A stretch of 64,000 nucleotides of DNA from Halobacterium salinarum DSM 3754 (GTDB taxonomy: Archaea; Halobacteriota; Halobacteria; Halobacteriales; Halobacteriaceae), in NCBI RefSeq assembly GCF_008124605.1, contig NZ_VRYN01000001.1, positions 360,772-424,771 on the forward strand. Direction: 5' to 3'. This document shows, in pieces, positions 1 through 64,000 of the stretch (positions within the stretch are counted from its first letter, which is position 1; every line of letters starts with the position of its first letter). The translations under genes were made by a program, and so were the position numbers. The notes under the pieces are model-generated. The model saw only the letters and a list, made by a program, of their open reading frames with translations, searched no databases and had not been told where the DNA came from.

Positions 1-2733
1 GTTGTTCCCGTCCTCGAACGTGAAGTCGGCGGCGGTGAGGCCGCTGCCATCGGGTGCGCTAACGATCTCGTCGAATCGAACGGTCAGCGTGGTGGCCCCC
101 GGCTCGGCGACCACCTCCTTGAAGCCGGGCGTGTGCTCGGGCGCTGCGGTGCCGGTCGTCTCCGTGTCCGCCAGCGGTGCCGCGTTCGCGACCGGGTGGC
201 CGACGGTGTCAGTGACGCCGGGCGCGCGGACCTGTACAGACTCCGAGCCGATGGCGTCCACAGCGACCGACCGGTTCAACAACAGGACGGCCTCGTTGTC
301 GGCGGTGAGGAACTCCGGGAGGACGTCGTCGATGGCGTAGTCGTCGCTGGTGATCGCGAGGTTCTGGGCGGAAACGGACGACCCGTCGACGGGCTCGGAG
401 AACAGCACGGTCACGAGCCGCGTCTTCCCGCCGGCGTCCGGGCTCGCGCCGGGGTTCGCTGCGGCGGTCGTGATGGTCGGGACGACGGTGTCTTTCTGGA
501 CCGTTTTCGTGGTGGAAACCGTGTTCTCGGCGGCGTCGGTCAGGGTCACCGTGACGTCGACAGCGCCGCGATCGAGCGGGGTCGCGTCGAACGTGAACGT
601 CGCGTCCCCGGTGACGTCGGCGGCGGTCTTCGAGCGGGTGGTGCCGCCCGATCCGCGGAGGGTCACAGCGGCCCCGACGGGCTCGTCACCCGTCGTGATC
701 GAGACGTCGTAGCTGCTGACGGTGCGGTTGTTGATCGGGCCGGCATCGGCGCTGCGAACGGTCGGCGCGGTGGTGTCGGCGACCACCGCCGAACTGGCGG
801 GGACGGCGCGCGGATCAGCGTCGTCGGTGTCGGTGAACGCGTCGGCGCGAACGGAGACGGCGTCCGTGCCGATGTCGGCGGTCGTGACGGCGCTGTCGAG
901 TGTCAGGTCGATGGATGCGGGGCCGCTGGCGGTGGCTGCCGTGATGGCGCCCGCGCCGTCGTTGGTGGCGTCCTGGTAGACGAACTCGTTCGGGCTGGGG
1001 TCGCCGTCGACGGCCGCGACGCGTTCACTGAACGTCGCGGTGACCGTCGTGCTCCCGGTGTCGGTTTCCACGCCGTCGAGGGTTGGCTGCGCGGCGTTCA
1101 CGTCCAGGGTAGCACTGGCGACGGTGCCCTCGATGATCGGTGTGGCGCTCGTGTTGAGGTTCGTGAGTCCGCGTTCGTCGGTGGCGGTCACGTAGACGGT
1201 GTAGTTGCTGTTGTCCGTGACTTCGCGGACCCACCGGAGGTTCACGTCGACGCGCTGTTTGCCGGGGGCCATATCGATGTCCTTCGACACGCTGGCGGCC
1301 GACGCGTTGGCGAGGTCACCGGCGGTGAAGTTGCCAGCGTCGGCGGCGGCGACGAAGTGGACGGTGGCGCTGGTGGCGTTGGTTGCGTCGTCGTAGGTGT
1401 AGTTGACGGCGACGGTGTCGCGTGGTGAAACGTCCGTCGAGGCGTTCAGGGACACCGCCGAAACGTCCGGGGGTTCGTCGTCGATGACGACGACCGGATC
1501 GGTCGTCCGTGTGACGGGGCTGCCGGAGCCGTCGTCGACCGTGACCGACAGCGTGTACACGCCGTCGGCCAGCGGGGCGTTCTCAGCCAAGTCCAGCGTG
1601 AGGCGCTGGGTCGCGTTCGCCACCAGTGGGCTGTCGGAAATGTCGAACGTGGCGTTTTCGGTGCCGTTGGCCGCTGCCAGCGTCATGCTGACGTCGGCGC
1701 TGCCGCCGGAGACCGGCTGGTTGTAGCGGTACGCCACGTCCAGTGCGTCCGTGGACTGGTTGACCGTGCGGGTGGACGGTGTGACGACCACCAGTGGGGG
1801 TGTGTCGGTCGTGGCGTCGGCCGTGATGGCCATGCTGGCTGCGGATACGGTCGTGGGTGGTGAGTCGGTGGTGCGGAGCACACCGGACTCGACGCCCACG
1901 GTGTCGACGCCGAGGTCGGCGGCGGTGACGCTCTCGTTCACCGAGACCGCGACCTGGGTGTCACCGTCGAGGTCGCGCACGGCGGTGACCGAGCGGTTGC
2001 CGGTGTCGTTGGCGTCGGTGTACGTGACGTTGGCGGCGGTGATGCCGCTGTCAGTCGCCACAACCGGCTGGCTGAACGTCAACACCACCGTTTGGTTGGT
2101 GGTGTCGCTGCCGTCGAGTTCGACGCTGTCGAGGCTGACCGTCTCGTTGTCAGTGGGAGCCGTGTCCGCGGCCAGGGTTTCGGGCGCGCCGTCGGTGGCG
2201 GGGTCAGTGGTGCCGGTGGTGTTGCCTTCGACCCAACTCGCGCGTGTGTCCAACGCCAAGGTGGCGTTGGACTGGGTTGCGTTGGCCGCGACCGTGGCCT
2301 GCACCCGGAGTTCGGTTGTGGTGTCGTCGGGGATGGTGCGGTTCGTGATGTCGAGTTGTTGTGGCGAGGTGAACGCCGCGGGGGCCGTGGTACCCAACGA
2401 CGTCCCGCTCCCGTCGAGGATCTCGATTTCGGAGATGTTCGATGCGGAGACGGTGTTGCTGGTGGCCCCCGAGAGGGTGAGCCCGGTCAGGACGGTGTCG
2501 GCGTCGTCGTCGCCACCGTCGGCGTCGCGTGCATCAATCGTCTGTACGACTGCGGTTTCGTTTGGCGTGAGGTCCCCGGCGTCGGTCGCTTGGTCCTGGA
2601 ACGCCTCCGGGCCGGCGTTTGCGGCGGCGGCGGCAGCGCCGGTGAACGTGGTGGCACCGGCGAGCACGGAGAGAACCAGCAGCGCAGCGAGGGCGACCGC
2701 GCGCAACTTGGTGGTGGGGGTGTGGTCTGTCAT
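1..2733 (-). CDS. Giant secreted surface protein with S-layer-type signal peptide (C-terminus outside window)
   Basis: An uninterrupted minus-strand frame runs from the ATG at 2733 to the window edge: 911 codons with no stop, so the gene is partial. The N-terminus (MTDHTPTTKLRAVALAALL) resembles the haloarchaeal surface-glycoprotein signal peptide family, followed by an Ala-rich cleavage region near residues 32-40. The mature part is acidic and Thr/Ser-rich, with many N-glycosylation sequons (NET, NRT, NAT, NQT, NGT, NVT). At least four Ig-like repeats carry a strand ending in FSQPV, FSERV, FSEPV or FDEIV (near residues 216, 566, 778 and 887), as in SbsA-type Ig domains. It is probably exported by Sec and anchored at the cell surface. 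A PGF-CTERM anchor would be expected beyond the window, but that is inference. It is a paralogue-like S-layer or adhesin protein rather than a recognised csg gene. Confidence 0.85.
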   Translation of the reverse strand, partial: MTDHTPTTKLRAVALAALLVLSVLAGATTFTGAAAAAANAGPEAFQDQATDAGDLTPNETAVVQTIDARDADGGDDDADTVLTGLTLSGATSNTVSASNISEIEILDGSGTSLGTTAPAAFTSPQQLDITNRTIPDDTTTELRVQATVAANATQSNATLALDTRASWVEGNTTGTTDPATDGAPETLAADTAPTDNETVSLDSVELDGSDTTNQTVVLTFSQPVVATDSGITAANVTYTDANDTGNRSVTAVRDLDGDTQVAVSVNESVTAADLGVDTVGVESGVLRTTDSPPTTVSAASMAITADATTDTPPLVVVTPSTRTVNQSTDALDVAYRYNQPVSGGSADVSMTLAAANGTENATFDISDSPLVANATQRLTLDLAENAPLADGVYTLSVTVDDGSGSPVTRTTDPVVVIDDEPPDVSAVSLNASTDVSPRDTVAVNYTYDDATNATSATVHFVAAADAGNFTAGDLANASAASVSKDIDMAPGKQRVDVNLRWVREVTDNSNYTVYVTATDERGLTNLNTSATPIIEGTVASATLDVNAAQPTLDGVETDTGSTTVTATFSERVAAVDGDPSPNEFVYQDATNDGAGAITAATASGPASIDLTLDSAVTTADIGTDAVSVRADAFTDTDDADPRAVPASSAVVADTTAPTVRSADAGPINNRTVSSYDVSITTGDEPVGAAVTLRGSGGTTRSKTAADVTGDATFTFDATPLDRGAVDVTVTLTDAAENTVSTTKTVQKDTVVPTITTAAANPGASPDAGGKTRLVTVLFSEPVDGSSVSAQNLAITSDDYAIDDVLPEFLTADNEAVLLLNRSVAVDAIGSESVQVRAPGVTDTVGHPVANAAPLADTETTGTAAPEHTPGFKEVVAEPGATTLTVRFDEIVSAPDGSGLTAADFTFEDGNN

Positions 2734-2814
2734 GGTAGGATCGGCTGTGTCGTGGCGTGCAGTCGGCGGCGGCCCCAGCGGGGGGCGGATGCGGCGGTGC
2801 TGCCAACTACCCAC

Positions 2815-2831
2815 ATATACTGTCAGTATAT
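2815..2831. promoter_or_regulatory. 17-bp perfect palindrome, candidate operator of the surface-protein gene
   Basis: The bases form two 8-base arms (ATATACTG / CAGTATAT) around one central T. The site is 82 bases upstream of the surface-protein ATG and just after the regulator gene ending at 2940. A closely similar site precedes that regulator at 3267-3283, so one protein probably binds both. The AT-rich arms also contain TATA-like sequence. Confidence 0.5.
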
Positions 2832-2939
2832 ACCAGTTGCCGTTAAATTAGTTACGGAGCACGGAACAGCGGAACCGACGGGCGGTATCGAAACACAGCA
2901 CCGCAGCAGGACAGCGTGCGGGCCGAAAACGAGGCGGGG

Positions 2940-3221
2940 TTACGCGACGGTGGCTTCGACGCGCGCCTCGAAGTCGTCGTCGTTCTCGTAGGCGTCCCGG
3001 TGGGTCAGCGCCGCCTGTCCTTTCGCCGTGATCGCGTACAGCCCGCTTTTCGGGGCGGGACCGATGCGCTCGACCAGGCCGTAGTCGGTGAGGATGGGCA
3101 GCCGGGTGTTGATGTACGCCCTGTTCTTGTCGAGGATATGCGAGAGGTTGACGGCGTTGTTGCGTTTTCCGTCGGAGAGCGCGTCGAGAATGTCGAAATC
3201 CGTCGGTACTGCGAGTTTCAT
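2940..3221 (-). CDS. Small winged-helix transcriptional regulator (haloarchaeal phage-repressor-like)
   Basis: A 93-residue protein starting MKLAVPTDFDILDALSDG. It has a helix-turn-helix (about residues 27-48, NLSHILDKNRAYINTRLPIL), then a GLVERIG and SGLYAITAKGQAAL beta-wing, the layout of the phage phiH1-repressor-like winged helices common in haloarchaea. I chose the ATG at 3221 rather than the upstream ATG at 3317 because GAGGT lies about 9 bases before it and the extra 32 residues look like non-coding sequence holding the promoter. It lies 206 bases upstream of the surface-protein gene on the same strand. Near-palindromes before both genes suggest autoregulation and control of the surface protein. 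Target binding is inferred. Confidence 0.8.
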   Translation of the reverse strand: MKLAVPTDFDILDALSDGKRNNAVNLSHILDKNRAYINTRLPILTDYGLVERIGPAPKSGLYAITAKGQAALTHRDAYENDDDFEARVEATVA

Positions 3222-3266
3222 GGCTGCTACCTCACGGCCGGATCTGATATATGCTAGGATATTGTC

Positions 3267-3283
3267 GTGTACTGGTAGTATAT
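3267..3283. promoter_or_regulatory. Near-palindrome matching 2815-2831, candidate autoregulatory operator
   Basis: GTGTACTG-G-TAGTATAT matches the downstream palindrome at 13 of 17 positions, including the full TAGTATAT/CAGTATAT half and the central ACTG. It lies 46 bases upstream of the regulator ATG, just upstream of a TATA-like CATATATC (3246-3253, read on the minus strand). Confidence 0.45.
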
Positions 3284-3396
3284 GCCATGGGTGGCAACGA
3301 CTGGTTCGGGCGTACACCGGTGTCGGTGCACGACGGCACGCAGTCGCCGACGGCGGCGATCAGGGCAGGGCGGTCGGCAGTGGGGTCTGGCGGGCG

Positions 3397-3684
3397 TTAC
3401 TGCTCGGCGTTCAGCTCGCTGATCGCGTCCCTCGCGAGCTCCAGTTCGGTGATCGTGCGGCGCTGGGTCTCGATGAGGTCATCGAGGTGCGCCGCGAGTG
3501 CGTCGGCAGGGAGGTCGTCGATGCGATCCGTCGCCGCGTACAGCATGACCGTTTCGAGCGCGTTCGTGGTGGCGGTGTTCGTCTCCAACAACGACTTGAC
3601 CACTACCCACGTCGGATCCTCGATGTCGGCTGTCTGTCCGGCGGTACTGCCTGTCGGTTCGTGGACCGTGTTCCCGTTAACCAT
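3397..3684 (-). CDS. Hypothetical helical protein, 95 aa
   Basis: A 95-residue acidic protein starting MVNGNTVHEPTG. The C-terminal two thirds (about residues 30-93) are strongly helix-forming with heptad-like spacing (HLDDLIETQRRTITELELAR), suggesting a short coiled coil and perhaps dimerisation. There is no signal peptide, membrane segment or cysteine. It lies 79 bases upstream of the regulator gene's candidate operator, on the same strand. I recognise no family. Codon use and composition are normal for the window, so it is likely a real gene. Confidence 0.65.
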   Translation of the reverse strand: MVNGNTVHEPTGSTAGQTADIEDPTWVVVKSLLETNTATTNALETVMLYAATDRIDDLPADALAAHLDDLIETQRRTITELELARDAISELNAEQ

Positions 3685-3838
3685 TATGTAACCTATGTGC
3701 TAATGGCGAATGAGTAACTTTAAGCTACTGATATGAGTGAAATTTCTTTCGGTGTTGTGATACGAGTGCGAGACAGCACCACGACCCCGCGAAAACGTGA
3801 CCGGAGACCGCCGGCTCAGCGGATCCAACGACGGGGTG

Positions 3839-5596
3839 TTATCGTTCGACGCAGTGCCGGACCTGCACCGCCATGCCGCGGGTGGCGTCGGCCATCGCCG
3901 GCCCGGGCATCCGTGCGCGCCCGACGGCGAACGCGGCCGGCCCCTCGATGACGACTTCGTCGCCGACCCGGATGTCGTCGCTGGCGTCGATCACCCCGGG
4001 CGCGAGCACGCTACCCTGGGGCACGAAGCCGTCGATCTCGACGCGCTTGGTGGGCGCGTCGCTGGCGACCCACTGGCGGGCACCCGCCAGCGTGAACGAC
4101 AGCGAGCCGTACTCGGGGACGAGCGCTGCGAGCTGGTCGCCGGTGTCGGCGTCCAGCGCCTGCAGCTTGGGATACCGGCCCTGCACCTCGATGTCCGCGA
4201 ACACCGCGTCGCCCGCGCCGTCGCCCAGATAGTAGTCCGCGACCGCCTTCAGCGTGGCCGCCTCGCGCTCCTGGACCCAGATCTTGTCCTCGCCGGCGAG
4301 GGCGGCGTTCAGTTCGCCGAGGCTCTCGTCGGTCGTGGGATGGTCCGCGACGGTGAACTCGAAGGGCACGTCGACGTCGCCGGCGACGCGCTCGCAGATG
4401 TCGCGGTAGCCCTCCGGCGGGACGTGCGCGATCACGCGGGAGTAATCCGTGCGTTCGAGGTACCGGCGGAGCACGCGCGCGACGAAGTCCTTCTCCTCGG
4501 CGCTCCAGCGCCCCGTCACCACGGAGTCGTAATGCTGGGCGGGATACGTGAGTTCGAGTTCCTGGGGGACGACGCCGATGGGCGACGTGATCGACGCCAC
4601 GTGCGCGCGGTAGCTGGCGGCGTCCTGGAACTGGCGGTGGCTCTGGGAGTCGCTGTAGGGTTTCCGCGCCGAGCACGGCACGAGCAACAGCGGGTGGCCG
4701 TCCAGGCGCTTGCGGTACCGGCTGGTGACGCGGTCGGCGAACCGCTGGATCTCCACGCGGTGCAACGCGTCCTGGGTCGAGGACAACAGCAGCGAGTCCC
4801 GGAACGTCGGCGTCCGCTGTTCGACGTAGCCGTACTGCTGGTCGAGCTCGCGCATCGCGGCCGTGAGCCACGCCGTGTGGCGGGCCTGCCCCTCGACGTA
4901 GTCCCGCAGGCGGCCGTCCCGGATGCGGCGGCGGACCCGCGCCAGCTCGGCTTCGAGGGCGTTCACGTTGTGGTCGACGCAGTCGGTCCGGTCGAAGTCG
5001 GCGGCCGGCTGCTGGCAGGCGGGACACGAGCACGGCAGCTCGTCGAGGTCGGCGAGGTCGTAGGCCCCCTCGGTGGTGAGATAGCGCCCCTGCGTCCCGC
5101 GGACCACGGCGCGGTCGGCGTTCACGAGGTCGACGCCGGCGTAGACGAGCATGGCGACGTTCCGGGGCGTGGCGACCCCCGACAGGGAGAGCGCGGTGTC
5201 GTCCGGGATCGCGGCGCGGGCCTCGACGATGGCGTCCGCGAACGCCGACCCGTGCCCGACGATGCCGGGCGCGCCCGACAGCACGTAGGCGTCGGCACCG
5301 AAGTCCGCGGCCGTCGACGGCGACACGACGGCCGCGCTCGGGAACGCAACGTCCGGGTAGTCGGGGGCGAACGACGCCTGTACGTCGTCGGCGGTGCCCG
5401 ACGGGAACCCGCGGTGGGGGAGCACTGTCAGCGCGGCGTCGTCGCCCTCGGGCGTCTCTCGGGGCTGTGTCCACCGGCTGCCCGCGTCCGCGATCACGTC
5501 GTCCGTGAGCGTCGGTGTCGTCACGGGCTCCGAGAGCCGGAGTTCGCCCACGCGCGCGGCGGCGTCGCGCTCGTGGATCTCGAAGTACTCAGTCAT
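3839..5596 (-). CDS. arcS: Archaeosine synthase (TgtA2/ArcS)
   Basis: 585 residues from the ATG at 5596 (MTEYFEIHERDAAARVG). ArcS converts preQ0 at tRNA position 15, placed there by TgtA, into archaeosine. The N-terminal half is TGT-like, with a CSCPAC zinc-type cluster. The diagnostic ArcS motif PC-x3-KPY-x2-S-x2-H is complete at residues 307-320, with Cys308. The last ~75 residues form a PUA RNA-binding domain (VEIDGFVPQGSVLAPGV, then VRVGDEVV-like strands). An upstream in-frame start at 5623 would add only nine residues. It follows tgtA on the same strand after a 63-base gap, so both archaeosine steps are probably co-expressed. Confidence 0.93.
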   Translation of the reverse strand: MTEYFEIHERDAAARVGELRLSEPVTTPTLTDDVIADAGSRWTQPRETPEGDDAALTVLPHRGFPSGTADDVQASFAPDYPDVAFPSAAVVSPSTAADFGADAYVLSGAPGIVGHGSAFADAIVEARAAIPDDTALSLSGVATPRNVAMLVYAGVDLVNADRAVVRGTQGRYLTTEGAYDLADLDELPCSCPACQQPAADFDRTDCVDHNVNALEAELARVRRRIRDGRLRDYVEGQARHTAWLTAAMRELDQQYGYVEQRTPTFRDSLLLSSTQDALHRVEIQRFADRVTSRYRKRLDGHPLLLVPCSARKPYSDSQSHRQFQDAASYRAHVASITSPIGVVPQELELTYPAQHYDSVVTGRWSAEEKDFVARVLRRYLERTDYSRVIAHVPPEGYRDICERVAGDVDVPFEFTVADHPTTDESLGELNAALAGEDKIWVQEREAATLKAVADYYLGDGAGDAVFADIEVQGRYPKLQALDADTGDQLAALVPEYGSLSFTLAGARQWVASDAPTKRVEIDGFVPQGSVLAPGVIDASDDIRVGDEVVIEGPAAFAVGRARMPGPAMADATRGMAVQVRHCVER

Positions 5597-5659
5597 ACTG
5601 CGCTGTGGGGGGCGCGCGCTCAATTGCCTTGCCTTTCGCCGACACCGCAGGTGGCGGGT

Positions 5660-7135
5660 CTACTCGCCGCGCACGGCGTTGTACAGCGAAACGCGCTGTG
5701 GCACCGCTTCGAGCGCGCTCTCGGGCCAGTCGTCGTGGGCGAGCGTGAACGCGGTGTCGGGGTTGGCCTCGGCGAGCCGGCACACGCCTTCGGCGGCCGC
5801 CTCGTAGCCCGCGCGATCCATCCGGGCGGGCGTTTCGGCGGTCAGCGGGTAGGTGGTGGCGAGCGCCGAGGGGTACGGGCCGAACGGCGGCAGGACGTTC
5901 CAGGACTCGTCGTAGCGGTGGTTGCTGTCGCCCTCGGTCAGCAGGACGTCGTCGCCGTCGACGTCCAGCCGGTCGAGGCGCTGGTGGTGGCGGTGGACTT
6001 CGGGGCGGCGCGCGCTGCCCGCGCCCGTGTAGAAGAACGCGTCCTTGCTCGCGGGGTCGCTGGCTTCGAGTTGGTCGCTGTGGTCGAGCAGGGCGCGGTA
6101 GCCGTCCAGCGTGCTGGGGTGGGCGTGGGCGCGCGCGGCGACCAACTCCATGAGCGTCCCGGACTTGATCGCCTGCTTGACCCGGCGGATCTCCCCGAAC
6201 GAGACGTGGAGGTTGTGCTCGGCGAGCAGGCGCTCGCGGTCGCCGGCCGCCATCCCCCGGACGGCCTGGGGGCTGTGCTCGGCACAGACCGGACAGTCAC
6301 AGGGGAAGTAGTGGAGGTCGTCGAGGTGCTCCGTGCCCGATACGGTGAGGTAGCGGTCGTCGCGGGCGTAGATGGCGTAGGCCGCCGAGTCGAAGAGGTC
6401 ACAGCCCAGCGCGGCGGCGAGCGCGAACATCATCGGGTGGCCCGCGCCGAAGAGGTGGACGGGCGCGTCGCGGCCGAGTCCGCGCTTGGCGGCGAGCACG
6501 GCCTCGGTCATGTCGTCGTAGCGGTACTGGTTCATCAGGGGGACGACCGCACCCACGGGGAACAGGTCGAGGGCCGTGCCGTAGGCGTGTGCGCCGGCCT
6601 GCTCGCGGAGGTCCGGCTGGGTAGCCCCCTGGACAGGTGCGTTCACCAGCATGTCGCCGACATCGACCGTTTCGGCGAGTTCCAGGCGCTGTTGGGTGGT
6701 TTCGAGTTCGGCCGCGGCCTGCTCGCGGTCGGCGTCCGGCGGCGTCGGGATGTCCACGGGCGTCCCGATGTCGCTGCCGATGTCGTGTTGGAACCGGAGG
6801 ATGGCCTCGGTGTCGGTGTCGATCTCGCCGTACTCCGCGAGCTGGAAGCTCCCCGAGTCGGTCATGATCGCGCCGTCGAACCCCAGCATCTCGTGGAGCC
6901 CCTCATCGAGCGCCCGCTCGCGGAGGTCGTCGTCGCTGTTGATGATGTAGGAGTTCGTGATGAGCAGTTCCGCGCCGAACTCGTCGACGAACCGGGACGG
7001 CTCGACGGTGATCAGGTTGGGGTTGACGACCGGCATCAGGGTCGGCGTCTCGACGGTGACACCCGCCCGTGGTACGTCGAGTTCGCCGATGCGCGCGAGG
7101 CCGTCCTGTGCGCCGACCTCGAAGACGTCTCTCAT
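5660..7135 (-). CDS. tgtA: Archaeosine tRNA-guanine transglycosylase
   Basis: 491 residues. Exchanges G15 of archaeal tRNAs for preQ0, the first committed tRNA step of archaeosine synthesis. The TIM-barrel signature DSGSFQ is at 93-98 with Asp93, and the second active-site Asp249 lies in CDLFDSA. Zinc ligands start at CDCPVC (279-284). The C-terminus lacks a PUA domain, which in this window is carried by the neighbouring ArcS; this agrees with the split arrangement known from haloarchaea. All three tRNAs in the window have A14-G15, the expected substrate context. Confidence 0.95.
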
Positions 7136-7181
7136 TGCACCGGCGTAGCGACCGTGCGCGCTTGAGGCTTGCCTTCGGCGC

Positions 7182-7352
7182 TCAGGACTCCTGCTCGACG
7201 TAGAACACGCGCTCCCGGGGGATGCGCCGAACCGTCCCGTCGCCGGTTTTCACGAGCCAGTGCTCGGTGGCTTCGTCGTACCGGAGTCGGTCGTCGTCGG
7301 TCGGCCACTCGGTGACATCCCCACGCGGATCGTCGTAGACGATGACGCCCAT
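7182..7352 (-). CDS. Small conserved-looking protein, 56 aa
   Basis: The ATG at 7352 opens a 56-codon frame ([20 protein letters not shown] ... VFYVEQES) ending with TGA at 7182. It is acidic with alternating hydrophobic residues suggestive of a small beta fold ([23 protein letters not shown]). It lies 46 bases upstream of tgtA and 31 bases downstream of the NUDIX gene, all on the minus strand, so it fits an operon. No motif identifies a function. The strong haloarchaeal composition and snug spacing support coding. Confidence 0.65.
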
Positions 7353-7383
7353 AGCGGCACGCAGGCCGGCAGTCCCAATAAAC

Positions 7384-7926
7384 CTACGCGAGTTCGTGCT
7401 GGAGCACGCCCAGCGCGGTGCGGCCGTCCCGGATGTCGTCGTCCCGGACGGCCGCCACCAGATCGTCGTACGGCTCGGTGTCGACCCGGATCGTCTCGTC
7501 GTCGTCCAGGGTCTGGCTGGCGGTGGGCGTACAGTCCGTCGCGCGGAAGTAGTGGTGGACGGCGTCGCTGATGCCGTTGGCCGGCTCGTAGGTGGCGTAC
7601 TGCTCGATCGTGGCGGGCTCGTAGCCGGTTTCCTCGCGGAACTCCCGGCGGGCGGCGGCCGCGAGGGATTCGCCGGGCTCGACGCTGCCGGCGGGGAGCG
7701 CGCGGTTCACGCGCCCGACGGCCTGCCGCCACTCCTCGATGAGCACCACCTCGTCGCCGTCGGGCGTGAACCCCAACACCACCACCGCCGGGCCGTCGTG
7801 GAGGTAGTCGTAGTCGGTTTCAGTGCCGTCGGGCAGCCGGGTTTCGTCGCGGCGGATCACGAACCCCGGGCAGTCGTAGGCGGTCGTCGTGGCGGTCGTC
7901 TCCCACGCGAGGTCGTCGGTCGGCAT
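7384..7926 (-). CDS. NUDIX hydrolase, ADP-ribose pyrophosphatase-like
   Basis: 180 residues. A complete NUDIX box (G-x5-E-x7-REFREETGY) is present around residues 80-102, giving the metal-binding helix that hydrolyses nucleoside diphosphates linked to another moiety. The preceding VVLIEEWRQAVGRVNRALPAG resembles the ADP-ribose pyrophosphatase subgroup, including the GR-x-N-R-ALPAG stretch that contacts substrate. It would act in the cytoplasm on ADP-ribose or similar compounds. It is the upstream gene of the run towards tgtA. Exact substrate is inferred from family resemblance only. Confidence 0.85.
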   Translation of the reverse strand: MPTDDLAWETTATTTAYDCPGFVIRRDETRLPDGTETDYDYLHDGPAVVVLGFTPDGDEVVLIEEWRQAVGRVNRALPAGSVEPGESLAAAARREFREETGYEPATIEQYATYEPANGISDAVHHYFRATDCTPTASQTLDDDETIRVDTEPYDDLVAAVRDDDIRDGRTALGVLQHELA

Positions 7927-7972
7927 GCCTCCGGGTTGGGCGGCGGGAGCGAAAAAGGCTGGCGCGGCGGGC

Positions 7973-8512
7973 TCAGAGGAGGGCCACGAGTTGGCTGCGC
8001 GTGGCGTCGCGGTCGCCGGAGTTGTCGATGATCCCGTGGTCGTTGCCGGGAATGGGGTCGAACTCCTCGCGGAACTGCTGGTGGATGGCGAAATCCGCGT
8101 CGCTTTCGTCCCCCGAACGCGCCCGGATGCGGTCGCGAACGACCGCCTCGGTGCACTCCACTTTCACCAGCTCGAAGCGGACGCCGACGCTGTCGGCCAG
8201 CTGTCGCGCGGCCGCCCGGCGCGCGTGGTTCTTGAACGTGCCGTCGAGCACGACCGAGTCGCCGTCCCGGAGCGCCGCGCCCGCGCGGTCGAGCAGCGCG
8301 TCGTAGACGGCTGCGACCTCCGCCGGCGTGTAGTCGGGCTCGGGGAACAGATCCGTGCGGACGACGTCGGTGCGCAGCAACTCGGCGTCGAGGGTCTCGG
8401 CGGCGTGTCCGGAGACGGTGGTTTTCCCGGTGCCTGGCAGCCCGCACACGACCACGAGTCGTTGCTCGGCCCCGTTCGTCGATCTGGTGTCTGAGACGGG
8501 CGTCCCGCTCAC
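7973..8512 (-). CDS. P-loop kinase-like ATPase
   Basis: About 179 residues from a GTG at 8512 (VSGTPVSDTRSTNG). The Walker A motif GLPGTGKTT lies near residue 23, followed by LDAELLRTDVVRTDLFPEPDY and SVVLDGTFKNHARR, the pattern of small P-loop kinases that phosphorylate a small substrate (shikimate/gluconate kinase, zeta-toxin-like ATPases). No toxin-antitoxin partner is visible. The start is uncertain because the frame stays open to 8629; the GTG is favoured because the proximal sequence looks non-coding and a TATA-like CATATTG lies about 30 bases upstream. Substrate unknown. Confidence 0.75.
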   Translation of the reverse strand: MSGTPVSDTRSTNGAEQRLVVVCGLPGTGKTTVSGHAAETLDAELLRTDVVRTDLFPEPDYTPAEVAAVYDALLDRAGAALRDGDSVVLDGTFKNHARRAAARQLADSVGVRFELVKVECTEAVVRDRIRARSGDESDADFAIHQQFREEFDPIPGNDHGIIDNSGDRDATRSQLVALL

Positions 8513-8573
8513 GGTAATCGAATGAGAGACGGCCCGCCGGCAATATGAACCTGTGGAATCGGCGCGCCGGCGG

Positions 8574-9746
8574 CTACGCCCGCGCTCGGAGCCGGCGGAA
8601 CGCCGTCGGCGCGAACCGGACCGCAACACGGCTCGGGGGGCGGCCGGCCGAATCGGTGGTGGTGGCGCGCACGCGCTCGACGATGCCGTCGCCGGACAGC
8701 TCGTACAGCAGCCGCGTGACCGTGCTCTGGGACAGCGATACGCCGGGGGTGGCCGTGACCGCGTCGGCGGCCTCGGTGACCGACCCGTGGGTGGCGTCGG
8801 TGTCCAACAGCGCCGCCAGGACGCGCTGTTTGGCGTCCGAAACCGCGAGCGGACGCCCGAGAACGACGCCGCCGCGAGGCACGTCCTGGATGCCCGCCTC
8901 GATGTCGGCGTCGGTGAGCCGGCTGCGGCCGGCGCTGTCGGCGGCGTGGGCGGCGACGGCCAGCGCCGCCAGCGCGTCGTGGGCGTTGCCGTCGCTCCAG
9001 GCGGCGATGCGGCGCGCGTGCTGTTGGGTGAACGCGTGCTGGCCGAGGGCCAGGGACGCCCGCGTGGTCACGACCCCGACGAGCGTCTGGCGCTGGTAGG
9101 CGTCGATGCGGAGGTCGCGATCGGTGTGGGCGGTCAGCGCGGCGTCGGACGGCTCGGATCGCCCGACCGCGAGCCACCGGGCGCGATCCGGGAGGGCGGT
9201 CAGCAGTTCGGCCACGGGGGCGGCGGTCGTGGTGTGGTCGACGGCGACCACGACTCCCGTTGGGTGGGCGGCAACCGCGTCGGCGAGTCGGTCCCGGATC
9301 GCGGCCGTGCTCACGCCGTGGGTCGGCACCGACTCCGACACCAGCGCGTCGAGGACGGCGTGGGAGAACGCGAACGGGGTGGTGGCGGTCCGGCGATCGA
9401 CGTAGACGAACGCCGGCATCGCCGACGCCGGGGTGGACGGCTGTGGGGTGCCGGCGCGCGTGCTCGTGTGGATGACCGCGTCCCCGGTGGCGTGGCGCGC
9501 GAGCCGCGCGAACAGCGCGGACACGACCGCCGATTTGCCCGCGCCGGGCGGCCCGTGGAGGTAGGCGTTCGGCGGGAGCGCGCCGTCGAAGGCGGGGCTG
9601 AAGTGGTCGAGCAGGCGCTCGAAGGCGGGGCCACGGTCGGAGGGCTCGGTGATGTGGGCGACCGGCGAGAGCGGCTCGAAGTCGGTGATGAGTGCGGCGT
9701 CGGTGCTGCGGCGCTGGCGGCGCGTGATTCTCGCGTCAAGGTCCAT
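8574..9746 (-). CDS. Degenerate Orc1/Cdc6-like AAA ATPase
   Basis: 390 residues with Orc1/Cdc6 layout: an N-terminal lead, Walker A GPPGAGKS (65-72), an AAA+ core and a C-terminal winged helix (TVTRLLYELSGDGIVER). Several functional positions depart from the canonical family. Walker B reads VVVAVDHT, so the catalytic Glu is His, and the sensor-2 region reads GNAHDAL without the usual Arg. The winged helix may still bind DNA. I see no origin-recognition boxes or AT-rich unwinding region in the flanks, so a main replication-initiator role is unlikely. Haloarchaea carry many Cdc6 paralogues and this looks like a divergent one. Confidence 0.75.
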   Translation of the reverse strand: MDLDARITRRQRRSTDAALITDFEPLSPVAHITEPSDRGPAFERLLDHFSPAFDGALPPNAYLHGPPGAGKSAVVSALFARLARHATGDAVIHTSTRAGTPQPSTPASAMPAFVYVDRRTATTPFAFSHAVLDALVSESVPTHGVSTAAIRDRLADAVAAHPTGVVVAVDHTTTAAPVAELLTALPDRARWLAVGRSEPSDAALTAHTDRDLRIDAYQRQTLVGVVTTRASLALGQHAFTQQHARRIAAWSDGNAHDALAALAVAAHAADSAGRSRLTDADIEAGIQDVPRGGVVLGRPLAVSDAKQRVLAALLDTDATHGSVTEAADAVTATPGVSLSQSTVTRLLYELSGDGIVERVRATTTDSAGRPPSRVAVRFAPTAFRRLRARA

Positions 9747-9822
9747 GCTGTAGTGGGGTTGTGTCGCGGTGAGTGGTGTGGCTGCCCCGCCTAAACGGCG
9801 GGCGGCGACAGCAACGCGGGCG

Positions 9823-10872
9823 TTACAGGCCGAGGTAGCTGCTGGTCGGCAGCAGTCCGAGCTGGAAGGCTCCGCCGATCACCAACATCAGGGTGGCGAT
9901 CGCCATCGCGGGCGGGTCGACGTGGGTGCCGGAATGCGAGTAGAGGATGCGTTCGCCACACTCGCCGACGAGCGCGCTCAGGACGCCGAAGCAGCCGGCG
10001 GCGACGACCGCCAGCAGGGGGCTTGCGAAGACGCTGAACCCGAGCACGCCGCCGACAGCGCCCAGCAGCGTGATGTGGTGTGTGACCGGGAAGTTGGGCA
10101 CGTCGAACTGCAGGAAAACCAGGCTCGCGGCCGAGAGGCCGTACCCGAGGAAGACGCTGTCCGTTTGCAGCCAGAGGAACCCCGCGAGCACGCCGAAGAT
10201 CGCGCCGATGAGCGTGACGCCGGTCCACGTGTACTGCTGGGGGAGCCAGGGCTCCGTGGCGGGGCGGCCGGCGTGTTCGGCGGCGCCGCCGTCCGCCGCC
10301 GGGTGTGGCTCGTCGCGCTCGAACGGTCCCATGTCGAGGAGGCCGGAGCCGGACGGCGAGCCGACGATCGGGTAGCCGAACACTGGTCGGGCGATCAGGG
10401 CGGTCGCCACGACGGCCACGGCGATGTTGTCCGTGGGGATGCCGAGCGCCGTGACGACTTTGGCGATCAGCATGCCGAGCGCGCCGAAGACCGCGCCAAC
10501 CGCCAGCACGTCGGGTTTGGTGCCGAACGCGTACTGGATGTTCTTCCCGAAGTGGTAGTCCCAGCCGTCGGGCGCGAGCTCGGGGTATCGCGTGCCGGCG
10601 TACGCGGAGGCGGCGACGCCGCCCGCGAACGCGATGTGGGGGCCGACGATCGGCCCGAACCCGATGGCGTTGGTGAGGCTCACGGGCAGGTCGCCCGGGA
10701 GCAGTGTGAGCGATTCGCCGATGAGGACGACGAATCCCGTGAAGATGAACGAGGGCAGCGCGCCGATGGCCGCGCCGAACGCGCCCCCGGCAAGCGCCGT
10801 CAGCAGGAGGACGGCGAACGGTTCGGGGGCCATGTCGACGACGGGGAGCGTGGCGAGAGTGAGTCCCGGCAT
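9823..10872 (-). CDS. Polytopic membrane protein downstream of glpK, possible glycerol transporter
   Basis: 349 residues from the ATG at 10872, two bases after the glpK stop, so the two are surely co-transcribed. There are about 9-10 hydrophobic segments, many Gly/Ala-rich (LLLTALAGGAFGAAIGALPSF, TNAIGFGPIVGPHIAFAGGV, ITLLGAVGGVLGFSVFASPLLAVVAAG), and a charged cytoplasmic-type loop near residues 195-225. It is not an MIP/GlpF channel: no NPA boxes are present. Position next to glpK in a glycerol operon makes glycerol uptake or a related transport role plausible. I recall similar genes beside glpK in other haloarchaea, but cannot verify this here. Confidence 0.75.
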   Translation of the reverse strand: MPGLTLATLPVVDMAPEPFAVLLLTALAGGAFGAAIGALPSFIFTGFVVLIGESLTLLPGDLPVSLTNAIGFGPIVGPHIAFAGGVAASAYAGTRYPELAPDGWDYHFGKNIQYAFGTKPDVLAVGAVFGALGMLIAKVVTALGIPTDNIAVAVVATALIARPVFGYPIVGSPSGSGLLDMGPFERDEPHPAADGGAAEHAGRPATEPWLPQQYTWTGVTLIGAIFGVLAGFLWLQTDSVFLGYGLSAASLVFLQFDVPNFPVTHHITLLGAVGGVLGFSVFASPLLAVVAAGCFGVLSALVGECGERILYSHSGTHVDPPAMAIATLMLVIGGAFQLGLLPTSSYLGL

Positions 10873-10874
10873 CG

Positions 10875-12407
10875 TCAGTCCTCCGTGGCCCACGCCAGCG
10901 AGCGATCAACGGCGTCCTCCCAGCGGCCGTACTTGCTGTCGGCCTCGCTGGGGTCCATCTCCGGCTCGAACGACCGGTCGACACGCCAGTTCTCCCGGAG
11001 GTCGTCCAGGCTGTCCCAGTAGCCGACCGCCAGGCCGGCCGCGTAGGCCGCCCCGAGCGCGGTGGTCTCGTCGACCTCCGGGCGCGCGAGGTCGGTCTGG
11101 ATGATGTCCGACTGCAGCTGGCAGAGGAAGTTGTTCTTGACCGCGCCGCCGTCGACGCGCAGCGTCGTGGTGGACACCCCGGAGTCGGCCTCCATCGCCG
11201 CCGCGATGTCGCGGGTCTGGTAGGCGATCGATTCGAGGGTCGCCCGAACGATGTGGGCTTTCCGCGTGCCCCGCGTCATGCCGACGAGGGTGCCGCGGGC
11301 GCGGCCGTCCCAGTGTGGCGCGCCCAGCCCGGTGAACGCGGGCACCATGTAGACGCCGTCGGTGGTGTCGACGGAGCTGGCGAGTTCCGCGGTCTGGGCG
11401 GCGTTGTTGATGAGGTCGACGTCTTCGAGCCACTCGATCGCCGCGCCCGTGACGAAGATCGACCCCTCGAGGGCGTACTGGACGGGCTCCCCGGAGAGCT
11501 GGAACCCGATCGTCGTGAGCAGGCCGTGCTCGGAGGAGACGGCGTCCTCGCCGGTGTTCATGAGGTAGAACGAGCCGGTGCCGTACGTGTTCTTGGCGTC
11601 GCCGGCGTCGAAACACGTCTGCCCGAAGAGGGCCGCCTGCTGGTCGCCCAGCGCGGCCGTGACGGGAACTGCCGCGCCGAGGAAGCCGTCGGGGTCGGTG
11701 TGCCCGTAGACGGCCTCGTCAGAGGACGGCCGTACTTCCGGCAGCATCTCCCGGGGGATGTCGAACTCCTCCAGCAGCCAGTCGTCCCACTCCAGGTCGG
11801 TGATGTTGTACAACATCGTCCGGGAGGCGTTCGACACGTCCGTGATGTGTTCGCCGGTGAGGTTGTAGATGAGCCAGGAGTCGATGGTGCCCATGAGCAA
11901 CTCGCCGTCGCGGGCGCGATCCCGGAGGCTGCTGGCGCGCGCCGAGGAGAGCTTCAGCGGCTCGGCTTCGTCGAGCAGCCACTCGGTTTTCGTGGCCGAG
12001 AAGTAGGCGTCCGCCTCCAGGCCGGTTTTCTCGCGGATGCGCTCGATCTTGCCGTTTTCCTCCAGGGATTCGACGCGGCTGGTGGTGCGTCGGTCCTGCC
12101 AGACGAGGGCGTTGTGGATCGGGCGGCCGCTTGCGGCGTCCCAGACTACGGTGGTCTCGCGCTGGTTCGTGATGCCGATCGCGGCGAGGTCATCGGCGTC
12201 CAGCCCGGCGGCCGAGAGCCCCGCCGTGACGACGCTTTTCGTGTTCTCCCAGATCTCCAGGGGGTCGTGTTCGACCCAGCCGGGTTCGGGGTAGTGCTGT
12301 TCGTGTTTCTCGTAGGTGTTCGCGACCACGTCGCCGTGTTGGTCGAATACGATGAACCGCGTGCCTGTCGTCCCTTGGTCGATCGCGCCGACGTATGCGT
12401 CTGTCAT
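10875..12407 (-). CDS. glpK: Glycerol kinase
   Basis: 510 residues, typical for the family. Phosphorylates glycerol to sn-glycerol 3-phosphate using ATP. FGGY-kinase hallmarks are clear: the N-terminal DQGTTGTRFIVFD phosphate loop, NQRETTVVWDAASGRPIHNALVWQDRR, the GALGDQQAALFGQ region and the C-terminal LRVDGGAVKNNFLCQLQSDI segment. I chose the ATG at 12407 (MTDAYVGAIDQGTTG); an in-frame start at 12473 would add 22 residues that overlap the promoter. It is divergent from glpABC, whose product consumes glycerol 3-phosphate, and is followed by the putative transporter gene. Confidence 0.97.
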   Translation of the reverse strand: MTDAYVGAIDQGTTGTRFIVFDQHGDVVANTYEKHEQHYPEPGWVEHDPLEIWENTKSVVTAGLSAAGLDADDLAAIGITNQRETTVVWDAASGRPIHNALVWQDRRTTSRVESLEENGKIERIREKTGLEADAYFSATKTEWLLDEAEPLKLSSARASSLRDRARDGELLMGTIDSWLIYNLTGEHITDVSNASRTMLYNITDLEWDDWLLEEFDIPREMLPEVRPSSDEAVYGHTDPDGFLGAAVPVTAALGDQQAALFGQTCFDAGDAKNTYGTGSFYLMNTGEDAVSSEHGLLTTIGFQLSGEPVQYALEGSIFVTGAAIEWLEDVDLINNAAQTAELASSVDTTDGVYMVPAFTGLGAPHWDGRARGTLVGMTRGTRKAHIVRATLESIAYQTRDIAAAMEADSGVSTTTLRVDGGAVKNNFLCQLQSDIIQTDLARPEVDETTALGAAYAAGLAVGYWDSLDDLRENWRVDRSFEPEMDPSEADSKYGRWEDAVDRSLAWATED

Positions 12408-12627
12408 AGCTGTGTCAACCTCGTTGCGCGGTTGTCTTACCGTCAAGACCGCGTTACCGGTACACAATATCATAACCCGTAATAAAAATCCCTGAAACTC
12501 CGCGAAGAGCCCTGAATGTGTCCTTTCACGCCGGACGGAATGCCCCGACCGCCGACACGACCCGATTGTTTACGCGTCGCTGCGGGACCTTCGATGAGGT
12601 AAAGGCGGTCGCCGTGTAAGGCGTCGT
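12408..12627. promoter_or_regulatory. Divergent glpK / glpABC promoter region
   Basis: 220 bases separate the two ATGs. On the minus strand a TATA-like GATTTTTATT lies at 12481-12490, giving glpK a leader of roughly 50 bases. An interrupted inverted repeat (GTCTT-ACCGTC-AAGAC inside GCGGT...CGC, 12428-12452) lies in that leader and could be an operator. On the plus strand GGTAAAGG (12598-12605) sits about 28 bases before the glpA ATG. Control by a GlpR-type repressor is plausible but no glpR gene is in the window. Confidence 0.45.
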
Positions 12628-14340
12628 ATGGCGCAGGAACCGCACGTGGTTGTCGTTGGGGGTGGGTCGACCGGGGCCGGCGTCGCCCGCGACCTCGCGA
12701 TGCGTGGCCTTGGGGTCACGCTCGTCGAGCAGGGCAACCTCACGCATGGCACGACTGGCCGGATGCACGGCCTCCTCCACTCAGGGGGCCGGTACGCAGT
12801 CAGCGACCAGGCCAGCGCGCGCGAGTGTATCATCGAGAACCGCGTGCTCAGAGAGATCGCAACGCACTGCGTTGACGAGACAGGCGGGTTGTTCGTGAAA
12901 CGGCCCGAGGACAGCGAGCAGTACTTCCAGGAGAAACTCGCGGGCTGTGAGGCCTGCGACATTCCCACGAAGGTGCTCTCCGGGGCGGAAGCCCGGCAGC
13001 TGGAGCCACACCTGGCCGACGACGTCGAGAAGGCCATCTGGGTGCCCGACGCCGCGATCGACCCGTTCCGCCTGGTGGTCGCAAACGCCGCGAGCGCCCA
13101 GGAGCACGGCGCGCGCATCGAGACACACTCGACGGTCACGGACGTCGTCGTGGAGGACGGCGCGGTGGTCGGCGTGGAAGTCGAACACGCGACCGGCGCG
13201 GGCAAGCGCGTGCACGGCACCGAGGGCGGCACCGAGGTGATCCGCGCCGACCACGTCGTGAACGCCGCCGGCGCGTGGGCGGGCCGCCTCGGTGAGATGG
13301 CGGGCGTTGACGTCGAGGTCCGTCCGTCGAAGGGCGTGATGACCGTGATGAACACGCGACAGGTCGACACCGTGGTCAACCGGTGCCGGCCGAAAGGCGA
13401 CGCCGACATCGTGGTGCCCCACGAGACCACCTGCATCCTGGGGACGACCGACGAGGAGGTCGCCGACCCCGAGGACTACCCCGAACAGCAGTGGGAGGTC
13501 GACATGGTGATCGACGAGTTGGCGGAGCTCATTCCGATGCTCGACGACGCCCGCACGGTGCGGTCGTTCTGGGGCGTGCGGCCGCTGTACGAGCCCCCGG
13601 ACGTCGACAGCGACGACCCCACGGACATCACGCGGGACTACTTCCTGCTCGCGCACGACGACCGCGACGACCTGCCCGGGATGACGACCATCGTCGGGGG
13701 GAAGCTCACGACCTACCGGATGATGGCCGAGGAGATCACCGACCACGTCTGCGAGCGCCTCGGCGTCACCGCGGACTGTCGGACCGCGGACGTCGCGCTC
13801 CCCGGGAGCGCCGACAACACCGCGCTCGACGACTACATGACGGAGTTCGGGCTGCGGTCGCCGGTCGCCCAGCGCAGCGTCGACCGCCTCGGCTCGCGGG
13901 CCGGCAGCGTGCTTGACACGGACGACCCCAACCCCACGATCTGTGCCTGCGAGGCGGTCACGCGGGCGGAAATCCAGGACGCCATCGAGCAGTCCGGGAC
14001 AGACTTGAACGCGGTGCGGATCCGCACGCGGGCGACCATGGGGAACTGCCAGGGCGGGTTCTGCGCGCACCGCCTGGCGAACGAACTCCACACCGCCGGC
14101 TACGACGACGCCACCGTGCGGGCGTCCTGGGACGAACTGCTCGCCGAGCGGTGGCGCGGCCAGCGCCACGCCCTCTGGGGCGACCAGCTCTCCCAGGCGA
14201 TGTTGAGCTACGCGCTGCACGCGACCACGCAGAACCGCGGCCACGACCCGGCCGACGCGGACACTGAGATCGACTTCACGGCGTTCGACGCGGGGCCGCT
14301 GGCGGCCGACGGCGGCCCGGAGGGCGCGCATGGCAATTGA
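12628..14340 (+). CDS. glpA: Anaerobic glycerol-3-phosphate dehydrogenase subunit A
   Basis: 570 residues. The FAD-containing catalytic subunit that oxidises glycerol 3-phosphate to dihydroxyacetone phosphate. The dinucleotide fold [21 protein letters not shown] starts at residue 7. The C-terminal region carries a BFD-like iron-sulfur site with Cys439, Cys441, Cys474 and Cys479 ([16 protein letters not shown]). First gene of glpABC; it overlaps glpB by 11 bases. In haloarchaea this enzyme feeds electrons to the respiratory chain; which acceptor is used here cannot be read from the sequence. Confidence 0.96.
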
Positions 14341-15613
14341 ATCCGAGGTGCTCGTGATCGGCGGCGGGCTGGCCGGCATCACGAGCGCGCTGGCGGCCGC
14401 CGACGCGGGCGCGGACACCCGACTGGTGTCGTACAAACAGAGCACGCTCCGGAACGCCAGCGGGCTCGTCGACGTGCTCGGCTACACGCCCAGCGGGGAC
14501 GGTCCCGTGGTCGACCCCTTCGACGCCATCCCGTCGCTGCCCGACGCCCACCCGTATCGGACCGTCGGCGTCGACACGGTGCGCGACGCGATGGCGTTTT
14601 TCGACGCGCACGCGCCGCGCTACCAGGGGCACCACACCGACGCCAACGCGCTGGTGCCGACCCACGGCGGCACCGTGAAGCCGACCGCGCGCTATCCCGC
14701 CAGCGCCGCCGCCGGGCTGGCGAGCGACGACCGGGACACGCTGCTGGTCGGCTTCGAGACGCTGCCGGATTTCAACGCGGACCACGCGGCCGCCCACCTC
14801 GAATCGGCGGGCGTCCCCTTCGACGTGCGCGGTGTGACCGTGCCGTTCCCGGGCGACCTCCGGGCGGGCGCGAAGGTCACCCGGTACGCGGGGCTGCTGG
14901 ACGCGAACCCCCAGGTGTCGGTGGACGGCACCGAGCGCCCGCTCCGCCTGGCGCTTGCCACACGGGTCGCCGACGCGGCCGCCGACGCCGACCGCGTCGG
15001 CTTCCCGGCGGTGCTGGGCGACGACGATCCCGCGGGCGTCCGAGACGCGCTCGCGGACCACCTGGGGGCTGCGGTGTTCGAGGTGCCGATGGGACCGCCG
15101 TCGCTGCCCGGGTTGCGGCTGTCCGATCACCTGTTCGGCGCGCTGGAGGCGGCGGGCGTGCGCATCGAAACCGGCAACCCCGTGGTGGACGCCGACACGA
15201 CCGCCGGCGGCGTCGAGACCGTGTACGTGGAGAAAAACGGCGCGCGCATCCCGAACAGCGCCGACGAGTACGTGCTCGCGACCGGCGGGCTCGTGGGGAA
15301 AGGCATCGACTCCGACCGGGACGCGGTCTACGAACCGATCTTCGACTGCCGGATCGCGCACAGCGACGACCGGTACGCGTGGTTCGACGACGACGCGTTC
15401 GGCGACCACGCGTTCGCGCAGTTCGGCGTGCGGACCGACGACACACTGCGGCCACGCGACGACGACGGTGCCGCCGCCCACGCGAACCTGCGGGCGGCGG
15501 GCGCAGTGCTTGGCGGCTACAACTTCGCAGCGGAGCACTCCGGCAGCGGCGTCTCCATCGCAACGGGGTACGCGGCCGGAACGGCGGCAGCGGAGGCGAT
15601 CCACGATGAGTGA
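14330..15613 (+). CDS. glpB: Anaerobic glycerol-3-phosphate dehydrogenase subunit B
   Basis: 427 residues. A flavoprotein-like subunit with an N-terminal Rossmann dinucleotide fold ([21 protein letters not shown], from residue 8) and a C-terminal FAD-binding stretch ([27 protein letters not shown]). GlpB is thought to link catalytic GlpA to the iron-sulfur subunit GlpC at the membrane. The start codon overlaps the end of glpA by 11 bases and its stop overlaps glpC by 8, consistent with translational coupling and fixed subunit ratio. Confidence 0.95.
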
Positions 15614-17003
15614 CTCAGAATCCGATTCCACGACGACCACCGCGGAGAATCGCTTCGAGCCAGCCACACCGAACGTGGGCGAGAAGTTCGACCCGGTGGC
15701 GCTCCACGACGACACCGACGACTTCGACCTGCGCCCCGAGTCGGACTCCTGTTATAAGTGCTCGACGTGTGACACCAACTGCCCGGTCGCGGAGGTCGAC
15801 GACGACTTCCCCGGCCCGAAGTTCCAGGGCCCCGAGCAGTGGCGGCTCAAAGAGCAGTCCGACGACGAGGACCACGAGATCGACGACTCCATCACCGAGT
15901 GTTCGAACTGCATGCGGTGTGACTCGGCCTGTCCGTCGGGCGTGTCGCTGTCACAGATGCACAACACCGCGCGCGGCGAGTACGTCGACGACCAGATGTC
16001 CAAGCGCTCGCTGAAATACTGGCGCAACCGCATCCTCGCGAACTACCGCACGTCGGCGCGCATCGCCAGCACGCTCCCGCGGCTCGCGAACGCCGCGATG
16101 AACTTCGGGCCGGCGCGCTGGGTGATGGAGAAGACGCTGGGCGTGACCAGCGAACGCGAGTTCCCCGCGTTCGCGACCGAGACCTTCCGGGAGTGGTGGC
16201 AGGCGCGGGGCGGCGCGGCCGCCTCCAAGGAGCGCGCGCAAGCCCGCCGACGTGAACGCGGCGAGCCCGTGGACGCCGACAAGAAGGTGGCGTACTTCCA
16301 TGGCTGCTACGCCAACTACAACACCCCCGAGGTCGGGCAGGCGATGGTGCGCGTCTACGAGCATTTCGGCTACGAGATCGTCGTCCCCAAACAGGGCTGT
16401 TCGGGCACCCCGATGTTCGCCAACGGCATGCTCGACGACGCCCGCCGCCACGCCGACATCACGGTGTCCTCGATGAGCGACCTCATCGAGGAGGGCTACG
16501 ACGCCATCGCCTCGTGTACGTCGTGTTCGATGGCGCTCCGACAGGAGTACCCCGAACTGTTCGACATCGACGGCATCGAAACGGTGGCGTCGAACACCTT
16601 CGAGGCCGTCGAATACCTGCGCATCCACGAACCCCTCCGGGAGACCGTGCAGTCGGCCGACATCGACGGCGAGCTCGCCGACGAGTTCGCGTACCACGCC
16701 CCCTGCCACGCCCGCAGCCAGGGCCTAGACCGCCAGGCGGTGGAGCTGTTCGGCGACCTCGACGGCGTCGGCATCGACGACGTGGGCGACTCGTGTTCGG
16801 GGATCTCGGGCACCTACGGCTGGAAAGAAGAGAAATACGAGACCTCCATGGAGATCGGCGACGACATGTTCGATCACATGGAGTCCGCGGAGGGCGACAC
16901 CGGACTCACGGAGTGCCCGACGTGTGCGATGCAGATGGAGCACGGCACGGGCTACGAGGTGCGCCACCCCCTGGAGCTGCTGGAGGCCGCGCTCGTCGAC
17001 TGA
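15606..17003 (+). CDS. glpC: Anaerobic glycerol-3-phosphate dehydrogenase iron-sulfur subunit C
   Basis: 465 residues from the ATG at 15606. Two [4Fe-4S] ferredoxin motifs are intact: Cys49/52/55/59 (CYKCSTCDTNCP) and Cys99/102/105/109 (CSNCMRCDSACP). Two CCG-type domains follow, with HGCYANY, GCSGTP, APCHARSQ and SCSGISGTYG signatures, typical of heterodisulfide-reductase-like electron-transfer subunits. GlpC anchors the GlpAB dimer and passes electrons to quinone. The first ~45 residues are an acidic, Ser/Thr-rich extension typical of haloarchaeal proteins. Confidence 0.95.
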   Translation: MSDSESDSTTTTAENRFEPATPNVGEKFDPVALHDDTDDFDLRPESDSCYKCSTCDTNCPVAEVDDDFPGPKFQGPEQWRLKEQSDDEDHEIDDSITECSNCMRCDSACPSGVSLSQMHNTARGEYVDDQMSKRSLKYWRNRILANYRTSARIASTLPRLANAAMNFGPARWVMEKTLGVTSEREFPAFATETFREWWQARGGAAASKERAQARRRERGEPVDADKKVAYFHGCYANYNTPEVGQAMVRVYEHFGYEIVVPKQGCSGTPMFANGMLDDARRHADITVSSMSDLIEEGYDAIASCTSCSMALRQEYPELFDIDGIETVASNTFEAVEYLRIHEPLRETVQSADIDGELADEFAYHAPCHARSQGLDRQAVELFGDLDGVGIDDVGDSCSGISGTYGWKEEKYETSMEIGDDMFDHMESAEGDTGLTECPTCAMQMEHGTGYEVRHPLELLEAALVD

Positions 17004-17047
17004 CGGCCCACCAGCAGGAGCCGGCGTGTCCGGTCCGGGCAGCGGTG

Positions 17048-17527
17048 CTAGATATACGGTTCGACTTTGAACACTTCTTCGCCGGTTTTGTCGTACTTGT
17101 CCAGGCCGTTTTTGAGTGCCTCGTCGGGTGCGCCGTTGTTCAGCCTGTCGTCCCAGATCTTCAGGAGGTAGCCGTAGTCACCCGGTGGCGCGTCGCTGGA
17201 AACAGGCCATTCGAGATCCTGGGAGACGGTGTCATTGGCGTCGACGCTGACGGCCACGTCCGTGCGCTGGCCGTTCTCGTAGAACCCGTCGTTGTAAACC
17301 GAGTAGCCGACGTACACCGTCTTCGATTCGTCCTCGTAGTTCTCTATGTCCGCGGTTACCGTTACCGTGTCGCCGACCTCGTACACGTCATTTGGCGGAT
17401 CCTCGACGTCGCCAAACCGCACGTCCGGATCATCTCCGTCGTCGGACCCTGCAATGGCCGTCCCGGATAGTATGGTCGCTCCTGTGACTGCCGATCCAAC
17501 CGTGGCGATGTACGTTCGTCGGTCCAT
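17048..17527 (-). CDS. Secreted protein with twin-arginine-type signal peptide
   Basis: 159 residues from the ATG at 17527. MDRRTYIATVGSAVTGATI has a twin arginine, a hydrophobic core and an Ala-Gly cleavage region (TAIAGSDDG), so Tat export is likely. The mature part is an acidic, beta-rich single domain with CARDB/Ig-like patterning (YEVGDTVTVTADIENYEDES, then TVYVGYSVYNDGFYENG). A TATA-like TTTATTTAC at 17570-17578 and a GGTGG about 15 bases before this ATG favour this start over an upstream ATG at 17560. It is probably an extracellular or surface-associated protein; its ligand is unknown. Confidence 0.75.
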   Translation of the reverse strand: MDRRTYIATVGSAVTGATILSGTAIAGSDDGDDPDVRFGDVEDPPNDVYEVGDTVTVTADIENYEDESKTVYVGYSVYNDGFYENGQRTDVAVSVDANDTVSQDLEWPVSSDAPPGDYGYLLKIWDDRLNNGAPDEALKNGLDKYDKTGEEVFKVEPYI

Positions 17528-17751
17528 GTGTTCACTAGCCACCTGCAAATCATGATTCATTTCGGGATAGTAAATAAATTCTGTTGGGTGTCTAACATAC
17601 TGGTCTGTGGGTTTCACTGGCGATGGGGCAATAATCGACGTGTCCGCAAGGGGAACATCTCGTATGTGGTGTCTGAGCATGGCATAAACAGGGCCTGAGC
17701 GGAGCGAAACGCATTCACACGGTCACAACGAATACTATCACGAGCCCACCA

Positions 17752-18273
17752 ATGCGAGCAGCCACGTCAGTCACGGCGGTCGTTCTCATGGTCGCCGTCG
17801 TGGTGGTCCTTGCAGGGACAGTCGCGGTGTTCACCCTCGGGTCCACGGACACCATCAGCAGTCCCGCGCCGCTGATCGGGCAGACGAGCGGCGAACTCGT
17901 CCGGGACACGGCCGGCGGCGGCGATCAGATCGTTCGACTCACCCACATCGCGGGCGACGATGTGGCGGTGTCCGACCTCGACGTCGTCGTGGATGCGACT
18001 GCCGCCTGCGGGAAGCGGGCCCGGATCGTGGACCTGCCCACGAGCACGCTGGGCCCAAGCACGTACGACGGCGACAAGCTGTTCGATTTCTACAGCCCGG
18101 ACGGCGGGGCGTTCGACGCGAACACGGACGGCGTCTGGCGGCCCGGCGAGACGGCCACGTTCCGGATCGCAAACCGGGACTGCTCGCTCGACAGCGGCGA
18201 CACTATCACGGTCCGGGTGGTGCACACGCCGTCGGAGACGGTTGTGATCGAGGACACGCTGACCGCCTCGTAG
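17752..18273 (+). CDS. Archaeal type IV pilin-like protein
   Basis: 173 residues. The N-terminus MRAATSVTAVVLMVAVVVVLAG matches the short-leader, Val/Leu-rich helix of archaeal pilin N-terminal domain proteins, which prepilin peptidase cleaves just before the hydrophobic helix. The rest is a beta-rich extracellular head (about residues 45-170) with two cysteines (KCGK-type near residue 86 and DC near 143) that could pair. No pilus assembly ATPase or membrane gene is adjacent, so it would depend on machinery elsewhere. It might also be a membrane-tethered receptor-like protein. Confidence 0.75.
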   Translation: MRAATSVTAVVLMVAVVVVLAGTVAVFTLGSTDTISSPAPLIGQTSGELVRDTAGGGDQIVRLTHIAGDDVAVSDLDVVVDATAACGKRARIVDLPTSTLGPSTYDGDKLFDFYSPDGGAFDANTDGVWRPGETATFRIANRDCSLDSGDTITVRVVHTPSETVVIEDTLTAS

Positions 18274-18428
18274 GCGGGTGGAGCCAACGAAGCGGCGGCC
18301 GGCGAGTGAGCGACGACTGTGGGGAGAAATGGGCTGGCGGGAATTGAGCATGATCGACTGCGCCGGCGTCTCAATGGCTGTTCTCTTGGAAGCGTAGTTA
18401 CTGGCTGTCGTCACGGCACGTCGCTTGG

Positions 18429-18662
18429 ATGTTCCCCATCGACTACCACATCCTCGAATTCTACGAAGATCACGACATTCAGGCTTCGCCAAAGATTGTC
18501 GCCGCGAATATCGATTATGACCGCCAGTATACTGGTAGACGGCTGAAAGCACTTGCAGAAGCAGGACTATTCAAGCGTGAAGGAGACGGGATCTACTCTC
18601 TCAGCGACCTCGGTCGTGGCTTTCTATCTGGGGAAGTCGATCCAAACGAGCTTGAAGAGTAA
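18429..18662 (+). CDS. Winged-helix DNA-binding protein, 77 aa
   Basis: MFPIDYHILEFYEDHDIQ opens a compact winged helix: helix one (ILEFYED), helix-turn-helix with recognition helix DRQYTGRRLKALAEAG (about 30-46), and a wing GDGIYSLSDLGRGFL. The family is common in haloarchaea and related to phage phiH1-repressor-like regulators. It sits at the left edge of the AT-rich island, 80 bases before the AlbA_2 gene on the same strand, and could regulate that module. A perfect CCAGTATACTGG palindrome lies inside the coding sequence at 18533-18544. Confidence 0.8.
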   Translation: MFPIDYHILEFYEDHDIQASPKIVAANIDYDRQYTGRRLKALAEAGLFKREGDGIYSLSDLGRGFLSGEVDPNELEE

Positions 18663-18711
18663 ACCAGAGCCTCCTCTGCCCGGGGCTAGTCCGAAGTAAG
18701 ACGCACCCTAG

Positions 18712-18722
18712 AACTTATTTTC
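18712..18722 (+). promoter_or_regulatory. TATA-like element before the AlbA_2 gene
   Basis: AACTTATTTTC lies 21-31 bases before the ATG at 18743, the spacing of a leaderless haloarchaeal promoter. It marks the AlbA_2 gene and its partner as their own transcription unit, separate from the winged-helix gene upstream. Confidence 0.5.
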
Positions 18723-18742
18723 AAACAGCGGCGATCATCGGT

Positions 18743-19654
18743 ATGCAAGAACGACTCTATCCTAGCTCCGTAGATGAGTGGGATGTGGAAACCTTAGAGG
18801 GGTTGGTTGAACATAGCGTGGCTGAGGACCAATATCTCGAATACAAACAATATCTCAGGTATCCGGACCACAGAGAACCAGAGCCTTCGAAATCGGAGTG
18901 GAGAAAAGACATTGAGCGAGAATTTGCGGCCTTTGCGAACGCAAGTGGTGGGGTTATTCTATTCGGCATGTCAGACGATATTGAATATAATCCAATTGAG
19001 GAGCCCGAAAACGAGATTGGGAGACATGTCACACCATATATCAAGGACTGCACCCCAGTCCCGAAAATAGAGGTCTCAAATCCCTTACAGCCGTTTTCAT
19101 CTGATTCAGGAAGGATACTTGTAGCGGTCAGAGTTTACGAAGCAGAGAGAAAACCGATTTCCACATCTGACTCATCTTTCTATGTTCGGATTAATGACCA
19201 AAAGCACCCCATGAGTAGAGAACAGATTGAATCAATGTTTATTGAGGCAGACAGACGCCAACAAGCGATACGAAGTTTAGAGGTTGAGATAGCTCGATTA
19301 CGCTCCGTATACAAAGACCAGATAGAGGGCCTGCCAGATCTATCAAATGTCCCTCCGCTAAGTGCGGTTGATGAGTCGGGTATCAGAAACGCCCTGCAGC
19401 GAAATACCTATCTATTCACCAATGAAGATACGGAAAGTATAGTCGTGCGAGTAATGGAGATATTAGATGAAATTGCGTCATTGAAGCGATTATTTGAAGA
19501 AGGCACTAGGAATATGGGGAGAGTTTCCTTTAGAAGGTATGGAGATTTGAACGAACATATTCAAGAGAATCTGAAATCAAAAACCGAGCGCTTAATTGAG
19601 TTGTTCGAAATGCTCGAAGACCAAACACAGATTTCACATCCGGGCAGACGATGA
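18743..19654 (+). CDS. AlbA_2 (Schlafen-type) putative nucleic-acid-binding protein
   Basis: 303 residues. The N-terminal ~165 residues match the AlbA_2/Schlafen pattern: LEYKQ (32-36), FAAFANASGGVILFGM (61-76), a VTPYIKDCTPVPKIEV stretch and SSFYVRINDQKHPMS (144-158). The C-terminal half is helical with likely coiled coil (about 165-190 and 235-290). AlbA_2 proteins bind DNA or RNA and turn up in defence and regulatory loci. Base composition is far more AT-rich than the surroundings, with Ile, Lys, Asn and AGA codons, indicating recent acquisition. Its stop is 13 bases before the next gene. Catalytic activity is not evident. Confidence 0.82.
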   Translation: MQERLYPSSVDEWDVETLEGLVEHSVAEDQYLEYKQYLRYPDHREPEPSKSEWRKDIEREFAAFANASGGVILFGMSDDIEYNPIEEPENEIGRHVTPYIKDCTPVPKIEVSNPLQPFSSDSGRILVAVRVYEAERKPISTSDSSFYVRINDQKHPMSREQIESMFIEADRRQQAIRSLEVEIARLRSVYKDQIEGLPDLSNVPPLSAVDESGIRNALQRNTYLFTNEDTESIVVRVMEILDEIASLKRLFEEGTRNMGRVSFRRYGDLNEHIQENLKSKTERLIELFEMLEDQTQISHPGRR

Positions 19655-19667
19655 AATAGGTGGTAAA

Positions 19668-20087
19668 ATGATAATTCAGATATTGGTCGCAATCATTTCG
19701 GGATTCTTTGGTGCGCTATTGAACGAGTACCTGATTAGCCCAATCAGAGGGTTCAGGAACACCCGATTGAAGATATCTAAAGACTTAGTGAAGTACGGGG
19801 ATGTAATTGGTAACCCTGGGTCTCCTGAAGTCAGCCAAATATCTGAAGCAAAGACGGAGCTGAGGACAGATGCGGCAAAGTTGCACGCGATACGAGACGA
19901 ACTACCACGGCCTATATTCCACCTCCCATACATATTACCATCAGAGGAAGAAATCGAATCAGCGGAAAAATCTCTCATCAGACTTTCGAACACCGTCCAA
20001 GGGATAGATATTGACTCGAAAGATGATGTTGAGCTGGCTAATTCCGACCGTCAAGAGGTGAGAGATGGATTGGGTCTGAGCGGTTGA
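19668..20087 (+). CDS. Single-pass membrane protein partnered with the AlbA_2 gene
   Basis: 139 residues from the ATG at 19668, with a good ribosome site (AGGTGG, 19658-19663). One N-terminal membrane segment (MIIQILVAIISGFFGALL, residues 1-18) is followed by a basic stretch (RGFRNTRLKISKD) and a ~90-residue charged helical cytoplasmic domain. It is as AT-rich as the AlbA_2 gene and spaced 13 bases after it, so the two form an operon. I recognise no family. A membrane-anchored partner for a nucleic-acid-binding sensor fits a defence module, but this is inference. Confidence 0.72.
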   Translation: MIIQILVAIISGFFGALLNEYLISPIRGFRNTRLKISKDLVKYGDVIGNPGSPEVSQISEAKTELRTDAAKLHAIRDELPRPIFHLPYILPSEEEIESAEKSLIRLSNTVQGIDIDSKDDVELANSDRQEVRDGLGLSG

Positions 20088-20197
20088 CTTTCCGATAAAC
20101 CCCTAGTTTTTAATATCTAAATTGAAGCTAGCCACTCCCACATAGAATAACACGGATCCCCCATGAGGTTTCACGCTCTCAGGATTCGATTCCGAGG

Positions 20198-20230
20198 TAT
20201 GCACACGAGGGCGCGAACCTCGTGTGCATA
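20198..20230. repeat. Perfect 13-bp inverted repeat
   Basis: TATGCACACGAGG and its reverse complement CCTCGTGTGCATA flank the 7-base spacer GCGCGAA. It is the longest perfect hairpin of the gene-free stretch and lies near the right edge of the AT-rich island. It could be an RNA stem, a transposon end or a protein-binding site. Confidence 0.75.
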
Positions 20231-20415
20231 ATTCCGCACTCGCAGTCTCAACGAGCTGGTCGAGGCCGACGTGACTGGGGAGATCGTCCCGAATCCCGGG
20301 CGTTTCACCCCATCCAGTAACTCAAAATCACCCGCTTCTCGCGGGTCGTGTGTACGAGCGCGGCTTCGCGCTACGCGTATTGTATACATGCTCGGGGCGG
20401 TCCCGGCCGCACGCG

Positions 20416-20447
20416 GCCCATCGGGCGCGAGTCTCCACGCGATGGGC
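20416..20447. repeat. Perfect 8-bp inverted repeat
   Basis: GCCCATCG (20416-20423) and CGATGGGC (20440-20447) enclose a 16-base loop. It is one of several stems in succession here, following AGCGCG-GCTT-CGCGCT at 20357-20372 and ACCCGC-TTCTC-GCGGGT at 20330-20346. Confidence 0.65.
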
Positions 20448-20759
20448 TGTATGTAAAGGGGGTTGGTTGCACTTTCATCTGTACACCCCTACGCTGTCTG
20501 CCAGTTTTACGGCACCCGCTTGAAATCAGATTCCCGACTCCGCGAGGCTCTTCGAAGAGATACGCCCTCGATTTGGTCATCTGAGGACGTCCCTACCGCG
20601 AACAGACGCCTTCAGGTCCGGTAGTCTGTCTTCGTATACTAGTCCGCAGGGGGTGTATGGACACGGGCACGTGGACACCAGACCGCCGTCCAGTGATTCA
20701 AGGCTCTTCACTGTCCATGCCATGGCCGGGTTCGTCGACTGCCCGCAGGGTTGTCCATG

Positions 20760-20782
20760 GACGCTCCTCAACCCGGAGCGTC
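20760..20782. repeat. Perfect 8-bp inverted repeat near tRNA-Pro
   Basis: GACGCTCC (20760-20767) and GGAGCGTC (20775-20782) enclose TCAACCC. It lies 66 bases beyond the 3' end of tRNA-Pro, so it could affect transcript termination or processing. There is no obvious T-run after it on either strand. Confidence 0.55.
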
Positions 20783-20848
20783 ACGCCCAACACCCTACAA
20801 AGCGGCCGCTAAGTGTTTGAAAATGCGGGAAACGGGGTAAGTGTGTAG

Positions 20849-20921
20849 TGGGCCGGCGCGAATTCGAATCGCGGTTACGGCCACCCGAAGGCCGAAGGAT
20901 ACCAAGCTACCCCACCGGCCC
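20849..20921 (-). tRNA. tRNA-Pro (anticodon CGG)
   Basis: A 73-base cloverleaf on the minus strand. The acceptor GGGCCGG pairs with CCGGCCC, plus discriminator A. The D-arm contains GGGGTAGCTTGGTATCCT with A14-G15. The anticodon stem CGGCC/GGCCG holds loop TTCGGGT, giving anticodon CGG (20885-20887). The T-arm is CGCGA-TTCGAAT-TCGCG. CCA is not encoded and there is no intron. It decodes CCG, a frequent proline codon at this GC content. Confidence 0.95.
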
Positions 20922-21005
20922 GCACGTGAGAGAATGGCCGTTGTGGATTTAACGGTTCCGGATCGGGGAGCAGGCGTGACCCGCCGGCTGCCGTGGCCGT
21001 CGCCG

Positions 21006-21596
21006 TCAGTACGCGTCGAACCCGGCGGTGTCGAGGTGGTTGTGCGCGACCGTGATGGCGTGGTCGGCGTGCAACACCGTCGGGCCGACGCGCACGCGGT
21101 GGTCGCTGGCGTCCGCGAGCAGGCTGGCCTCGGCGGCGGTGAAATCGCGGTGATCCGACAGCACGAACACGGGATCCGCAAGGGGGTCGACGGCGGCGAG
21201 CGCGTCGCCGTCCTCGTGTAGCGCCACGACGGGCCCCGAGACGGCGTCCAGCACGGCCTCGAAGCCGCGCTTCGAGACGTGGATGCCCGGCGACGACGAC
21301 GCCTCCTGGTGGCCGATGGCCTCGGTTTTCGCGTCGAGGGCTTGCTTCAGCAGTCCGGCGACGTTGCGCTCGTCGGGATGCATGTACTGGACCGCCCCGG
21401 CGTCGATGCGGACCGTCACCTCGTCGCCGAGGACGAGGAACACCTCGACGTCGTCGCGGATGCCATGCGAGACGAACAGCGCCGCACTCACGCACCGACA
21501 GAGGACGTCGAGCCGGCCGGCAGCGCCCGGCAGGTCGTCGAGCGGGAAGTCGGGAGTCGTCGGGGCGTCGTGCCCGAGGACGACGAACTGTCTCAT
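21006..21596 (-). CDS. trmY: tRNA pseudouridine-54 N1-methyltransferase
   Basis: 196 residues from the ATG at 21596 ([27 protein letters not shown]). A SPOUT-class methyltransferase that uses S-adenosylmethionine to convert pseudouridine 54 into N1-methylpseudouridine in archaeal tRNAs. The N-terminus, the [22 protein letters not shown] strand-helix and the C-terminal knot region ([19 protein letters not shown]) are typical of TrmY, and the length is normal. Pus10, which makes its substrate pseudouridine, is encoded about 1.6 kb away on the other strand. The frame extends upstream to 21845 but lacks TrmY-like sequence. Confidence 0.93.
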
Positions 21597-21813
21597 GCGT
21601 GGGTAGTCGGGCGTGGGTGGCTTACGTGCATCGGGTTCGGGACTGGGCGGCGAACCACTCCGACCGCCTCGGCGCGTGCAGTCCTCGGTGAGCCCGATGT
21701 GTCCGCCGGCCGACTGCGCCGACGAGATGAGGCGGGACGGGCTGCTCTCGACGCGCCGGTTGTTCGCGCCCGGGTGCCCGCGAGCGAGCGGCCACGCGGA
21801 CGCCCCGTGACGG

Positions 21814-23037
21814 CTAGCGGGAGCGCGGACTTGCTCGGACGGCACTGGCGAGCGCCGCCGGGTCGGCGAGCGCGCTGAGGCGGACGTCGTCGCCGCCCTC
21901 GCGTTCGACGACGACGGGATACGTCTCGAACGGGAGCACGTGGACGAGGCCCAGGATCGTCCAGCCGAGCGGGTCGTCGCCGACCGAGACCGAACTGATG
22001 TCCTCGACCGGGACGACCCATTGCGGCTCGTCGAGCAGCGAGTCGTAGGCGACCAGCGCGTCGTCGTAGACCCGGTACTCCTCGTTGGCGTGCCCCAGCC
22101 AGACCACGGCGACCACGGTGAGGACGGCGACCGGCGGCGCCGCGAGGAGCGCTATCGCGACCGCCCACAGCGTGACGCGCAGCGACCCGGAGCCGAGAAC
22201 CGCGACAGTCCCGAGGAATCCGGTCAACGAGGTGGCGAAGAGGACGGCGTACGAGAGGGCGTCGTGGACCGCCCACGCGCGGACGACGCCGCGGTCGTTC
22301 TGGACGGTCGCGCGCGGCGGTCCGTCCGGGATCGAGAGCGGGTCGAGTGTCGCGCCGCCCGCGGGGTCGAAGGTCAACGGCCACGGGCCGACCCCGCACT
22401 CGCGGCACTCGAAGGCGAACTTCGGGAGGCAGAACAGCGCCGTGGCCGCGGTCACCTGCGCGGGGTCCGAGGGCGTCCTGGAGAGCGACCAGACGGCGAC
22501 GCAGGCGACGACAGTGCTGTAGACGATGTCGCGGCTCGGCCGGACGGTTCGCGCCGACGCGGTCGCATACCGGCCGGCCGCAGCCCACGTCTGCACGATG
22601 CGGTCGTGTTTCGCCGCGACGAGGAGGACGGCCGGAAGCAGTGTCGGCCCGAGCCCGCCCTCGAACGGCTCCAGCGCGGTCCACGCGAGCACGACCACGG
22701 AGAACACGGCGAAGCAGACGACCCACTGGTCGACGACGTACGGGAGGTTCCGCGGTGACACCGACGGAAACCGGGCCGCGACTCGGACACTCCCGCGTTT
22801 GTCCGCCACCATCTCGTACAGCGGTTCGAGGAACCGGAGCGGCGTCATCGCGGGCGGCGCTGTCGACGCCCGTTCGGCCGCGAGCCGTTCGTAGAGGAGG
22901 CGGGCGATGCCGGCGACCGCGTCGAGCGCGAACACCACCGCGATCGTGAGTGCGCGCTCCGAGAACAGCGCCCCGACGACCAGGGTCGCGTTCAGCGCGA
23001 GAACGACGCCGACGAGCCCGGCTGTCCCGCGTCGCAT
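21814..23037 (-). CDS. Haloarchaeal membrane protein of unknown function, 407 aa
   Basis: 407 residues with about eight hydrophobic segments: a pair near the N-terminus ([18 protein letters not shown]), a pair in the middle ([18 protein letters not shown]), further segments at about 170-195 and 260-325. A soluble C-terminal domain (about 330-400) includes [15 protein letters not shown] and [19 protein letters not shown] and resembles a PH-like fold. Three cysteines lie in [18 protein letters not shown]. It may belong to a haloarchaeal domain-of-unknown-function family (possibly DUF6498), which I cannot confirm. It lies upstream of trmY, overlapping only the latter's unlikely extension. Confidence 0.75.
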
Positions 23038-23218
23038 CCGAGGGTAGTTCCGGGAGGGTTCTCTTGAGTCTACTCATTGCAGCGCAGGGTTCGCCCGGGC
23101 GCGGTCCGGCGCGTGTGGCCGGCGGCGCGCCGCCGGGAGCGGTCGCCTCCCGCCGGCCGCGGGGGTCGTGTGGCCGCGGACCGAAGAGTACGTACCACCG
23201 GCCGCCTACGAAACGTCC

Positions 23219-24496
23219 ATGACCATCCTGGAGGATGCACGCGCGGTGCTGGCGGAAACCCCGGTGTGTGACGCCTGCCTGGGGCGGTGTTTCGCGGAAC
23301 GGAGTTTCGGGCTGTCGAACGCCGAGCGCGGGCGGGCGCTGCGGACCGCCGTGGCGCTTGCCGACGACGAGCCCTACGAGGAGCCCGAGGAGCCGTGCTG
23401 GGTGTGCGAAGGGGCGTCCGGGCGGTTCGACGAGTTCGCGGACCTCGTGGTCGACGCCGTCGCGGACGCGTCGTTTGACACCTACCAGGTGGGGACGCAG
23501 GCGCCGCCGCTGGTCGAGGAGAACGAGGCGATGCTGCGGGACCTCGCCGGGCTGGCTGAGGACGCCGGCGAGCCGTTCAAATCCGAGTGCAACCGCGAGG
23601 TCGGGAAGCGCGTCGGCGATCGCACGGGCACCGAGGTGGACTTCGGGCGGCCGGACGTGCTCGCCGTGATCGACGTCGAAGCCGAAACCGTCGACGTGAC
23701 GGTGAACTCGGCGTTCGTCTACGGCCGGTACCGCAAACTCGAACGCGGGATCCCCCAGACGAAATGGCCGTGCTCGGACTGCAACGGCAGCGGGACGCTC
23801 GTGGATTCGCCGTGCCCGCACTGCGACGGCACGGGCTTTCTCTACCCGGAGAGCGTCGAGCAGCTCACCGCGCCGCCGGTCGTCGACGCGATGGGCGGCA
23901 CGGAGGCGTCGTTCCACGGCGCGGGCCGCGAGGACATCGACGCGTTGATGCTGGGGACGGGGCGGCCGTTCGTCATCGAGGTCGCGGAGCCACAGGACCG
24001 CCACCCGGACGCCGACGCGCTGGCGGACGCGATCAACGACTTCGCGGACGGCAAAGCCGAGGTCGAGGGCGTCGCGGTCGCGGGCTACGAGATGGTCGAG
24101 CGCGTGAAGGAACTCGACGCCCGCAAGCGCTACCGGGCTGACGTGGAGTTCGACGCGCCGGTGGGCGACGACGACCTCCGGGACGCGATCGACGAACTCG
24201 ACGGCGCGACCATCGAGCAGGAGACGCCGAACCGCGTCGACCACCGGCGCGCGCATCTCGTCCGCGAGCGCGATGTCTACGACATCACGGCCGACCGCGA
24301 GGACGACACGCACGCCACCGTCGAAATCGAGGGTGAGGGCGGGCTCTACATCAAGGAACTTGTGTCCAGCGACGACGGCCGGACGAATCCGAGTCTCGCG
24401 GGCCTGCTCGGCGTCGGGGCCGTGGTGACGGCGCTCGACGTGGTCGCTGTAGCGGGCGAGACCGAGGCCTTCGAGGACACCGAGCATCTCCCCTGA
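23219..24496 (+). CDS. pus10: tRNA pseudouridine synthase Pus10
   Basis: 425 residues from the ATG at 23219 (MTILEDARAVLAETPVCDACLG). Isomerises U54, and in many archaea U55, of tRNA. The N-terminal THUMP-like region has zinc-type cysteines CDACLGRCF and CWVCEG; a second pair of CxxC units (CSDCNGSG, CPHCDG) follows near residues 185-205. The catalytic region FHGAGREDIDALMLGTGRPFVIEV contains the conserved Asp and is near residue 235. The C-terminal LYIKELVSSDDGRTNPSLAGLLG is typical. The rnhB gene starts one base after its stop. Confidence 0.95.
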   Translation: MTILEDARAVLAETPVCDACLGRCFAERSFGLSNAERGRALRTAVALADDEPYEEPEEPCWVCEGASGRFDEFADLVVDAVADASFDTYQVGTQAPPLVEENEAMLRDLAGLAEDAGEPFKSECNREVGKRVGDRTGTEVDFGRPDVLAVIDVEAETVDVTVNSAFVYGRYRKLERGIPQTKWPCSDCNGSGTLVDSPCPHCDGTGFLYPESVEQLTAPPVVDAMGGTEASFHGAGREDIDALMLGTGRPFVIEVAEPQDRHPDADALADAINDFADGKAEVEGVAVAGYEMVERVKELDARKRYRADVEFDAPVGDDDLRDAIDELDGATIEQETPNRVDHRRAHLVRERDVYDITADREDDTHATVEIEGEGGLYIKELVSSDDGRTNPSLAGLLGVGAVVTALDVVAVAGETEAFEDTEHLP

Positions 24497-24497
24497 G

Positions 24498-25136
24498 ATG
24501 GCGCGGTTCGGCGTCGACGAGGCGGGGAAAGGGCCGGTTCTCGGGTCGATGTTCGCGGCGGCGGTGGCCGGCGACCCGGCCGCCGTTCCGGACGGGGTCG
24601 CGGATTCGAAGCGCCTCAGCGCCGACCGCCGGGCGGAGCTCGACGACCGCGTTCGGGCGTCGATGCGGGTGGGTGTCGCGGAGGTGCCCGTCGACCGCAT
24701 CGACGACCCGGAGACGGACATGAACACGCTCACCGTGGCGGCCCAGGCGGACGCGCTCGGGCGGGTGGTGGCCGACGGCATGGCGGGGTACGTTGACGCC
24801 GGCGACGTGAACGAACAGCGGTTCGGCCGCCGGGTGGCCAACCGGGTCGCGGCCGACGTGGCGGTGACCGCCGAACACGGGGCCGACGACGAGTACGATC
24901 TGGTGGCGGCGGCGAGCATCGTCGCGAAAGTCGCGCGGGACGCCCACGTCGACGCGCTCGCCGCGGCGTTCGACGCGGACATCGGGTCCGGATACCCCAG
25001 CGACTCGACGACGCGGGAGTTCCTGGCGGCGTACGTCCGCGAGCACGGCGAACTCCCGGAGTGCGCGCGCGCGAGCTGGCAGACCAGTCGCGACGCGCTC
25101 GGGGCGGCCGAGCAGTCCGCGCTGGACGAGTTTTAG
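24498..25136 (+). CDS. rnhB: Ribonuclease HII
   Basis: 212 residues. Cleaves the RNA strand of RNA-DNA hybrids and single ribonucleotides in DNA. The N-terminus MARFGVDEAGKGPVLGSM holds the DEAGKGP motif with Asp7-Glu8; ADSKRL, the ASIVAKVARD segment and GSGYPSDSTTREFL are family landmarks. It is tightly coupled to pus10 (one-base gap). Its stop overlaps the stop of convergent nhaC by four bases. Confidence 0.95.
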   Translation: MARFGVDEAGKGPVLGSMFAAAVAGDPAAVPDGVADSKRLSADRRAELDDRVRASMRVGVAEVPVDRIDDPETDMNTLTVAAQADALGRVVADGMAGYVDAGDVNEQRFGRRVANRVAADVAVTAEHGADDEYDLVAAASIVAKVARDAHVDALAAAFDADIGSGYPSDSTTREFLAAYVREHGELPECARASWQTSRDALGAAEQSALDEF

Positions 25137-26743
25137 TCGTCGGGGTCTGCGCTGGGGGAGCCCGACTGGACGGGGCTGATGTCGCGGCGTCTGGCGTCGA
25201 GCTCCGAGAGGGCGTAGACGAGGACAACGAGCGCGAGCGCGCCGACGGGCAGCAACGCCCACGGCGTGATCCGGGTGACCCCCCAGACGGCGAGCAGCAC
25301 CGCGGTGACGGCGATGACCGTGCCGGCGTAGTACAGCTGCGTGCGCACGTGGTCGATGAGGTCCGCGCCGGTGAACGTCGCCGACAGCACGGTTGTGTCG
25401 GAGATCGGGGAGGCGTGGTCGCCGAAGATGGCGCCCGAGAACACCACACCGACGACCGCGGACACCATGGTGTGGGTGCCGGCGAGGTTCCACGCGACCG
25501 GCACGGCGATGGGGGTGACGATGCTCATCGTCCCCCACGAGCTGCCCGTAGAGAACGCGACGAACGCGGCGGTGAACATCACGACAACCGGCAGCAGCGC
25601 CGGCGTGAGGAACAGCTTTGCGATGCCGCTGACGTACCTTGCAGTGCCGAGCGCGTCGACGACGTTGCCGATCGACCACGCCAACACGAGGATCGTCACG
25701 GCCGTGAGCATGATGCCGAAGCCGTCGACGGTCGTGTCGACGCTCTCACCCAGTGAGAGGATCCCGTACGTCAGGCCGAGGACGTACGTCGAGATGACCA
25801 TCGCGAACGAGCCGACGATGAGCGCCACTGCGTAGTCCGCGCCCACGACCATGTCGTAGAGGGTCGTGTCGGGTCCGTAGCCGGTGTACAGTGCGGTGGC
25901 GATTGTGACGGCGATGAGGACGGCGACCGGGACGAAAAAAGAGACCAGCGAGGGGTTTTCCGCGCTGGGCTCCCCGAGTTCGCCCTTGACGTCCTGCATC
26001 GGGGTCGCGTCCTCGCTGGTGACCGCGCCGGTTGTCGTCGCGCGGTGTTCGGCGGTCAGCATTGCCCCGTAGTCGCGGCGCGAAAGCACGATGATCGCCA
26101 CCATCACCACGGCGAGAATCGAGTACATGTTGAACGGGATGGCCTGCAGGAAGATCTCGAAGTTCTGTGGGCGGCTGGCGGCGGACACGCCGGCGGTCTC
26201 GTAGCCCTTCTCGATCATGGAGAGCTGGAACGCGACCCACGAGGAGATGCCGAGTGTCGCCACGGGCGCGGCGGTGGAGTCGACGACGTACGACAGCTTC
26301 TCGCGGGAGAGGCCGAGGTGGTCGGAGACGTCTTTCATCGTGGAGCCGACGATGGCGGTGTTGGCGTAGTCGTCGAAGAACAACAGCACGCCCAGCAGCC
26401 ACGCGACGACGCCCGCCGAGCGCTTGCTGTCGATGTGCGTGAGCGCCCAGTCGCGGACGGCGTGCGAGCCGCCGAGGCGCCAGATCATCGCGACCGATGA
26501 GCCAAGCAGCAGCGTGAACACGATGATCTGGGCGTGGAACACCGACCCCTCGGCGTTGGGTTCGACTTGGGAGATCGACCGGACGACCCAGCTGAACGTC
26601 TGCTGGATGCCGAGGCCGCCTGTGTAGATGATCCCCCCCGACCACACGCCGAGGAACAGCGAGAGAATGGCTTTCCGCGTGATGATCGCCAGCGCGATTG
26701 CAAGTAACGGCGGGACAACGGAGAGGACGCCGAACTCCGACAT
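25133..26743 (-). CDS. nhaC: NhaC-family Na+/H+ antiporter
   Basis: 536 residues from the ATG at 26743, with roughly 12-14 membrane segments. Family landmarks include LLFFDDYANTAIVGSTMKDVSDHLG (about 125-150), VDSTAAPVATLGISSWVAF, and the conserved TGSSWGTMSIVTPIAVPVAW and GAIFGDHASPISDTTVLS stretches. It probably exports sodium in exchange for protons at the cell membrane, important in a halophile; related proteins also exchange arginine, lysine or malate/lactate, so the substrate is an assignment by family. A TATA box sits at 26768-26776, suggesting a leaderless transcript. Confidence 0.88.
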   Translation of the reverse strand: MSEFGVLSVVPPLLAIALAIITRKAILSLFLGVWSGGIIYTGGLGIQQTFSWVVRSISQVEPNAEGSVFHAQIIVFTLLLGSSVAMIWRLGGSHAVRDWALTHIDSKRSAGVVAWLLGVLLFFDDYANTAIVGSTMKDVSDHLGLSREKLSYVVDSTAAPVATLGISSWVAFQLSMIEKGYETAGVSAASRPQNFEIFLQAIPFNMYSILAVVMVAIIVLSRRDYGAMLTAEHRATTTGAVTSEDATPMQDVKGELGEPSAENPSLVSFFVPVAVLIAVTIATALYTGYGPDTTLYDMVVGADYAVALIVGSFAMVISTYVLGLTYGILSLGESVDTTVDGFGIMLTAVTILVLAWSIGNVVDALGTARYVSGIAKLFLTPALLPVVVMFTAAFVAFSTGSSWGTMSIVTPIAVPVAWNLAGTHTMVSAVVGVVFSGAIFGDHASPISDTTVLSATFTGADLIDHVRTQLYYAGTVIAVTAVLLAVWGVTRITPWALLPVGALALVVLVYALSELDARRRDISPVQSGSPSADPDD

Positions 26744-26767
26744 ACCGCCTGCATTCTGTCCCAGAGA

Positions 26768-26776
26768 CTTAAACCC
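26768..26776 (-). promoter_or_regulatory. TATA box of nhaC
   Basis: GGGTTTAAG on the minus strand is centred 29 bases before the nhaC ATG at 26743, which fits a leaderless transcript. Confidence 0.6.
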
Positions 26777-26840
26777 AGCTTCGCACCGGCGCGGTTCACA
26801 CACGACGGAGCGCCGACAGGAACCACCGGGAAGTCGGGCG

Positions 26841-26847
26841 TTTAACC
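26841..26847 (+). promoter_or_regulatory. TATA box of nucS
   Basis: TTTAACC lies 27-33 bases before the nucS ATG at 26874. Together with the nhaC box it defines a short divergent promoter region of about 130 bases. Confidence 0.55.
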
Positions 26848-26873
26848 ATCGCGGTGGCCTGCACACCCATAGA

Positions 26874-27626
26874 ATGACAGTCGAGAGAGTGTCCGCGCCG
26901 ACGCCGGCGGCGTTCGTCGACGCGGCCAACGCGGCGTTCCGGAACGGCGCAGTGCTGAGCGTGCAAGCCCGCTGCGAGGTCGAATACAACGGGCGGACGA
27001 GTGGCTATCTCGGCGACGGTGATCGGCTGCTCGTCGCGAAACCCGACGGCACGTTTCTCGTGCATCAGCCCACGGGCCACAAGCCCGTCAACTGGATGCC
27101 AGGCGGCGGCACCGTCGAGGCGCGCACCAGCCAGGGCGACGCGGTGTTGCTGGCGCGCCGCAGTAACCCCACCGAGCGCGTCGAAACCAGGCTGCATGAG
27201 GTCTACGGTGTCACGCGGTTCGACGCCGAGGACGGCGCGACCTACGAGGAGTCCGGAACCGAGGCGGAGATGCACGAGTACATCGAGGCCAACCCCGACG
27301 CCCTCGAAGCGGGGCTGCGCATCGTCGAGCACGAGCGCGAAACCAAATACGGGTTCATCGATTTCTACGCCGTTGACGGGGACGGCACGCCGGTCGTGAT
27401 CGAGGTCAAACGCATCCAGGCGACGCTGAACCACTTCGACCAGCTCAAGCGCTACGTCGACCGCTACGCGGAGACGAACGATGACGTGCGCGGGATGCTG
27501 GTCGCGCCGTCGGCGTCCGAGCGGGTGACCCGGGCGCTCCGGGACAACGGCCTGGAGTTCGTGGCGCTCGCCGAGTTCGGCCTGGACGCGAAGGGTGCGA
27601 CCGAGGCGAAGCTCACGGACTTCTGA
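26874..27626 (+). CDS. nucS: Mismatch-specific endonuclease NucS/EndoMS
   Basis: 250 residues from the ATG at 26874. NucS cuts both strands at mismatched bases and acts in archaeal mismatch repair with the sliding clamp. The N-terminal half is the DNA-binding/dimerisation domain with the PTGHKPVNWMPGG stretch (66-78). The RecB-like nuclease site is complete: Asp163 (FIDFYAVD), Glu177 and Lys179 (IEVKR). The C-terminal LTDF could be a clamp-binding tail, though not a canonical PIP box. It ends seven bases before convergent secD. Confidence 0.93.
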   Translation: MTVERVSAPTPAAFVDAANAAFRNGAVLSVQARCEVEYNGRTSGYLGDGDRLLVAKPDGTFLVHQPTGHKPVNWMPGGGTVEARTSQGDAVLLARRSNPTERVETRLHEVYGVTRFDAEDGATYEESGTEAEMHEYIEANPDALEAGLRIVEHERETKYGFIDFYAVDGDGTPVVIEVKRIQATLNHFDQLKRYVDRYAETNDDVRGMLVAPSASERVTRALRDNGLEFVALAEFGLDAKGATEAKLTDF

Positions 27627-27633
27627 GGCCCGC

Positions 27634-29163
27634 TCAGGTGTCTGTCGTCAGCAGCCGCCGGAGCACGTCACCGTAGGCCGGCCGCGTGACGAGCACCCCG
27701 ATGAGCACGCCCAGGATGGTGACCAGCGCGAACCCGCGGAGGTCGCCGAGACTCAGCACCGCAAGCGGGCTCATCGCGAGGATGGTGGTGGCGGCGGCGG
27801 CACCGATCACCCACAGCGCCTTCCGGAAGCGGCTCTGGAAGATGCGCGACGACGACACCTGCTCTGTCATCACCTCGTCGGCGATGATGACGAGGTCGTC
27901 CACCCCGGTTCCGATCACCGCGATGAACCCGGCGAGGTGTGAGAGGTCAAGCGCCAGCCCGGAGACGGCGGCGAACCCGAGCAGGATGACGACCTCCGCG
28001 AGCGCCGTGAACACCATCGGGATCGCGATCTTCGGCTCGCCGTACCGGAGCAACACCATGATCGCGACCGCGATCGCGGCCGCGAGCCCGGTCACCAGCG
28101 AGAGCGGTTTGTACTTCTGTGCGAAGCTCGGCGCGACGTAGTAGGAGTTCTGGACGGTGATCTCCGCGGGCAGCGCGCCGGCCTGCAGGTTCACCTGCAG
28201 GTTGCGGGCTGCCGTCATGGAGTTGGCCGTGATCCGGAACGACGGGTTGTTGACGAACTTCCCGGAGCTGAGGGTCCGCGCGAGCGTCGGCCCCATGCTG
28301 GCGTTGTACACTTCCTCGCCGTCGAGTTTGGTGAGCAGACAGTATCCGCCGTTGGGGAACCGACAGTTGCTGATGCCCGCCTGGGAGGTGAACCCGTACT
28401 GGGTCATGTCGCCGGTGAACCGCTGGGCGGCCTCCGCCGAGAGCTGTACCGGGACGAACGGCCGGCCGTTCTGGTCGCGTTTGGGTTGGTCGACTTCGAC
28501 GAGCTCGTCGCCGCGCAGAACGGTGGCGTTGACGTTCGTCCCGTTGGATCCCGGATAATACGCGTCGAGGGTGACCTGGCCGCGTCCCTGGATGAGCGAC
28601 TGCACCTGGGAGGCGTTCTGGCCGGGCACTTCCACGACGATGTAGTGGGCCTGAGCGCCGGCGCTGGTTTCGATGTCTTTGACTTCCGCGCCGCCGAGCC
28701 CGGTGGCGTCGATCTTCGAGCCGATGATGGAGACGATGTTGTCCCGTGTGGCCTGCGTGACGCCGCGGCGAACCGAGTCCGGCGAGTAGCCAGCGTCCTC
28801 AAGCGTGGTGCGCAGGCTGCTGGTGGAGACGTTCTGGTAGACTTCGACGCTGCCGGTGGCCGGGCGGGCACGGACGTCCCCGCGGTCGACGTCGAGGGCG
28901 GTGCTGATGCGGGTGGCGATCTCGCCTTCGTTGTCCGGAGTGACCGACACGCCGTCGGCGGTGACGCCGGTGACGGTCGTGCGGAGGCGGACCCCACCGG
29001 AGAGTTCGAGGCCGTAGTTGAGGTTCGTCGGGTCACCGGTTGCGGCCTGCTGGCCGCTGGTGTTGGCGCTCGCGCCGATGCCGGGCGCGAACAACGCGAC
29101 GGAGCTGGCGACGACCAGGACGACGAGGGCTGCGATCCGCCAGTTCTCGCGGAACCAGCTCAT
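27634..29163 (-). CDS. secD: Protein-export membrane protein SecD
   Basis: 509 residues. With SecF it uses the proton gradient to help pull proteins through the Sec translocon. One N-terminal membrane segment (WRIAALVVLVVASSVALFAPG) precedes a large external P1-type domain (about 45-320), then five C-terminal segments with the SecD signature (LDLSHLAGFIAVIGTGVDDLVIIADEV). The ATG overlaps the secF stop as ATGA, so secF and secD are translationally coupled, in the order secF-secD on the minus strand. Confidence 0.95.
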   Translation of the reverse strand: MSWFRENWRIAALVVLVVASSVALFAPGIGASANTSGQQAATGDPTNLNYGLELSGGVRLRTTVTGVTADGVSVTPDNEGEIATRISTALDVDRGDVRARPATGSVEVYQNVSTSSLRTTLEDAGYSPDSVRRGVTQATRDNIVSIIGSKIDATGLGGAEVKDIETSAGAQAHYIVVEVPGQNASQVQSLIQGRGQVTLDAYYPGSNGTNVNATVLRGDELVEVDQPKRDQNGRPFVPVQLSAEAAQRFTGDMTQYGFTSQAGISNCRFPNGGYCLLTKLDGEEVYNASMGPTLARTLSSGKFVNNPSFRITANSMTAARNLQVNLQAGALPAEITVQNSYYVAPSFAQKYKPLSLVTGLAAAIAVAIMVLLRYGEPKIAIPMVFTALAEVVILLGFAAVSGLALDLSHLAGFIAVIGTGVDDLVIIADEVMTEQVSSSRIFQSRFRKALWVIGAAAATTILAMSPLAVLSLGDLRGFALVTILGVLIGVLVTRPAYGDVLRRLLTTDT

Positions 29164-30014
29164 TTCGCCACCCCCTCGAACTTGTACCAGCGAAGCAACG
29201 TGACGTTCAACATGTATGTGTTCATGAGATCAGTGACCAGCCCCATCACCAACACGAGGCCGATCGAGGACATCAGTGTGATGCCGAAGATGTAGGAGAC
29301 GATCGTCATCACGACCATCGCGGCGATGGAGGTGAGTGTCATCGTGACACCGGTGTTCATCGCGCGGTCGACGCTCTCCCAGAACCCGCCCGACCGCCGG
29401 AGGACGTGGTTGTTCAGGAGGATGTCGGAGTCGACGGAGTACCCGATCAACATCAGCAACGCAGCGACCGTTCCAAGCGAGAGCTTGATTTCGAAGACGT
29501 TCATCAGCGCCACGGGCACGACGATGTCGCTGAACGCTGAGACGACGACCGCGATGCTGGGGACGAACGTCCGGAACAGCGCGAACACGAGCACGCTCAT
29601 GCCGAGGAATGCGGCCGCGACACCCAGCAGTGCCAGTCCCTGGGTCGAGGAGCCAAACGTGGGTGAGACTTCCTGGGACTGCACGATTTCGATGTCAGCG
29701 GTGTCCCCACTGATGCCGGGGGCGTTCTCACTCTGGAAGGTCGCGAGGTACCGGTTGCCGTTGGTGCCGACCGAGCGGAACGACGTCGGCTCGGCATCGA
29801 AGGCGGCTTTGACCTGTGCGGACGGCGCGCTTGATTGTGCGACCACTTCCGACCCGCCAGTGAACTCAATGCCGGGCGACACCGGCGCGCCCGTGGCGGC
29901 CATCCACCCACCGATGACCGCGAGGGCGACGACCAACACGGCAAGCGGCGGCGCAACGAGTTGCCGCATTGAGTACTGGCTGAGGTCAACGTCCGGGACC
30001 TCGAACCATGACAT
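29160..30014 (-). CDS. secF: Protein-export membrane protein SecF
   Basis: 284 residues from the ATG at 30014 (MSWFEVPDVDLSQYS). Six membrane segments: one N-terminal, then after a ~100-residue external domain (PGIEFTGGSEVV is the conserved SecF entry motif) five C-terminal segments including LLMLIGYSVDSDILLNNHVLR and the final TLMSSIGLVLVMGLVTDLMNTY. A TATA box (30038-30046) lies about 28 bases before this ATG, favouring it over the extended frame to 30098. Promoter gene of the secFD pair. Confidence 0.95.
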   Translation of the reverse strand: MSWFEVPDVDLSQYSMRQLVAPPLAVLVVALAVIGGWMAATGAPVSPGIEFTGGSEVVAQSSAPSAQVKAAFDAEPTSFRSVGTNGNRYLATFQSENAPGISGDTADIEIVQSQEVSPTFGSSTQGLALLGVAAAFLGMSVLVFALFRTFVPSIAVVVSAFSDIVVPVALMNVFEIKLSLGTVAALLMLIGYSVDSDILLNNHVLRRSGGFWESVDRAMNTGVTMTLTSIAAMVVMTIVSYIFGITLMSSIGLVLVMGLVTDLMNTYMLNVTLLRWYKFEGVAK

Positions 30015-30037
30015 GCCTGGCGGTGGGATGCGACGCT

Positions 30038-30046
30038 GGTTAAGCC
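30038..30046 (-). promoter_or_regulatory. TATA box of secFD
   Basis: GGCTTAACC on the minus strand lies 24-32 bases before the secF ATG, consistent with a leaderless transcript. Confidence 0.55.
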
Positions 30047-30146
30047 TTCTTATCCGGACGCCGTGGGTTCGAGAGCTGGTACAGCGGGACGCACTCACAC
30101 GACGTGACCGCGCCGGTGGGGGCGCGACGGGAGGGCAGGCCCGGGG

Positions 30147-30620
30147 CTACGGCAGATATCGGACGCTGATGAAGTCCGCGCCCGCCCGCACCTCCACGCG
30201 ATTGATGCCGATGCGGGCGGCCCGCGAGACGGTCTGGTCGTCCGCAACAACGTCATCGACGGCGTCTGAGACGTTGTCCGCGCCGACCGAGAGCACGTGG
30301 ATTTCGCCGACGCCGGCGCGCTCGGCGGTCGCGAGCTCGCCACGGGGGAGGTCGGCGGCCAGATCGCGAGCGTTCGGGGTGGGGGTTTCGTCGCTGACGG
30401 TCACCGGGATCTGGGTGTGTTCGGCGACGGACGCGACGCTGTACGTGACGTGCATCGGTGGGTCCGGCGTGATGGTTGCGTCCAGTACGTCGCCGGCCGA
30501 GAGCCCGGGGTTCTCCGAGAGGGTGTGCACCTGTGCGTCCGAGACGTCGGTGAGGATCGCGGAGTCCTCGCTGGCGTCACTGACGAAGAACGTCGCGGTC
30601 TTGGATCGGGCGTCGGTCAT
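30147..30620 (-). CDS. Haloarchaeal conserved protein (DUF5812-like), 157 aa
   Basis: 157 residues from the ATG at 30620 (MTDARSKTATFFVSDASEDSAIL). An acidic two-part protein: an N-terminal beta domain with AQVHTLSENPGLSAGDVLDATITPDPP, and a C-terminal half with GEIHVLSVGADNVSDAVDDV and ending RAGADFISVRYLP. I recognise the pattern as a haloarchaea-only family, which I believe is DUF5812, function unknown. No catalytic motif, signal or membrane segment. It lies between a membrane-protein gene and secF on the same strand. Confidence 0.75.
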   Translation of the reverse strand: MTDARSKTATFFVSDASEDSAILTDVSDAQVHTLSENPGLSAGDVLDATITPDPPMHVTYSVASVAEHTQIPVTVSDETPTPNARDLAADLPRGELATAERAGVGEIHVLSVGADNVSDAVDDVVADDQTVSRAARIGINRVEVRAGADFISVRYLP

Positions 30621-30667
30621 GCCCGCCCGTAGGCCGGCTCCCCGGTTCACTGTTACTGTTCGGCGGT

Positions 30668-31210
30668 TCACGCGCGCAGCCAGCGATGCGTGGCGTACAC
30701 GAGCACCGCGCCGGCCAGCGGCACCACCGGCGAGAACTGCGGCGGGATGCCGTACAGCGCGGCGATCAGGGGTGCAGCGACGCCGCTGGGTGGCGGTCGG
30801 GACGCGAGCTCACCGGCGACCCGGTAGGTCGCCGGCATGGACGCCACCACGCCGAGGTACACTGACACCACGAACAGATAGCCGGCGGTCGAAACGCCGG
30901 CGTCGTAGGCGGGGTTCACGGACAGTGCGCGCCGGTGGCGGCGCGCGACGAACAACACGGGAGAGACCAACGGCAGGAACACGAACAGCCCGAGCACGAC
31001 GTAGAACGTGCGGGACAGCGTCAGCGAGCCGCCGCTCCCGCCGGCAGTGTTGGAGATGAGCACGACGAGTGCGCCCGCCATCAGGAACGCGAACAGGCCA
31101 CCGAGCACGGCGCTGACGACGGCGTAGCTTTTGAACAGCCGGGAGTCCGATTCGCGGAACGCGTACGGGAACGCCGACAGCAGCCCGGAGTAACTATCGA
31201 ACCGGCCCAT
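30668..31210 (-). CDS. Four-helix membrane protein of unknown function
   Basis: 180 residues with four predicted membrane segments (about 28-55, 70-90, 108-130 and 155-175). The N-terminus MGRFDSYSGLLSAFPYAFRESDSRLFKSY is cytoplasmic and amphipathic. A short Arg-rich loop (ARRHRRALS) lies between segments two and three. No transport or enzyme signature is visible. Its stop is about 47 bases before the DUF5812-like gene, so they could be co-transcribed. Divergent from pgi across about 105 bases. Confidence 0.75.
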   Translation of the reverse strand: MGRFDSYSGLLSAFPYAFRESDSRLFKSYAVVSAVLGGLFAFLMAGALVVLISNTAGGSGGSLTLSRTFYVVLGLFVFLPLVSPVLFVARRHRRALSVNPAYDAGVSTAGYLFVVSVYLGVVASMPATYRVAGELASRPPPSGVAAPLIAALYGIPPQFSPVVPLAGAVLVYATHRWLRA

Positions 31211-31315
31211 TTGTGTGGCCTGCGGGCGCGGCGAGCAAAAGCCCGGCGACTCCGCGCCGACCCGGGGCTCGCGGAACTAGCCACCCTGAAGTGGCCGGCA
31301 GACCCCCCTCCGTGT

Positions 31316-32596
31316 ATGCGAATCGACATCGGCGCTGCACTCGACGCGACCGCCACGCCGGGCGTGCCGCCGGACGCGCTGGACCGACTCGACGACCGCG
31401 TCGCCCACGCACACGATCGGATCACCGCCGGGATGGATGGCGACGAGTTCGGGTACGCGGCCCTGAACCTCCCGCGGACGGTTGACGTGGACGCGATCAC
31501 GGCGGCCGCCGACGCGGTGGCGGACGCCGACACGCTGGTGACCGTCGGGATCGGCGGGAGCGCGCTCGGCGCGGCGACGCTCGTGGACGCGCTGGGCGAC
31601 GACGACCTGGACTACCACGCGCTGGACAACGTCGACCCCGCGCACGTCACCCGGTTGCTGGACCGGATCGACCTCTCGACGAGCGCCGTGCACGTGGTGT
31701 CGCGGTCGGGGACGACCGCCGAGACGCTCGCGAACTTCCTGGTTGTGCGGGACGCCATGGACGACGCGGGCGTGGACTGGACGGCGCGCACGCTCGTCAC
31801 GACGGGCGACGACGGGCCGCTGCGGGCGCTCGCGGACACCCACGACTTGCCCGTGCTTGACGCCCCGAGGGGCGTTCCCGGCCGGTTCGCCGCGCTGTCG
31901 ACGGTCGCGCTGCCGGCCGCCGCGATCGCCGGCGTCGACGTCGGCGAGCTGGTGGCGGGCGCGGCCGACGGGCGGGCGGCGCTTGCCGGCTCCCTGGAGG
32001 ACTGCTCCGCGTACGCGTACGGCGCGACCGCGTACGCCCTCGATCAGCGCGGGGCGGGCGTGAACGCGATGCTGCCGTACGCCGAGCGCTTGGAGACGTT
32101 CGCCGAGTGGTTCGCACAGCTCTGGGCGGAGAGCCTCGGGAAAGACGGCGTCGGGCAGACGCCGGCGCGGGCGCTGGGCGCGACCGACCAGCACAGCCAG
32201 CTCCAGCTCTACCGCGCCGGCCCGCGGGACAAACTCGTGACCATGCTTCGGCCCGCGTCGCGGCCCGACTGTGCGATTCCGGAGGCGGAACTGGCTGACA
32301 TCGACTATCTCACCGGCGGCGACCTCGGGGCGCTACTCGACGCCGAGTTCGAGGCGACGGCGGCCAGCCTCGCGGCGTCCGGTGTCCCCACTGTGCGCGT
32401 GGAGGTGCCGGCCGTCGACGCGCGGTCGGTGGGGCGGCTGCTGTTCGACTTCGAAGCCGCCTGCGTGCTCGCGGGCGAGCTCTACGGCGTCGAGACGTTC
32501 ACCCAGCCCGCCGTCGAGTGGGGGAAGAACGCCGCCCGCGAGCTGCTCCGCGGCGAAGACCCGCTTCCGGAGACGGAGACCCACATCGTGGAGTGA
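31316..32596 (+). CDS. pgi: Phosphoglucose isomerase
   Basis: 426 residues from the ATG at 31316 (MRIDIGAALDATATPGVPPD). Interconverts glucose 6-phosphate and fructose 6-phosphate; in haloarchaea mainly gluconeogenic. SIS-fold landmarks are VTVGIGGSALGA (near 77-88), VVSRSGTTAETLANF (phosphate binding), GVPGRFAALSTVALPAAA, and GATDQHSQLQLYRAGPRDK, which contains the conserved active-site His. It is slightly shorter than bacterial enzymes but typical for archaeal PGI of the PGI superfamily. The CPBP protease gene follows after eight bases. Confidence 0.94.
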   Translation: MRIDIGAALDATATPGVPPDALDRLDDRVAHAHDRITAGMDGDEFGYAALNLPRTVDVDAITAAADAVADADTLVTVGIGGSALGAATLVDALGDDDLDYHALDNVDPAHVTRLLDRIDLSTSAVHVVSRSGTTAETLANFLVVRDAMDDAGVDWTARTLVTTGDDGPLRALADTHDLPVLDAPRGVPGRFAALSTVALPAAAIAGVDVGELVAGAADGRAALAGSLEDCSAYAYGATAYALDQRGAGVNAMLPYAERLETFAEWFAQLWAESLGKDGVGQTPARALGATDQHSQLQLYRAGPRDKLVTMLRPASRPDCAIPEAELADIDYLTGGDLGALLDAEFEATAASLAASGVPTVRVEVPAVDARSVGRLLFDFEAACVLAGELYGVETFTQPAVEWGKNAARELLRGEDPLPETETHIVE

Positions 32597-32604
32597 CCGC
32601 GGCC

Positions 32605-33654
32605 ATGCCAACACCTCCTGTATCCGACCGGTACGCGTCGACTGTCGGGTTCGTCGTCGCGGGCGTCGGGCTGGCGGCGACGCTGCTCGACTGGGCGCCC
32701 GCCGCTGACGCGGTGGCACACGCCGCCACCGCGTGCGCCGCCGTCGCCACGCTGGCGTTCGCGGGGCGTCGCCACGGCACCGGCCCCGCGTGGTTGTCCG
32801 GCGTGGGCACCGGGGCCGGCGGCGCGCTCTCGCTGACGGCGGCGGCGGCGCTGCTGTCCATGACCGGGCCGGTCACCGCCGGACCGGCGGTGGCGCTGTT
32901 CGCGGGGATCGGCGTGATCGGGGCCGGGCTCGCCGCGGTCGCCGGCGTGGGTGCCGACGGCGTGCGCGCCCGGGAGCGGGCGGTCGGCGTTGCTGTGGTC
33001 GTGTCCGCCGGCGCGCTCGTCGCGAGCAGCCTGCTTGCAGCCATCGCCGCGGGCATCGCGCCGGACGCGCCGACGGTCGCGTACCCGGTGCGGGCTGCGG
33101 TGTCAAGCGTTGGGTTGGGGATCATGGGCGTCGCGTTCGTGCGGGCATCGGACGTCGCCGGGATCGACACCCCCACCGTCACCCGGCGTGACGTGGGCGT
33201 TGCGGCTGGCGGCGTGGGCGCGATCTTCGCGTTGCATCTGGGGTTGAACGTGGTCGTGACGGCACTCGCGTTGCCACAGACCCAACACGGCCTCATCGAA
33301 GCCGCGCGGAAGACCCCCGCGATGCTGGTGCCGCTGGCCGTCGTGTCGCTGGTGTTCGTCGCGCCGGGCGAGGAGCTGCTCGCGCGCAACGCCGTGCAGA
33401 AATACCTCTACGACGCGTATTCGCGGCGCAGCGCCGTAGTCGTCGCGTCGTTCGTGTTCGCGGCCAGCCACCTGCTGGCGTACGCCGGGACAGCCGCCCC
33501 GGGTGCCGTGATGGTCGCGCTCGCGCGCGTGTTCGTCGTCAGCCTGGTGCTCGGCGTCGCCTACGAGCGCACCGACAACCTGCTGGCACCGATCGTCATC
33601 CACGGCGTCTACGACGCGGTCCAGTTCGGACTCGCGTACTGGCAGTTCACGTAG
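32605..33654 (+). CDS. CPBP-family intramembrane metalloprotease
   Basis: 349 residues from the ATG at 32605, with about eight membrane segments. The CPBP (CAAX-protease/bacteriocin-processing) motifs are present near the C-terminus: Glu256-Glu257 with Arg261 (EELLAR), the His of FAASHLLAYAG, and IVIHGVYDAV as the last motif. It should cleave a substrate within the membrane; the substrate is unknown. The first ~190 residues are Ala/Gly-rich helices beyond the core domain. It follows pgi by eight bases and ends one base from convergent nob1. Confidence 0.87.
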   Translation: MPTPPVSDRYASTVGFVVAGVGLAATLLDWAPAADAVAHAATACAAVATLAFAGRRHGTGPAWLSGVGTGAGGALSLTAAAALLSMTGPVTAGPAVALFAGIGVIGAGLAAVAGVGADGVRARERAVGVAVVVSAGALVASSLLAAIAAGIAPDAPTVAYPVRAAVSSVGLGIMGVAFVRASDVAGIDTPTVTRRDVGVAAGGVGAIFALHLGLNVVVTALALPQTQHGLIEAARKTPAMLVPLAVVSLVFVAPGEELLARNAVQKYLYDAYSRRSAVVVASFVFAASHLLAYAGTAAPGAVMVALARVFVVSLVLGVAYERTDNLLAPIVIHGVYDAVQFGLAYWQFT

Positions 33655-33655
33655 C

Positions 33656-34117
33656 CTACGACGGGTTCTTGCGTTCGAGGGGGCTGCCACAGACGGGACA
33701 GCGGTCGTGGTCGGTGTCGTCGAACTCGCGGCCACACCCCTGGCATTGGAGGCGCCAGTCGCGGCGCTCGGTGATGCCGTCCTGGGAGATCGACTCGACC
33801 GTGACGGCGAGCTCGGCGGCGACGTTCTGCATCGCGTAGTCGTCGCTGACCAGCGTCCCGTCGAGTTCGTGGGCGGTCGCCAACAGCCGGCGGTCGGTCT
33901 CGGAGAGCACGTCGGCGTCGCCGGTCGTGGCCGCGGCCTGGCGCACGGCCTCGCGGGCGTCCTGTGCGGGAACGTGCACCCGCATGCCGCTGCCCGCGGC
34001 CGCGTCGAACCGGAACGCCGCGGCGTCGGTGAGCTCGTCGCGGACCTCGGGGACTGAGGCGGTCGGGTCCGGGGCGTCGTACTCGTCGATGAACGCGGTG
34101 GCGTCGAGGACGTGCAC
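33656..34117 (-). CDS. nob1: rRNA maturation endonuclease Nob1
   Basis: 153 residues starting with GTG at 34117. Nob1 cuts the precursor at the 3' end of 16S rRNA during late small-subunit assembly. The N-terminal PIN domain starts MHVLDATAFIDEYD with Asp5, and DVLSETDRRLLATAHEL and GTLVSDDYAMQNVA carry further acidic PIN residues. A C-terminal zinc ribbon has four cysteines (CQGCGREF and CPVCGSPL). The GTG overlaps the last base of the upstream gene's TAG, indicating coupling to the PRC-barrel gene. Confidence 0.93.
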   Translation of the reverse strand: MHVLDATAFIDEYDAPDPTASVPEVRDELTDAAAFRFDAAAGSGMRVHVPAQDAREAVRQAAATTGDADVLSETDRRLLATAHELDGTLVSDDYAMQNVAAELAVTVESISQDGITERRDWRLQCQGCGREFDDTDHDRCPVCGSPLERKNPS

Positions 34118-34356
34118 TATCGGCGAACGACGATGTAGTCTTTGACTGCTTGCACGCGGCTCACCGGAACGCGGTACCGGCCGTCGTCGCCGATCGGGAA
34201 GTCAGCGGCGACGGACTCCTCGGTCTGCTCGACGAGCAGGTGCTCCAGCGTGCCGGATTTGAGGTCCATCGTGATGTTGTACAGCATGCCAAGCTCCGTG
34301 CCGTCCGACCCCATCACGGCCTTCCCGGAGAGGTTTTCGGCGAGGATGTCGGCCAT
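34117..34356 (-). CDS. PRC-barrel domain protein
   Basis: 79 residues from the ATG at 34356 (MADILAENLSGKAVMGSDGTELG). A single PRC barrel: KAVMGSDGTELGMLYNITMD, then EHLLVEQTEES and YRVPVSRVQAVKDYIVVRR. Similar archaeal proteins often accompany RNA-processing or ribosome-assembly genes, and here it shares a TAGTG junction with nob1, so a role alongside rRNA maturation is a fair inference. No direct functional residue can be named. An in-frame ATG four codons upstream (34368) is the alternative start. Confidence 0.85.
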   Translation of the reverse strand: MADILAENLSGKAVMGSDGTELGMLYNITMDLKSGTLEHLLVEQTEESVAADFPIGDDGRYRVPVSRVQAVKDYIVVRR

Positions 34357-34510
34357 ACCCGGTTTCACTGTCGGGATTCACATAAACCCCGGGGGGATGT
34401 CCGACGGGCGTGCGACAGCGAAACCACCACACAGCGAGTGGACAGCGCTACACGCGACGCCGGCCGAATGCGGTCGGCCCATCGGCGTCGCCGTCGCCGC
34501 CGTGACGATG

Positions 34511-34564
34511 GAATTATAGGCTACCGCGCGCTCCATTGGGGTAACGACCGTTCTCTCGGAGGAT
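34511..34564 (+). promoter_or_regulatory. Promoter and ribosome site of infB
   Basis: AATTATAGG (34512-34520) is a TATA-like element about 50-59 bases before the ATG, so this transcript has a leader of about 30 bases, unlike most genes here. The leader ends in GGAGGAT (34558-34564), a strong Shine-Dalgarno sequence six bases before the ATG at 34571. Confidence 0.6.
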
Positions 34565-34570
34565 TCTACT

Positions 34571-36373
34571 ATGCCCGACGCAGACACCACCGACGACCCC
34601 GGGGACTTGCGAACGCCGATCGTGGCCGTGCTCGGCCACGTCGACCACGGCAAGACTAGCCTGCTGGATAAGATCCGCGGCTCGGCCGTCATCGAAGGCG
34701 AAGCCGGCGCGATCACCCAACACATCGGCGCGACAGCGGTCCCGCTGGACACCGTCTCGGAGGTCGCCGGCAGCCTCGTCGACCCCACCGAGTTCGACCT
34801 GCCGGGGCTGTTGTTCATCGACACGCCCGGCCACCACTCCTTCTCGACGCTGCGCTCGCGGGGCGGCGCGCTCGCGGACATCGCCATCCTCGTGGTGGAC
34901 GTCAACGACGGCTTCCAGCCACAGACGGAGGAAGCGATCCGCATCCTGAAGGACACGGGGACGCCGTTCGTCGTCGCCGCGAACAAGATCGACACGACGC
35001 CGGGGTGGAACCCGAACCCGGACGCGCCCGTGCAGGGCACTTACGACGACCAAAGCGACCGCGTGCGCTCGGACCTCGACGACGCGCTGTACGAACTCAT
35101 CGGCGAGATGTCCGACGCGGGGTTCTCCTCGGACCTCTACTGGCGGGTGCAGAACTTCCAGAAGAACGTCGGGGTCATCCCCGTCTCGGCGGAGACCGGT
35201 GAGGGCGTCCCGGATCTGCTGACGGTGCTGATGGGGCTGGCCCAGCGGTACATGAAATCCGAGATGGAGGTCACCATCGACGGCCCCGGCGCGGGCACCG
35301 TCCTCGAAGTCAAAGACGAGCAGGGCTTCGGGACGACCGTCGACGTGATCCTCTACGACGGCACCATCCGGTCGGGGGACACCGTCGTGGTCGGCGCGCA
35401 GCCCGAGCCCATCGTCACGGACGTCCGCGCGCTGTTGAAGCCCGGCGACCTCGCGGAGATGCGGACGGAGAAACGCTTCGGGAACGTCGACCGAATGCAG
35501 GCCGCCGCCGGCCTGAAAGTCGCCGCGCCGGACCTCGACGACGCGATGGCCGGCGCGCCGATCCGCGTGGTCGGCGATCGTGACGTCGCGGACGTCGTCA
35601 CCGAGGTGGAGGCGGAGCTGGCGGAGGTCGCGGTCGAAACCGGCGAGGAGGGGATCGTGGTGAAAGCGGACACGCTGGGCAGCCTGGAGGCGCTCGTGAG
35701 CGCGCTCGAAGAGGCCGAGATCCCCGTGATGTCGGCGGAAGTCGGCGACGTCGCGCCGCGGGACGTGGCGATGGCGACCACCGTCGACAGCGAGAAACAC
35801 CGCGTACTCTTGGGGTTCAACGTCGACGTGCTGCCGGCCGCCGCGGAGAACGCCGAACGCGAGTCCGTGCGCGTGTTCAACAGCGACGTGATCTACCAGC
35901 TCGTCGAGGACTACGAGGCGTTCGTCGACGCCCAGGAGCGCGAGCAGAAAGAAGCGGTCTTCGACAACATCGTGCGCCCGGCGCGGTTCCGCATCCTGAA
36001 AGACCACGTGTTCTGCCAGAACGACCCCGCGGTCGTCGGCGTTGAGGTGGTGTCGGGCACGCTCAAGCGGAACACGCCGGTCGGCGGTATCGAGGGCAAC
36101 GACCTCGACCGCGCGGGCATCGTCAAGGGCATCCAGGATCAGGGTGAGGACGTCGACGAAGCCCGCGCGGGCAACCGCGTCAGCGTCTCCATCGACGGCC
36201 CGACGGTCGGCCGCGACATCAAGGAGGGCGACGAACTCTGGGTTGACCTGCCCGAAAAGCACGCGAAAGTGTTGGACCAAGAACTCACGTCTGACCTGCC
36301 CGCCGACGAGCGCGAGGCGCTGAAATCCTATCTGGACATCATGCGCAAACGCGACCCCTTCTGGGGGAAGTAG
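34571..36373 (+). CDS. infB: Translation initiation factor aIF5B (IF-2 homologue)
   Basis: 600 residues, typical of archaeal aIF5B without an N-terminal extension. A GTPase that promotes initiator-tRNA placement and subunit joining. G-domain motifs: GHVDHGKT (22-29), DTPGH (84-88) and NKID (138-141), with SAETGEG as the G5 region. Domain II beta-barrel follows near residue 235 ([27 protein letters not shown]), then the IF-2 domain III ([19 protein letters not shown]) and a second barrel ([21 protein letters not shown]). No intein is present. Confidence 0.97.
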
Positions 36374-36449
36374 GCGGTCTGGGGCCGGCAGCGGATACGG
36401 CTGTAAGCTCTGGTCGACTACCGAATTTGGCCCGTGAGAACCGGCTGAA

Positions 36450-36815
36450 CTATCGCGCTGTTTCGGGAACGTCGTCGCCGAGGGCGTGTTTGACCTGCAG
36501 CGCCGCACTGGCGGCGAGCCCGCGAGCGACCTCCTCGCGGTCCTCGGTGGGGATCAGGTCGTCGTCGGCGAGATCCTCGAACTCGGGCGTGAACCCGGCG
36601 CTGACCGGGTTGCCGGCGGGCGGGCGAACCGCAACCGTGACCTGCACGCCGCTGGACCCGTTCGTGACCTCCGAGCCGACCACGTACTCGTCGGGCAGGA
36701 ACTCGCGGGTCCGGGACGCGATCTGCGCGATGCTCGTCTGGAGCGCGCGACGTTGCTCGCCACTGAGGTCGCCAGTGGCGTCCGCCGGCCCGCTGTACGG
36801 CGCGTTTCCATGCAT
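36450..36815 (-). CDS. Haloarchaeal conserved protein (DUF5811-like), 121 aa
   Basis: 121 residues. Helical N-terminal half (SGEQRRALQTSIAQIASRTREF), a beta stretch EYVVGSEVTNGSSGVQVTVAVRPP and a C-terminal helix with EVARGLAASAALQVKHALGDD. I recognise this as a family restricted to haloarchaea, I believe DUF5811, with no known function. No cysteines, membrane segments or catalytic motif. It sits downstream of the arginine decarboxylase gene on the same strand, 51 bases away. Confidence 0.75.
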   Translation of the reverse strand: MHGNAPYSGPADATGDLSGEQRRALQTSIAQIASRTREFLPDEYVVGSEVTNGSSGVQVTVAVRPPAGNPVSAGFTPEFEDLADDDLIPTEDREEVARGLAASAALQVKHALGDDVPETAR

Positions 36816-36866
36816 GACACATGGGTACGTGGTGGGAACGTATAACCCTTCTACTGTCGGGTGATC

Positions 36867-37349
36867 TTACTGGTCGAAAACGGGGTCGCTGTCGCCGTAG
36901 GCCGCGATGACGACGGCCGCGGCGTGCTCGCCGGCGTCGGCGGTGACCGTCTCGGTCCGCACGGACGGCTCCACGCCGTCCCAGTCGCGCACGTCCATGC
37001 CGGCCGTGATGCCGGTGGTGACGCGGTCGGCGACGTCGTCGGGGGTGGTCTCGTCGGCGGCTTCGTAGAAGAGACCGGGCGCGCCGTCGCGGGGTGCCCA
37101 CGCCAGCCCGGCGCTTGCCTGCCCCGGCCCCGCTGTTTGGCCGCGGGCTTCCACGACGGTGAGCGTGTTCCCCGCCGGCCCGAGGTCGGGCGCGGTGTCG
37201 ACCGGGGAGACGGTTGCGTCGGCAGGAATGACCGACGAGACGCGAATCAGGTTGTAGTTGTGGACGTTGGCGTCCGCGAGCGCGGCGTCGTAGGCGGCCA
37301 TCTCCGTCGGGGCGACACCGCTCCCCCACGCGATTCGGATGCGAGGCAT
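36867..37349 (-). CDS. pdaD: Pyruvoyl-dependent arginine decarboxylase
   Basis: 160 residues. Makes agmatine from arginine, an archaeal route to polyamines and to agmatidine at the tRNA-Ile wobble base. The proenzyme is expected to self-cleave between Ser38 and Ser39 in LIRVSSVIPA, with Ser39 becoming the pyruvoyl group. Other landmarks are the N-terminal IRIAWGSGVAPTEMAAYDAAL and the active-site-proximal GLFYEAADETTPDDV. Length matches archaeal PvlArgDC. In-family specificity (arginine rather than another amino acid) is inferred from sequence pattern. Confidence 0.9.
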   Translation of the reverse strand: MPRIRIAWGSGVAPTEMAAYDAALADANVHNYNLIRVSSVIPADATVSPVDTAPDLGPAGNTLTVVEARGQTAGPGQASAGLAWAPRDGAPGLFYEAADETTPDDVADRVTTGITAGMDVRDWDGVEPSVRTETVTADAGEHAAAVVIAAYGDSDPVFDQ

Positions 37350-37381
37350 ACGGTCGGCGTACGCCGTCCGGCGTCCTATAC

Positions 37382-38617
<1,236 letters not shown>

Positions 38618-38712
38618 TCGTTGCCGTCCATAGGGGCCGCGCGTAGAAGTTCCTTTGGGTAGGCTACACTGTCCGTGCGCGGGACGCCAAACGGGGGTGT
38701 GGCGGCGCGGCG

Positions 38713-40506
38713 TTAGACGAGGTCGTCGGCCTCGTCGAGGTAGTGGTCGTAGACGCCGATCGCGCGCTCGATGGGGGCGCTCGTGGACATGTCGACGCCG
38801 GCGTCCTGGAGGAGTTCGATCGGGTACGCGCTGGACCCGCGGGTGAGGAACTCCCGGTAGCGGGCGGCGGCGTCGGGCTGGTCGTCGTCGAGGATGTCCT
38901 CGACGAGCGCGACCGCCGCGGAGATGCCGGTGGCGTACTGGAAGACGTAGAAGTTGTAGTAGAAATGCGGGATGCGCATCCACTCCCGTTCGATGTGGTC
39001 GTCGATGGTGGCGTTGGCGTAGTACGCGCGCTTGCGGTCGCCGTACACCTCGTCGATGCGGTCGGGCGTGAGCGCCTCGCCCGCCCGGGTGAGCTCGTGG
39101 AGGCGCTGTTCGACGTCCGCGAACAGCGTCTGGCGGTAGAGCGTCGACCGGAAGCGTTCGAGGTACTCGTTGAGGATGTGCCGCCGGAAGTGGTCGTCCT
39201 CGACCGTGTCGAGCAGGTGGTTGACCAGCAGCGCCTCGTTGACCGTGGACGCGACTTCCGCCACGAAGATCTCGTAGTTCGAGTAGACGTAGGGCTGGTG
39301 TTCGCTGGTGTACTGGCTGTGGAGGCTGTGCCCGAGTTCGTGGGCGAGCGTGAACATCGAGGAGATGTCGTCCTGGTAGTTCATCAGGATGAACGGCTGG
39401 GTGTCGTAGGTCCCGCCGGAGTACGCGCCCGAGCGCTTCCCGCGGTTCTCGTAGACGTCCACCCAGTTCGAATCCAGGCCGTCGGCGACACGCTGCTGGT
39501 AGTCCTCGCCGAGCGGCGCGACCGCCTCGATGACGTGCTCGCGGGCGTCGGCGTACTCGATGTCGGGGCCTTCGGAGTCCACGATGGGCATGTAGAGGTC
39601 CCACATCTCCAGGTCGTCGACGCCGAGGGCGCGCCGCTTCAGGTCGGCGTGGCGCTGGAGCGTGTCGAGGTTGTCGTCGACCGTGTCGACGAGCGTGTCG
39701 TACACCTCGACGGGGATGTTGCCGCTGTCCAGGGCGGCCTGCCGGGCGGTGTCGTAGTTGCGCGCCTCGGCGAGTTTCACGTCCCGTTTCATCTGGGTTT
39801 TCATCGTCGACCCGATGGTGTTCCGGACGCCGCTGATGGTGTCGTAGAACTGCTCGTGGACGGTCTGTCGGAACGCCCGGTCCGGGGTCTTCAGGAGGTT
39901 CGTGAAGTTCGACTGCGAGATCTCGACGGCATCGCCGGCGGGGTCTTCGACGGTGGGGAACTCCAGGTCGGCGTCGGTGAGCATGTTGTACGCGTCGCTT
40001 GGCGCGCCGAACACCTCACCGAGCTCGCTCAGGAGCCCCTCGACCTCCGCCGAGCGCGTGTGCGGTTTCATCCGCAACACGTCGTCGAAGTAATGCTCGT
40101 ACGCCGCAAGCTCGGGCGTCTCCTCGATCATCGACTGCAGTTGCTCGCGGGTGCAGGCCTGGAGCTCGGGGTCGAAAAAGGACGTCGCCGAGGACACGTC
40201 GGTCATGAGGCTCGCGCCGCGCGCCTGCAGCGCCTGGTACTCCTGGTCGCGGGTGTCTTCGTCCGACCGCATGCTGGCGTACGCGGACACCGTCTTGGCG
40301 TCCCGGTAGACCGCATCGCGCAACTCCAGGGCCGCCAGCAGCGTCTCGCCATCCTCGGTGAGCCGCCCCTCGTAGTCGTTGAGCGCGTCAAGCTCGGCTT
40401 GGACGTCCTCGAAGGCCGCCTCCCACTCGTCGTCGGTCTCGTAGATGGACGCCAGCGCCCATTTGTACTCGTCCGCCACGTCCGCCCGGTCGGGGACACT
40501 GCTCAT
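38713..40506 (-). CDS. pepF: Oligoendopeptidase F
   Basis: 597 residues from the ATG at 40506, the usual PepF length. A zinc M3-family peptidase that cuts short peptides in the cytoplasm, plausibly finishing off proteasome products. The zinc site HELGH is at residues 389-393, with a Glu ligand expected in the YEIFVAEVASTVNEALL segment about 25 residues later. SGGTYDTQPFILMNYQDD and MRIPHFYYNFYVFQYATGISAA are family signatures. PAN lies next downstream on the same strand. Confidence 0.94.
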   Translation of the reverse strand: MSSVPDRADVADEYKWALASIYETDDEWEAAFEDVQAELDALNDYEGRLTEDGETLLAALELRDAVYRDAKTVSAYASMRSDEDTRDQEYQALQARGASLMTDVSSATSFFDPELQACTREQLQSMIEETPELAAYEHYFDDVLRMKPHTRSAEVEGLLSELGEVFGAPSDAYNMLTDADLEFPTVEDPAGDAVEISQSNFTNLLKTPDRAFRQTVHEQFYDTISGVRNTIGSTMKTQMKRDVKLAEARNYDTARQAALDSGNIPVEVYDTLVDTVDDNLDTLQRHADLKRRALGVDDLEMWDLYMPIVDSEGPDIEYADAREHVIEAVAPLGEDYQQRVADGLDSNWVDVYENRGKRSGAYSGGTYDTQPFILMNYQDDISSMFTLAHELGHSLHSQYTSEHQPYVYSNYEIFVAEVASTVNEALLVNHLLDTVEDDHFRRHILNEYLERFRSTLYRQTLFADVEQRLHELTRAGEALTPDRIDEVYGDRKRAYYANATIDDHIEREWMRIPHFYYNFYVFQYATGISAAVALVEDILDDDQPDAAARYREFLTRGSSAYPIELLQDAGVDMSTSAPIERAIGVYDHYLDEADDLV

Positions 40507-40609
40507 ATGCCCCAGCGTTCGCGTGCGTCCGGTTAAACGTTCGCAAACAACCGGGTGATTGCCGGCGACGGCCCCCGAAATTAACCCGGTGCCCGACGTA
40601 GCGGGCGGC

Positions 40610-41935
40610 ATGGACGCTGTGCCGCGGGCGCTCGGACAGGCATGGACCGATGACACGCCGTGGGACGTGCTCACGGCGCTCACGGCGCTCGACTCCCGGA
40701 TGGCGGGCCACGCCGGCGACCGCCGGGCCGCCGAACACGTCGTGGACGCGCTGGGCGAGGCCGGGGTTCGTGACGCGACCACCGAGCCGTTCCCCCTCCC
40801 GGTGTGGACGCGCGGGGACTGCGCGCTGCGCGTGACCGCGCCCGACGAGCGGGCGTTCGACGCCATCGCGTTGCCGTATGCGCCCGCCGGCACGGCGACC
40901 GGGCGACTGGTCTCGGCGGGATACGGCGCGCCGGCCGGTTTCGACGGGGTCGACGTCGAGGGCGCGGTCGTGGTGGCGTCGACGGGCAGCCCGCCGGGAG
41001 GCGAGCGCGTCCACCGCATGGAGAAGTACGGCCGGGCGGTGGCGGGCGGGGCAGCGGGGTTCGTGTTCCACAACCAGCGCGACGGCCAACTCCCCCAAAC
41101 GGGTGCGCTCCGCGGTGGCCGCGTGGGCGAGCGCCCCGCCGCCAGCGTCTCCGGGGAGGTGGGGTCGTGGCTGGAGGCGTACGCCGAGCGGGGCGGGGCG
41201 GCCGAGCTGACCGTCGACGCGCACACCGAGCCAGGGACGGGCGTCAACACGCACGGCGTGCTCGGGCCGGACACGCCCACGGAGGTGGTCGTGATCGCGC
41301 ACCACGACGCCCACGACATCGGCGAGGGCGCACTCGACAACGGCTGTGGCGTGGCCACACTGGTGGCGGCCGCGCGCGTGCTGGCCGCGATGGAGTCCGT
41401 CCTGGAGACGCGCGTGCGGCTGGGCACGGTCAGCGGGGAGGAAGTCGGGCTCGTGGGCGCGAGCGCGCTCGCGGACAGCCTCGACACCGACGCCGTGCGC
41501 GCGGTGGTGAACCTCGACGGGGCGGGCCGGTATCGGACGCTGCGGGCGTTCCTGCACGCCACCCCCGCGTTCGCGGACGTGCTGGCGGCGGTCGAGGACG
41601 CGGCCGGGCACCCGATCGACGTGGTCGACACGCTGCACCCGTACAGCGACCACTGGCCGTTCCTCCGGGCGGGCGTCCCCGCGGTGCAGTTGCATTCGGT
41701 CACCCCCGAGCGCGGCCGCGGCTGGGGACACACGCAGGCCGACACCCGTGACAAAGTCGACGCGCGGACGCTGCGCGAGCACGGCATGCTCGCCGCGCTG
41801 CTCGTCCGCGAACTCGCGCGCGAGGACACGACCATCCCCCGTGCCAGCCAGGCAACGCTCCGCCAGCGCCTCGTCGATGCGGGCATGCGGTCGGGGATGG
41901 TGGCCGCGGACGTCTGGCCGGCCGCCTGGGACTAG
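40610..41935 (+). CDS. M28-family zinc aminopeptidase
   Basis: 441 residues from the ATG at 40610. The M28 two-zinc site is recognisable: VVIAHHDAHDIGEGALDNGCG supplies a His and bridging Asp, VSGEEVGLVG the catalytic Glu pair, NLDGAG an Asp and VPAVQLHSVT the final His. A PA-like insert lies between residues 90 and 200. No signal peptide is visible, so it probably acts in the cytoplasm. Its stop codon overlaps that of convergent truA by four bases. Substrate preference is not predictable. Confidence 0.88.
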   Translation: MDAVPRALGQAWTDDTPWDVLTALTALDSRMAGHAGDRRAAEHVVDALGEAGVRDATTEPFPLPVWTRGDCALRVTAPDERAFDAIALPYAPAGTATGRLVSAGYGAPAGFDGVDVEGAVVVASTGSPPGGERVHRMEKYGRAVAGGAAGFVFHNQRDGQLPQTGALRGGRVGERPAASVSGEVGSWLEAYAERGGAAELTVDAHTEPGTGVNTHGVLGPDTPTEVVVIAHHDAHDIGEGALDNGCGVATLVAAARVLAAMESVLETRVRLGTVSGEEVGLVGASALADSLDTDAVRAVVNLDGAGRYRTLRAFLHATPAFADVLAAVEDAAGHPIDVVDTLHPYSDHWPFLRAGVPAVQLHSVTPERGRGWGHTQADTRDKVDARTLREHGMLAALLVRELAREDTTIPRASQATLRQRLVDAGMRSGMVAADVWPAAWD

Positions 41936-42732
41936 ATCGAGGCGAGGTGGCCGGCGACGCGGGCGCGCTCGTGGTGGTCCGCGCGGGCTGCGCGGAACGT
42001 GGTTCGCGCGCGCTCGGCGGCGTCCTCGTCGACGGTGAACGAGAGGCCGTCGTAGGCGACGGCGTGAAGCACCAGGGGGTGTGGGTCCGCGGGCGGCACG
42101 CCGTCCGGGCCGGCAACCGGCTCGTCGCCCAGCACGGTGTCGATCCGGTCGGTGTCACCGGTCTCGGTGACGAGCTGGACGAGCGAGACGACGCGGCGAA
42201 CGAGCTCCCGACAGAACCCGCCGGCCCGGACGGTGATGACGCGAAACGCCCCGTCGCGGTCCAGGGTGGCGTCCAACTCGCGGACGGTGTTGGTGGTGTT
42301 GGGGGTGAGGTTGTGGAAGTCGTGTGTCCCGGTGAGCCGGTCGAGCGCCCCGGCGGCGCGATCGTCGGTGGCCCGACTGTCGGGGGCGTACCAGTAGTAA
42401 ACGTAGGTGCGCGCGACCGCGTCGTGGGTGGCGTGGAACTCCGGCGGCGCGTCGGCGTGCGCCCACACCTGGATGGGGTCCGGGAGCGCGCCGGTGAACG
42501 CGTCGGGGGTCAGCCACGCCGGCGCGTCGAAGGCGACCGTCTGGGCGCGCGCGGACACGCCGGCGTCCGTCCGCCCGGCGGCGGCGTACCCCGGCGGTTT
42601 CGCGCCGTCGAAGACGTCCAGGCGGCGCAGCGCGCCGAACAGCTCGCCGGCCACCGTGGAGACGTCGGGCTGGCGCTGGAAGCCGTGGTATGGGCGGCCG
42701 TCGTAGGCGACCCGGAACGCGCGACGCGGCAT
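41932..42732 (-). CDS. truA: tRNA pseudouridine synthase A
   Basis: 266 residues. Forms pseudouridine at tRNA positions 38-40 in the anticodon stem-loop. The catalytic Asp56 lies in GRTDAGVSARAQ; the N-terminal FRVAYDGRPYHGFQRQ and the second signature GGFCRELVRRVV are also intact. Just upstream of its start on the same strand is hisS's 3' end, four bases away, so it is likely expressed with hisS. Confidence 0.95.
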   Translation of the reverse strand: MPRRAFRVAYDGRPYHGFQRQPDVSTVAGELFGALRRLDVFDGAKPPGYAAAGRTDAGVSARAQTVAFDAPAWLTPDAFTGALPDPIQVWAHADAPPEFHATHDAVARTYVYYWYAPDSRATDDRAAGALDRLTGTHDFHNLTPNTTNTVRELDATLDRDGAFRVITVRAGGFCRELVRRVVSLVQLVTETGDTDRIDTVLGDEPVAGPDGVPPADPHPLVLHAVAYDGLSFTVDEDAAERARTTFRAARADHHERARVAGHLASI

Positions 42733-42736
42733 CCGG

Positions 42737-44035
42737 TTACGCGAAGTCCTCGACCCGCGGCGCGTCGTGCGCGCCGGGGAACGCCGCGATCGGGGCGGTC
42801 GTCTGCTCGCCGGACGCCATGTTCTTGATGGTGACGTTGCCGTCAGCGAGGTCCTGCTCGCCGACGATCACGACGGTGTCCGCGCCGACGTTGTCGGCGT
42901 AGTTCATCTGCGCGCCGAAGCTGCGCCCGGTGATGTCGGTGTCGACGCGGTTGCCGCGCTCGCGCAGCGCGCTCGCGACGTCGGCGGCTTCGGCGTCGGT
43001 GTCCCCGACCTGGAGCACGTAGTAGTCGGGCGTGAACTCGTCGTCGGGGAGCACGCCGGCGTTCTCCAACAGGAGGTTGAGGGTGGCGTGGCCGGGCGCG
43101 ACGCCGACCGCCGGCGTGGGCTGCCCGCCGAAGCGCTCGATGAGGTCGTCGTACCGGCCGCCGCCGAACACCGCGCGCCCGACGTCGCCCGTGGAGTCGA
43201 AGCACTCGAACACCACGCCCGTGTAGTAATCCAGGCCGCGGGCGGTCGTCAGCGACACGTCGCAGTACTGGCGGACGCCGAGGGTTTCGGCCGCATCGAG
43301 GACGTTCCGGAGGTTCGCGACCGCGTCCCGGACCCGGTCGGTGCCCGCGAACGACACGAGCGCGTCGAGGTCGTCGCCGTCCAGGAGGTCGTCGAATTGC
43401 TCGGCCTGATCGTATGACAGCCCCGCCGCCGCCAGGTCATCGAGGTACGCCGCGCGCTCGATTTTCTCGCGTTTGTCGACGGTGCGGATCGCCGCCTCGG
43501 TGTCCACCGTGGCGTCGAACGCGGCCAGCAGGCCGCCGAGGATGTCCCGGTGGCTCACCCGGAACTCGAAGTCCGCGCCCGTGAGCCCGAGCGACGTGAG
43601 ACCGTCGGCGGCGACCGCGAGCACCTCGGCGTCGGCGCGCGGATCGCTCGTGCCGAAGATGTCGAGGTTGGTCTGGTAGAACTCCCGGAACCGCCCCTGC
43701 TGGGGCTCCTCGTAGCGCCAGAACGGCCGCGAGGAGTACCACTTGATCGGCTTCGAGAGGGCCTGCTGTTTGGCCACCACCATGCGCGCGACGGTCGGCG
43801 TCAGCTCCGGGGTGAGCGCCACGTCCCGCCCGCCCTGGTCGGTGAACGAGTACAGCTCGTCGACGATTTCCGCGCCGGACTTGTCGACGTACATCTCGGT
43901 GCGCTCCATGGCGGGCGTGCCAACCTCACGGAACCCGTAGCTGGCGGCGGCGTCCTCGATCGCGTCGATCGCCGCGCGCCGCGGCCCCATCTCCGCGGGG
44001 TAGAAGTCACGAAACCCCTTGAGTCGGTCGTACAT
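42737..44035 (-). CDS. hisS: Histidyl-tRNA synthetase
   Basis: 432 residues from the ATG at 44035 (MYDRLKGFRDFYPAEMGPRR). A class II synthetase. Motif 2 reads RPFWRYEEPQQGRFREFYQ, the two histidine-specific segments are LTTARGLDYYTGVVFE and GGGRYDDLIERFGG, and motif 3 follows in AVGVAPGHATLNLLL. The C-terminal anticodon-binding domain (about 335-425) contains RSFGAQMNYADNVGADTVVIVGEQD. An upstream in-frame start at 44065 would add ten residues and is unlikely. Confidence 0.96.
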   Translation of the reverse strand: MYDRLKGFRDFYPAEMGPRRAAIDAIEDAAASYGFREVGTPAMERTEMYVDKSGAEIVDELYSFTDQGGRDVALTPELTPTVARMVVAKQQALSKPIKWYSSRPFWRYEEPQQGRFREFYQTNLDIFGTSDPRADAEVLAVAADGLTSLGLTGADFEFRVSHRDILGGLLAAFDATVDTEAAIRTVDKREKIERAAYLDDLAAAGLSYDQAEQFDDLLDGDDLDALVSFAGTDRVRDAVANLRNVLDAAETLGVRQYCDVSLTTARGLDYYTGVVFECFDSTGDVGRAVFGGGRYDDLIERFGGQPTPAVGVAPGHATLNLLLENAGVLPDDEFTPDYYVLQVGDTDAEAADVASALRERGNRVDTDITGRSFGAQMNYADNVGADTVVIVGEQDLADGNVTIKNMASGEQTTAPIAAFPGAHDAPRVEDFA

Positions 44036-44086
44036 GGAGTGCGGTTGTCGCGTCCGGCGCTTCAAAGCTTCCGTTCGACGCCCACC

Positions 44087-44677
44087 CTAGTTGCGGAGCC
44101 CGTGCACGTACGTCTGGTCGTGCTCGGGGAACACGTCGCTGATCGCGGTGTCGTCGCGGTCGGCCGCCAGCAACGCCCGCAGCTCCGCCTCGTAGTCCGC
44201 GCGCGGGATCTCCTCGCTCGGGCCGGTTTCGACGTCGAGTTCGGCGGCCACCAGTCGGTCGATCGCGCCGCGTCCGAACCCCGACAGCGGGGAGACGTAA
44301 TCCACGCCGTGGCGGTCTTCGAGGCTCTGGGCGTGCGCCCGCGACACCGTCGGCACGCGGTCGTCCCGGCGCGTGCCGTCCGCGACCGCGTCGAAGCGCT
44401 CCGCGACCGCCTCCAGGGCGTGCTCGTGGACGTGCTGGATGCCGTTTCGCGGATAGCCGTCCTCGACCATCAGCGCCACCGCGTCGTCGGCGACCCCGCG
44501 GTCCAACTGCAGTGCCTCGAAGTCGAAGTCGGTCTCAGCCGCCGCAGCGCGGGCGTGGGCGTGCTCGTCGGTGATGCCGAAATGCACGGTGACGAGCGTG
44601 ATGTCGTAGAACCGATCGAGAACGAGGGCGGCCAGCGTGGAGTCTTTCCCGCCGCTGTAAAGCAGGCCCAGTTCCAT
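44087..44677 (-). CDS. PP-loop ATPase family protein
   Basis: 196 residues. The N-terminus MELGLLYSGGKDSTLAALVLD is a PP-loop (SGGKDS), which activates a substrate by adenylation in thiolases, NAD synthetase, TilS and diphthamide synthetase. A conserved-looking YVSPLSGFGRGAIDRLVAAEL lies in the middle. No cysteine pair for sulfur transfer is visible, arguing against a tRNA thiolase. Its gene follows PDCD5 by three bases and shares a run with S19e, so a translation-linked role such as modification of tRNA or a translation factor is a guess. Confidence 0.8.
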   Translation of the reverse strand: MELGLLYSGGKDSTLAALVLDRFYDITLVTVHFGITDEHAHARAAAAETDFDFEALQLDRGVADDAVALMVEDGYPRNGIQHVHEHALEAVAERFDAVADGTRRDDRVPTVSRAHAQSLEDRHGVDYVSPLSGFGRGAIDRLVAAELDVETGPSEEIPRADYEAELRALLAADRDDTAISDVFPEHDQTYVHGLRN

Positions 44678-44680
44678 CGC

Positions 44681-45034
44681 TTATCGGCGATTGATGTTGA
44701 AGCTCTGGGAGTCGGGCTTGAGTTCGCGGAGGATCTCTTTCATCTGATCCTCGTCGATGCGGCCCTGCACGCGTCCGGACTGGGCCAGTGCGAGGACCTG
44801 CTGTTCGGCCTGCTCGGCGAACTCCGGCTTGCTCATGCGGATCGTGTTCAGGCGCTTGCGCGCGCCGTCGGTGAGGTTCTGCTTGAGCATCGCCTGCTTT
44901 TGCTGTTCGGCCTGCTGGGCCTGCTGCTGTTGGGCCTCACGCTCCGCGTCGCCGCCCTGCTGTTGTTGCTTGAGCTGCTCTTTCTTTCGCTGGCGAAGCT
45001 CCTCTAGTCGGTCGTCGTCAGGGTTCCCACTCAT
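44681..45034 (-). CDS. PDCD5-like DNA-binding protein
   Basis: 117 residues. Family hallmarks are the N-terminal [12 protein letters not shown], a Gln-rich helix (about 20-45) and the C-terminal core [20 protein letters not shown] ... [15 protein letters not shown]. Archaeal PDCD5 homologues form a three-helix bundle and are described as DNA-binding or chaperone-associated; the true role is unsettled. The S19e gene lies directly upstream on the same strand, a pairing widespread in archaea, so a link to ribosome biogenesis is plausible. Confidence 0.93.
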
Positions 45035-45136
45035 ACTGGATGACAGTTGGCCGCGAGTCGTGTTAATTGTTGTGCACAGCGTCGACTGCTGCCGGCGCTA
45101 CCCGAACGAGAAGTGGCGGCGTCGCGTCGGCGAGCG

Positions 45137-45592
45137 TTACGCGTAGCGTTCGAGCTCCGGGCGATCGAGGGATTCGATCACGTCGCCGGCGGTCTCGTCG
45201 AGGAGGCTGCGGCCGTCACCGGTGACGACGCGGCCGTGGTCGTGTTGTTGCTCGACGAGGCCCTCGGCTTCGAGTTGCTGGAGGATCGTGCGCACGATGT
45301 TCCGGGAGCCGGCGGTCGTCGTCGACGGCGCGACGACGTAGCGGTTCGAGCCCGAGGTCGTGGAGCCGTAGGCCTCCGAGAGGCGCTTGACACCGATCGG
45401 GCCGTCGATGGCGACCTTCCGCAGGAGGCTGGCCGCGCGGGTCGCCCAGAAGTCAGACTGCTCGGGGGGAAGCTCGCGGCCCGCGCCCGTCTTCGCGTAG
45501 TTCGCCCAGTCCGGCTCGTCGAGTCGCGTTTCGAGGTCCGCGGCGAGCTCGTCGATGAGCTCGTCCACGGGGGCGTCGTAGAGAGTTGCCAT
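45137..45592 (-). CDS. rps19e: Ribosomal protein S19e
   Basis: 151 residues from the ATG at 45592. A small-subunit ribosomal protein found in archaea and eukaryotes. PPEQSDFWATRAASLLRKVAIDGPIGVKRL is the S19e signature, followed by RNIVRTILQQLEAEGLVEQQ and GRSLLDETAGDVI. Leading gene of the S19e / PDCD5 / PP-loop run. A TTTAAA promoter box is 28 bases before the ATG. The first ~15 residues are acidic as usual for haloarchaea. Confidence 0.95.
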   Translation of the reverse strand: MATLYDAPVDELIDELAADLETRLDEPDWANYAKTGAGRELPPEQSDFWATRAASLLRKVAIDGPIGVKRLSEAYGSTTSGSNRYVVAPSTTTAGSRNIVRTILQQLEAEGLVEQQHDHGRVVTGDGRSLLDETAGDVIESLDRPELERYA

Positions 45593-45614
45593 TGCAGGCA
45601 CGTCGTCCCTGATT

Positions 45615-45625
45615 CGTTTAAAGGC
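45615..45625 (-). promoter_or_regulatory. TATA box of the S19e / PDCD5 / PP-loop operon
   Basis: GCCTTTAAACG on the minus strand is centred 28 bases before the S19e ATG at 45592, indicating leaderless initiation of a three-gene transcript. Confidence 0.6.
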
Positions 45626-45743
45626 ATCGTTAGGCGGCGCGAGGCGGCCACACCGGCGTGCGTGACCGCCCCCCCGGCGGCAGCGGCCGGGTGCCGTGGC
45701 GGCTTTCCGGGGGCTTATCACCGGTGGTTGCCAACCGCGTGGT

Positions 45744-46610
45744 ATGGATGAGCGTGCGGCCCTGGAGCTTGTCGGCGGGCTCGTCTCACGCGCCGGCGAC
45801 GACGCCGCAGTCGTCGGTGACACCGCCCTCACGATCGACATGCTCCACGACGCGACGGACTTCCCGTCGGGCACCACCAGGTACACCGCGGGCTGGCGGT
45901 CGGTCGGCGCGTCGCTGTCGGACGTCGCCGCGACGGGCGCGACCGCGACCGCCGCAGTGGCCGCCTACGGCGCGCCGGGCTTCGACGACGACGAGCTGGC
46001 CGCGTTCGTGACCGGCGCACGCGACGTCTGTACGGCCGTCGGCGCGGAGTACGTGGGCGGCGACCTGGACGGGCACAGCGAGTTCACGGTGGCGACGGCG
46101 GCGATCGGTGACGCCGACCACCGCGTCACGCGCAGCGGTGCCCGGCCGGGTGACAGCGTGGTCGTGACCGGGTCGCTGGGGCGCAGCGCGGCCGCGATGG
46201 CGCTGTTCGACGCCGGCGACACCGAGCGCGCCAACGACCTGTTTCAGTTCATGCCCCGGGTGGCCGCCGGGCGGGTACTCGGCGCGCACGCGACCGCGAT
46301 GATGGACGCAAGCGACGGGCTGGCGCGGTCGTTACACCAGCTCGCGGCGGCCAGCGACTGCGGGATGGCGGTCGACAGCGGCCGCCTCCCGGTGGCGGAC
46401 GCGCTCGCGGAGGTGACCGCCGACCCCGTCGAGCGCGCGGTGTCCTTCGGCGGGGACTTCGAGTTGGTGGCGGCCGTGCCGCCCGAGCGCGTGGAAGCGG
46501 CGCGGGCGGCGGTCCCCGGATCGCTGTCGGTCGTCGGGCGCGTCACCGCGGCGGCCGACGGCGTGCGCCTCGACGGCGACGCGCTGGCCGACGACGGCTG
46601 GACGCATTAG
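45744..46610 (+). CDS. thiL: Thiamine-monophosphate kinase
   Basis: 288 residues from the ATG at 45744 (MDERAALELVGGLVSRAGDDAAV). Phosphorylates thiamine monophosphate to the active coenzyme thiamine diphosphate. AIRS-fold hallmarks: GDDAAVV near 18-24, TIDMLHDATDFP, the VGASLSDVAATGATATAAV helix, YVGGDLDGHSEFTVATAAIG, and MMDASDGLARSLHQLA. The upstream in-frame start at 45696 would add 16 residues without family similarity. Its stop overlaps the convergent protease gene by four bases. Confidence 0.93.
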   Translation: MDERAALELVGGLVSRAGDDAAVVGDTALTIDMLHDATDFPSGTTRYTAGWRSVGASLSDVAATGATATAAVAAYGAPGFDDDELAAFVTGARDVCTAVGAEYVGGDLDGHSEFTVATAAIGDADHRVTRSGARPGDSVVVTGSLGRSAAAMALFDAGDTERANDLFQFMPRVAAGRVLGAHATAMMDASDGLARSLHQLAAASDCGMAVDSGRLPVADALAEVTADPVERAVSFGGDFELVAAVPPERVEAARAAVPGSLSVVGRVTAAADGVRLDGDALADDGWTH

Positions 46611-47719
46611 CCGAGTTGGATGGGGACCGGCATGAAACACAGCGCGCCGAGGACGAACGTCACCACGCCCAGCGCGACGCGCCGGCGGTCGAGTGGCCGG
46701 TCGTCGACCGGCGTGACGGTGCCGGACAGCGACACCACCGACGCCAGAACACCCCACAGCAGCCAGATGCCGGCGGCGTTCCCGGCGTCTCGAACGATCC
46801 AGAGGTAGGCCCCCAGCGAGAGCAACGCGGTCGGCACGAGCGGCGCGAAGCGACCGGCGGTCTCGCCGACCAGCGACCGGAGGATGTGCCCGCCGTCGAG
46901 CTGGCCGACCGGCAGCAGGTTCAGGAACGTGACGAACATGCCGATCCAGCCGCCCATCACGACGGGGTTGACGGCTGTGCGTGGGTCCGCGTACGCGAAC
47001 TGCTCGCCGAGCACGGCCGCGATCCCGCGCAACAACAGCGGGTAGCCGAAGTCCACGTGAACGGCGCTGGCCGAGTTCGCGACCCCCGGGGGCACGGTCA
47101 CTGGCGGCAACACGAGCCCGATCACGGAAACGACGACGGCAGCGACGAGACCCGCCAGCGGCCCGGCTGCGCCGATGTCGAAGAGGGCGTTGCGGCTGGG
47201 CATTCGGCCGCGCATCCGGATGACCGCGCCCATCGTGCCGAACAGCGACGGGAACGGGATGAAGTACGGCAGCGTCGCGTCGACGTCGTGGTGTTTGCTC
47301 ATCACGTAGTGGCCGAGCTCGTGGGTGCCCAGCACGCCCATGACCGCGAGCGTGAACGGGATCGCGCGCACGACGGCGGGCGAGAACGGGTCGACGTAAT
47401 ACCAGTTCGCGCCCACGAACAGCGTCGAGGCGAGCGTTGCCAGGAACAGCGCGACGTTCGTCCACGGCACCCCGGTGTCGGTGTCAGCGGCGTCGGCTGG
47501 CGTGGCGACGAGCACGCGCTCGCCGGTGCGGTCGGTGAGCCTGACGTCGTAGCCGTGCTCGCGGAACAGCGGCCAGAGTTCGCGCTCGATCGTGGCTCGG
47601 TCGGCACCGGGCTGCCCGAAGTAGAGGAGTTCGCCGTCCCGGTGTTGGACGTCGTACACGTCGAAGCGGTCGCCGAAGGCGGCCGGAGAGGGCGCGTCCG
47701 CTGGCGATTCAGGCGGCAT
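46607..47719 (-). CDS. Site-2 protease family (M50) intramembrane metalloprotease
   Basis: 370 residues. An N-terminal soluble domain (about 15-80, containing RTGERVLVATPAD) precedes roughly eight membrane segments. The zinc motif HELGH is at 133-137 in LGTHELGHYVMSKHH, and the second motif LLPVGQLDGGH supplies the Asp ligand. Such enzymes cleave membrane-bound regulators or process substrates within the bilayer; none is known here. It lacks a PDZ domain, unlike the other M50 protein at 50893. Confidence 0.88.
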   Translation of the reverse strand: MPPESPADAPSPAAFGDRFDVYDVQHRDGELLYFGQPGADRATIERELWPLFREHGYDVRLTDRTGERVLVATPADAADTDTGVPWTNVALFLATLASTLFVGANWYYVDPFSPAVVRAIPFTLAVMGVLGTHELGHYVMSKHHDVDATLPYFIPFPSLFGTMGAVIRMRGRMPSRNALFDIGAAGPLAGLVAAVVVSVIGLVLPPVTVPPGVANSASAVHVDFGYPLLLRGIAAVLGEQFAYADPRTAVNPVVMGGWIGMFVTFLNLLPVGQLDGGHILRSLVGETAGRFAPLVPTALLSLGAYLWIVRDAGNAAGIWLLWGVLASVVSLSGTVTPVDDRPLDRRRVALGVVTFVLGALCFMPVPIQLG

Positions 47720-47802
47720 TGAAGCGTGGTAGCGGCTACAGCCGCTTAACCACTATGGGTGTTGCACGGCGAGAACGGGGACGCAGTGGCGGGGGAAGGG
47801 TG

Positions 47803-48054
47803 TTATGCGGGCTGGACGCGCCACGTGGTGGCGCTGGTGTACGACCACTTCTCGACGGTGATGTCGGTGGCGGACTTCGAGAGTTTCACCATCAGAGCGC
47901 CGATCTCCTTGGGGGAGAGATCGACATCGTCGGCGATGAACTTGCTCTTGAAGTAGAGCTCGCCGTCGTCGGCCTTCTCGCGGAGGTAGGACTTCAGGCG
48001 CGTTTCCTTGTCCTGCGACTCGGCCTCACTGGAGGGGGAGTTGGGTGCGCTCAT
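47803..48054 (-). CDS. Small conserved haloarchaeal protein (DUF7123-like), 83 aa
   Basis: 83 residues. An acidic low-complexity N-terminus (MSAPNSPSSEAESQDKE) is followed by a compact domain: RLKSYLREKADDGELYFKSK, FIADDVDLSPKEIGALMVKL and EKWSYTSATTWRV. The helix-turn pattern in the centre resembles a winged helix, so DNA or RNA binding is possible. I recognise it as a widespread haloarchaeal family, probably DUF7123. It lies alone between convergent and divergent neighbours. Confidence 0.8.
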   Translation of the reverse strand: MSAPNSPSSEAESQDKETRLKSYLREKADDGELYFKSKFIADDVDLSPKEIGALMVKLSKSATDITVEKWSYTSATTWRVQPA

Positions 48055-48436
48055 GGTGTCTGGCCTCGCTTTCGTGTACCGCCCAGGATGGGTTATAACA
48101 GAAGGAACGTTCGGGCTGATTTCGGCCGTTTCACCCCGTGAACTGAGGGGTTGCGTACAGTTTATAACGTGCTTAGAACCAATCAGACAGTTTATACTCG
48201 TGTTTCAGAGTTTATTTTGGGTGGGAGACGACAGCATCTCATGGGCCGGGTGACAGCGGGGGCTGTCATCGACACGTCAGACGATCGGGAGGTGACAGTG
48301 CCGGCAGTCGTGGCGCGCGCGCACCGGAGCTAGACGGTCCCGAACGTCGCAGGAGTGTTTCTTCCGGCCGTCTAACGGCTGCACGCGCGATCAGTTGACA
48401 ACCCTTAAGCACGCCACCGGGCTACCGGGCTGTAGT
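48055..48436. other. 382-base intergenic region with three spaced TTTATA-like boxes
   Basis: No ordinary gene is apparent. ACAGTTTATA occurs at 48157-48166 and 48187-48196, and AGAGTTTATT at 48207-48216: starts are 30 and 20 bases apart, whole helical turns. An ATG at 48241 lies 30 bases after the third box and opens a 30-codon frame ending in TAG. The right end holds the pyrH promoter. Confidence 0.45.
48400..48410 (+). promoter_or_regulatory. TATA box of pyrH
   Basis: AACCCTTAAGC lies 27-37 bases before the pyrH ATG at 48437, consistent with a leaderless transcript that probably also covers lysS. Confidence 0.55.
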
Positions 48437-49162
48437 ATGCGAGTGGTGGTTTCTATCGGCGGCAGCGTGCTCGCGCCCGGCTTGGACGCCGACCAAGTCG
48501 ACGCCCACGCCGACGCCATCAACGAGTTGACCGACGCCGGCTGTGAGGTCGGGGCCGTGGTCGGTGGCGGCGGCGTCGCACGGGACTACATCGGAACAGC
48601 GCGCGAGCTCGGCGCCAACGAGATCGAGCTCGACGACATCGGCGTCGACGTGACGCGGCTCAACGCCCGGCTGCTCATCGCCGCGTTGGGCGGTGACGCA
48701 GCGCCCAGCCCGGCCGAAGACTACGAGGACGCCGGGGAGGCGATGCGGCGCGGCGACATCGCGGTGATGGGGGGCGTGGTCGCCGGGCAGACGACCGACG
48801 CCGTGAGCGCCGCGCTCGCGGAGTACACCGACGCCGACCTGCTGTTGTACGCGACCAGTGTGCCCGGCGTGTTCTCCGCGGACCCCAACGAGGACGCCGA
48901 CGCCGAGCACTTCACGCGGATGACGGCGGGCGAGCTCGTGGACATCATCGCTGACATCGAGATGAACGCCGGATCGTCGGCACCCGTGGACTTGCTGGCG
49001 GCGAAGCTCATCGAGCGCTCCGGCGTCCGCACCATCGTGCTCGACGGGACCGACCCCCGCCGCATCGTGGACGCGGTGCGCTTCGGCGAGCACGACGGCA
49101 CCGACGTGATCCCCGACGGCACCGACAACCAGATGACGTACTGGGCCGACAACCAGGAGTAA
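48437..49162 (+). CDS. pyrH: Uridylate kinase
   Basis: 241 residues from the ATG at 48437. Phosphorylates UMP to UDP. An amino-acid-kinase fold: MRVVVSIGGSVLAPGLDADQ for the phosphate loop, VVGGGGVARDYIGTARELGAN, MGGVVAGQTTDAVSAALAEY, and LLYATSVPGVFSADPNEDADA for nucleotide contacts. Length and motifs match archaeal PyrH. lysS begins four bases after its stop. Confidence 0.95.
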   Translation: MRVVVSIGGSVLAPGLDADQVDAHADAINELTDAGCEVGAVVGGGGVARDYIGTARELGANEIELDDIGVDVTRLNARLLIAALGGDAAPSPAEDYEDAGEAMRRGDIAVMGGVVAGQTTDAVSAALAEYTDADLLLYATSVPGVFSADPNEDADAEHFTRMTAGELVDIIADIEMNAGSSAPVDLLAAKLIERSGVRTIVLDGTDPRRIVDAVRFGEHDGTDVIPDGTDNQMTYWADNQE

Positions 49163-49166
49163 GACC

Positions 49167-50813
49167 ATGCATCCTGACGACGACCCGTACGCAGACGACG
49201 GCAGCGGTCGCCTGTTCTGGGCTGACGCCGCCGCCGACCGCGTGCTCGACGGCGACCCCGAGGAACCGATCGTGATCAAGGGCGGGATCTCGCCGTCCGG
49301 CGTGCCACACCTCGGCAACATGAACGAGATCATGCGCGGGTATTTCGTGGCGGCGGTGTTGCGCGAGCGCGGCCACGAGGTACGCCAGGTGTTCACCAGC
49401 GACGACCGCGACCCGCTGCGGGGGCTGCCCCGGAAGCTCGCCGACCTGGACGGGGAGGTCGTTGCTCTCGGGGACGTGAACGCGGGCGCGCTCGGGCAGA
49501 ACCTCGGCGCGCCCTACACCGAGATCCCCGACCCCTTCGGGTGCTGTGACTCCTACGGCGCGCACTTCTCGAACCTCATTCAGTCCTCGGCGGACCGCCT
49601 GGGCGTGGACGTCGAGATGGTCTCGAACACGGAGACCTACGCCAACGGCGGGTTCGAGGAAGTCACGCGGTACCTCCTGGAGCACGTCACGGCGGCCCGC
49701 GACGTGCTGGGTGAATACCAGGACAAAGTCGACGAGGAGTACGTGCCGTTCAATCCCATCTGTGAGGCGTGCGGGAAGGTGACCGAGACGGTCACCGACG
49801 TCGACGCCGACGCCGGCACCGTCGAGTACGTCTGCACCGACATGGACGCCGGCGACCAGACCATCGAGGGGTGTGGTCACGAGGGCACGGCGACCCTCCG
49901 CGAGGGGAAGCTGCCGTGGCGCTTCGAGTGGCCGGCGCAGTGGCGCACGCTGGGTGTGGACTACGAGCCGTTCGGGAAAGACCACGCCGAAGGGTCGTGG
50001 CCCTCCGGGACGGACATCTCCCGGAACGTGCTCGGCGACGAGCCACCGACCCCGATGGTGTACGAGTGGTTCACGCTCGACGGGGAGCCGTTCAGCTCGT
50101 CGGCCGGCCACGTCATCCTCGTCCAGGACGTGCTCGCGTTGCTGGAGCTGCCGGTGGTGCGGTATTTCTTCAGCAAGGACCCCCGCCGCGCGCGGGACTT
50201 CTCCATCGAGCACCTCGACCAGCTCGTCGACGAGTTCGATCGCATGGAGCGCGTGTACTTCGGCGAGGCGGCCGACGCCAGCGAGGACGAACGCGAGCGC
50301 GCCGCCCGCGTGTACCCGCTGCTCGTCGACGACATCGACGCGGATCGCGTGCGCATCCCGTTCACGTTCGCGGCGGTGCTGGGGATGACCGAGGACTCCG
50401 CCCTGCGCGAGGAGATCGCGCGCCGCGAGGGCCACATTCCCGCGGACGCTGACGCCGACACCGTCGCGGACGCGCTCACGCGCGTTGAGCGCGCCCGAGA
50501 GTGGGCGCGCCGCACGAACAACGAGTTCAACTACCGGCTCGCGCGCGCCGAGATCCCCGCACACGACTTCGACGACGCCACGGCGGCAGCCCTGGACGAG
50601 TTGGCGGCGTTCCTCGACGACGAGGACCCCGACGGGGAGGCGCTGCAGGGCGAGATCTACGAGGCCGCCAAGCGCCACGACATCGACATCGGCGCGTTCT
50701 TCGCGGCGGGCTACCGGCTGTTCTTCGACGAGGACCAGGGGCCGAAGCTGGGGCCGTTCCTCGCGAAGCTCGATCGCGAGTTCGTGGTCACGCGGCTCCG
50801 CCGCGAGGGCTGA
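49167..50813 (+). CDS. lysS: Class I lysyl-tRNA synthetase
   Basis: 548 residues. The archaeal class I LysRS, unrelated to the class II enzyme. The HIGH-equivalent is HLGN (48-51) in GVPHLGNMNEI. A zinc-type region CEACGKV ... GCGHEG is near 198-235. At the KMSKS position the sequence is FSSSAGH (309-315), so the usual lysine after the serines is alanine. An alpha-helix-cage C-terminal domain covers about 380-548. It follows pyrH by four bases. Whether alanine here is lineage-wide needs an alignment. Confidence 0.95.
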   Translation: MHPDDDPYADDGSGRLFWADAAADRVLDGDPEEPIVIKGGISPSGVPHLGNMNEIMRGYFVAAVLRERGHEVRQVFTSDDRDPLRGLPRKLADLDGEVVALGDVNAGALGQNLGAPYTEIPDPFGCCDSYGAHFSNLIQSSADRLGVDVEMVSNTETYANGGFEEVTRYLLEHVTAARDVLGEYQDKVDEEYVPFNPICEACGKVTETVTDVDADAGTVEYVCTDMDAGDQTIEGCGHEGTATLREGKLPWRFEWPAQWRTLGVDYEPFGKDHAEGSWPSGTDISRNVLGDEPPTPMVYEWFTLDGEPFSSSAGHVILVQDVLALLELPVVRYFFSKDPRRARDFSIEHLDQLVDEFDRMERVYFGEAADASEDERERAARVYPLLVDDIDADRVRIPFTFAAVLGMTEDSALREEIARREGHIPADADADTVADALTRVERAREWARRTNNEFNYRLARAEIPAHDFDDATAAALDELAAFLDDEDPDGEALQGEIYEAAKRHDIDIGAFFAAGYRLFFDEDQGPKLGPFLAKLDREFVVTRLRREG

Positions 50814-50892
50814 ACGCCGCCCCGTGGACGGCGGTGGAGCGGGCGATCCATCCCCGAACTCCTTTTGACCTAGACCCCCGAAGCAACGGACA

Positions 50893-52695
50893 ATGGAAAC
50901 CTGGCAGCTGCTGTTGGTCGGGCTGCTCGCGTACTGGGCGGCGGTGTCGTGGGCGCAGAGCCGCGGCCTGCTGCCGTCGTTCGTGCACACCAGCGGCCCG
51001 ATAACGACCCTCCACACGAAGCGCGGGAAGCGGTTTCTCGACTGGATGGCGACCCCCAAGCGGCTGTGGCGCGCGTGGGGGAACTTCGGGTTGGGGCTGG
51101 CGTCGGTCGTGCTGGTCGGCGTGCTGATCGCGCTCGTCCTGGTGGCCATCACGACGCTGCTGAATCCGCCGGAGCCAACGAGCATCAGCCAGCCGTCGAA
51201 CGTGCTGGTGATCCCGGGGGTCAACGACTTCCTGCCGTTGTCGGTTGCGCCGGAGATCATCGCCGGGCTGTTCATCGGGATCGTCATCCACGAGTTCGGC
51301 CACGGGCTGATGTGTCGCGTCGAGGGCATCGACGTCGAGTCCATGGGCGTGGCGCTGCTGGCGGTGTTGCCCGTGGGCGCGTTCGTCGAACCGGACCAGG
51401 ACAGCCAGGCGGACGCCGACCGCGGGTCGAAGTCCCGGATGTTCGCTGCCGGCGTCACGAACAACTTTCTCGTTGTGGTGGTGACGCTGGCGTTGCTGTT
51501 CGGGCCGGTTGCGGGCGCGGTCGCGGTTTCGGACGGCGGCCTCGTCGGGGAGGTCCACGACGGGACGGCGGCCGCCGCCGCCGGGTTCTCCGGGGGGGAC
51601 CGCATCACCGCGGTGGGTGGCGCGCCGGTGGCGAACAACACGGCGTTCAGGCAGGCCCTCGACGAGTACGACGACCCCACGGTGCCAGTGACCCTCGCCA
51701 GCAACGAGACGGTGCGCGTCGAGCGGCAGCTGTCGGTGGTCGCGAACGCGTCGAACTCGCCGCTGTCGATCACCACGAACGACACCATCACGGCCGTCAA
51801 CGGCACGACGGTCAGCACCGAATCGGAGCTGCGGGCGGCGCTCGCCGACCGCGAGGTTGCGGCGTTCGAACTGAACGACGGCGCGGCGACCGCGACCGGG
51901 CCGGCGGGCGCGCTCGTGACGACGATCCCCGACGCGCCGGCCGCCACGGACGGCCTGTCGGCGGGCACCAACGCGGTCGTGGTTTCGGTCAACGGAACAC
52001 GGGTGCCCACGTACGACGCGCTCAGCGGCGAGCTCGACGCCCGCGACCCCGGTGACACGATCAGCGTCGGGGCGTACGTCAACGGGAGTCGGACCACCAC
52101 CGAGATCACGCTGGGCGAGCAGTCCGACGGCTCCAGCTACATGGGGATCGCGCCCGCACGCGGCGTCAGCGGGGTGGCCGTCGACGGCTTCGGGGCGACA
52201 CTGTATCCGGCCGACACCTACCGCGGACTGCTCTCCGGGGAGACGTCCGGGTCGGCGTACCTCAGCACGCTGTTCGGCGGCGCAGACGACCCCATCACGG
52301 GCTTCCTGCAGGCGGTCGTGATCGCGCTGTACCTGCCGCTGATCGGGCTCGTGGATCCGACCCTCGGGTTCAACTTCGCGGGGATCGCGGGGATGAACGC
52401 GAGCTTCTATCACGTCACCGGCGTGCTGGGCGTGTTCCCGGACTGGGTGACGTTCGGCGCGGCGAACGTGTTGCTGTGGACCGGCTGGGTGAACCTCAAC
52501 CTCGCGCTGTTCAACTGCATCCCGGCGTTCCCGCTTGACGGCGGCCACCTGCTGCGGTCGGCCGCGGAGGCGGTGACGGTGCGACTGCCCTTCGAGAGGC
52601 CGGAGACGGCGACGCGCGCGATCACGACCGGGATCGGGTTGCTGATGCTGTGCAGCCTGTTGTTGATGCTGTTCGGGCCGGAGCTGCTGTCCTAG
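50893..52695 (+). CDS. PDZ-containing site-2 protease (M50)
   Basis: 600 residues. One N-terminal membrane segment (LLLVGLLAYWAAVSWAQ), two more before the zinc motif HEFGH at 133-137 (IVIHEFGHGLM), then a long external region of about 210-410 with PDZ-like repeats (EVHDGTAAAAAGFSGGDRITAVGG and TNAVVVSVNGTRVPTYDALSGEL). The second metal motif CIPAFPLDGGHLL is in the C-terminal membrane bundle (about residue 545). Probably an RseP-type regulator of membrane signalling. Its stop overlaps that of convergent padR by four bases. Confidence 0.9.
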   Translation: METWQLLLVGLLAYWAAVSWAQSRGLLPSFVHTSGPITTLHTKRGKRFLDWMATPKRLWRAWGNFGLGLASVVLVGVLIALVLVAITTLLNPPEPTSISQPSNVLVIPGVNDFLPLSVAPEIIAGLFIGIVIHEFGHGLMCRVEGIDVESMGVALLAVLPVGAFVEPDQDSQADADRGSKSRMFAAGVTNNFLVVVVTLALLFGPVAGAVAVSDGGLVGEVHDGTAAAAAGFSGGDRITAVGGAPVANNTAFRQALDEYDDPTVPVTLASNETVRVERQLSVVANASNSPLSITTNDTITAVNGTTVSTESELRAALADREVAAFELNDGAATATGPAGALVTTIPDAPAATDGLSAGTNAVVVSVNGTRVPTYDALSGELDARDPGDTISVGAYVNGSRTTTEITLGEQSDGSSYMGIAPARGVSGVAVDGFGATLYPADTYRGLLSGETSGSAYLSTLFGGADDPITGFLQAVVIALYLPLIGLVDPTLGFNFAGIAGMNASFYHVTGVLGVFPDWVTFGAANVLLWTGWVNLNLALFNCIPAFPLDGGHLLRSAAEAVTVRLPFERPETATRAITTGIGLLMLCSLLLMLFGPELLS

Positions 52696-53222
52696 TCGTC
52701 GGGGCCCTCGATGCCCATGCGGTCGGCGAACTCCGCGGGGGTGTCGGGGACGCGCTCGAACTCCGAGAAGTAGTGTTCGTGGTGGCGCACCACCTGTTCG
52801 ACGATCCACGCCGAGAACGCCTCGTCAAAGCGCCACCCGGTGCCTTCCGGTGGGTTTTCGACGTCGAAGCGGTCGTCGGTGCCGAGCACCGCGAACATGT
52901 GATAGAACCCCAGGATGACATCGAAGAGGTCCGTGCCCGCCGTGCCGACTTCCTCGCGTTTCGCGGCGAGTTCCTCGCGGCCGGCGTCGGTCAACTCGAA
53001 GTATTTCCGGTCGGGTTCGTCCTCGACGTCGAGGCGTTCGGCGTACCCGTTCTCCTCGAACTTGTAGAGGATGGGGTAGACCGACCCGTAGGACGGCTCC
53101 CAGTGGCCCCCGGAGAGGGATTCGATCTCCTTGAGGATCTCGTAGCCGTACCGGGGTTGTTCGTCAAGCAACTCCAACACCAGGTAGGAGACGAGCCCCT
53201 TCGGCGGCCCACTCTTTCGCAT
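52692..53222 (-). CDS. PadR-family transcriptional regulator
   Basis: 176 residues. The N-terminal ~95 residues are a PadR winged helix (LVSYLVLELLDEQPRYGYEI, then SYGSVYPILYKFEENGYAERL and the DEPDRKYFELTDAGREEL wing). A helical C-terminal part (about 100-176) follows; it is His- and aromatic-rich (VRHHEHYFSEF) and could bind an effector. It is divergent from the heme-protein gene across 110 bases, the classic position for a regulator of its neighbour. Confidence 0.88.
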   Translation of the reverse strand: MRKSGPPKGLVSYLVLELLDEQPRYGYEILKEIESLSGGHWEPSYGSVYPILYKFEENGYAERLDVEDEPDRKYFELTDAGREELAAKREEVGTAGTDLFDVILGFYHMFAVLGTDDRFDVENPPEGTGWRFDEAFSAWIVEQVVRHHEHYFSEFERVPDTPAEFADRMGIEGPDD

Positions 53223-53332
53223 CTGCGTCCACCTTCCGGGGGTCGCAGTGAAAGGGTTTCGGTCGGTGGGCCGCCGTCACACTGCGGGCTGCTTTGGGAA
53301 AACCCTTCTACGCCCGGTTCGAACGCCGATGT
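53223..53332. promoter_or_regulatory. Divergent padR / heme-protein promoter region
   Basis: AAACCCTT at 53300-53307 lies 26-33 bases before the heme-protein ATG. Its mirror, AAGGGTTT at 53252-53259, lies 30-37 bases before the padR ATG on the other strand. The matched boxes are likely the two TATA/BRE regions, and their symmetry may also let PadR bind both. Confidence 0.45.
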
Positions 53333-54811
53333 ATGGCAGACGCTCCGCCGACAGACGAGGGATGGTTCGTGCTCCACGACTGCTACACCGTGGACTGGGA
53401 TGCATGGCGTGACGCGCCGGAGCGGGATCGGACGGCGGCCCTCGACGACGCGGCGTCGTTCCTCGCGGACCGCGAGGCGCTTGCGGACGCCGACGAGGGC
53501 GAGTCGGGCGTGTTCTCGATCACCGGACAGAAAGCGGACCTGCTGTTCGTGCACTTCCGGGAGAGCCTCGACGAACTGGATCGGATCCAGCGGGCCTTCG
53601 AGCAGACCGCGTTCGCCGAGTACACCGAGCGCGCGCACTCGTACGTCTCCGTGGTCGAGATCTCGGGGTACACCGCGCCCGACTACTTCGAGGACCCCGA
53701 CTCCGTCGACGACGGGCTCCGGCAGTACTTCGAGAGCAAGCTCACGCCGGAGATCCCCGACGACACGTACGTCTCGTTTTACCCGATGAGCAAGCGCCGC
53801 CAGCCCGAGCAGAACTGGTACGACCTGCCCATCGAGGAGCGCGCGGAGATGATGGACGTCCACGGCGACCTGGGCAAGCAGTACGCCGGGAAGGTCAGCC
53901 AGGTCATCGCGTCCTCGGTGGGCCTCGACGACATGGAGTGGGGGGTAACGCTGTTCGCCGACGACCTCACCGACATCAAGGACATCGTCTATGAGATGCG
54001 CTTCGACGAAGTGTCCGCGAAGTACGGCGCGTTCGGCGACTTCTTCGTCGGCCGCCGGTTCCCGCCCGCGGATCTGCCGGCGTTCATGGCCGGCGAGAGA
54101 GTGCCCGCCCCCGAGGGCGGGGCGGACGCCCACGGTGAGGGCGAGCGTACGCACCACCACGGTGACTCCGACCACCACGACGGCGACGACGGCGAACAGC
54201 ACCACCACAGCACCGGCGACGAGGCCGACGACGGCATCCGCGGCGAACTCGCCGACGAGGACATCTACGCCGGCCAGCCCCACGGCGAGGACGTCTACGC
54301 GACGGTGCTGTACTCGGAAGCCGGCGCCGACGACCTCTTCGAGGAGGTCGAGGGGCTGCGGGGGAACTTCGAGCATTACGACACGCACGTGAAAACCGCC
54401 GTCTACGACGGCCACGAGGCCGACCGGCGCGCAGTGGTCTCCATCTGGGACACCGCCAGCGCCGCCGACACCGCCGCCGGCTTCCTCGCCGACCTGCCCG
54501 AGGTCGTCGAGCGCGCCGGCGAGGAGTCCGGGTTCGGCACGATGGGCATGTTCTACGAGACCAAGCCCGAACACACCGCGGAGTTCGTCGAGAAGTTCGA
54601 CACCGTCGCCGGCGTGCTCGCGGACATGGACGGCCACTTCGACACCGATCTGATGGTGAACGTCGAGAACGACGACGACATGTTCATCGCCAGCCAGTGG
54701 CGCTCCCAGGAGGACGCCATGGCGTTCTTCCGCAGCGACGACTTCGGGGACACCGTCGACTGGGGTCGCGACGTGCTCGCGGACCGCCCGCGCCACGTCT
54801 TCCTCGCGTAA
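53333..54811 (+). CDS. pitA: Chlorite dismutase-like heme protein fused to an ABM domain (PitA/HemQ type)
   Basis: 492 residues. Residues 1-250 match the chlorite-dismutase/HemQ fold (VLHDCYTVDWDAWRDAP, YVSFYPMSKRRQPEQNWYDLP, MEWGVTLFADDLTDIKDIVYEMRFDEVSAKY), a family that includes coproheme decarboxylases of heme synthesis. A His/Asp-rich linker (about 265-290, with three HHH runs) leads to a C-terminal antibiotic-biosynthesis-monooxygenase-like domain (about 310-492) including ENDDDMFIASQWRSQEDAM. Such Cld-ABM fusions are typical of haloarchaea (PitA). Coproheme decarboxylase activity is inferred from family. Confidence 0.88.
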   Translation: MADAPPTDEGWFVLHDCYTVDWDAWRDAPERDRTAALDDAASFLADREALADADEGESGVFSITGQKADLLFVHFRESLDELDRIQRAFEQTAFAEYTERAHSYVSVVEISGYTAPDYFEDPDSVDDGLRQYFESKLTPEIPDDTYVSFYPMSKRRQPEQNWYDLPIEERAEMMDVHGDLGKQYAGKVSQVIASSVGLDDMEWGVTLFADDLTDIKDIVYEMRFDEVSAKYGAFGDFFVGRRFPPADLPAFMAGERVPAPEGGADAHGEGERTHHHGDSDHHDGDDGEQHHHSTGDEADDGIRGELADEDIYAGQPHGEDVYATVLYSEAGADDLFEEVEGLRGNFEHYDTHVKTAVYDGHEADRRAVVSIWDTASAADTAAGFLADLPEVVERAGEESGFGTMGMFYETKPEHTAEFVEKFDTVAGVLADMDGHFDTDLMVNVENDDDMFIASQWRSQEDAMAFFRSDDFGDTVDWGRDVLADRPRHVFLA

Positions 54812-54872
54812 GGAACCGCGCACCCCGACCACTGTCCGGGTGGTACCCGCGGGAGCACTCGACAGCGGGCCG

Positions 54873-55043
54873 TCAGGAGACGATTCGGTGGAGACCGATC
54901 ACTAACAGCATGTTGACCGCGACCGTGCCGGCCGGCAGGAGGTCCAGGCCCGCACTCACGTAGAGGAGCACGAGGGCACCGAGGGCCAGCCGGTCGGCGG
55001 CGGACAGCGACCGCGGTGTGGCTGGGTCGGTGGAGTCAGGCAC
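54873..55043 (-). CDS. Small two-helix membrane protein, 56 aa
   Basis: A GTG at 55043 opens a 56-codon frame ending TGA at 54873. The product begins MPDSTDPATPRSLSAADRLA (GTG read as Met), then two hydrophobic stretches (about 19-30 and 35-51, LGALVLLYVSAG and PAGTVAVNMLLVIGL). It is convergent with the heme-protein gene and 38 bases upstream of... on the same strand, the aldo-keto reductase gene ends nearby at 55081. No family recognised; it is probably real because composition and membrane pattern are protein-like. Confidence 0.5.
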   Translation of the reverse strand: MPDSTDPATPRSLSAADRLALGALVLLYVSAGLDLLPAGTVAVNMLLVIGLHRIVS

Positions 55044-55080
55044 ACCGGGCGTTCAGTCCCGCACAGAATATAGGTTGGGA

Positions 55081-56139
55081 TCAGTCGGCCGATCCGAGGA
55101 TGCCTGCGTCCCGGAGATCGTCGCCGTCGACGCTCGTGCGGTAGTCTTCTTTCTCCATGCCGTCGAAGCGGTCGACGCCGAAGTTGTCCGCGTAGAGCTC
55201 CGCGACGCGCTCGCGCTCCGCGTCGCTGAGCGCGGGCGTCTCGGAGGCGCTCGCCCACGCCTCGATGTCTGCTTTCGAGCGGAACGTCGGCGTGACGGTC
55301 GCGACCTCGTCGAAGCTCAGCAGCCACTGGATGGCCGCCTGCCCCATGGTGCGCTCGCCGTCGCGTTCGAGGAAGCGCAGCGCGTCGACTTTCTCCCAGC
55401 CGGTCTCGTACCACTCCTCCGGGCGGAACCCGCGGTGGTCGCCCTCGCCGAGTTCCGTGTCGGGGGTGACCTGCTCGTTCAGGAGGCCCGACGAGTGCGG
55501 GACACGGGGGATCAGGGACGTGGCCGCGCCCCGCTCCCGGACGGAGTCGACGAAGTGGTTGTGGACGTCCTGTTCGAGGACGTTGCCGACGTACTGCACG
55601 GAGTCGAAGGCCGCCTCGATGGCGTGATCGCCCTCGGCGAGCCAGCCGATCGAGGGGCCGAGCGCGACGCCGATGGCGTCGGCACGGCCGTCCGCGCGGA
55701 GGTCGTCAAGCAGATCCAGGACATCGGGCGTGAGTTCGTCGACGTCCGGGTTGTGCAACTGCAGCACGTCGACGTGGTCGACGCCGAGGCGGTCCATGGA
55801 CTTCTCGACGGCGTCCCGGAGGTAGTCGACGCCCATCTCCTTGGGGAGTTCGCCGTGGCCGGCCTGCGGGTTGTTGTAGAAGTCGTAGCCGACCTTGGTG
55901 GCGACGGTCATCTCGTCGCCGTGCTCGGCCAGCGCCTCCCCGAGCAGCTCCTCGCTGCGGCCGTGGCCGTAGACGTCGCCCGTGTCGAAGTACGTGATGC
56001 CGTGGTCGAGGGCGTACTCGACCATCTCCAGGGCGTCGTCCTCGTCGCGGTCGCCCCACCAGTCCGTGCCGACGACCCATGCGCCGAACCCGACTTCACT
56101 GACCTCAACGCCGGAGTCACCGAGCTCCCGATGTTGCAT
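55081..56139 (-). CDS. Aldo-keto reductase
   Basis: 352 residues. A TIM-barrel NAD(P)H-dependent oxidoreductase acting on carbonyl compounds. The catalytic tetrad is visible: Asp52 and Tyr57 (FDTGDVYGHG), Lys82 (VATKVGYDF) and His129 (LQLHNP). The cofactor region follows in the C-terminal third (TPTFRSKADIEAWASA). Closest to the bacterial/archaeal AKR groups with unassigned substrates. It is transcribed towards the small membrane-protein gene at 54873-55043. Confidence 0.9.
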   Translation of the reverse strand: MQHRELGDSGVEVSEVGFGAWVVGTDWWGDRDEDDALEMVEYALDHGITYFDTGDVYGHGRSEELLGEALAEHGDEMTVATKVGYDFYNNPQAGHGELPKEMGVDYLRDAVEKSMDRLGVDHVDVLQLHNPDVDELTPDVLDLLDDLRADGRADAIGVALGPSIGWLAEGDHAIEAAFDSVQYVGNVLEQDVHNHFVDSVRERGAATSLIPRVPHSSGLLNEQVTPDTELGEGDHRGFRPEEWYETGWEKVDALRFLERDGERTMGQAAIQWLLSFDEVATVTPTFRSKADIEAWASASETPALSDAERERVAELYADNFGVDRFDGMEKEDYRTSVDGDDLRDAGILGSAD

Positions 56140-56227
56140 GTGTCAGGGTTGGGTGTTGTGCCACTTAGCGCCGACGGTTCCAGCGACAGGGATACGGTTT
56201 CGTCGCGTGGATTCGACAGCCACGAGC

Positions 56228-56404
56228 ATGGACGACGCCCTCCAACGCAGGCTGGACCGACTGACGGTGCTGGGAGTAGGACTGCTCGTCGCGGTGGTCT
56301 CGCTCGGACTCACGACGGCCGGGGAGGAGTCCCTCGTGTCGCTGGTCAGCGTGCTCGCGGTCGCCGGCGTCGCCGCGGTGCTGCTGTCGTCAGCCACCGA
56401 CTGA
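56228..56404 (+). CDS. Small two-helix membrane protein, 58 aa
   Basis: 58 residues from the ATG at 56228 (MDDALQRRLDRLTVLGVGLL). Two hydrophobic helices (about 13-28 and 37-54, VGLLVAVVSLGLTTAG and LVSVLAVAGVAAVLL) are joined by a short acidic turn. A basic/acidic amphipathic N-terminus suggests a cytoplasmic start. It is 75 bases before the acyltransferase gene on the same strand. No known family; coding is supported by composition and clean start. Confidence 0.6.
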   Translation: MDDALQRRLDRLTVLGVGLLVAVVSLGLTTAGEESLVSLVSVLAVAGVAAVLLSSATD

Positions 56405-56478
56405 CTCCCAGCGAGACCCGTCGCGGCGGCAGCTTTCGGGACGAAAACCACTATGCCGCTGGCGGCCCACGGAACGGC

Positions 56479-57393
56479 ATGACCAAGCGACACGTCTCGC
56501 TGCCCGCGGACGCCAAGGACGTTCGTCGGGCGTTCGTGTCGGGCGTCGACGAGCGGCTGTCCGCCGCGGAGACGCCCGACGAGCTGGCCACGGCCGTCAC
56601 GGGGACGCTCGCGGACCTCCGCGGCGAGCGGGACGCCTACGAGGCCTGGCGGGACGGCGACGACGTCCGGCCGGCCGCGGCGGCGCGGCTGGCAACCCTC
56701 GACCCCCGGAACGCCAGCCTCGAATCGGAGTATTACGCCGAGAAAGACGAGGCGGCGTTCGCGCGCTCGAAACCCCTGCAGTGGCTGTGGCGGCAGTTCG
56801 ACACCACGCCGCTGGCGGACAACGTCGACGTCGCGCTCCCGTTCCGCCGGATGCTCGCGGGCCACCTGTTCGCCGGCGTCGGCGAGGACGTGCGGCTGTT
56901 CAAGGGCATCACGATGACCTACGGCCACAACATCGAACTCGGTGACAACGCGGTCGTTCACGACGGCGTGCACCTCGACGACCGCGGCGAGCTCGTGGTC
57001 GGGGCGCGGGCCAGCGTGAGCAACGGCGCACACCTCTACACGCACGACCACGACGTGGTCGACCAGACCGACGTGACGAACTACCGCACCGAGATCGGTG
57101 CCGACGCGCGGGTGACCCAGGGCGCGCTCGTGCGGGCGGGGGTCCGCGTTGGGGAGAACGCGCTCGTCGGCTCCCGGTCGGTCGTACAGGGCGACGTGCC
57201 GGCCCACCACATTGCGGTCGGGAGCCCGGCGGAGAGCGTGCGCGTGAAGCCGGGGTGGGAGGCGGTCGCCGCGCCCCTGGATGCGGGCGGCGAACGCCGG
57301 CAGGCCGAGCGCCGACTCGACGACGCGGTGCCGGCCGACGCCGCCGTGTACGACGAGTTCCAGCGGGACCGCTCGCCACCGGGCGAACGCTAA
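56479..57393 (+). CDS. Hexapeptide-repeat acyltransferase
   Basis: 304 residues from the ATG at 56479. The N-terminal ~90 residues include a maltose/galactoside-acetyltransferase-type lead (SLESEYYAEKDEAAFARSKP). A left-handed beta-helix covers about 130-245, with hexapeptide steps (ITMTYGHNIELGDNAVVHDGVHL, GARASVSNGAHLYTHDHDV, VRVGENALVGSRSVVQGDVP). THDHD holds the probable catalytic His. It likely transfers an acetyl or other acyl group to a sugar or similar substrate. The C-terminal ~55 residues are a charged tail. Confidence 0.85.
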   Translation: MTKRHVSLPADAKDVRRAFVSGVDERLSAAETPDELATAVTGTLADLRGERDAYEAWRDGDDVRPAAAARLATLDPRNASLESEYYAEKDEAAFARSKPLQWLWRQFDTTPLADNVDVALPFRRMLAGHLFAGVGEDVRLFKGITMTYGHNIELGDNAVVHDGVHLDDRGELVVGARASVSNGAHLYTHDHDVVDQTDVTNYRTEIGADARVTQGALVRAGVRVGENALVGSRSVVQGDVPAHHIAVGSPAESVRVKPGWEAVAAPLDAGGERRQAERRLDDAVPADAAVYDEFQRDRSPPGER

Positions 57394-57419
57394 AGAGCCT
57401 GGCCGTGGTAGCACGGCGC

Positions 57420-57665
57420 ATGGAGTGGGCGCCATTCCTGCTCGCGATGGTCGTGGTTGCGGTGCTCCAGATCGCGGTGTGGCGGCGCATCCAGCGCGGC
57501 GACATCGGTGTCACCGAGGTGGCACCACAACCCCCGGACCGGGACGCCAACCAGCGCGCGGACGACGACCCGACCCCGACCGCGGCGACGTGTCCGGCTT
57601 GCGGCACGGAAAACGACTCCGGATACGACTTCTGTCGGCGCTGCGTGCGGTCACTACAGCCGTGA
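57420..57665 (+). CDS. Membrane-anchored zinc-ribbon protein, 81 aa
   Basis: 81 residues: one N-terminal membrane segment (APFLLAMVVVAVLQIAVW, 4-21), an acidic Pro-rich linker, then a zinc ribbon CPACG ... CRRC (about 58-75) with a cytoplasmic orientation expected. Its stop overlaps the next gene's GTG as GTGA, so it is coupled to the Nmad3 gene. Similar short ribbon proteins are common in haloarchaea and mostly uncharacterised. Confidence 0.75.
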   Translation: MEWAPFLLAMVVVAVLQIAVWRRIQRGDIGVTEVAPQPPDRDANQRADDDPTPTAATCPACGTENDSGYDFCRRCVRSLQP

Positions 57666-58375
57666 CCACAGGAGTCGCGATCAACGTCGCCGCGAACACG
57701 AACCAGCCGGGGTTCCGCGGGCCGCTGCGAGCCGACGGCTCGTTCGTCTACGTTCCTATCCCCGAGCCCGAACCGACCGCCGGCTCGGTGCCGACGTACG
57801 CCGACCTCGATCTCCCGATCACGATCCCGCCGGACCTGCGGGATACGCCCGTGCACCTCGATCCGTCGTTCGCCGAGTACCCGTGCTGTGAGCGGTACAC
57901 CTACGGCGACCCGCATGACCTGAAAGCCCGGCCGCTGCTGGAACTGTCGGCCGGCGACGACGTCTACTTCTACGCCACGCTGGACGCCCCCGACGACCCC
58001 GCCGCCTGGATGGCGGCCGACTGGGGGGCGTACCTCATCGGCGAGTTCGCGCTCGCCCGCGACCCGCTGCCCGGCGACGAGTACGCAGCCCTGTCGGCCG
58101 ACGAGCGGGCGGCGTTCGCGGGGAACGCTCACTGCCACCGTGACCCCTTCGACGCCGCGGTCCTGCTCGCTGGCGACCCCGACGCCTCGCGGCTGTACGA
58201 CACTGCGGTCCCGTTAAGCGGGGCGCAAGGCACTGAAGCGAACCGAGCGGTCACCGAGTGGTCGGCGGACTCCGGGCGGGGGCCGTGGTGGCGTCGCCCG
58301 CTCCGGTACGACACCGCCGGAGCCAGCCGCCTCCGCGAATGGATCGGGCGTGACACGTATCCCGCGGTGCGGTGA
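57662..58375 (+). CDS. Nmad3-like (nucleotide-modification-associated) protein
   Basis: 237 residues from the GTG at 57662. The N-terminus has GVAINVAANTNQPGFRGPLR and FVYVPIPEPEP, and then PTYADLDLP and YPCCERYTYGDPHDLK; this fits the Nmad3 pattern, a domain named from its association with DNA-modification and phage operons. Later ALARDPLPGDE and GNAHCHRDPFDAAVLLAGDPDASRLY follow. Biochemical function is unknown. No methyltransferase, base-modifying enzyme or restriction gene is next to it here. The four-base GTGA overlap couples it to the zinc-ribbon membrane protein. Confidence 0.7.
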   Translation: MTTGVAINVAANTNQPGFRGPLRADGSFVYVPIPEPEPTAGSVPTYADLDLPITIPPDLRDTPVHLDPSFAEYPCCERYTYGDPHDLKARPLLELSAGDDVYFYATLDAPDDPAAWMAADWGAYLIGEFALARDPLPGDEYAALSADERAAFAGNAHCHRDPFDAAVLLAGDPDASRLYDTAVPLSGAQGTEANRAVTEWSADSGRGPWWRRPLRYDTAGASRLREWIGRDTYPAVR

Positions 58376-58415
58376 TCGCCTCCAGTCTCGGCTGCCCCAC
58401 GGCAGCCGTGCGCGG

Positions 58416-58808
58416 CTACCTGACGGACGCCTCGACGGCCACTCCGTCGCGGCGCTCGTAGCGGTTCGCGTCGGTGAGCGCGAACACCCGCAGTTCGACG
58501 ACCAACCGGCCGGCGTCGAGTGTCGCCCGCAACACCGGGCCGCGGCCCGTCACGACGACGTACGGCGGTGCTGCCACCGGCTCCGCTGGCAGCTCGCCGC
58601 CGGCCGCCGACACGGCCGCGGCAAGCACCCCGGGCAGCGAAGCAAGCACGCCGCGGTCGGTGAGCCGCGACTCCAGGGCCGCGCCGAGTCGGGGGCCACT
58701 GGACGCGGCGGCTGCGTCGACGGCGTCCGCAGCGGCCCCGACGGCCGCGAGCACGTCGGCGTGAGCGGTGCACACGTGCTCGCGGGCAGCGCTGGCGTCA
58801 AGTGCCAT
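58416..58808 (-). CDS. Haloarchaeal hypothetical protein, 130 aa
   Basis: 130 residues from the ATG at 58808. Ala-rich helices (HADVLAAVGAAADAVDAA, then SLPGVLAAAVSAAG) precede a beta stretch (PPYVVVTGRGPVLRATLDAGRLVVELRVFAL) ending RDGVAVEASVR. No signal, cysteine or catalytic motif is visible. A start at 58868 would add 20 residues and cannot be excluded. Unknown family; composition supports coding. Confidence 0.65.
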   Translation of the reverse strand: MALDASAAREHVCTAHADVLAAVGAAADAVDAAAASSGPRLGAALESRLTDRGVLASLPGVLAAAVSAAGGELPAEPVAAPPYVVVTGRGPVLRATLDAGRLVVELRVFALTDANRYERRDGVAVEASVR

Positions 58809-58916
58809 GACGCATCGTCCCAGCGCCCGCGACAAGAGGGTTCCGGCGTGGGCGACCGCCACAGCCACAGCTATCGGGGGTCAGTCGGCGCTCGGCAGAA
58901 CCGGGCGCGTGAAGGA

Positions 58917-58987
58917 TGCGCTGGCCGGGAATTGAACCCGGGCTATGAGCTTGGGAAGCTCATGTCCTACCACTAGACCACCAGCGC
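58917..58987 (-). tRNA. tRNA-Gly (anticodon CCC)
   Basis: A 71-base cloverleaf on the minus strand. Acceptor GCGCTGG pairs with CCAGCGC, discriminator A. The D-arm is GTCTAGTGGTAGGAC with A14-G15. The anticodon stem TGAGC/GCTCA encloses TTCCCAA, anticodon CCC. T-arm CCGGG-TTCAATT-CCCGG. The variable loop is four bases. CCA is not encoded and no intron is seen. Confidence 0.95.
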
Positions 58988-59117
58988 GCGCCGCGCTCGA
59001 ACAGCGGTGATCCATCGTTGACTGTGGTGGCACTTCAACGTAGCGTTTGGCGGACGCCGGCGTGTGGACGAGTGACTAGCCGCGGGGATTTTACTGCTCG
59101 GGCCAAACCTAGAGACG

Positions 59118-59924
59118 ATGAGCGCCCCAGACACCGTTTCGCCACTCGACCTGCGGTTCTCCGCGGCCGAGCTCGCCGAGCGCCGCGACCGCATCCAGTC
59201 GTTCATCCGAGACACCGTCGCGGCGGCGGGCGCCGAGCGCTGCGTGCTCGGGCTGTCCGGCGGCATCGACTCGACGACCGTTGCACACCTCACCGTCGAC
59301 GAACTCGGTGCCGACGCCCTCCACGGGCTCGTGATGCCGGGCGCGGTGTCCCGCGACCAGAACATGAGCGACGCCGAGCGGGTCGCCGAAGACCTCGGCA
59401 TCGAGTACGACGTCGTGGAGATCGATCCGTTCGTGACCCAGCTGACCGACGTGTTCCCGGACGCGGCCGGCGACGAAGTCGCGGTCGGGAACGCGCGAGC
59501 GCGGACGCGCGCCGTGATCAACTACTTCGTCGCGAACCACGGCGACGGTGTCGTACTCGGGACGGGCAACCGCGCGGAGGCGATGACCGGCTACTACACC
59601 AAGTACGGCGACCAGGCCGTGGACTGCAACCCCATCGGGAACCTCTACAAGATGCAGGTGCGACAGCTCGCCCGCGACCTGGGCGTGCCCGAGGACCTCG
59701 TGACGAAAGCCCCGACCGCGGAGCTGTGGGCCGACCAGACCGACGCAGGGGAGCTCGGCGTTGACTACGACACCATCGACGCCGTGCTCGCGGTGCACGT
59801 CGACGGCGGCCTCCCAGCGAGCGCGACGGCCACCCACCTCGACATCGACCCGTCAGTGGTCGAGACCGTCCGGGACCTCTACGGGGCCAGCAAACACAAG
59901 CGCGCGATGCCGCCGGCCCCCTAA
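59118..59924 (+). CDS. nadE: NAD+ synthetase
   Basis: 268 residues. Amidates nicotinic acid adenine dinucleotide to NAD+. The PP-loop SGGIDS is at 47-52 in VLGLSGGIDSTTVA. Other landmarks are VLGTGNRAEAMTGYYTKYGD, CNPIGNLYKMQVRQLARDLG and KAPTAELWADQTDAGELG. No glutaminase domain is fused, so ammonia is the likely nitrogen donor. The stop overlaps the stop of the convergent enoyl-CoA hydratase gene by four bases. Confidence 0.95.
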   Translation: MSAPDTVSPLDLRFSAAELAERRDRIQSFIRDTVAAAGAERCVLGLSGGIDSTTVAHLTVDELGADALHGLVMPGAVSRDQNMSDAERVAEDLGIEYDVVEIDPFVTQLTDVFPDAAGDEVAVGNARARTRAVINYFVANHGDGVVLGTGNRAEAMTGYYTKYGDQAVDCNPIGNLYKMQVRQLARDLGVPEDLVTKAPTAELWADQTDAGELGVDYDTIDAVLAVHVDGGLPASATATHLDIDPSVVETVRDLYGASKHKRAMPPAP

Positions 59925-60595
59925 CGCGGCTCCGCGTGGAGTCGGCCGAACGCCGCGGCCTCCCGTTCGTCGGTCGCCGCTTGGCTGCCGTTCTGGCCCA
60001 GCAGTGCCTGCAGCTCTCGCAGCGCGTCGGGGTCGTTGGCGGCGATCTCGTCGGCGACCGCGCGCGGGTCCTCGACGATCCGGGACACCAACCCCATCGC
60101 ACGGGCGTCGGCGGCGTCGACGGTGCGCCCGGACAGCGAGAGGTCGGCGGCGTGCGTGGTGCCGACCGCCTGCCGGAGGCGTCGCGTGCCGCCCCACGCG
60201 CCGAACAGCCCGAGCGTCACGCCGGTCTCGGCGAACGACGCGGCCGGCGTGCAGACGCGCACGTCGCAGGCGAGCGCGAGCTCCACACCGCCCCCGCGGG
60301 CTGGACCGTCGACCCCCGCGACAACCACGGCGTCGGCGTCCGCGATGGCGTTCATGGTTCGCTGGCCGCGGCGGGCGAACGCCGCCCCCGTGTCGCCGTC
60401 GAGGTCCGCGACGACATCGAGGTCCGAGCCCGCGCAGAACGCCGTGCCGGCTCCATGCAGGTAGACCACCGGCTGGGAGGCCGCGGTCACTGCGTCGGCC
60501 AGCGCCGTCACCCCCTGGCGCGTGAGCGCGTTCCTGGCGTCGGGCCGGTCGAGTGTGATCTCGCGGACGGCGTCGCCGTCGGTGATCGAGAGCAT
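59921..60595 (-). CDS. Enoyl-CoA hydratase/isomerase family protein
   Basis: 224 residues from the ATG at 60595 (MLSITDGDAVREITLDRPDARNAL). A crotonase-fold protein. The oxyanion-hole segments are HGAGTAFCAGSDLDVV and GVDGPARGGGVELALACD, and FAETGVTLGLFGAWGGTRRLRQAVG contains a conserved Glu near residue 123. It may hydrate enoyl-CoA or act in a related acyl-CoA reaction. It is somewhat shorter than typical (~260). Substrate not predictable. Confidence 0.87.
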   Translation of the reverse strand: MLSITDGDAVREITLDRPDARNALTRQGVTALADAVTAASQPVVYLHGAGTAFCAGSDLDVVADLDGDTGAAFARRGQRTMNAIADADAVVVAGVDGPARGGGVELALACDVRVCTPAASFAETGVTLGLFGAWGGTRRLRQAVGTTHAADLSLSGRTVDAADARAMGLVSRIVEDPRAVADEIAANDPDALRELQALLGQNGSQAATDEREAAAFGRLHAEPR

Positions 60596-60654
60596 GCCAA
60601 TACGTGGTAGTACTTTCCAAAGGTCTTTGCCGTTCGCTCCGCTAGGCGGGTGTG

Positions 60655-61320
60655 ATGGAGGAGGCCGAACAGGCACGTGCAGCCGCCAGAGAGGCCATTA
60701 CTGACGTTACGCCGGACGGGCTCCAAACAGTCATCGACGACCACGTGGTGTCGTCGTCGATGCTTCCCGGGGTGTTGACGCTGCTGAGCGCGCGTGTCGT
60801 CGACGGCGCTGTCGACGAGCACGCCATCGCCCAGCGCGCGGCCGGCGTGCAGCTCATCTACGACGGCCTCCGGGTGACGCGAGGCCTCGTGAGCGCGGAG
60901 CCGTGGACGGCGGCCGACGCACCCGACGACCCCGGCGACGACCTCGACATTCTCGCCGCGGACGTGCTGGTCGCCCGGGGCTTCCGGCTGCTGGCGCGCA
61001 CGGAGGCCGCCGACCAGGCGGTCGAAACAGTGCGGGCGTTCGGCCGCGAGCAGACCGACAGGCACGCCGACCGCGCGCCCACCGACCGCTGCCTGGAGGC
61101 CAACGTCTTCGAGTTGGCGGCCATCGCGGGCGGGTCCGCGACGGGCAGCGACCCGCCGGTGGCGCTCCGGCAGTATCTCGTCGGCCTCGCGGACAACCAC
61201 GGCGAGCCGCTGCCGGCGGCCGCGGACGCGCTCCCCGAGCGCGTCGCGGAGATCATGGCGCGCGTCGGCTCCGTGCAGTCCGACGATCGTGTCGGCACGC
61301 CGCCAGGTATCGAGCGCTGA
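60655..61320 (+). CDS. Helical haloarchaeal protein (DUF7114-like), 221 aa
   Basis: 221 residues from the ATG at 60655; a GTG one codon earlier is an alternative start. All-helical pattern with PGVLTLLSARVVDGAVDE, RAAGVQLIYDGLRVTRGLV, ILAADVLVARGFRLLARTEAA and ANVFELAAIAGG. The arrangement of short helices with conserved Asp/Arg near substrate-type pockets is reminiscent of isoprenoid-synthase-like helical bundles but lacks the DDxxD motif. Probably family DUF7114. Function unknown. It is divergent from the enoyl-CoA hydratase gene. Confidence 0.75.
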   Translation: MEEAEQARAAAREAITDVTPDGLQTVIDDHVVSSSMLPGVLTLLSARVVDGAVDEHAIAQRAAGVQLIYDGLRVTRGLVSAEPWTAADAPDDPGDDLDILAADVLVARGFRLLARTEAADQAVETVRAFGREQTDRHADRAPTDRCLEANVFELAAIAGGSATGSDPPVALRQYLVGLADNHGEPLPAAADALPERVAEIMARVGSVQSDDRVGTPPGIER

Positions 61321-61365
61321 ATCGAAACGCATAAAGTCACTTCCGGACCTTCAATCGTAATGCGT

Positions 61366-61437
61366 GCCTGGGTAGCTTAGCGGTAAAGCGCGTCCTTGGT
61401 AAGGACGAGACCCCGGATTCAAATTCCGGCCTAGGCT
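61366..61437 (+). tRNA. tRNA-Thr (anticodon GGU)
   Basis: A 72-base cloverleaf. Acceptor GCCTGGG pairs with CCTAGGC (one G-U pair), discriminator T. D-arm GCTTAGCGGTAAAGC with A14-G15. Anticodon stem CGTCC/GGACG holds loop TTGGTAA, anticodon GGT. T-arm CCGGA-TTCAAAT-TCCGG. No encoded CCA and no intron. It decodes ACC and ACU. Confidence 0.96.
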
Positions 61438-61575
61438 TTTCCTGCGGGCGACGAAGCGAGTGCGTAGCCGTGGCTCTGGACCCACCGGCTCCGGGGACGA
61501 CGTGCAGGTCTGGGACCTCGTGAGGTGACACGCCGTCGTTGAACGCTCAAGTGTGGGGCTGACGTACCCCCGGAT

Positions 61576-61812
61576 ATGGACGCCGAAACTGTCGAAGCCT
61601 ACAACGGGAACACGGTGGAGATCGCGCCCCAGCGGCCCCTGGAGTCCGGCGGCGCGCGCGTCGAGGTGACCGACGCGGACGGCACCGAGTGGGAGCTGGA
61701 CGTCGAGCGCGACGGCAGCTACGAGGTGGTGGCGTCCTGGAACGCGGACGGCGACCTCGCGGACGTGGCGGTGCCGGCGTACGTCGAGGATCTGCTGTCG
61801 CGGCTCGGCTAG
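61576..61812 (+). CDS. Small acidic beta-rich protein, 78 aa
   Basis: 78 residues (MDAETVEAYNGNTVEIAPQRP). Alternating beta strands (ARVEVTDADGTEWELDVERD, then GSYEVVASWNADGDLADVAV) and a C-terminal helix (AYVEDLLSRLG). Strongly acidic as expected in a haloarchaeon. No family recognised. It follows tRNA-Thr after 138 bases and its stop overlaps that of the convergent response-regulator gene by four bases. Confidence 0.7.
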   Translation: MDAETVEAYNGNTVEIAPQRPLESGGARVEVTDADGTEWELDVERDGSYEVVASWNADGDLADVAVPAYVEDLLSRLG

Positions 61813-62408
61813 AAGAGGCGCGCGAACTCGTCGCCCAGCGCGTCGGTGGACGTGCCGGCGGCGTCGAGTGCCGCGTCGGCGGCCTCCGACAGCGTGGCTT
61901 TGCGCTCGCGGAGGCGCTGGTATTCGTCGTTGTCCGCGAGCGCGCGCTCCGAGAGCTGGGCTTCCAGGGTGGCGAGTTTCTGCGTGACGCGGTAGAGTTC
62001 GTCGATGGAGTCGTCGTACTGGTTGAGCGTGCGCAGGCGCGCAACCACGTCGTGGAGGGTGTCGCCGTCGACGGGCTTCTGGATGTACTCGTCGAAGGGC
62101 ATCTCGACGATGTCGAAGTCGGGGTCGATGCCGGTCACCATCGCCACGCGGATGTCCAGGGCGCGCTCGCGGAGCGCGGCGAGCACTTCGTCGCCGGTCA
62201 TGGTGGGCATCTGGCGGTCCAGCAGCGCGACCGAAACGTCGTCGTCGGCGGCCTCCAGTGCGGCCGCTCCGCTGGTGGCTGTGCGGACCTCGTAGTCGTC
62301 TTCGAGCCAGAGCGCGAAGGCTTCGGCGACGCGTGGTTCGTCGTCGACAACGAGGACGACGGGCTCGGTCGAGCGCATCTCGGACTGGTCGGGGTGTGTC
62401 TCGGTCAT
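61809..62408 (-). CDS. Response regulator with HalX domain
   Basis: 199 residues. The receiver domain (about 15-130) has the acidic pair at DDE (22-24), the phosphoacceptor Asp64 in LLDRQMPTMTGDE and Lys111 in YIQKPVD. The C-terminal ~60 residues (SIDELYRVTQKLATLEAQLSE ... EYQRLRERK) are the coiled-coil HalX domain typical of haloarchaeal regulators. There is no DNA-binding domain, so it probably acts by protein contact. Its ATG overlaps the upstream kinase stop (ATGA), making them a coupled two-component pair. Confidence 0.9.
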   Translation of the reverse strand: MTETHPDQSEMRSTEPVVLVVDDEPRVAEAFALWLEDDYEVRTATSGAAALEAADDDVSVALLDRQMPTMTGDEVLAALRERALDIRVAMVTGIDPDFDIVEMPFDEYIQKPVDGDTLHDVVARLRTLNQYDDSIDELYRVTQKLATLEAQLSERALADNDEYQRLRERKATLSEAADAALDAAGTSTDALGDEFARLF

Positions 62409-63925
62409 TGTGTGTGGATCGTGAATCGCGCGCCGCCGCTGTCGCTGGTGGTTGCGTCGATCGTCCAGCCGTGTGCGGTGGCGATGTCGCGGACGATGCT
62501 GAGGCCGAAGCCGGTGCCGTCGGTGTCGGTCGTGTATCCGTAGTCGAACAGCTGTGCGGTGTCGGTGTCACCGAAGCCGTCGCCGTCGTCGGCGACGAAG
62601 AACCCGCCGCTGTCAGCGCCGGTGAGCGCGCCGACCGTGACCGTGACGTCGTCGCCGCCGTGTGCGACGGCGTTCCCGAAGAGGTTCTCGAAGAGCGTGC
62701 GCAGGCGCTCGGGGTCGGCGTTGAGCGTCGGCAGATCCGGGGCCGTCGACAGTGACGCGGTGGGTGCGCCGGCCGTCGACCACGCGTCGGCGGCGACCGA
62801 CGCGACGGGGACGGGCTCGGTTTCGCCGACCGTCTGGCCGTGTTTCGCGAGCGTGAGCACGTCCGCGATGAGCGCGTCCATGCGGTCGAGGGCGGCGGTG
62901 AGATCCGTCAGCGCGTCGTCGTCGCCGGCCTTTGCGAGTGCGACCGTGGCGCGGGCGGTCTGGAGTGGGTCCCGGAGGTCGTGGGAGACGATGCTGGCGA
63001 ACCGTTCGAGCTGTTCGTTCTGCCGTTCGCGTTCGGCTTCGCGCGTGGCGCGTTCGAGTGCGGCTTGGGTGTTCGCGGCGAGCAGTTCGATGAGGCGGCT
63101 GGTGTGGTCGTCGAACGCCACGTCGTCGGTGTCCCCGACGAGGAGGACGCCGTGCTCGCCGAGCGGGGCGGCGTACTCGGCGATCATGGGGCCGTCGGGG
63201 TCGTGGACGGGGGTGGTGGCGTCCGCGTCGGCGTGGTAGACCGCCGAGTCGTTGGTCTCGAAGGCATGCCAGGCGAGCGAGCCCGCTGAGAGGGCGGGTG
63301 GGTCCGCGAACAGCGCCGCCGCGGCGTCGCTTTGCGCGACCGGTCGGAGCACGCCGGTGGCGTCGTCACACCGGTACAGGGACGCCACCGGGAAGCCGAT
63401 GATGTCGACGGCGGCTCCGACCACGTGGTCGCCGATGGCACCGGGGGTGCGGGCCTGCATGAGGGTGTGCGTGATGTCTTGGAGCGATTCGAGCGTGGCT
63501 GCGTAGGCTTTCTGGCGGGAGACGTCGCGCATGATCCCGGAGAAGGCGCGGACCCCGTTGTGGACGTGTTCTTCGAACGTGATGGACAGCTGGATCTCGT
63601 GGCCGTCGGCATGCTGGCCGGGCATTTCGATGGCGTTCCAGTCGAGTCGGCGATCCCCCGTTTCGAGGTAGTGGTCGACGGCGTCGAAGTGGGCGTCGTG
63701 GAACCGCGGTGGCATGATGGTCGTGAGCGAGTCCCCGATCAGGTCGTCGGGGCGGTAGCCGAGGACGCGGTGGACGCCCTGGTTGGCGTACCGGATGGTG
63801 CTGTCGTCGTCGATGGTGACGATCGCGTCCGAGCCGTGTTCGACCAGCGAGCGAAAAAACCCGGCGTCGTCGACGAGCGCGTCGAGACCGGTATCAGTGT
63901 CGGCGGACGGCCCGGGGGCGGCCAT
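62405..63925 (-). CDS. PAS-GAF sensor histidine kinase
   Basis: 506 residues from the ATG at 63925. An N-terminal PAS domain (about 20-140, with IVTIDDDSTIRYANQGVHRVLGY), a GAF domain (about 150-295), a HisKA dimerisation domain with His315 in SIVSHDLRDPLQ, and a HATPase domain with N-box FENLFGNAVAHGG, G1 ADDGDGFG and G2 TGFGLSIV. There is no membrane segment, so it senses a cytoplasmic signal. It is co-translated with the HalX regulator. A TATA-like box is at 63948-63956. Confidence 0.93.
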   Translation of the reverse strand: MAAPGPSADTDTGLDALVDDAGFFRSLVEHGSDAIVTIDDDSTIRYANQGVHRVLGYRPDDLIGDSLTTIMPPRFHDAHFDAVDHYLETGDRRLDWNAIEMPGQHADGHEIQLSITFEEHVHNGVRAFSGIMRDVSRQKAYAATLESLQDITHTLMQARTPGAIGDHVVGAAVDIIGFPVASLYRCDDATGVLRPVAQSDAAAALFADPPALSAGSLAWHAFETNDSAVYHADADATTPVHDPDGPMIAEYAAPLGEHGVLLVGDTDDVAFDDHTSRLIELLAANTQAALERATREAERERQNEQLERFASIVSHDLRDPLQTARATVALAKAGDDDALTDLTAALDRMDALIADVLTLAKHGQTVGETEPVPVASVAADAWSTAGAPTASLSTAPDLPTLNADPERLRTLFENLFGNAVAHGGDDVTVTVGALTGADSGGFFVADDGDGFGDTDTAQLFDYGYTTDTDGTGFGLSIVRDIATAHGWTIDATTSDSGGARFTIHTQ

Positions 63926-63947
63926 GGGTGGAGTGGGTGCTGGATGG

Positions 63948-63956
63948 TTGTAAAGT
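63948..63956 (-). promoter_or_regulatory. TATA-like element of the two-component operon
   Basis: ACTTTACAA on the minus strand lies 23-31 bases before the histidine-kinase ATG at 63925, consistent with a leaderless transcript of kinase then regulator. Confidence 0.45.
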
Positions 63957-64000
63957 TACGGACAGCGGTGCGTGTCGATGCAGTCGTCGCCAAAAGCGGG

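Follow-up and report, generated by a model that had tools for sequence, protein, structure and literature searches.

Two adjacent genes in an AT-rich patch of a haloarchaeal genome had been proposed in a first-pass annotation to form an antiviral module, in which a nucleic-acid-binding sensor acts with a membrane partner, and the question raised by this locus is whether the two genes belong together or happen to lie side by side. Gene A (18743-19654, + strand; 303 aa, stop codon at 19652-19654) encodes a single-domain prokaryotic Schlafen protein (SLFN_AlbA_2) with a helical C-terminal part, and gene B (19668-20087, + strand; 139 aa) encodes a protein with one N-terminal membrane helix and a helical domain, from a family without a Pfam model. 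The coordinates and spacing of the two open reading frames (ORFs) agreed with those first annotated: both are on the same strand, with 13 bases between the stop codon of gene A and the gene B start, which we place at the ATG at 19668 and not at the upstream TTG of the ORF listing (19596). The patch comprising both genes (18712-20087) has a GC content of 0.446, compared with a mean of 0.686 for the 64-kb window (the whole stretch of DNA that was analysed) and about 69% around it, and the lowest value for a segment of the same length elsewhere in the 64 kb, with the patch itself excluded, was 0.611. GC3 was 0.43 for gene A and 0.49 for gene B, but 0.91-0.92 for the nearby glycerol (glp) and pus10 genes. 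These values confirm that the base composition of the patch is far from that of its surroundings and is foreign.

The expression signals differ between the two genes. A TATA-like box (CTTATTTT; 18714-18721, + strand) is positioned approximately 26 bases 5′ of the gene A ATG, a similar box precedes most gene A relatives, and the gene A transcript is probably leaderless. A TATA-like box was also looked for at the usual distance upstream of gene B and none was found, whereas an SD-like AGGTGG sequence (19658-19663, + strand) precedes its start, so gene B is probably translated from the gene A transcript. The sequence suggests that the two genes are probably co-transcribed here. Elsewhere, a separate promoter-like box precedes most relatives of gene A, and likewise most relatives of gene B.

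The close spacing on one strand, the signals at gene B that make co-expression likely and the similarly low GC content of both genes would suit a true two-gene antiviral unit, consisting of an RNase or sensor and a membrane anchor or effector and newly assembled in this lineage. The distribution of the two families argues against it. Among 392 haloarchaeal genomes, relatives of gene A (counted at E < 1e-15) were present in 10 and relatives of gene B in 8, and only this genome contained both; with 392 genomes, chance alone could produce a single overlap (P about 0.19), and 26 genomes of the family searched with both profiles agreed with this result. Six-frame profile searches revealed no gene B-like frame in 12 gene A neighbourhoods and no gene A-like frame in 8 gene B neighbourhoods, and no gene consistently adjoined the relatives of either gene in the neighbour lists. 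A conserved gene A–gene B pair is therefore rejected on the presence/absence and neighbourhood searches, and because the pair occurs in no other genome searched and each family occurs alone elsewhere, a newly assembled unit is very unlikely. The two-gene defence system of sensor and membrane partner is not supported: the families are not conserved together, the finding on which the first-pass annotation had itself proposed that the module would fall. We favour instead, with a probability of roughly 0.6, the reading that these are two independent horizontally moving genes, gene A encoding a stand-alone Schlafen RNase and gene B a separate mobile-element accessory.

The position of the pair was noted earlier as being near a tRNA gene, and ARAGORN indeed identified a tRNA-Pro gene (20848-20921, − strand) downstream, 760 bp from the end of gene B. 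The tRNA-Pro/pus10 region was kept in 12 sampled genus relatives, in which the DNA beyond the tRNA 3′ end was widely different and contained neither gene A nor gene B. Across the genus, this 3′ flank is a variable hotspot, with different content in most species. Integration at tRNA-Pro through att repeats was considered and rejected, as a search of the 64-kb window found no duplicated tRNA-Pro 3′ end. No att repeat was found, and three relatives have similar flanking sequence in the first bases beyond the tRNA; we therefore regard the tRNA as the marker of a variable neighbourhood and not as a proven attachment site. In the 16-kb segments compared from relatives, the glycerol-gene side and tRNA-Pro were not adjacent. 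A small winged-helix protein is encoded on the other side of the pair (18429-18662, + strand; 50% GC; weak match to Pfam HVO_A0261_N, 0.0057); its gene probably belongs to the same foreign patch as genes A and B, and it was not conserved alongside gene A in the neighbour lists of relatives. A recombination-prone patch is likely to have collected the small winged-helix gene, gene A and gene B.

Gene A matched the Pfam model SLFN_AlbA_2 (PF04326) at residues 28-158 with an E value of 2.4e-16 and 60.7 bits (score cut-off, 25.3 bits), in keeping with its first assignment to the AlbA_2/Schlafen proteins. This was the only AlbA_2 match in its 303 residues, and the two tandem lobes that make up the RNA cleft of the mammalian-type Schlafen RNase are absent. 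Domain-model searches revealed no ATPase or winged-helix (wHTH) domain in gene A, PADLOC models matched neither gene A nor gene B at E values up to 1, and a single-sequence scan of genome collections with gene A gave no match. The predicted nuclease centre is an ExxxxExK motif (E28, E33 and K35; 18824-18847, + strand), the three residues of which were invariant in 12/12 aligned family sequences, taken from haloarchaeal genomes and plasmids and aligned over their length. In SLFN14, the catalytic motif has been described as E-x4-E-x-K (PMC12215978), and SLFN13 is killed by mutation of E205 and E210 (PMC5862951), with which E28 and E33 of gene A align in a profile match to 5yd0 (residue mapping by count). 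D78 (18974-18976, + strand), also invariant in the 12 sequences, is at or beside the third acidic position of the SLFN RNases; it is offset by one residue from SLFN13 D248 in the profile alignment, so that the position is ambiguous by one. A long helix or coiled-coil 3′ of the AlbA_2 domain (19217-19312, + strand; residues 159-190 in the structure model) carries DRRQQAxRxLExEI, near-invariant in relatives, and our guess from the model is that the protein probably dimerizes through this helical tail. The structure model is poor (pLDDT 45), and Foldseek with this low-confidence model returned the bacterial AlbA_2 protein 3lmm first, followed by mammalian SLFNs.

AlbA_2 proteins are often annotated as DNA-binding or regulatory. 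The possibility that gene A acts as a regulator that binds DNA or RNA, with a non-catalytic AlbA_2 domain and no nuclease activity, agrees with the classing of AlbA_2 as DNA-binding in a survey of prokaryotic Argonautes (PMC6299218) and with the title of the best Foldseek match, which gives no nuclease role; we consider it unlikely, because the ExxxxExK catalytic residues, needless for a pure binder, are strictly kept and no ATPase or winged-helix partner domain was detected. The conserved catalytic ExxxxExK motif and the conserved Asp close to the third acidic position lead us to read gene A as a metal-dependent endoribonuclease, beyond a mere binder, and a stand-alone Schlafen-type RNase is, judging from these residues, its probable identity. 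The sensor of the first-pass annotation was therefore correct in its AlbA_2 domain but undersold, as its catalytic motif indicates an effector with RNase activity. An antiviral role of gene A is plausible, with about even odds; "possibly antiviral" is thus tenable for gene A alone and not for a two-gene module.

Relatives of gene A were found in diverse settings: three are on large plasmids, integrases are near them in some genomes, a GmrSD/HEC-05 gene is near the relative in DL31 and DNA methylases are near that in Halorarius. In two genomes, relatives are beside an AAA/DUF6414 pair; at L037:7859-10440 and L038:7808-10362, DUF6414 and an IetA-like AAA ATPase follow the gene A relative and are convergent with it. 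Single AlbA_2 proteins with differing C-terminal domains are also encoded in viral contigs (L057-L066), with E-x4-D-x-K replacing E-x4-E-x-K in some; these proteins are only distantly related to gene A. The gene A neighbourhoods matched 83 PADLOC families in 64 proteins and the gene B neighbourhoods 123 in 42, and 78 control proteins taken from elsewhere in these genomes matched 67 families, with many generic helicases, ATPases and AAA proteins. Because control regions match many generic models too, the counts are not decisive as a sign of defence-island enrichment, least for gene A, and we describe the setting as variable and mobile and not as proven enrichment. Homologues of the two genes are not confined to housekeeping surroundings: relatives of both are often found in variable regions, next to integrases and to genes for restriction or BREX.

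The single N-terminal hydrophobic segment of gene B, followed by predicted helices, accords with the membrane helix and helical domain first described. Gene B matched nothing in Pfam, NCBIfam or PADLOC, no library model convincingly matched its aligned relatives, and its structure model was of low confidence. Relatives were identified in seven further haloarchaeal genomes and on one Vibrio plasmid, with motifs around NPG, P80, P91 and LSN in common, and a single-sequence scan of genome collections with gene B returned one locus only, already known. The Vibrio relative used as query revealed 211 plasmid records (203 from Escherichia) and phage D6. As a test of the family, a haloarchaea-only profile of gene B was run against bacterial and phage members and 1000 shuffled sequences; it recovered five bacterial/phage representatives with E values of 5e-5 to 9e-10 (best of 1000 shuffles, 0.53). 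The plasmid version of the family occurs in 230/5426 complete E. coli genomes, with 228 of its 232 places on plasmids, and the E. coli IncF version is near-identical across these carriers. The relatives at L143:3980-4405, L144:3992-4414, L145:4001-4465 and L036:5273-5746 are from IncF, phage-plasmid D6, Legionella and Vibrio plasmids, and D6 orf109 adjoins phd-doc.

Plasmid and phage relatives of gene B have replication, partition, toxin-antitoxin or transport genes as neighbours, and no AlbA_2 gene was among the annotated neighbours of the bacterial and phage relatives examined. In two related genomes of the same taxonomic family, the PriS-Gins51 replication genes are followed within a few bases by a gene B homologue (L051:4764-7216 and L052:6762-9335); a link of gene B to replication through PriS-Gins51 in these two genomes was rejected, as other relatives are without it. 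In one haloarchaeon, a homologue is near the BREX genes brxA, brxC and brxB (L048:6550-13193), and one other relative has a methylase with a restriction enzyme adjoining. The idea that the Vibrio relative is an integron cassette was discarded, there being no attC-like repeat array. The most likely function of gene B, in our view, is that of an accessory to mobile elements. A bolder reading is that gene B belongs to a cross-domain family, hitherto undescribed, of proteins that span the membrane once, are carried by archaeal islands, enterobacterial plasmids and phage-plasmids and act in competition or immunity between elements (through exclusion or through abortive infection at the membrane, for instance), and that it was recruited here into a Schlafen RNase operon; we regard this as a long shot.

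The plasmid and phage-plasmid D6 neighbours of gene B relatives, together with the distant AlbA_2 relatives of gene A in viral contigs, could also mean that both genes are passenger cargo, with a function that served an earlier mobile element (in exclusion, or in the maintenance of a plasmid or provirus) and is of no use to the present host. Both frames are intact, however, gene A keeps every family-invariant residue, and relatives of both genes also occur on large chromosomal contigs, which makes this explanation somewhat unlikely. In the preferred reading of two independent genes, both of which are ordinary island cargo, we suggest that genes A and B arrived separately and landed side by side in the variable patch near tRNA-Pro. 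The gene A protein, probably dimeric through its helical tail, would use its AlbA_2 domain as a metal-dependent endoribonuclease and may cleave tRNA or rRNA; the enzyme would be inactive until a virus or stress trigger, after which translation would stop. Gene B would by chance be read from the gene A transcript and would most likely be an accessory to mobile elements.

This strikes a false two-gene defence system off the list and provides two testable single genes instead. Gene A would extend stand-alone Schlafen-type RNases to haloarchaea, with a bearing on the age of this antiviral enzyme family; a full-text literature search with Schlafen and haloarchaea words together found no paper. Through gene B, an island gene of haloarchaea is connected with one that has no assigned function on about 200 Escherichia plasmids, and because this relative is on a tractable E. 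coli plasmid, it could reveal what the family does.

Compared with known systems, gene A has the AlbA_2 domain and the E-x4-E-x-K motif of the Schlafen RNases (SLFN11/13/14 C-lobe; PF04326), with an Asp nearby, and its topology agrees with theirs in the low-confidence model, whereas SLFN11/13/14 have two lobes with middle and helicase domains and gene A has one AlbA_2 domain and its own helical tail. Schlafen RNases have also been connected with BREX and with further defence loci of bacteria, and systems that contain them are reported to act against phages as RNase modules (PMC12839542 and the 2025 preprint by Taboada et al. that it cites). These defence-linked RNases have the catalytic domain and a mobile or variable DNA setting in common with gene A, but the BREX Schlafens carry a minimal histidine-kinase ATPase and a wHTH, whereas gene A has neither and stands alone. 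The nearest solved fold to the gene A model, the DIP2311-type bacterial AlbA_2 protein (PDB 3lmm), is larger and multi-domain (477-556 residues resolved), in contrast to the 303 aa of gene A, in which no further domain was detected. The IncF plasmid, phage D6 orf109, Legionella and Vibrio proteins (133-157 aa) have an N-terminal membrane helix and a profile in common with gene B, to which they are 16-28% identical. Gene A thus belongs to an already known Schlafen kind, and the cross-domain family of gene B is the more curious part of the locus.
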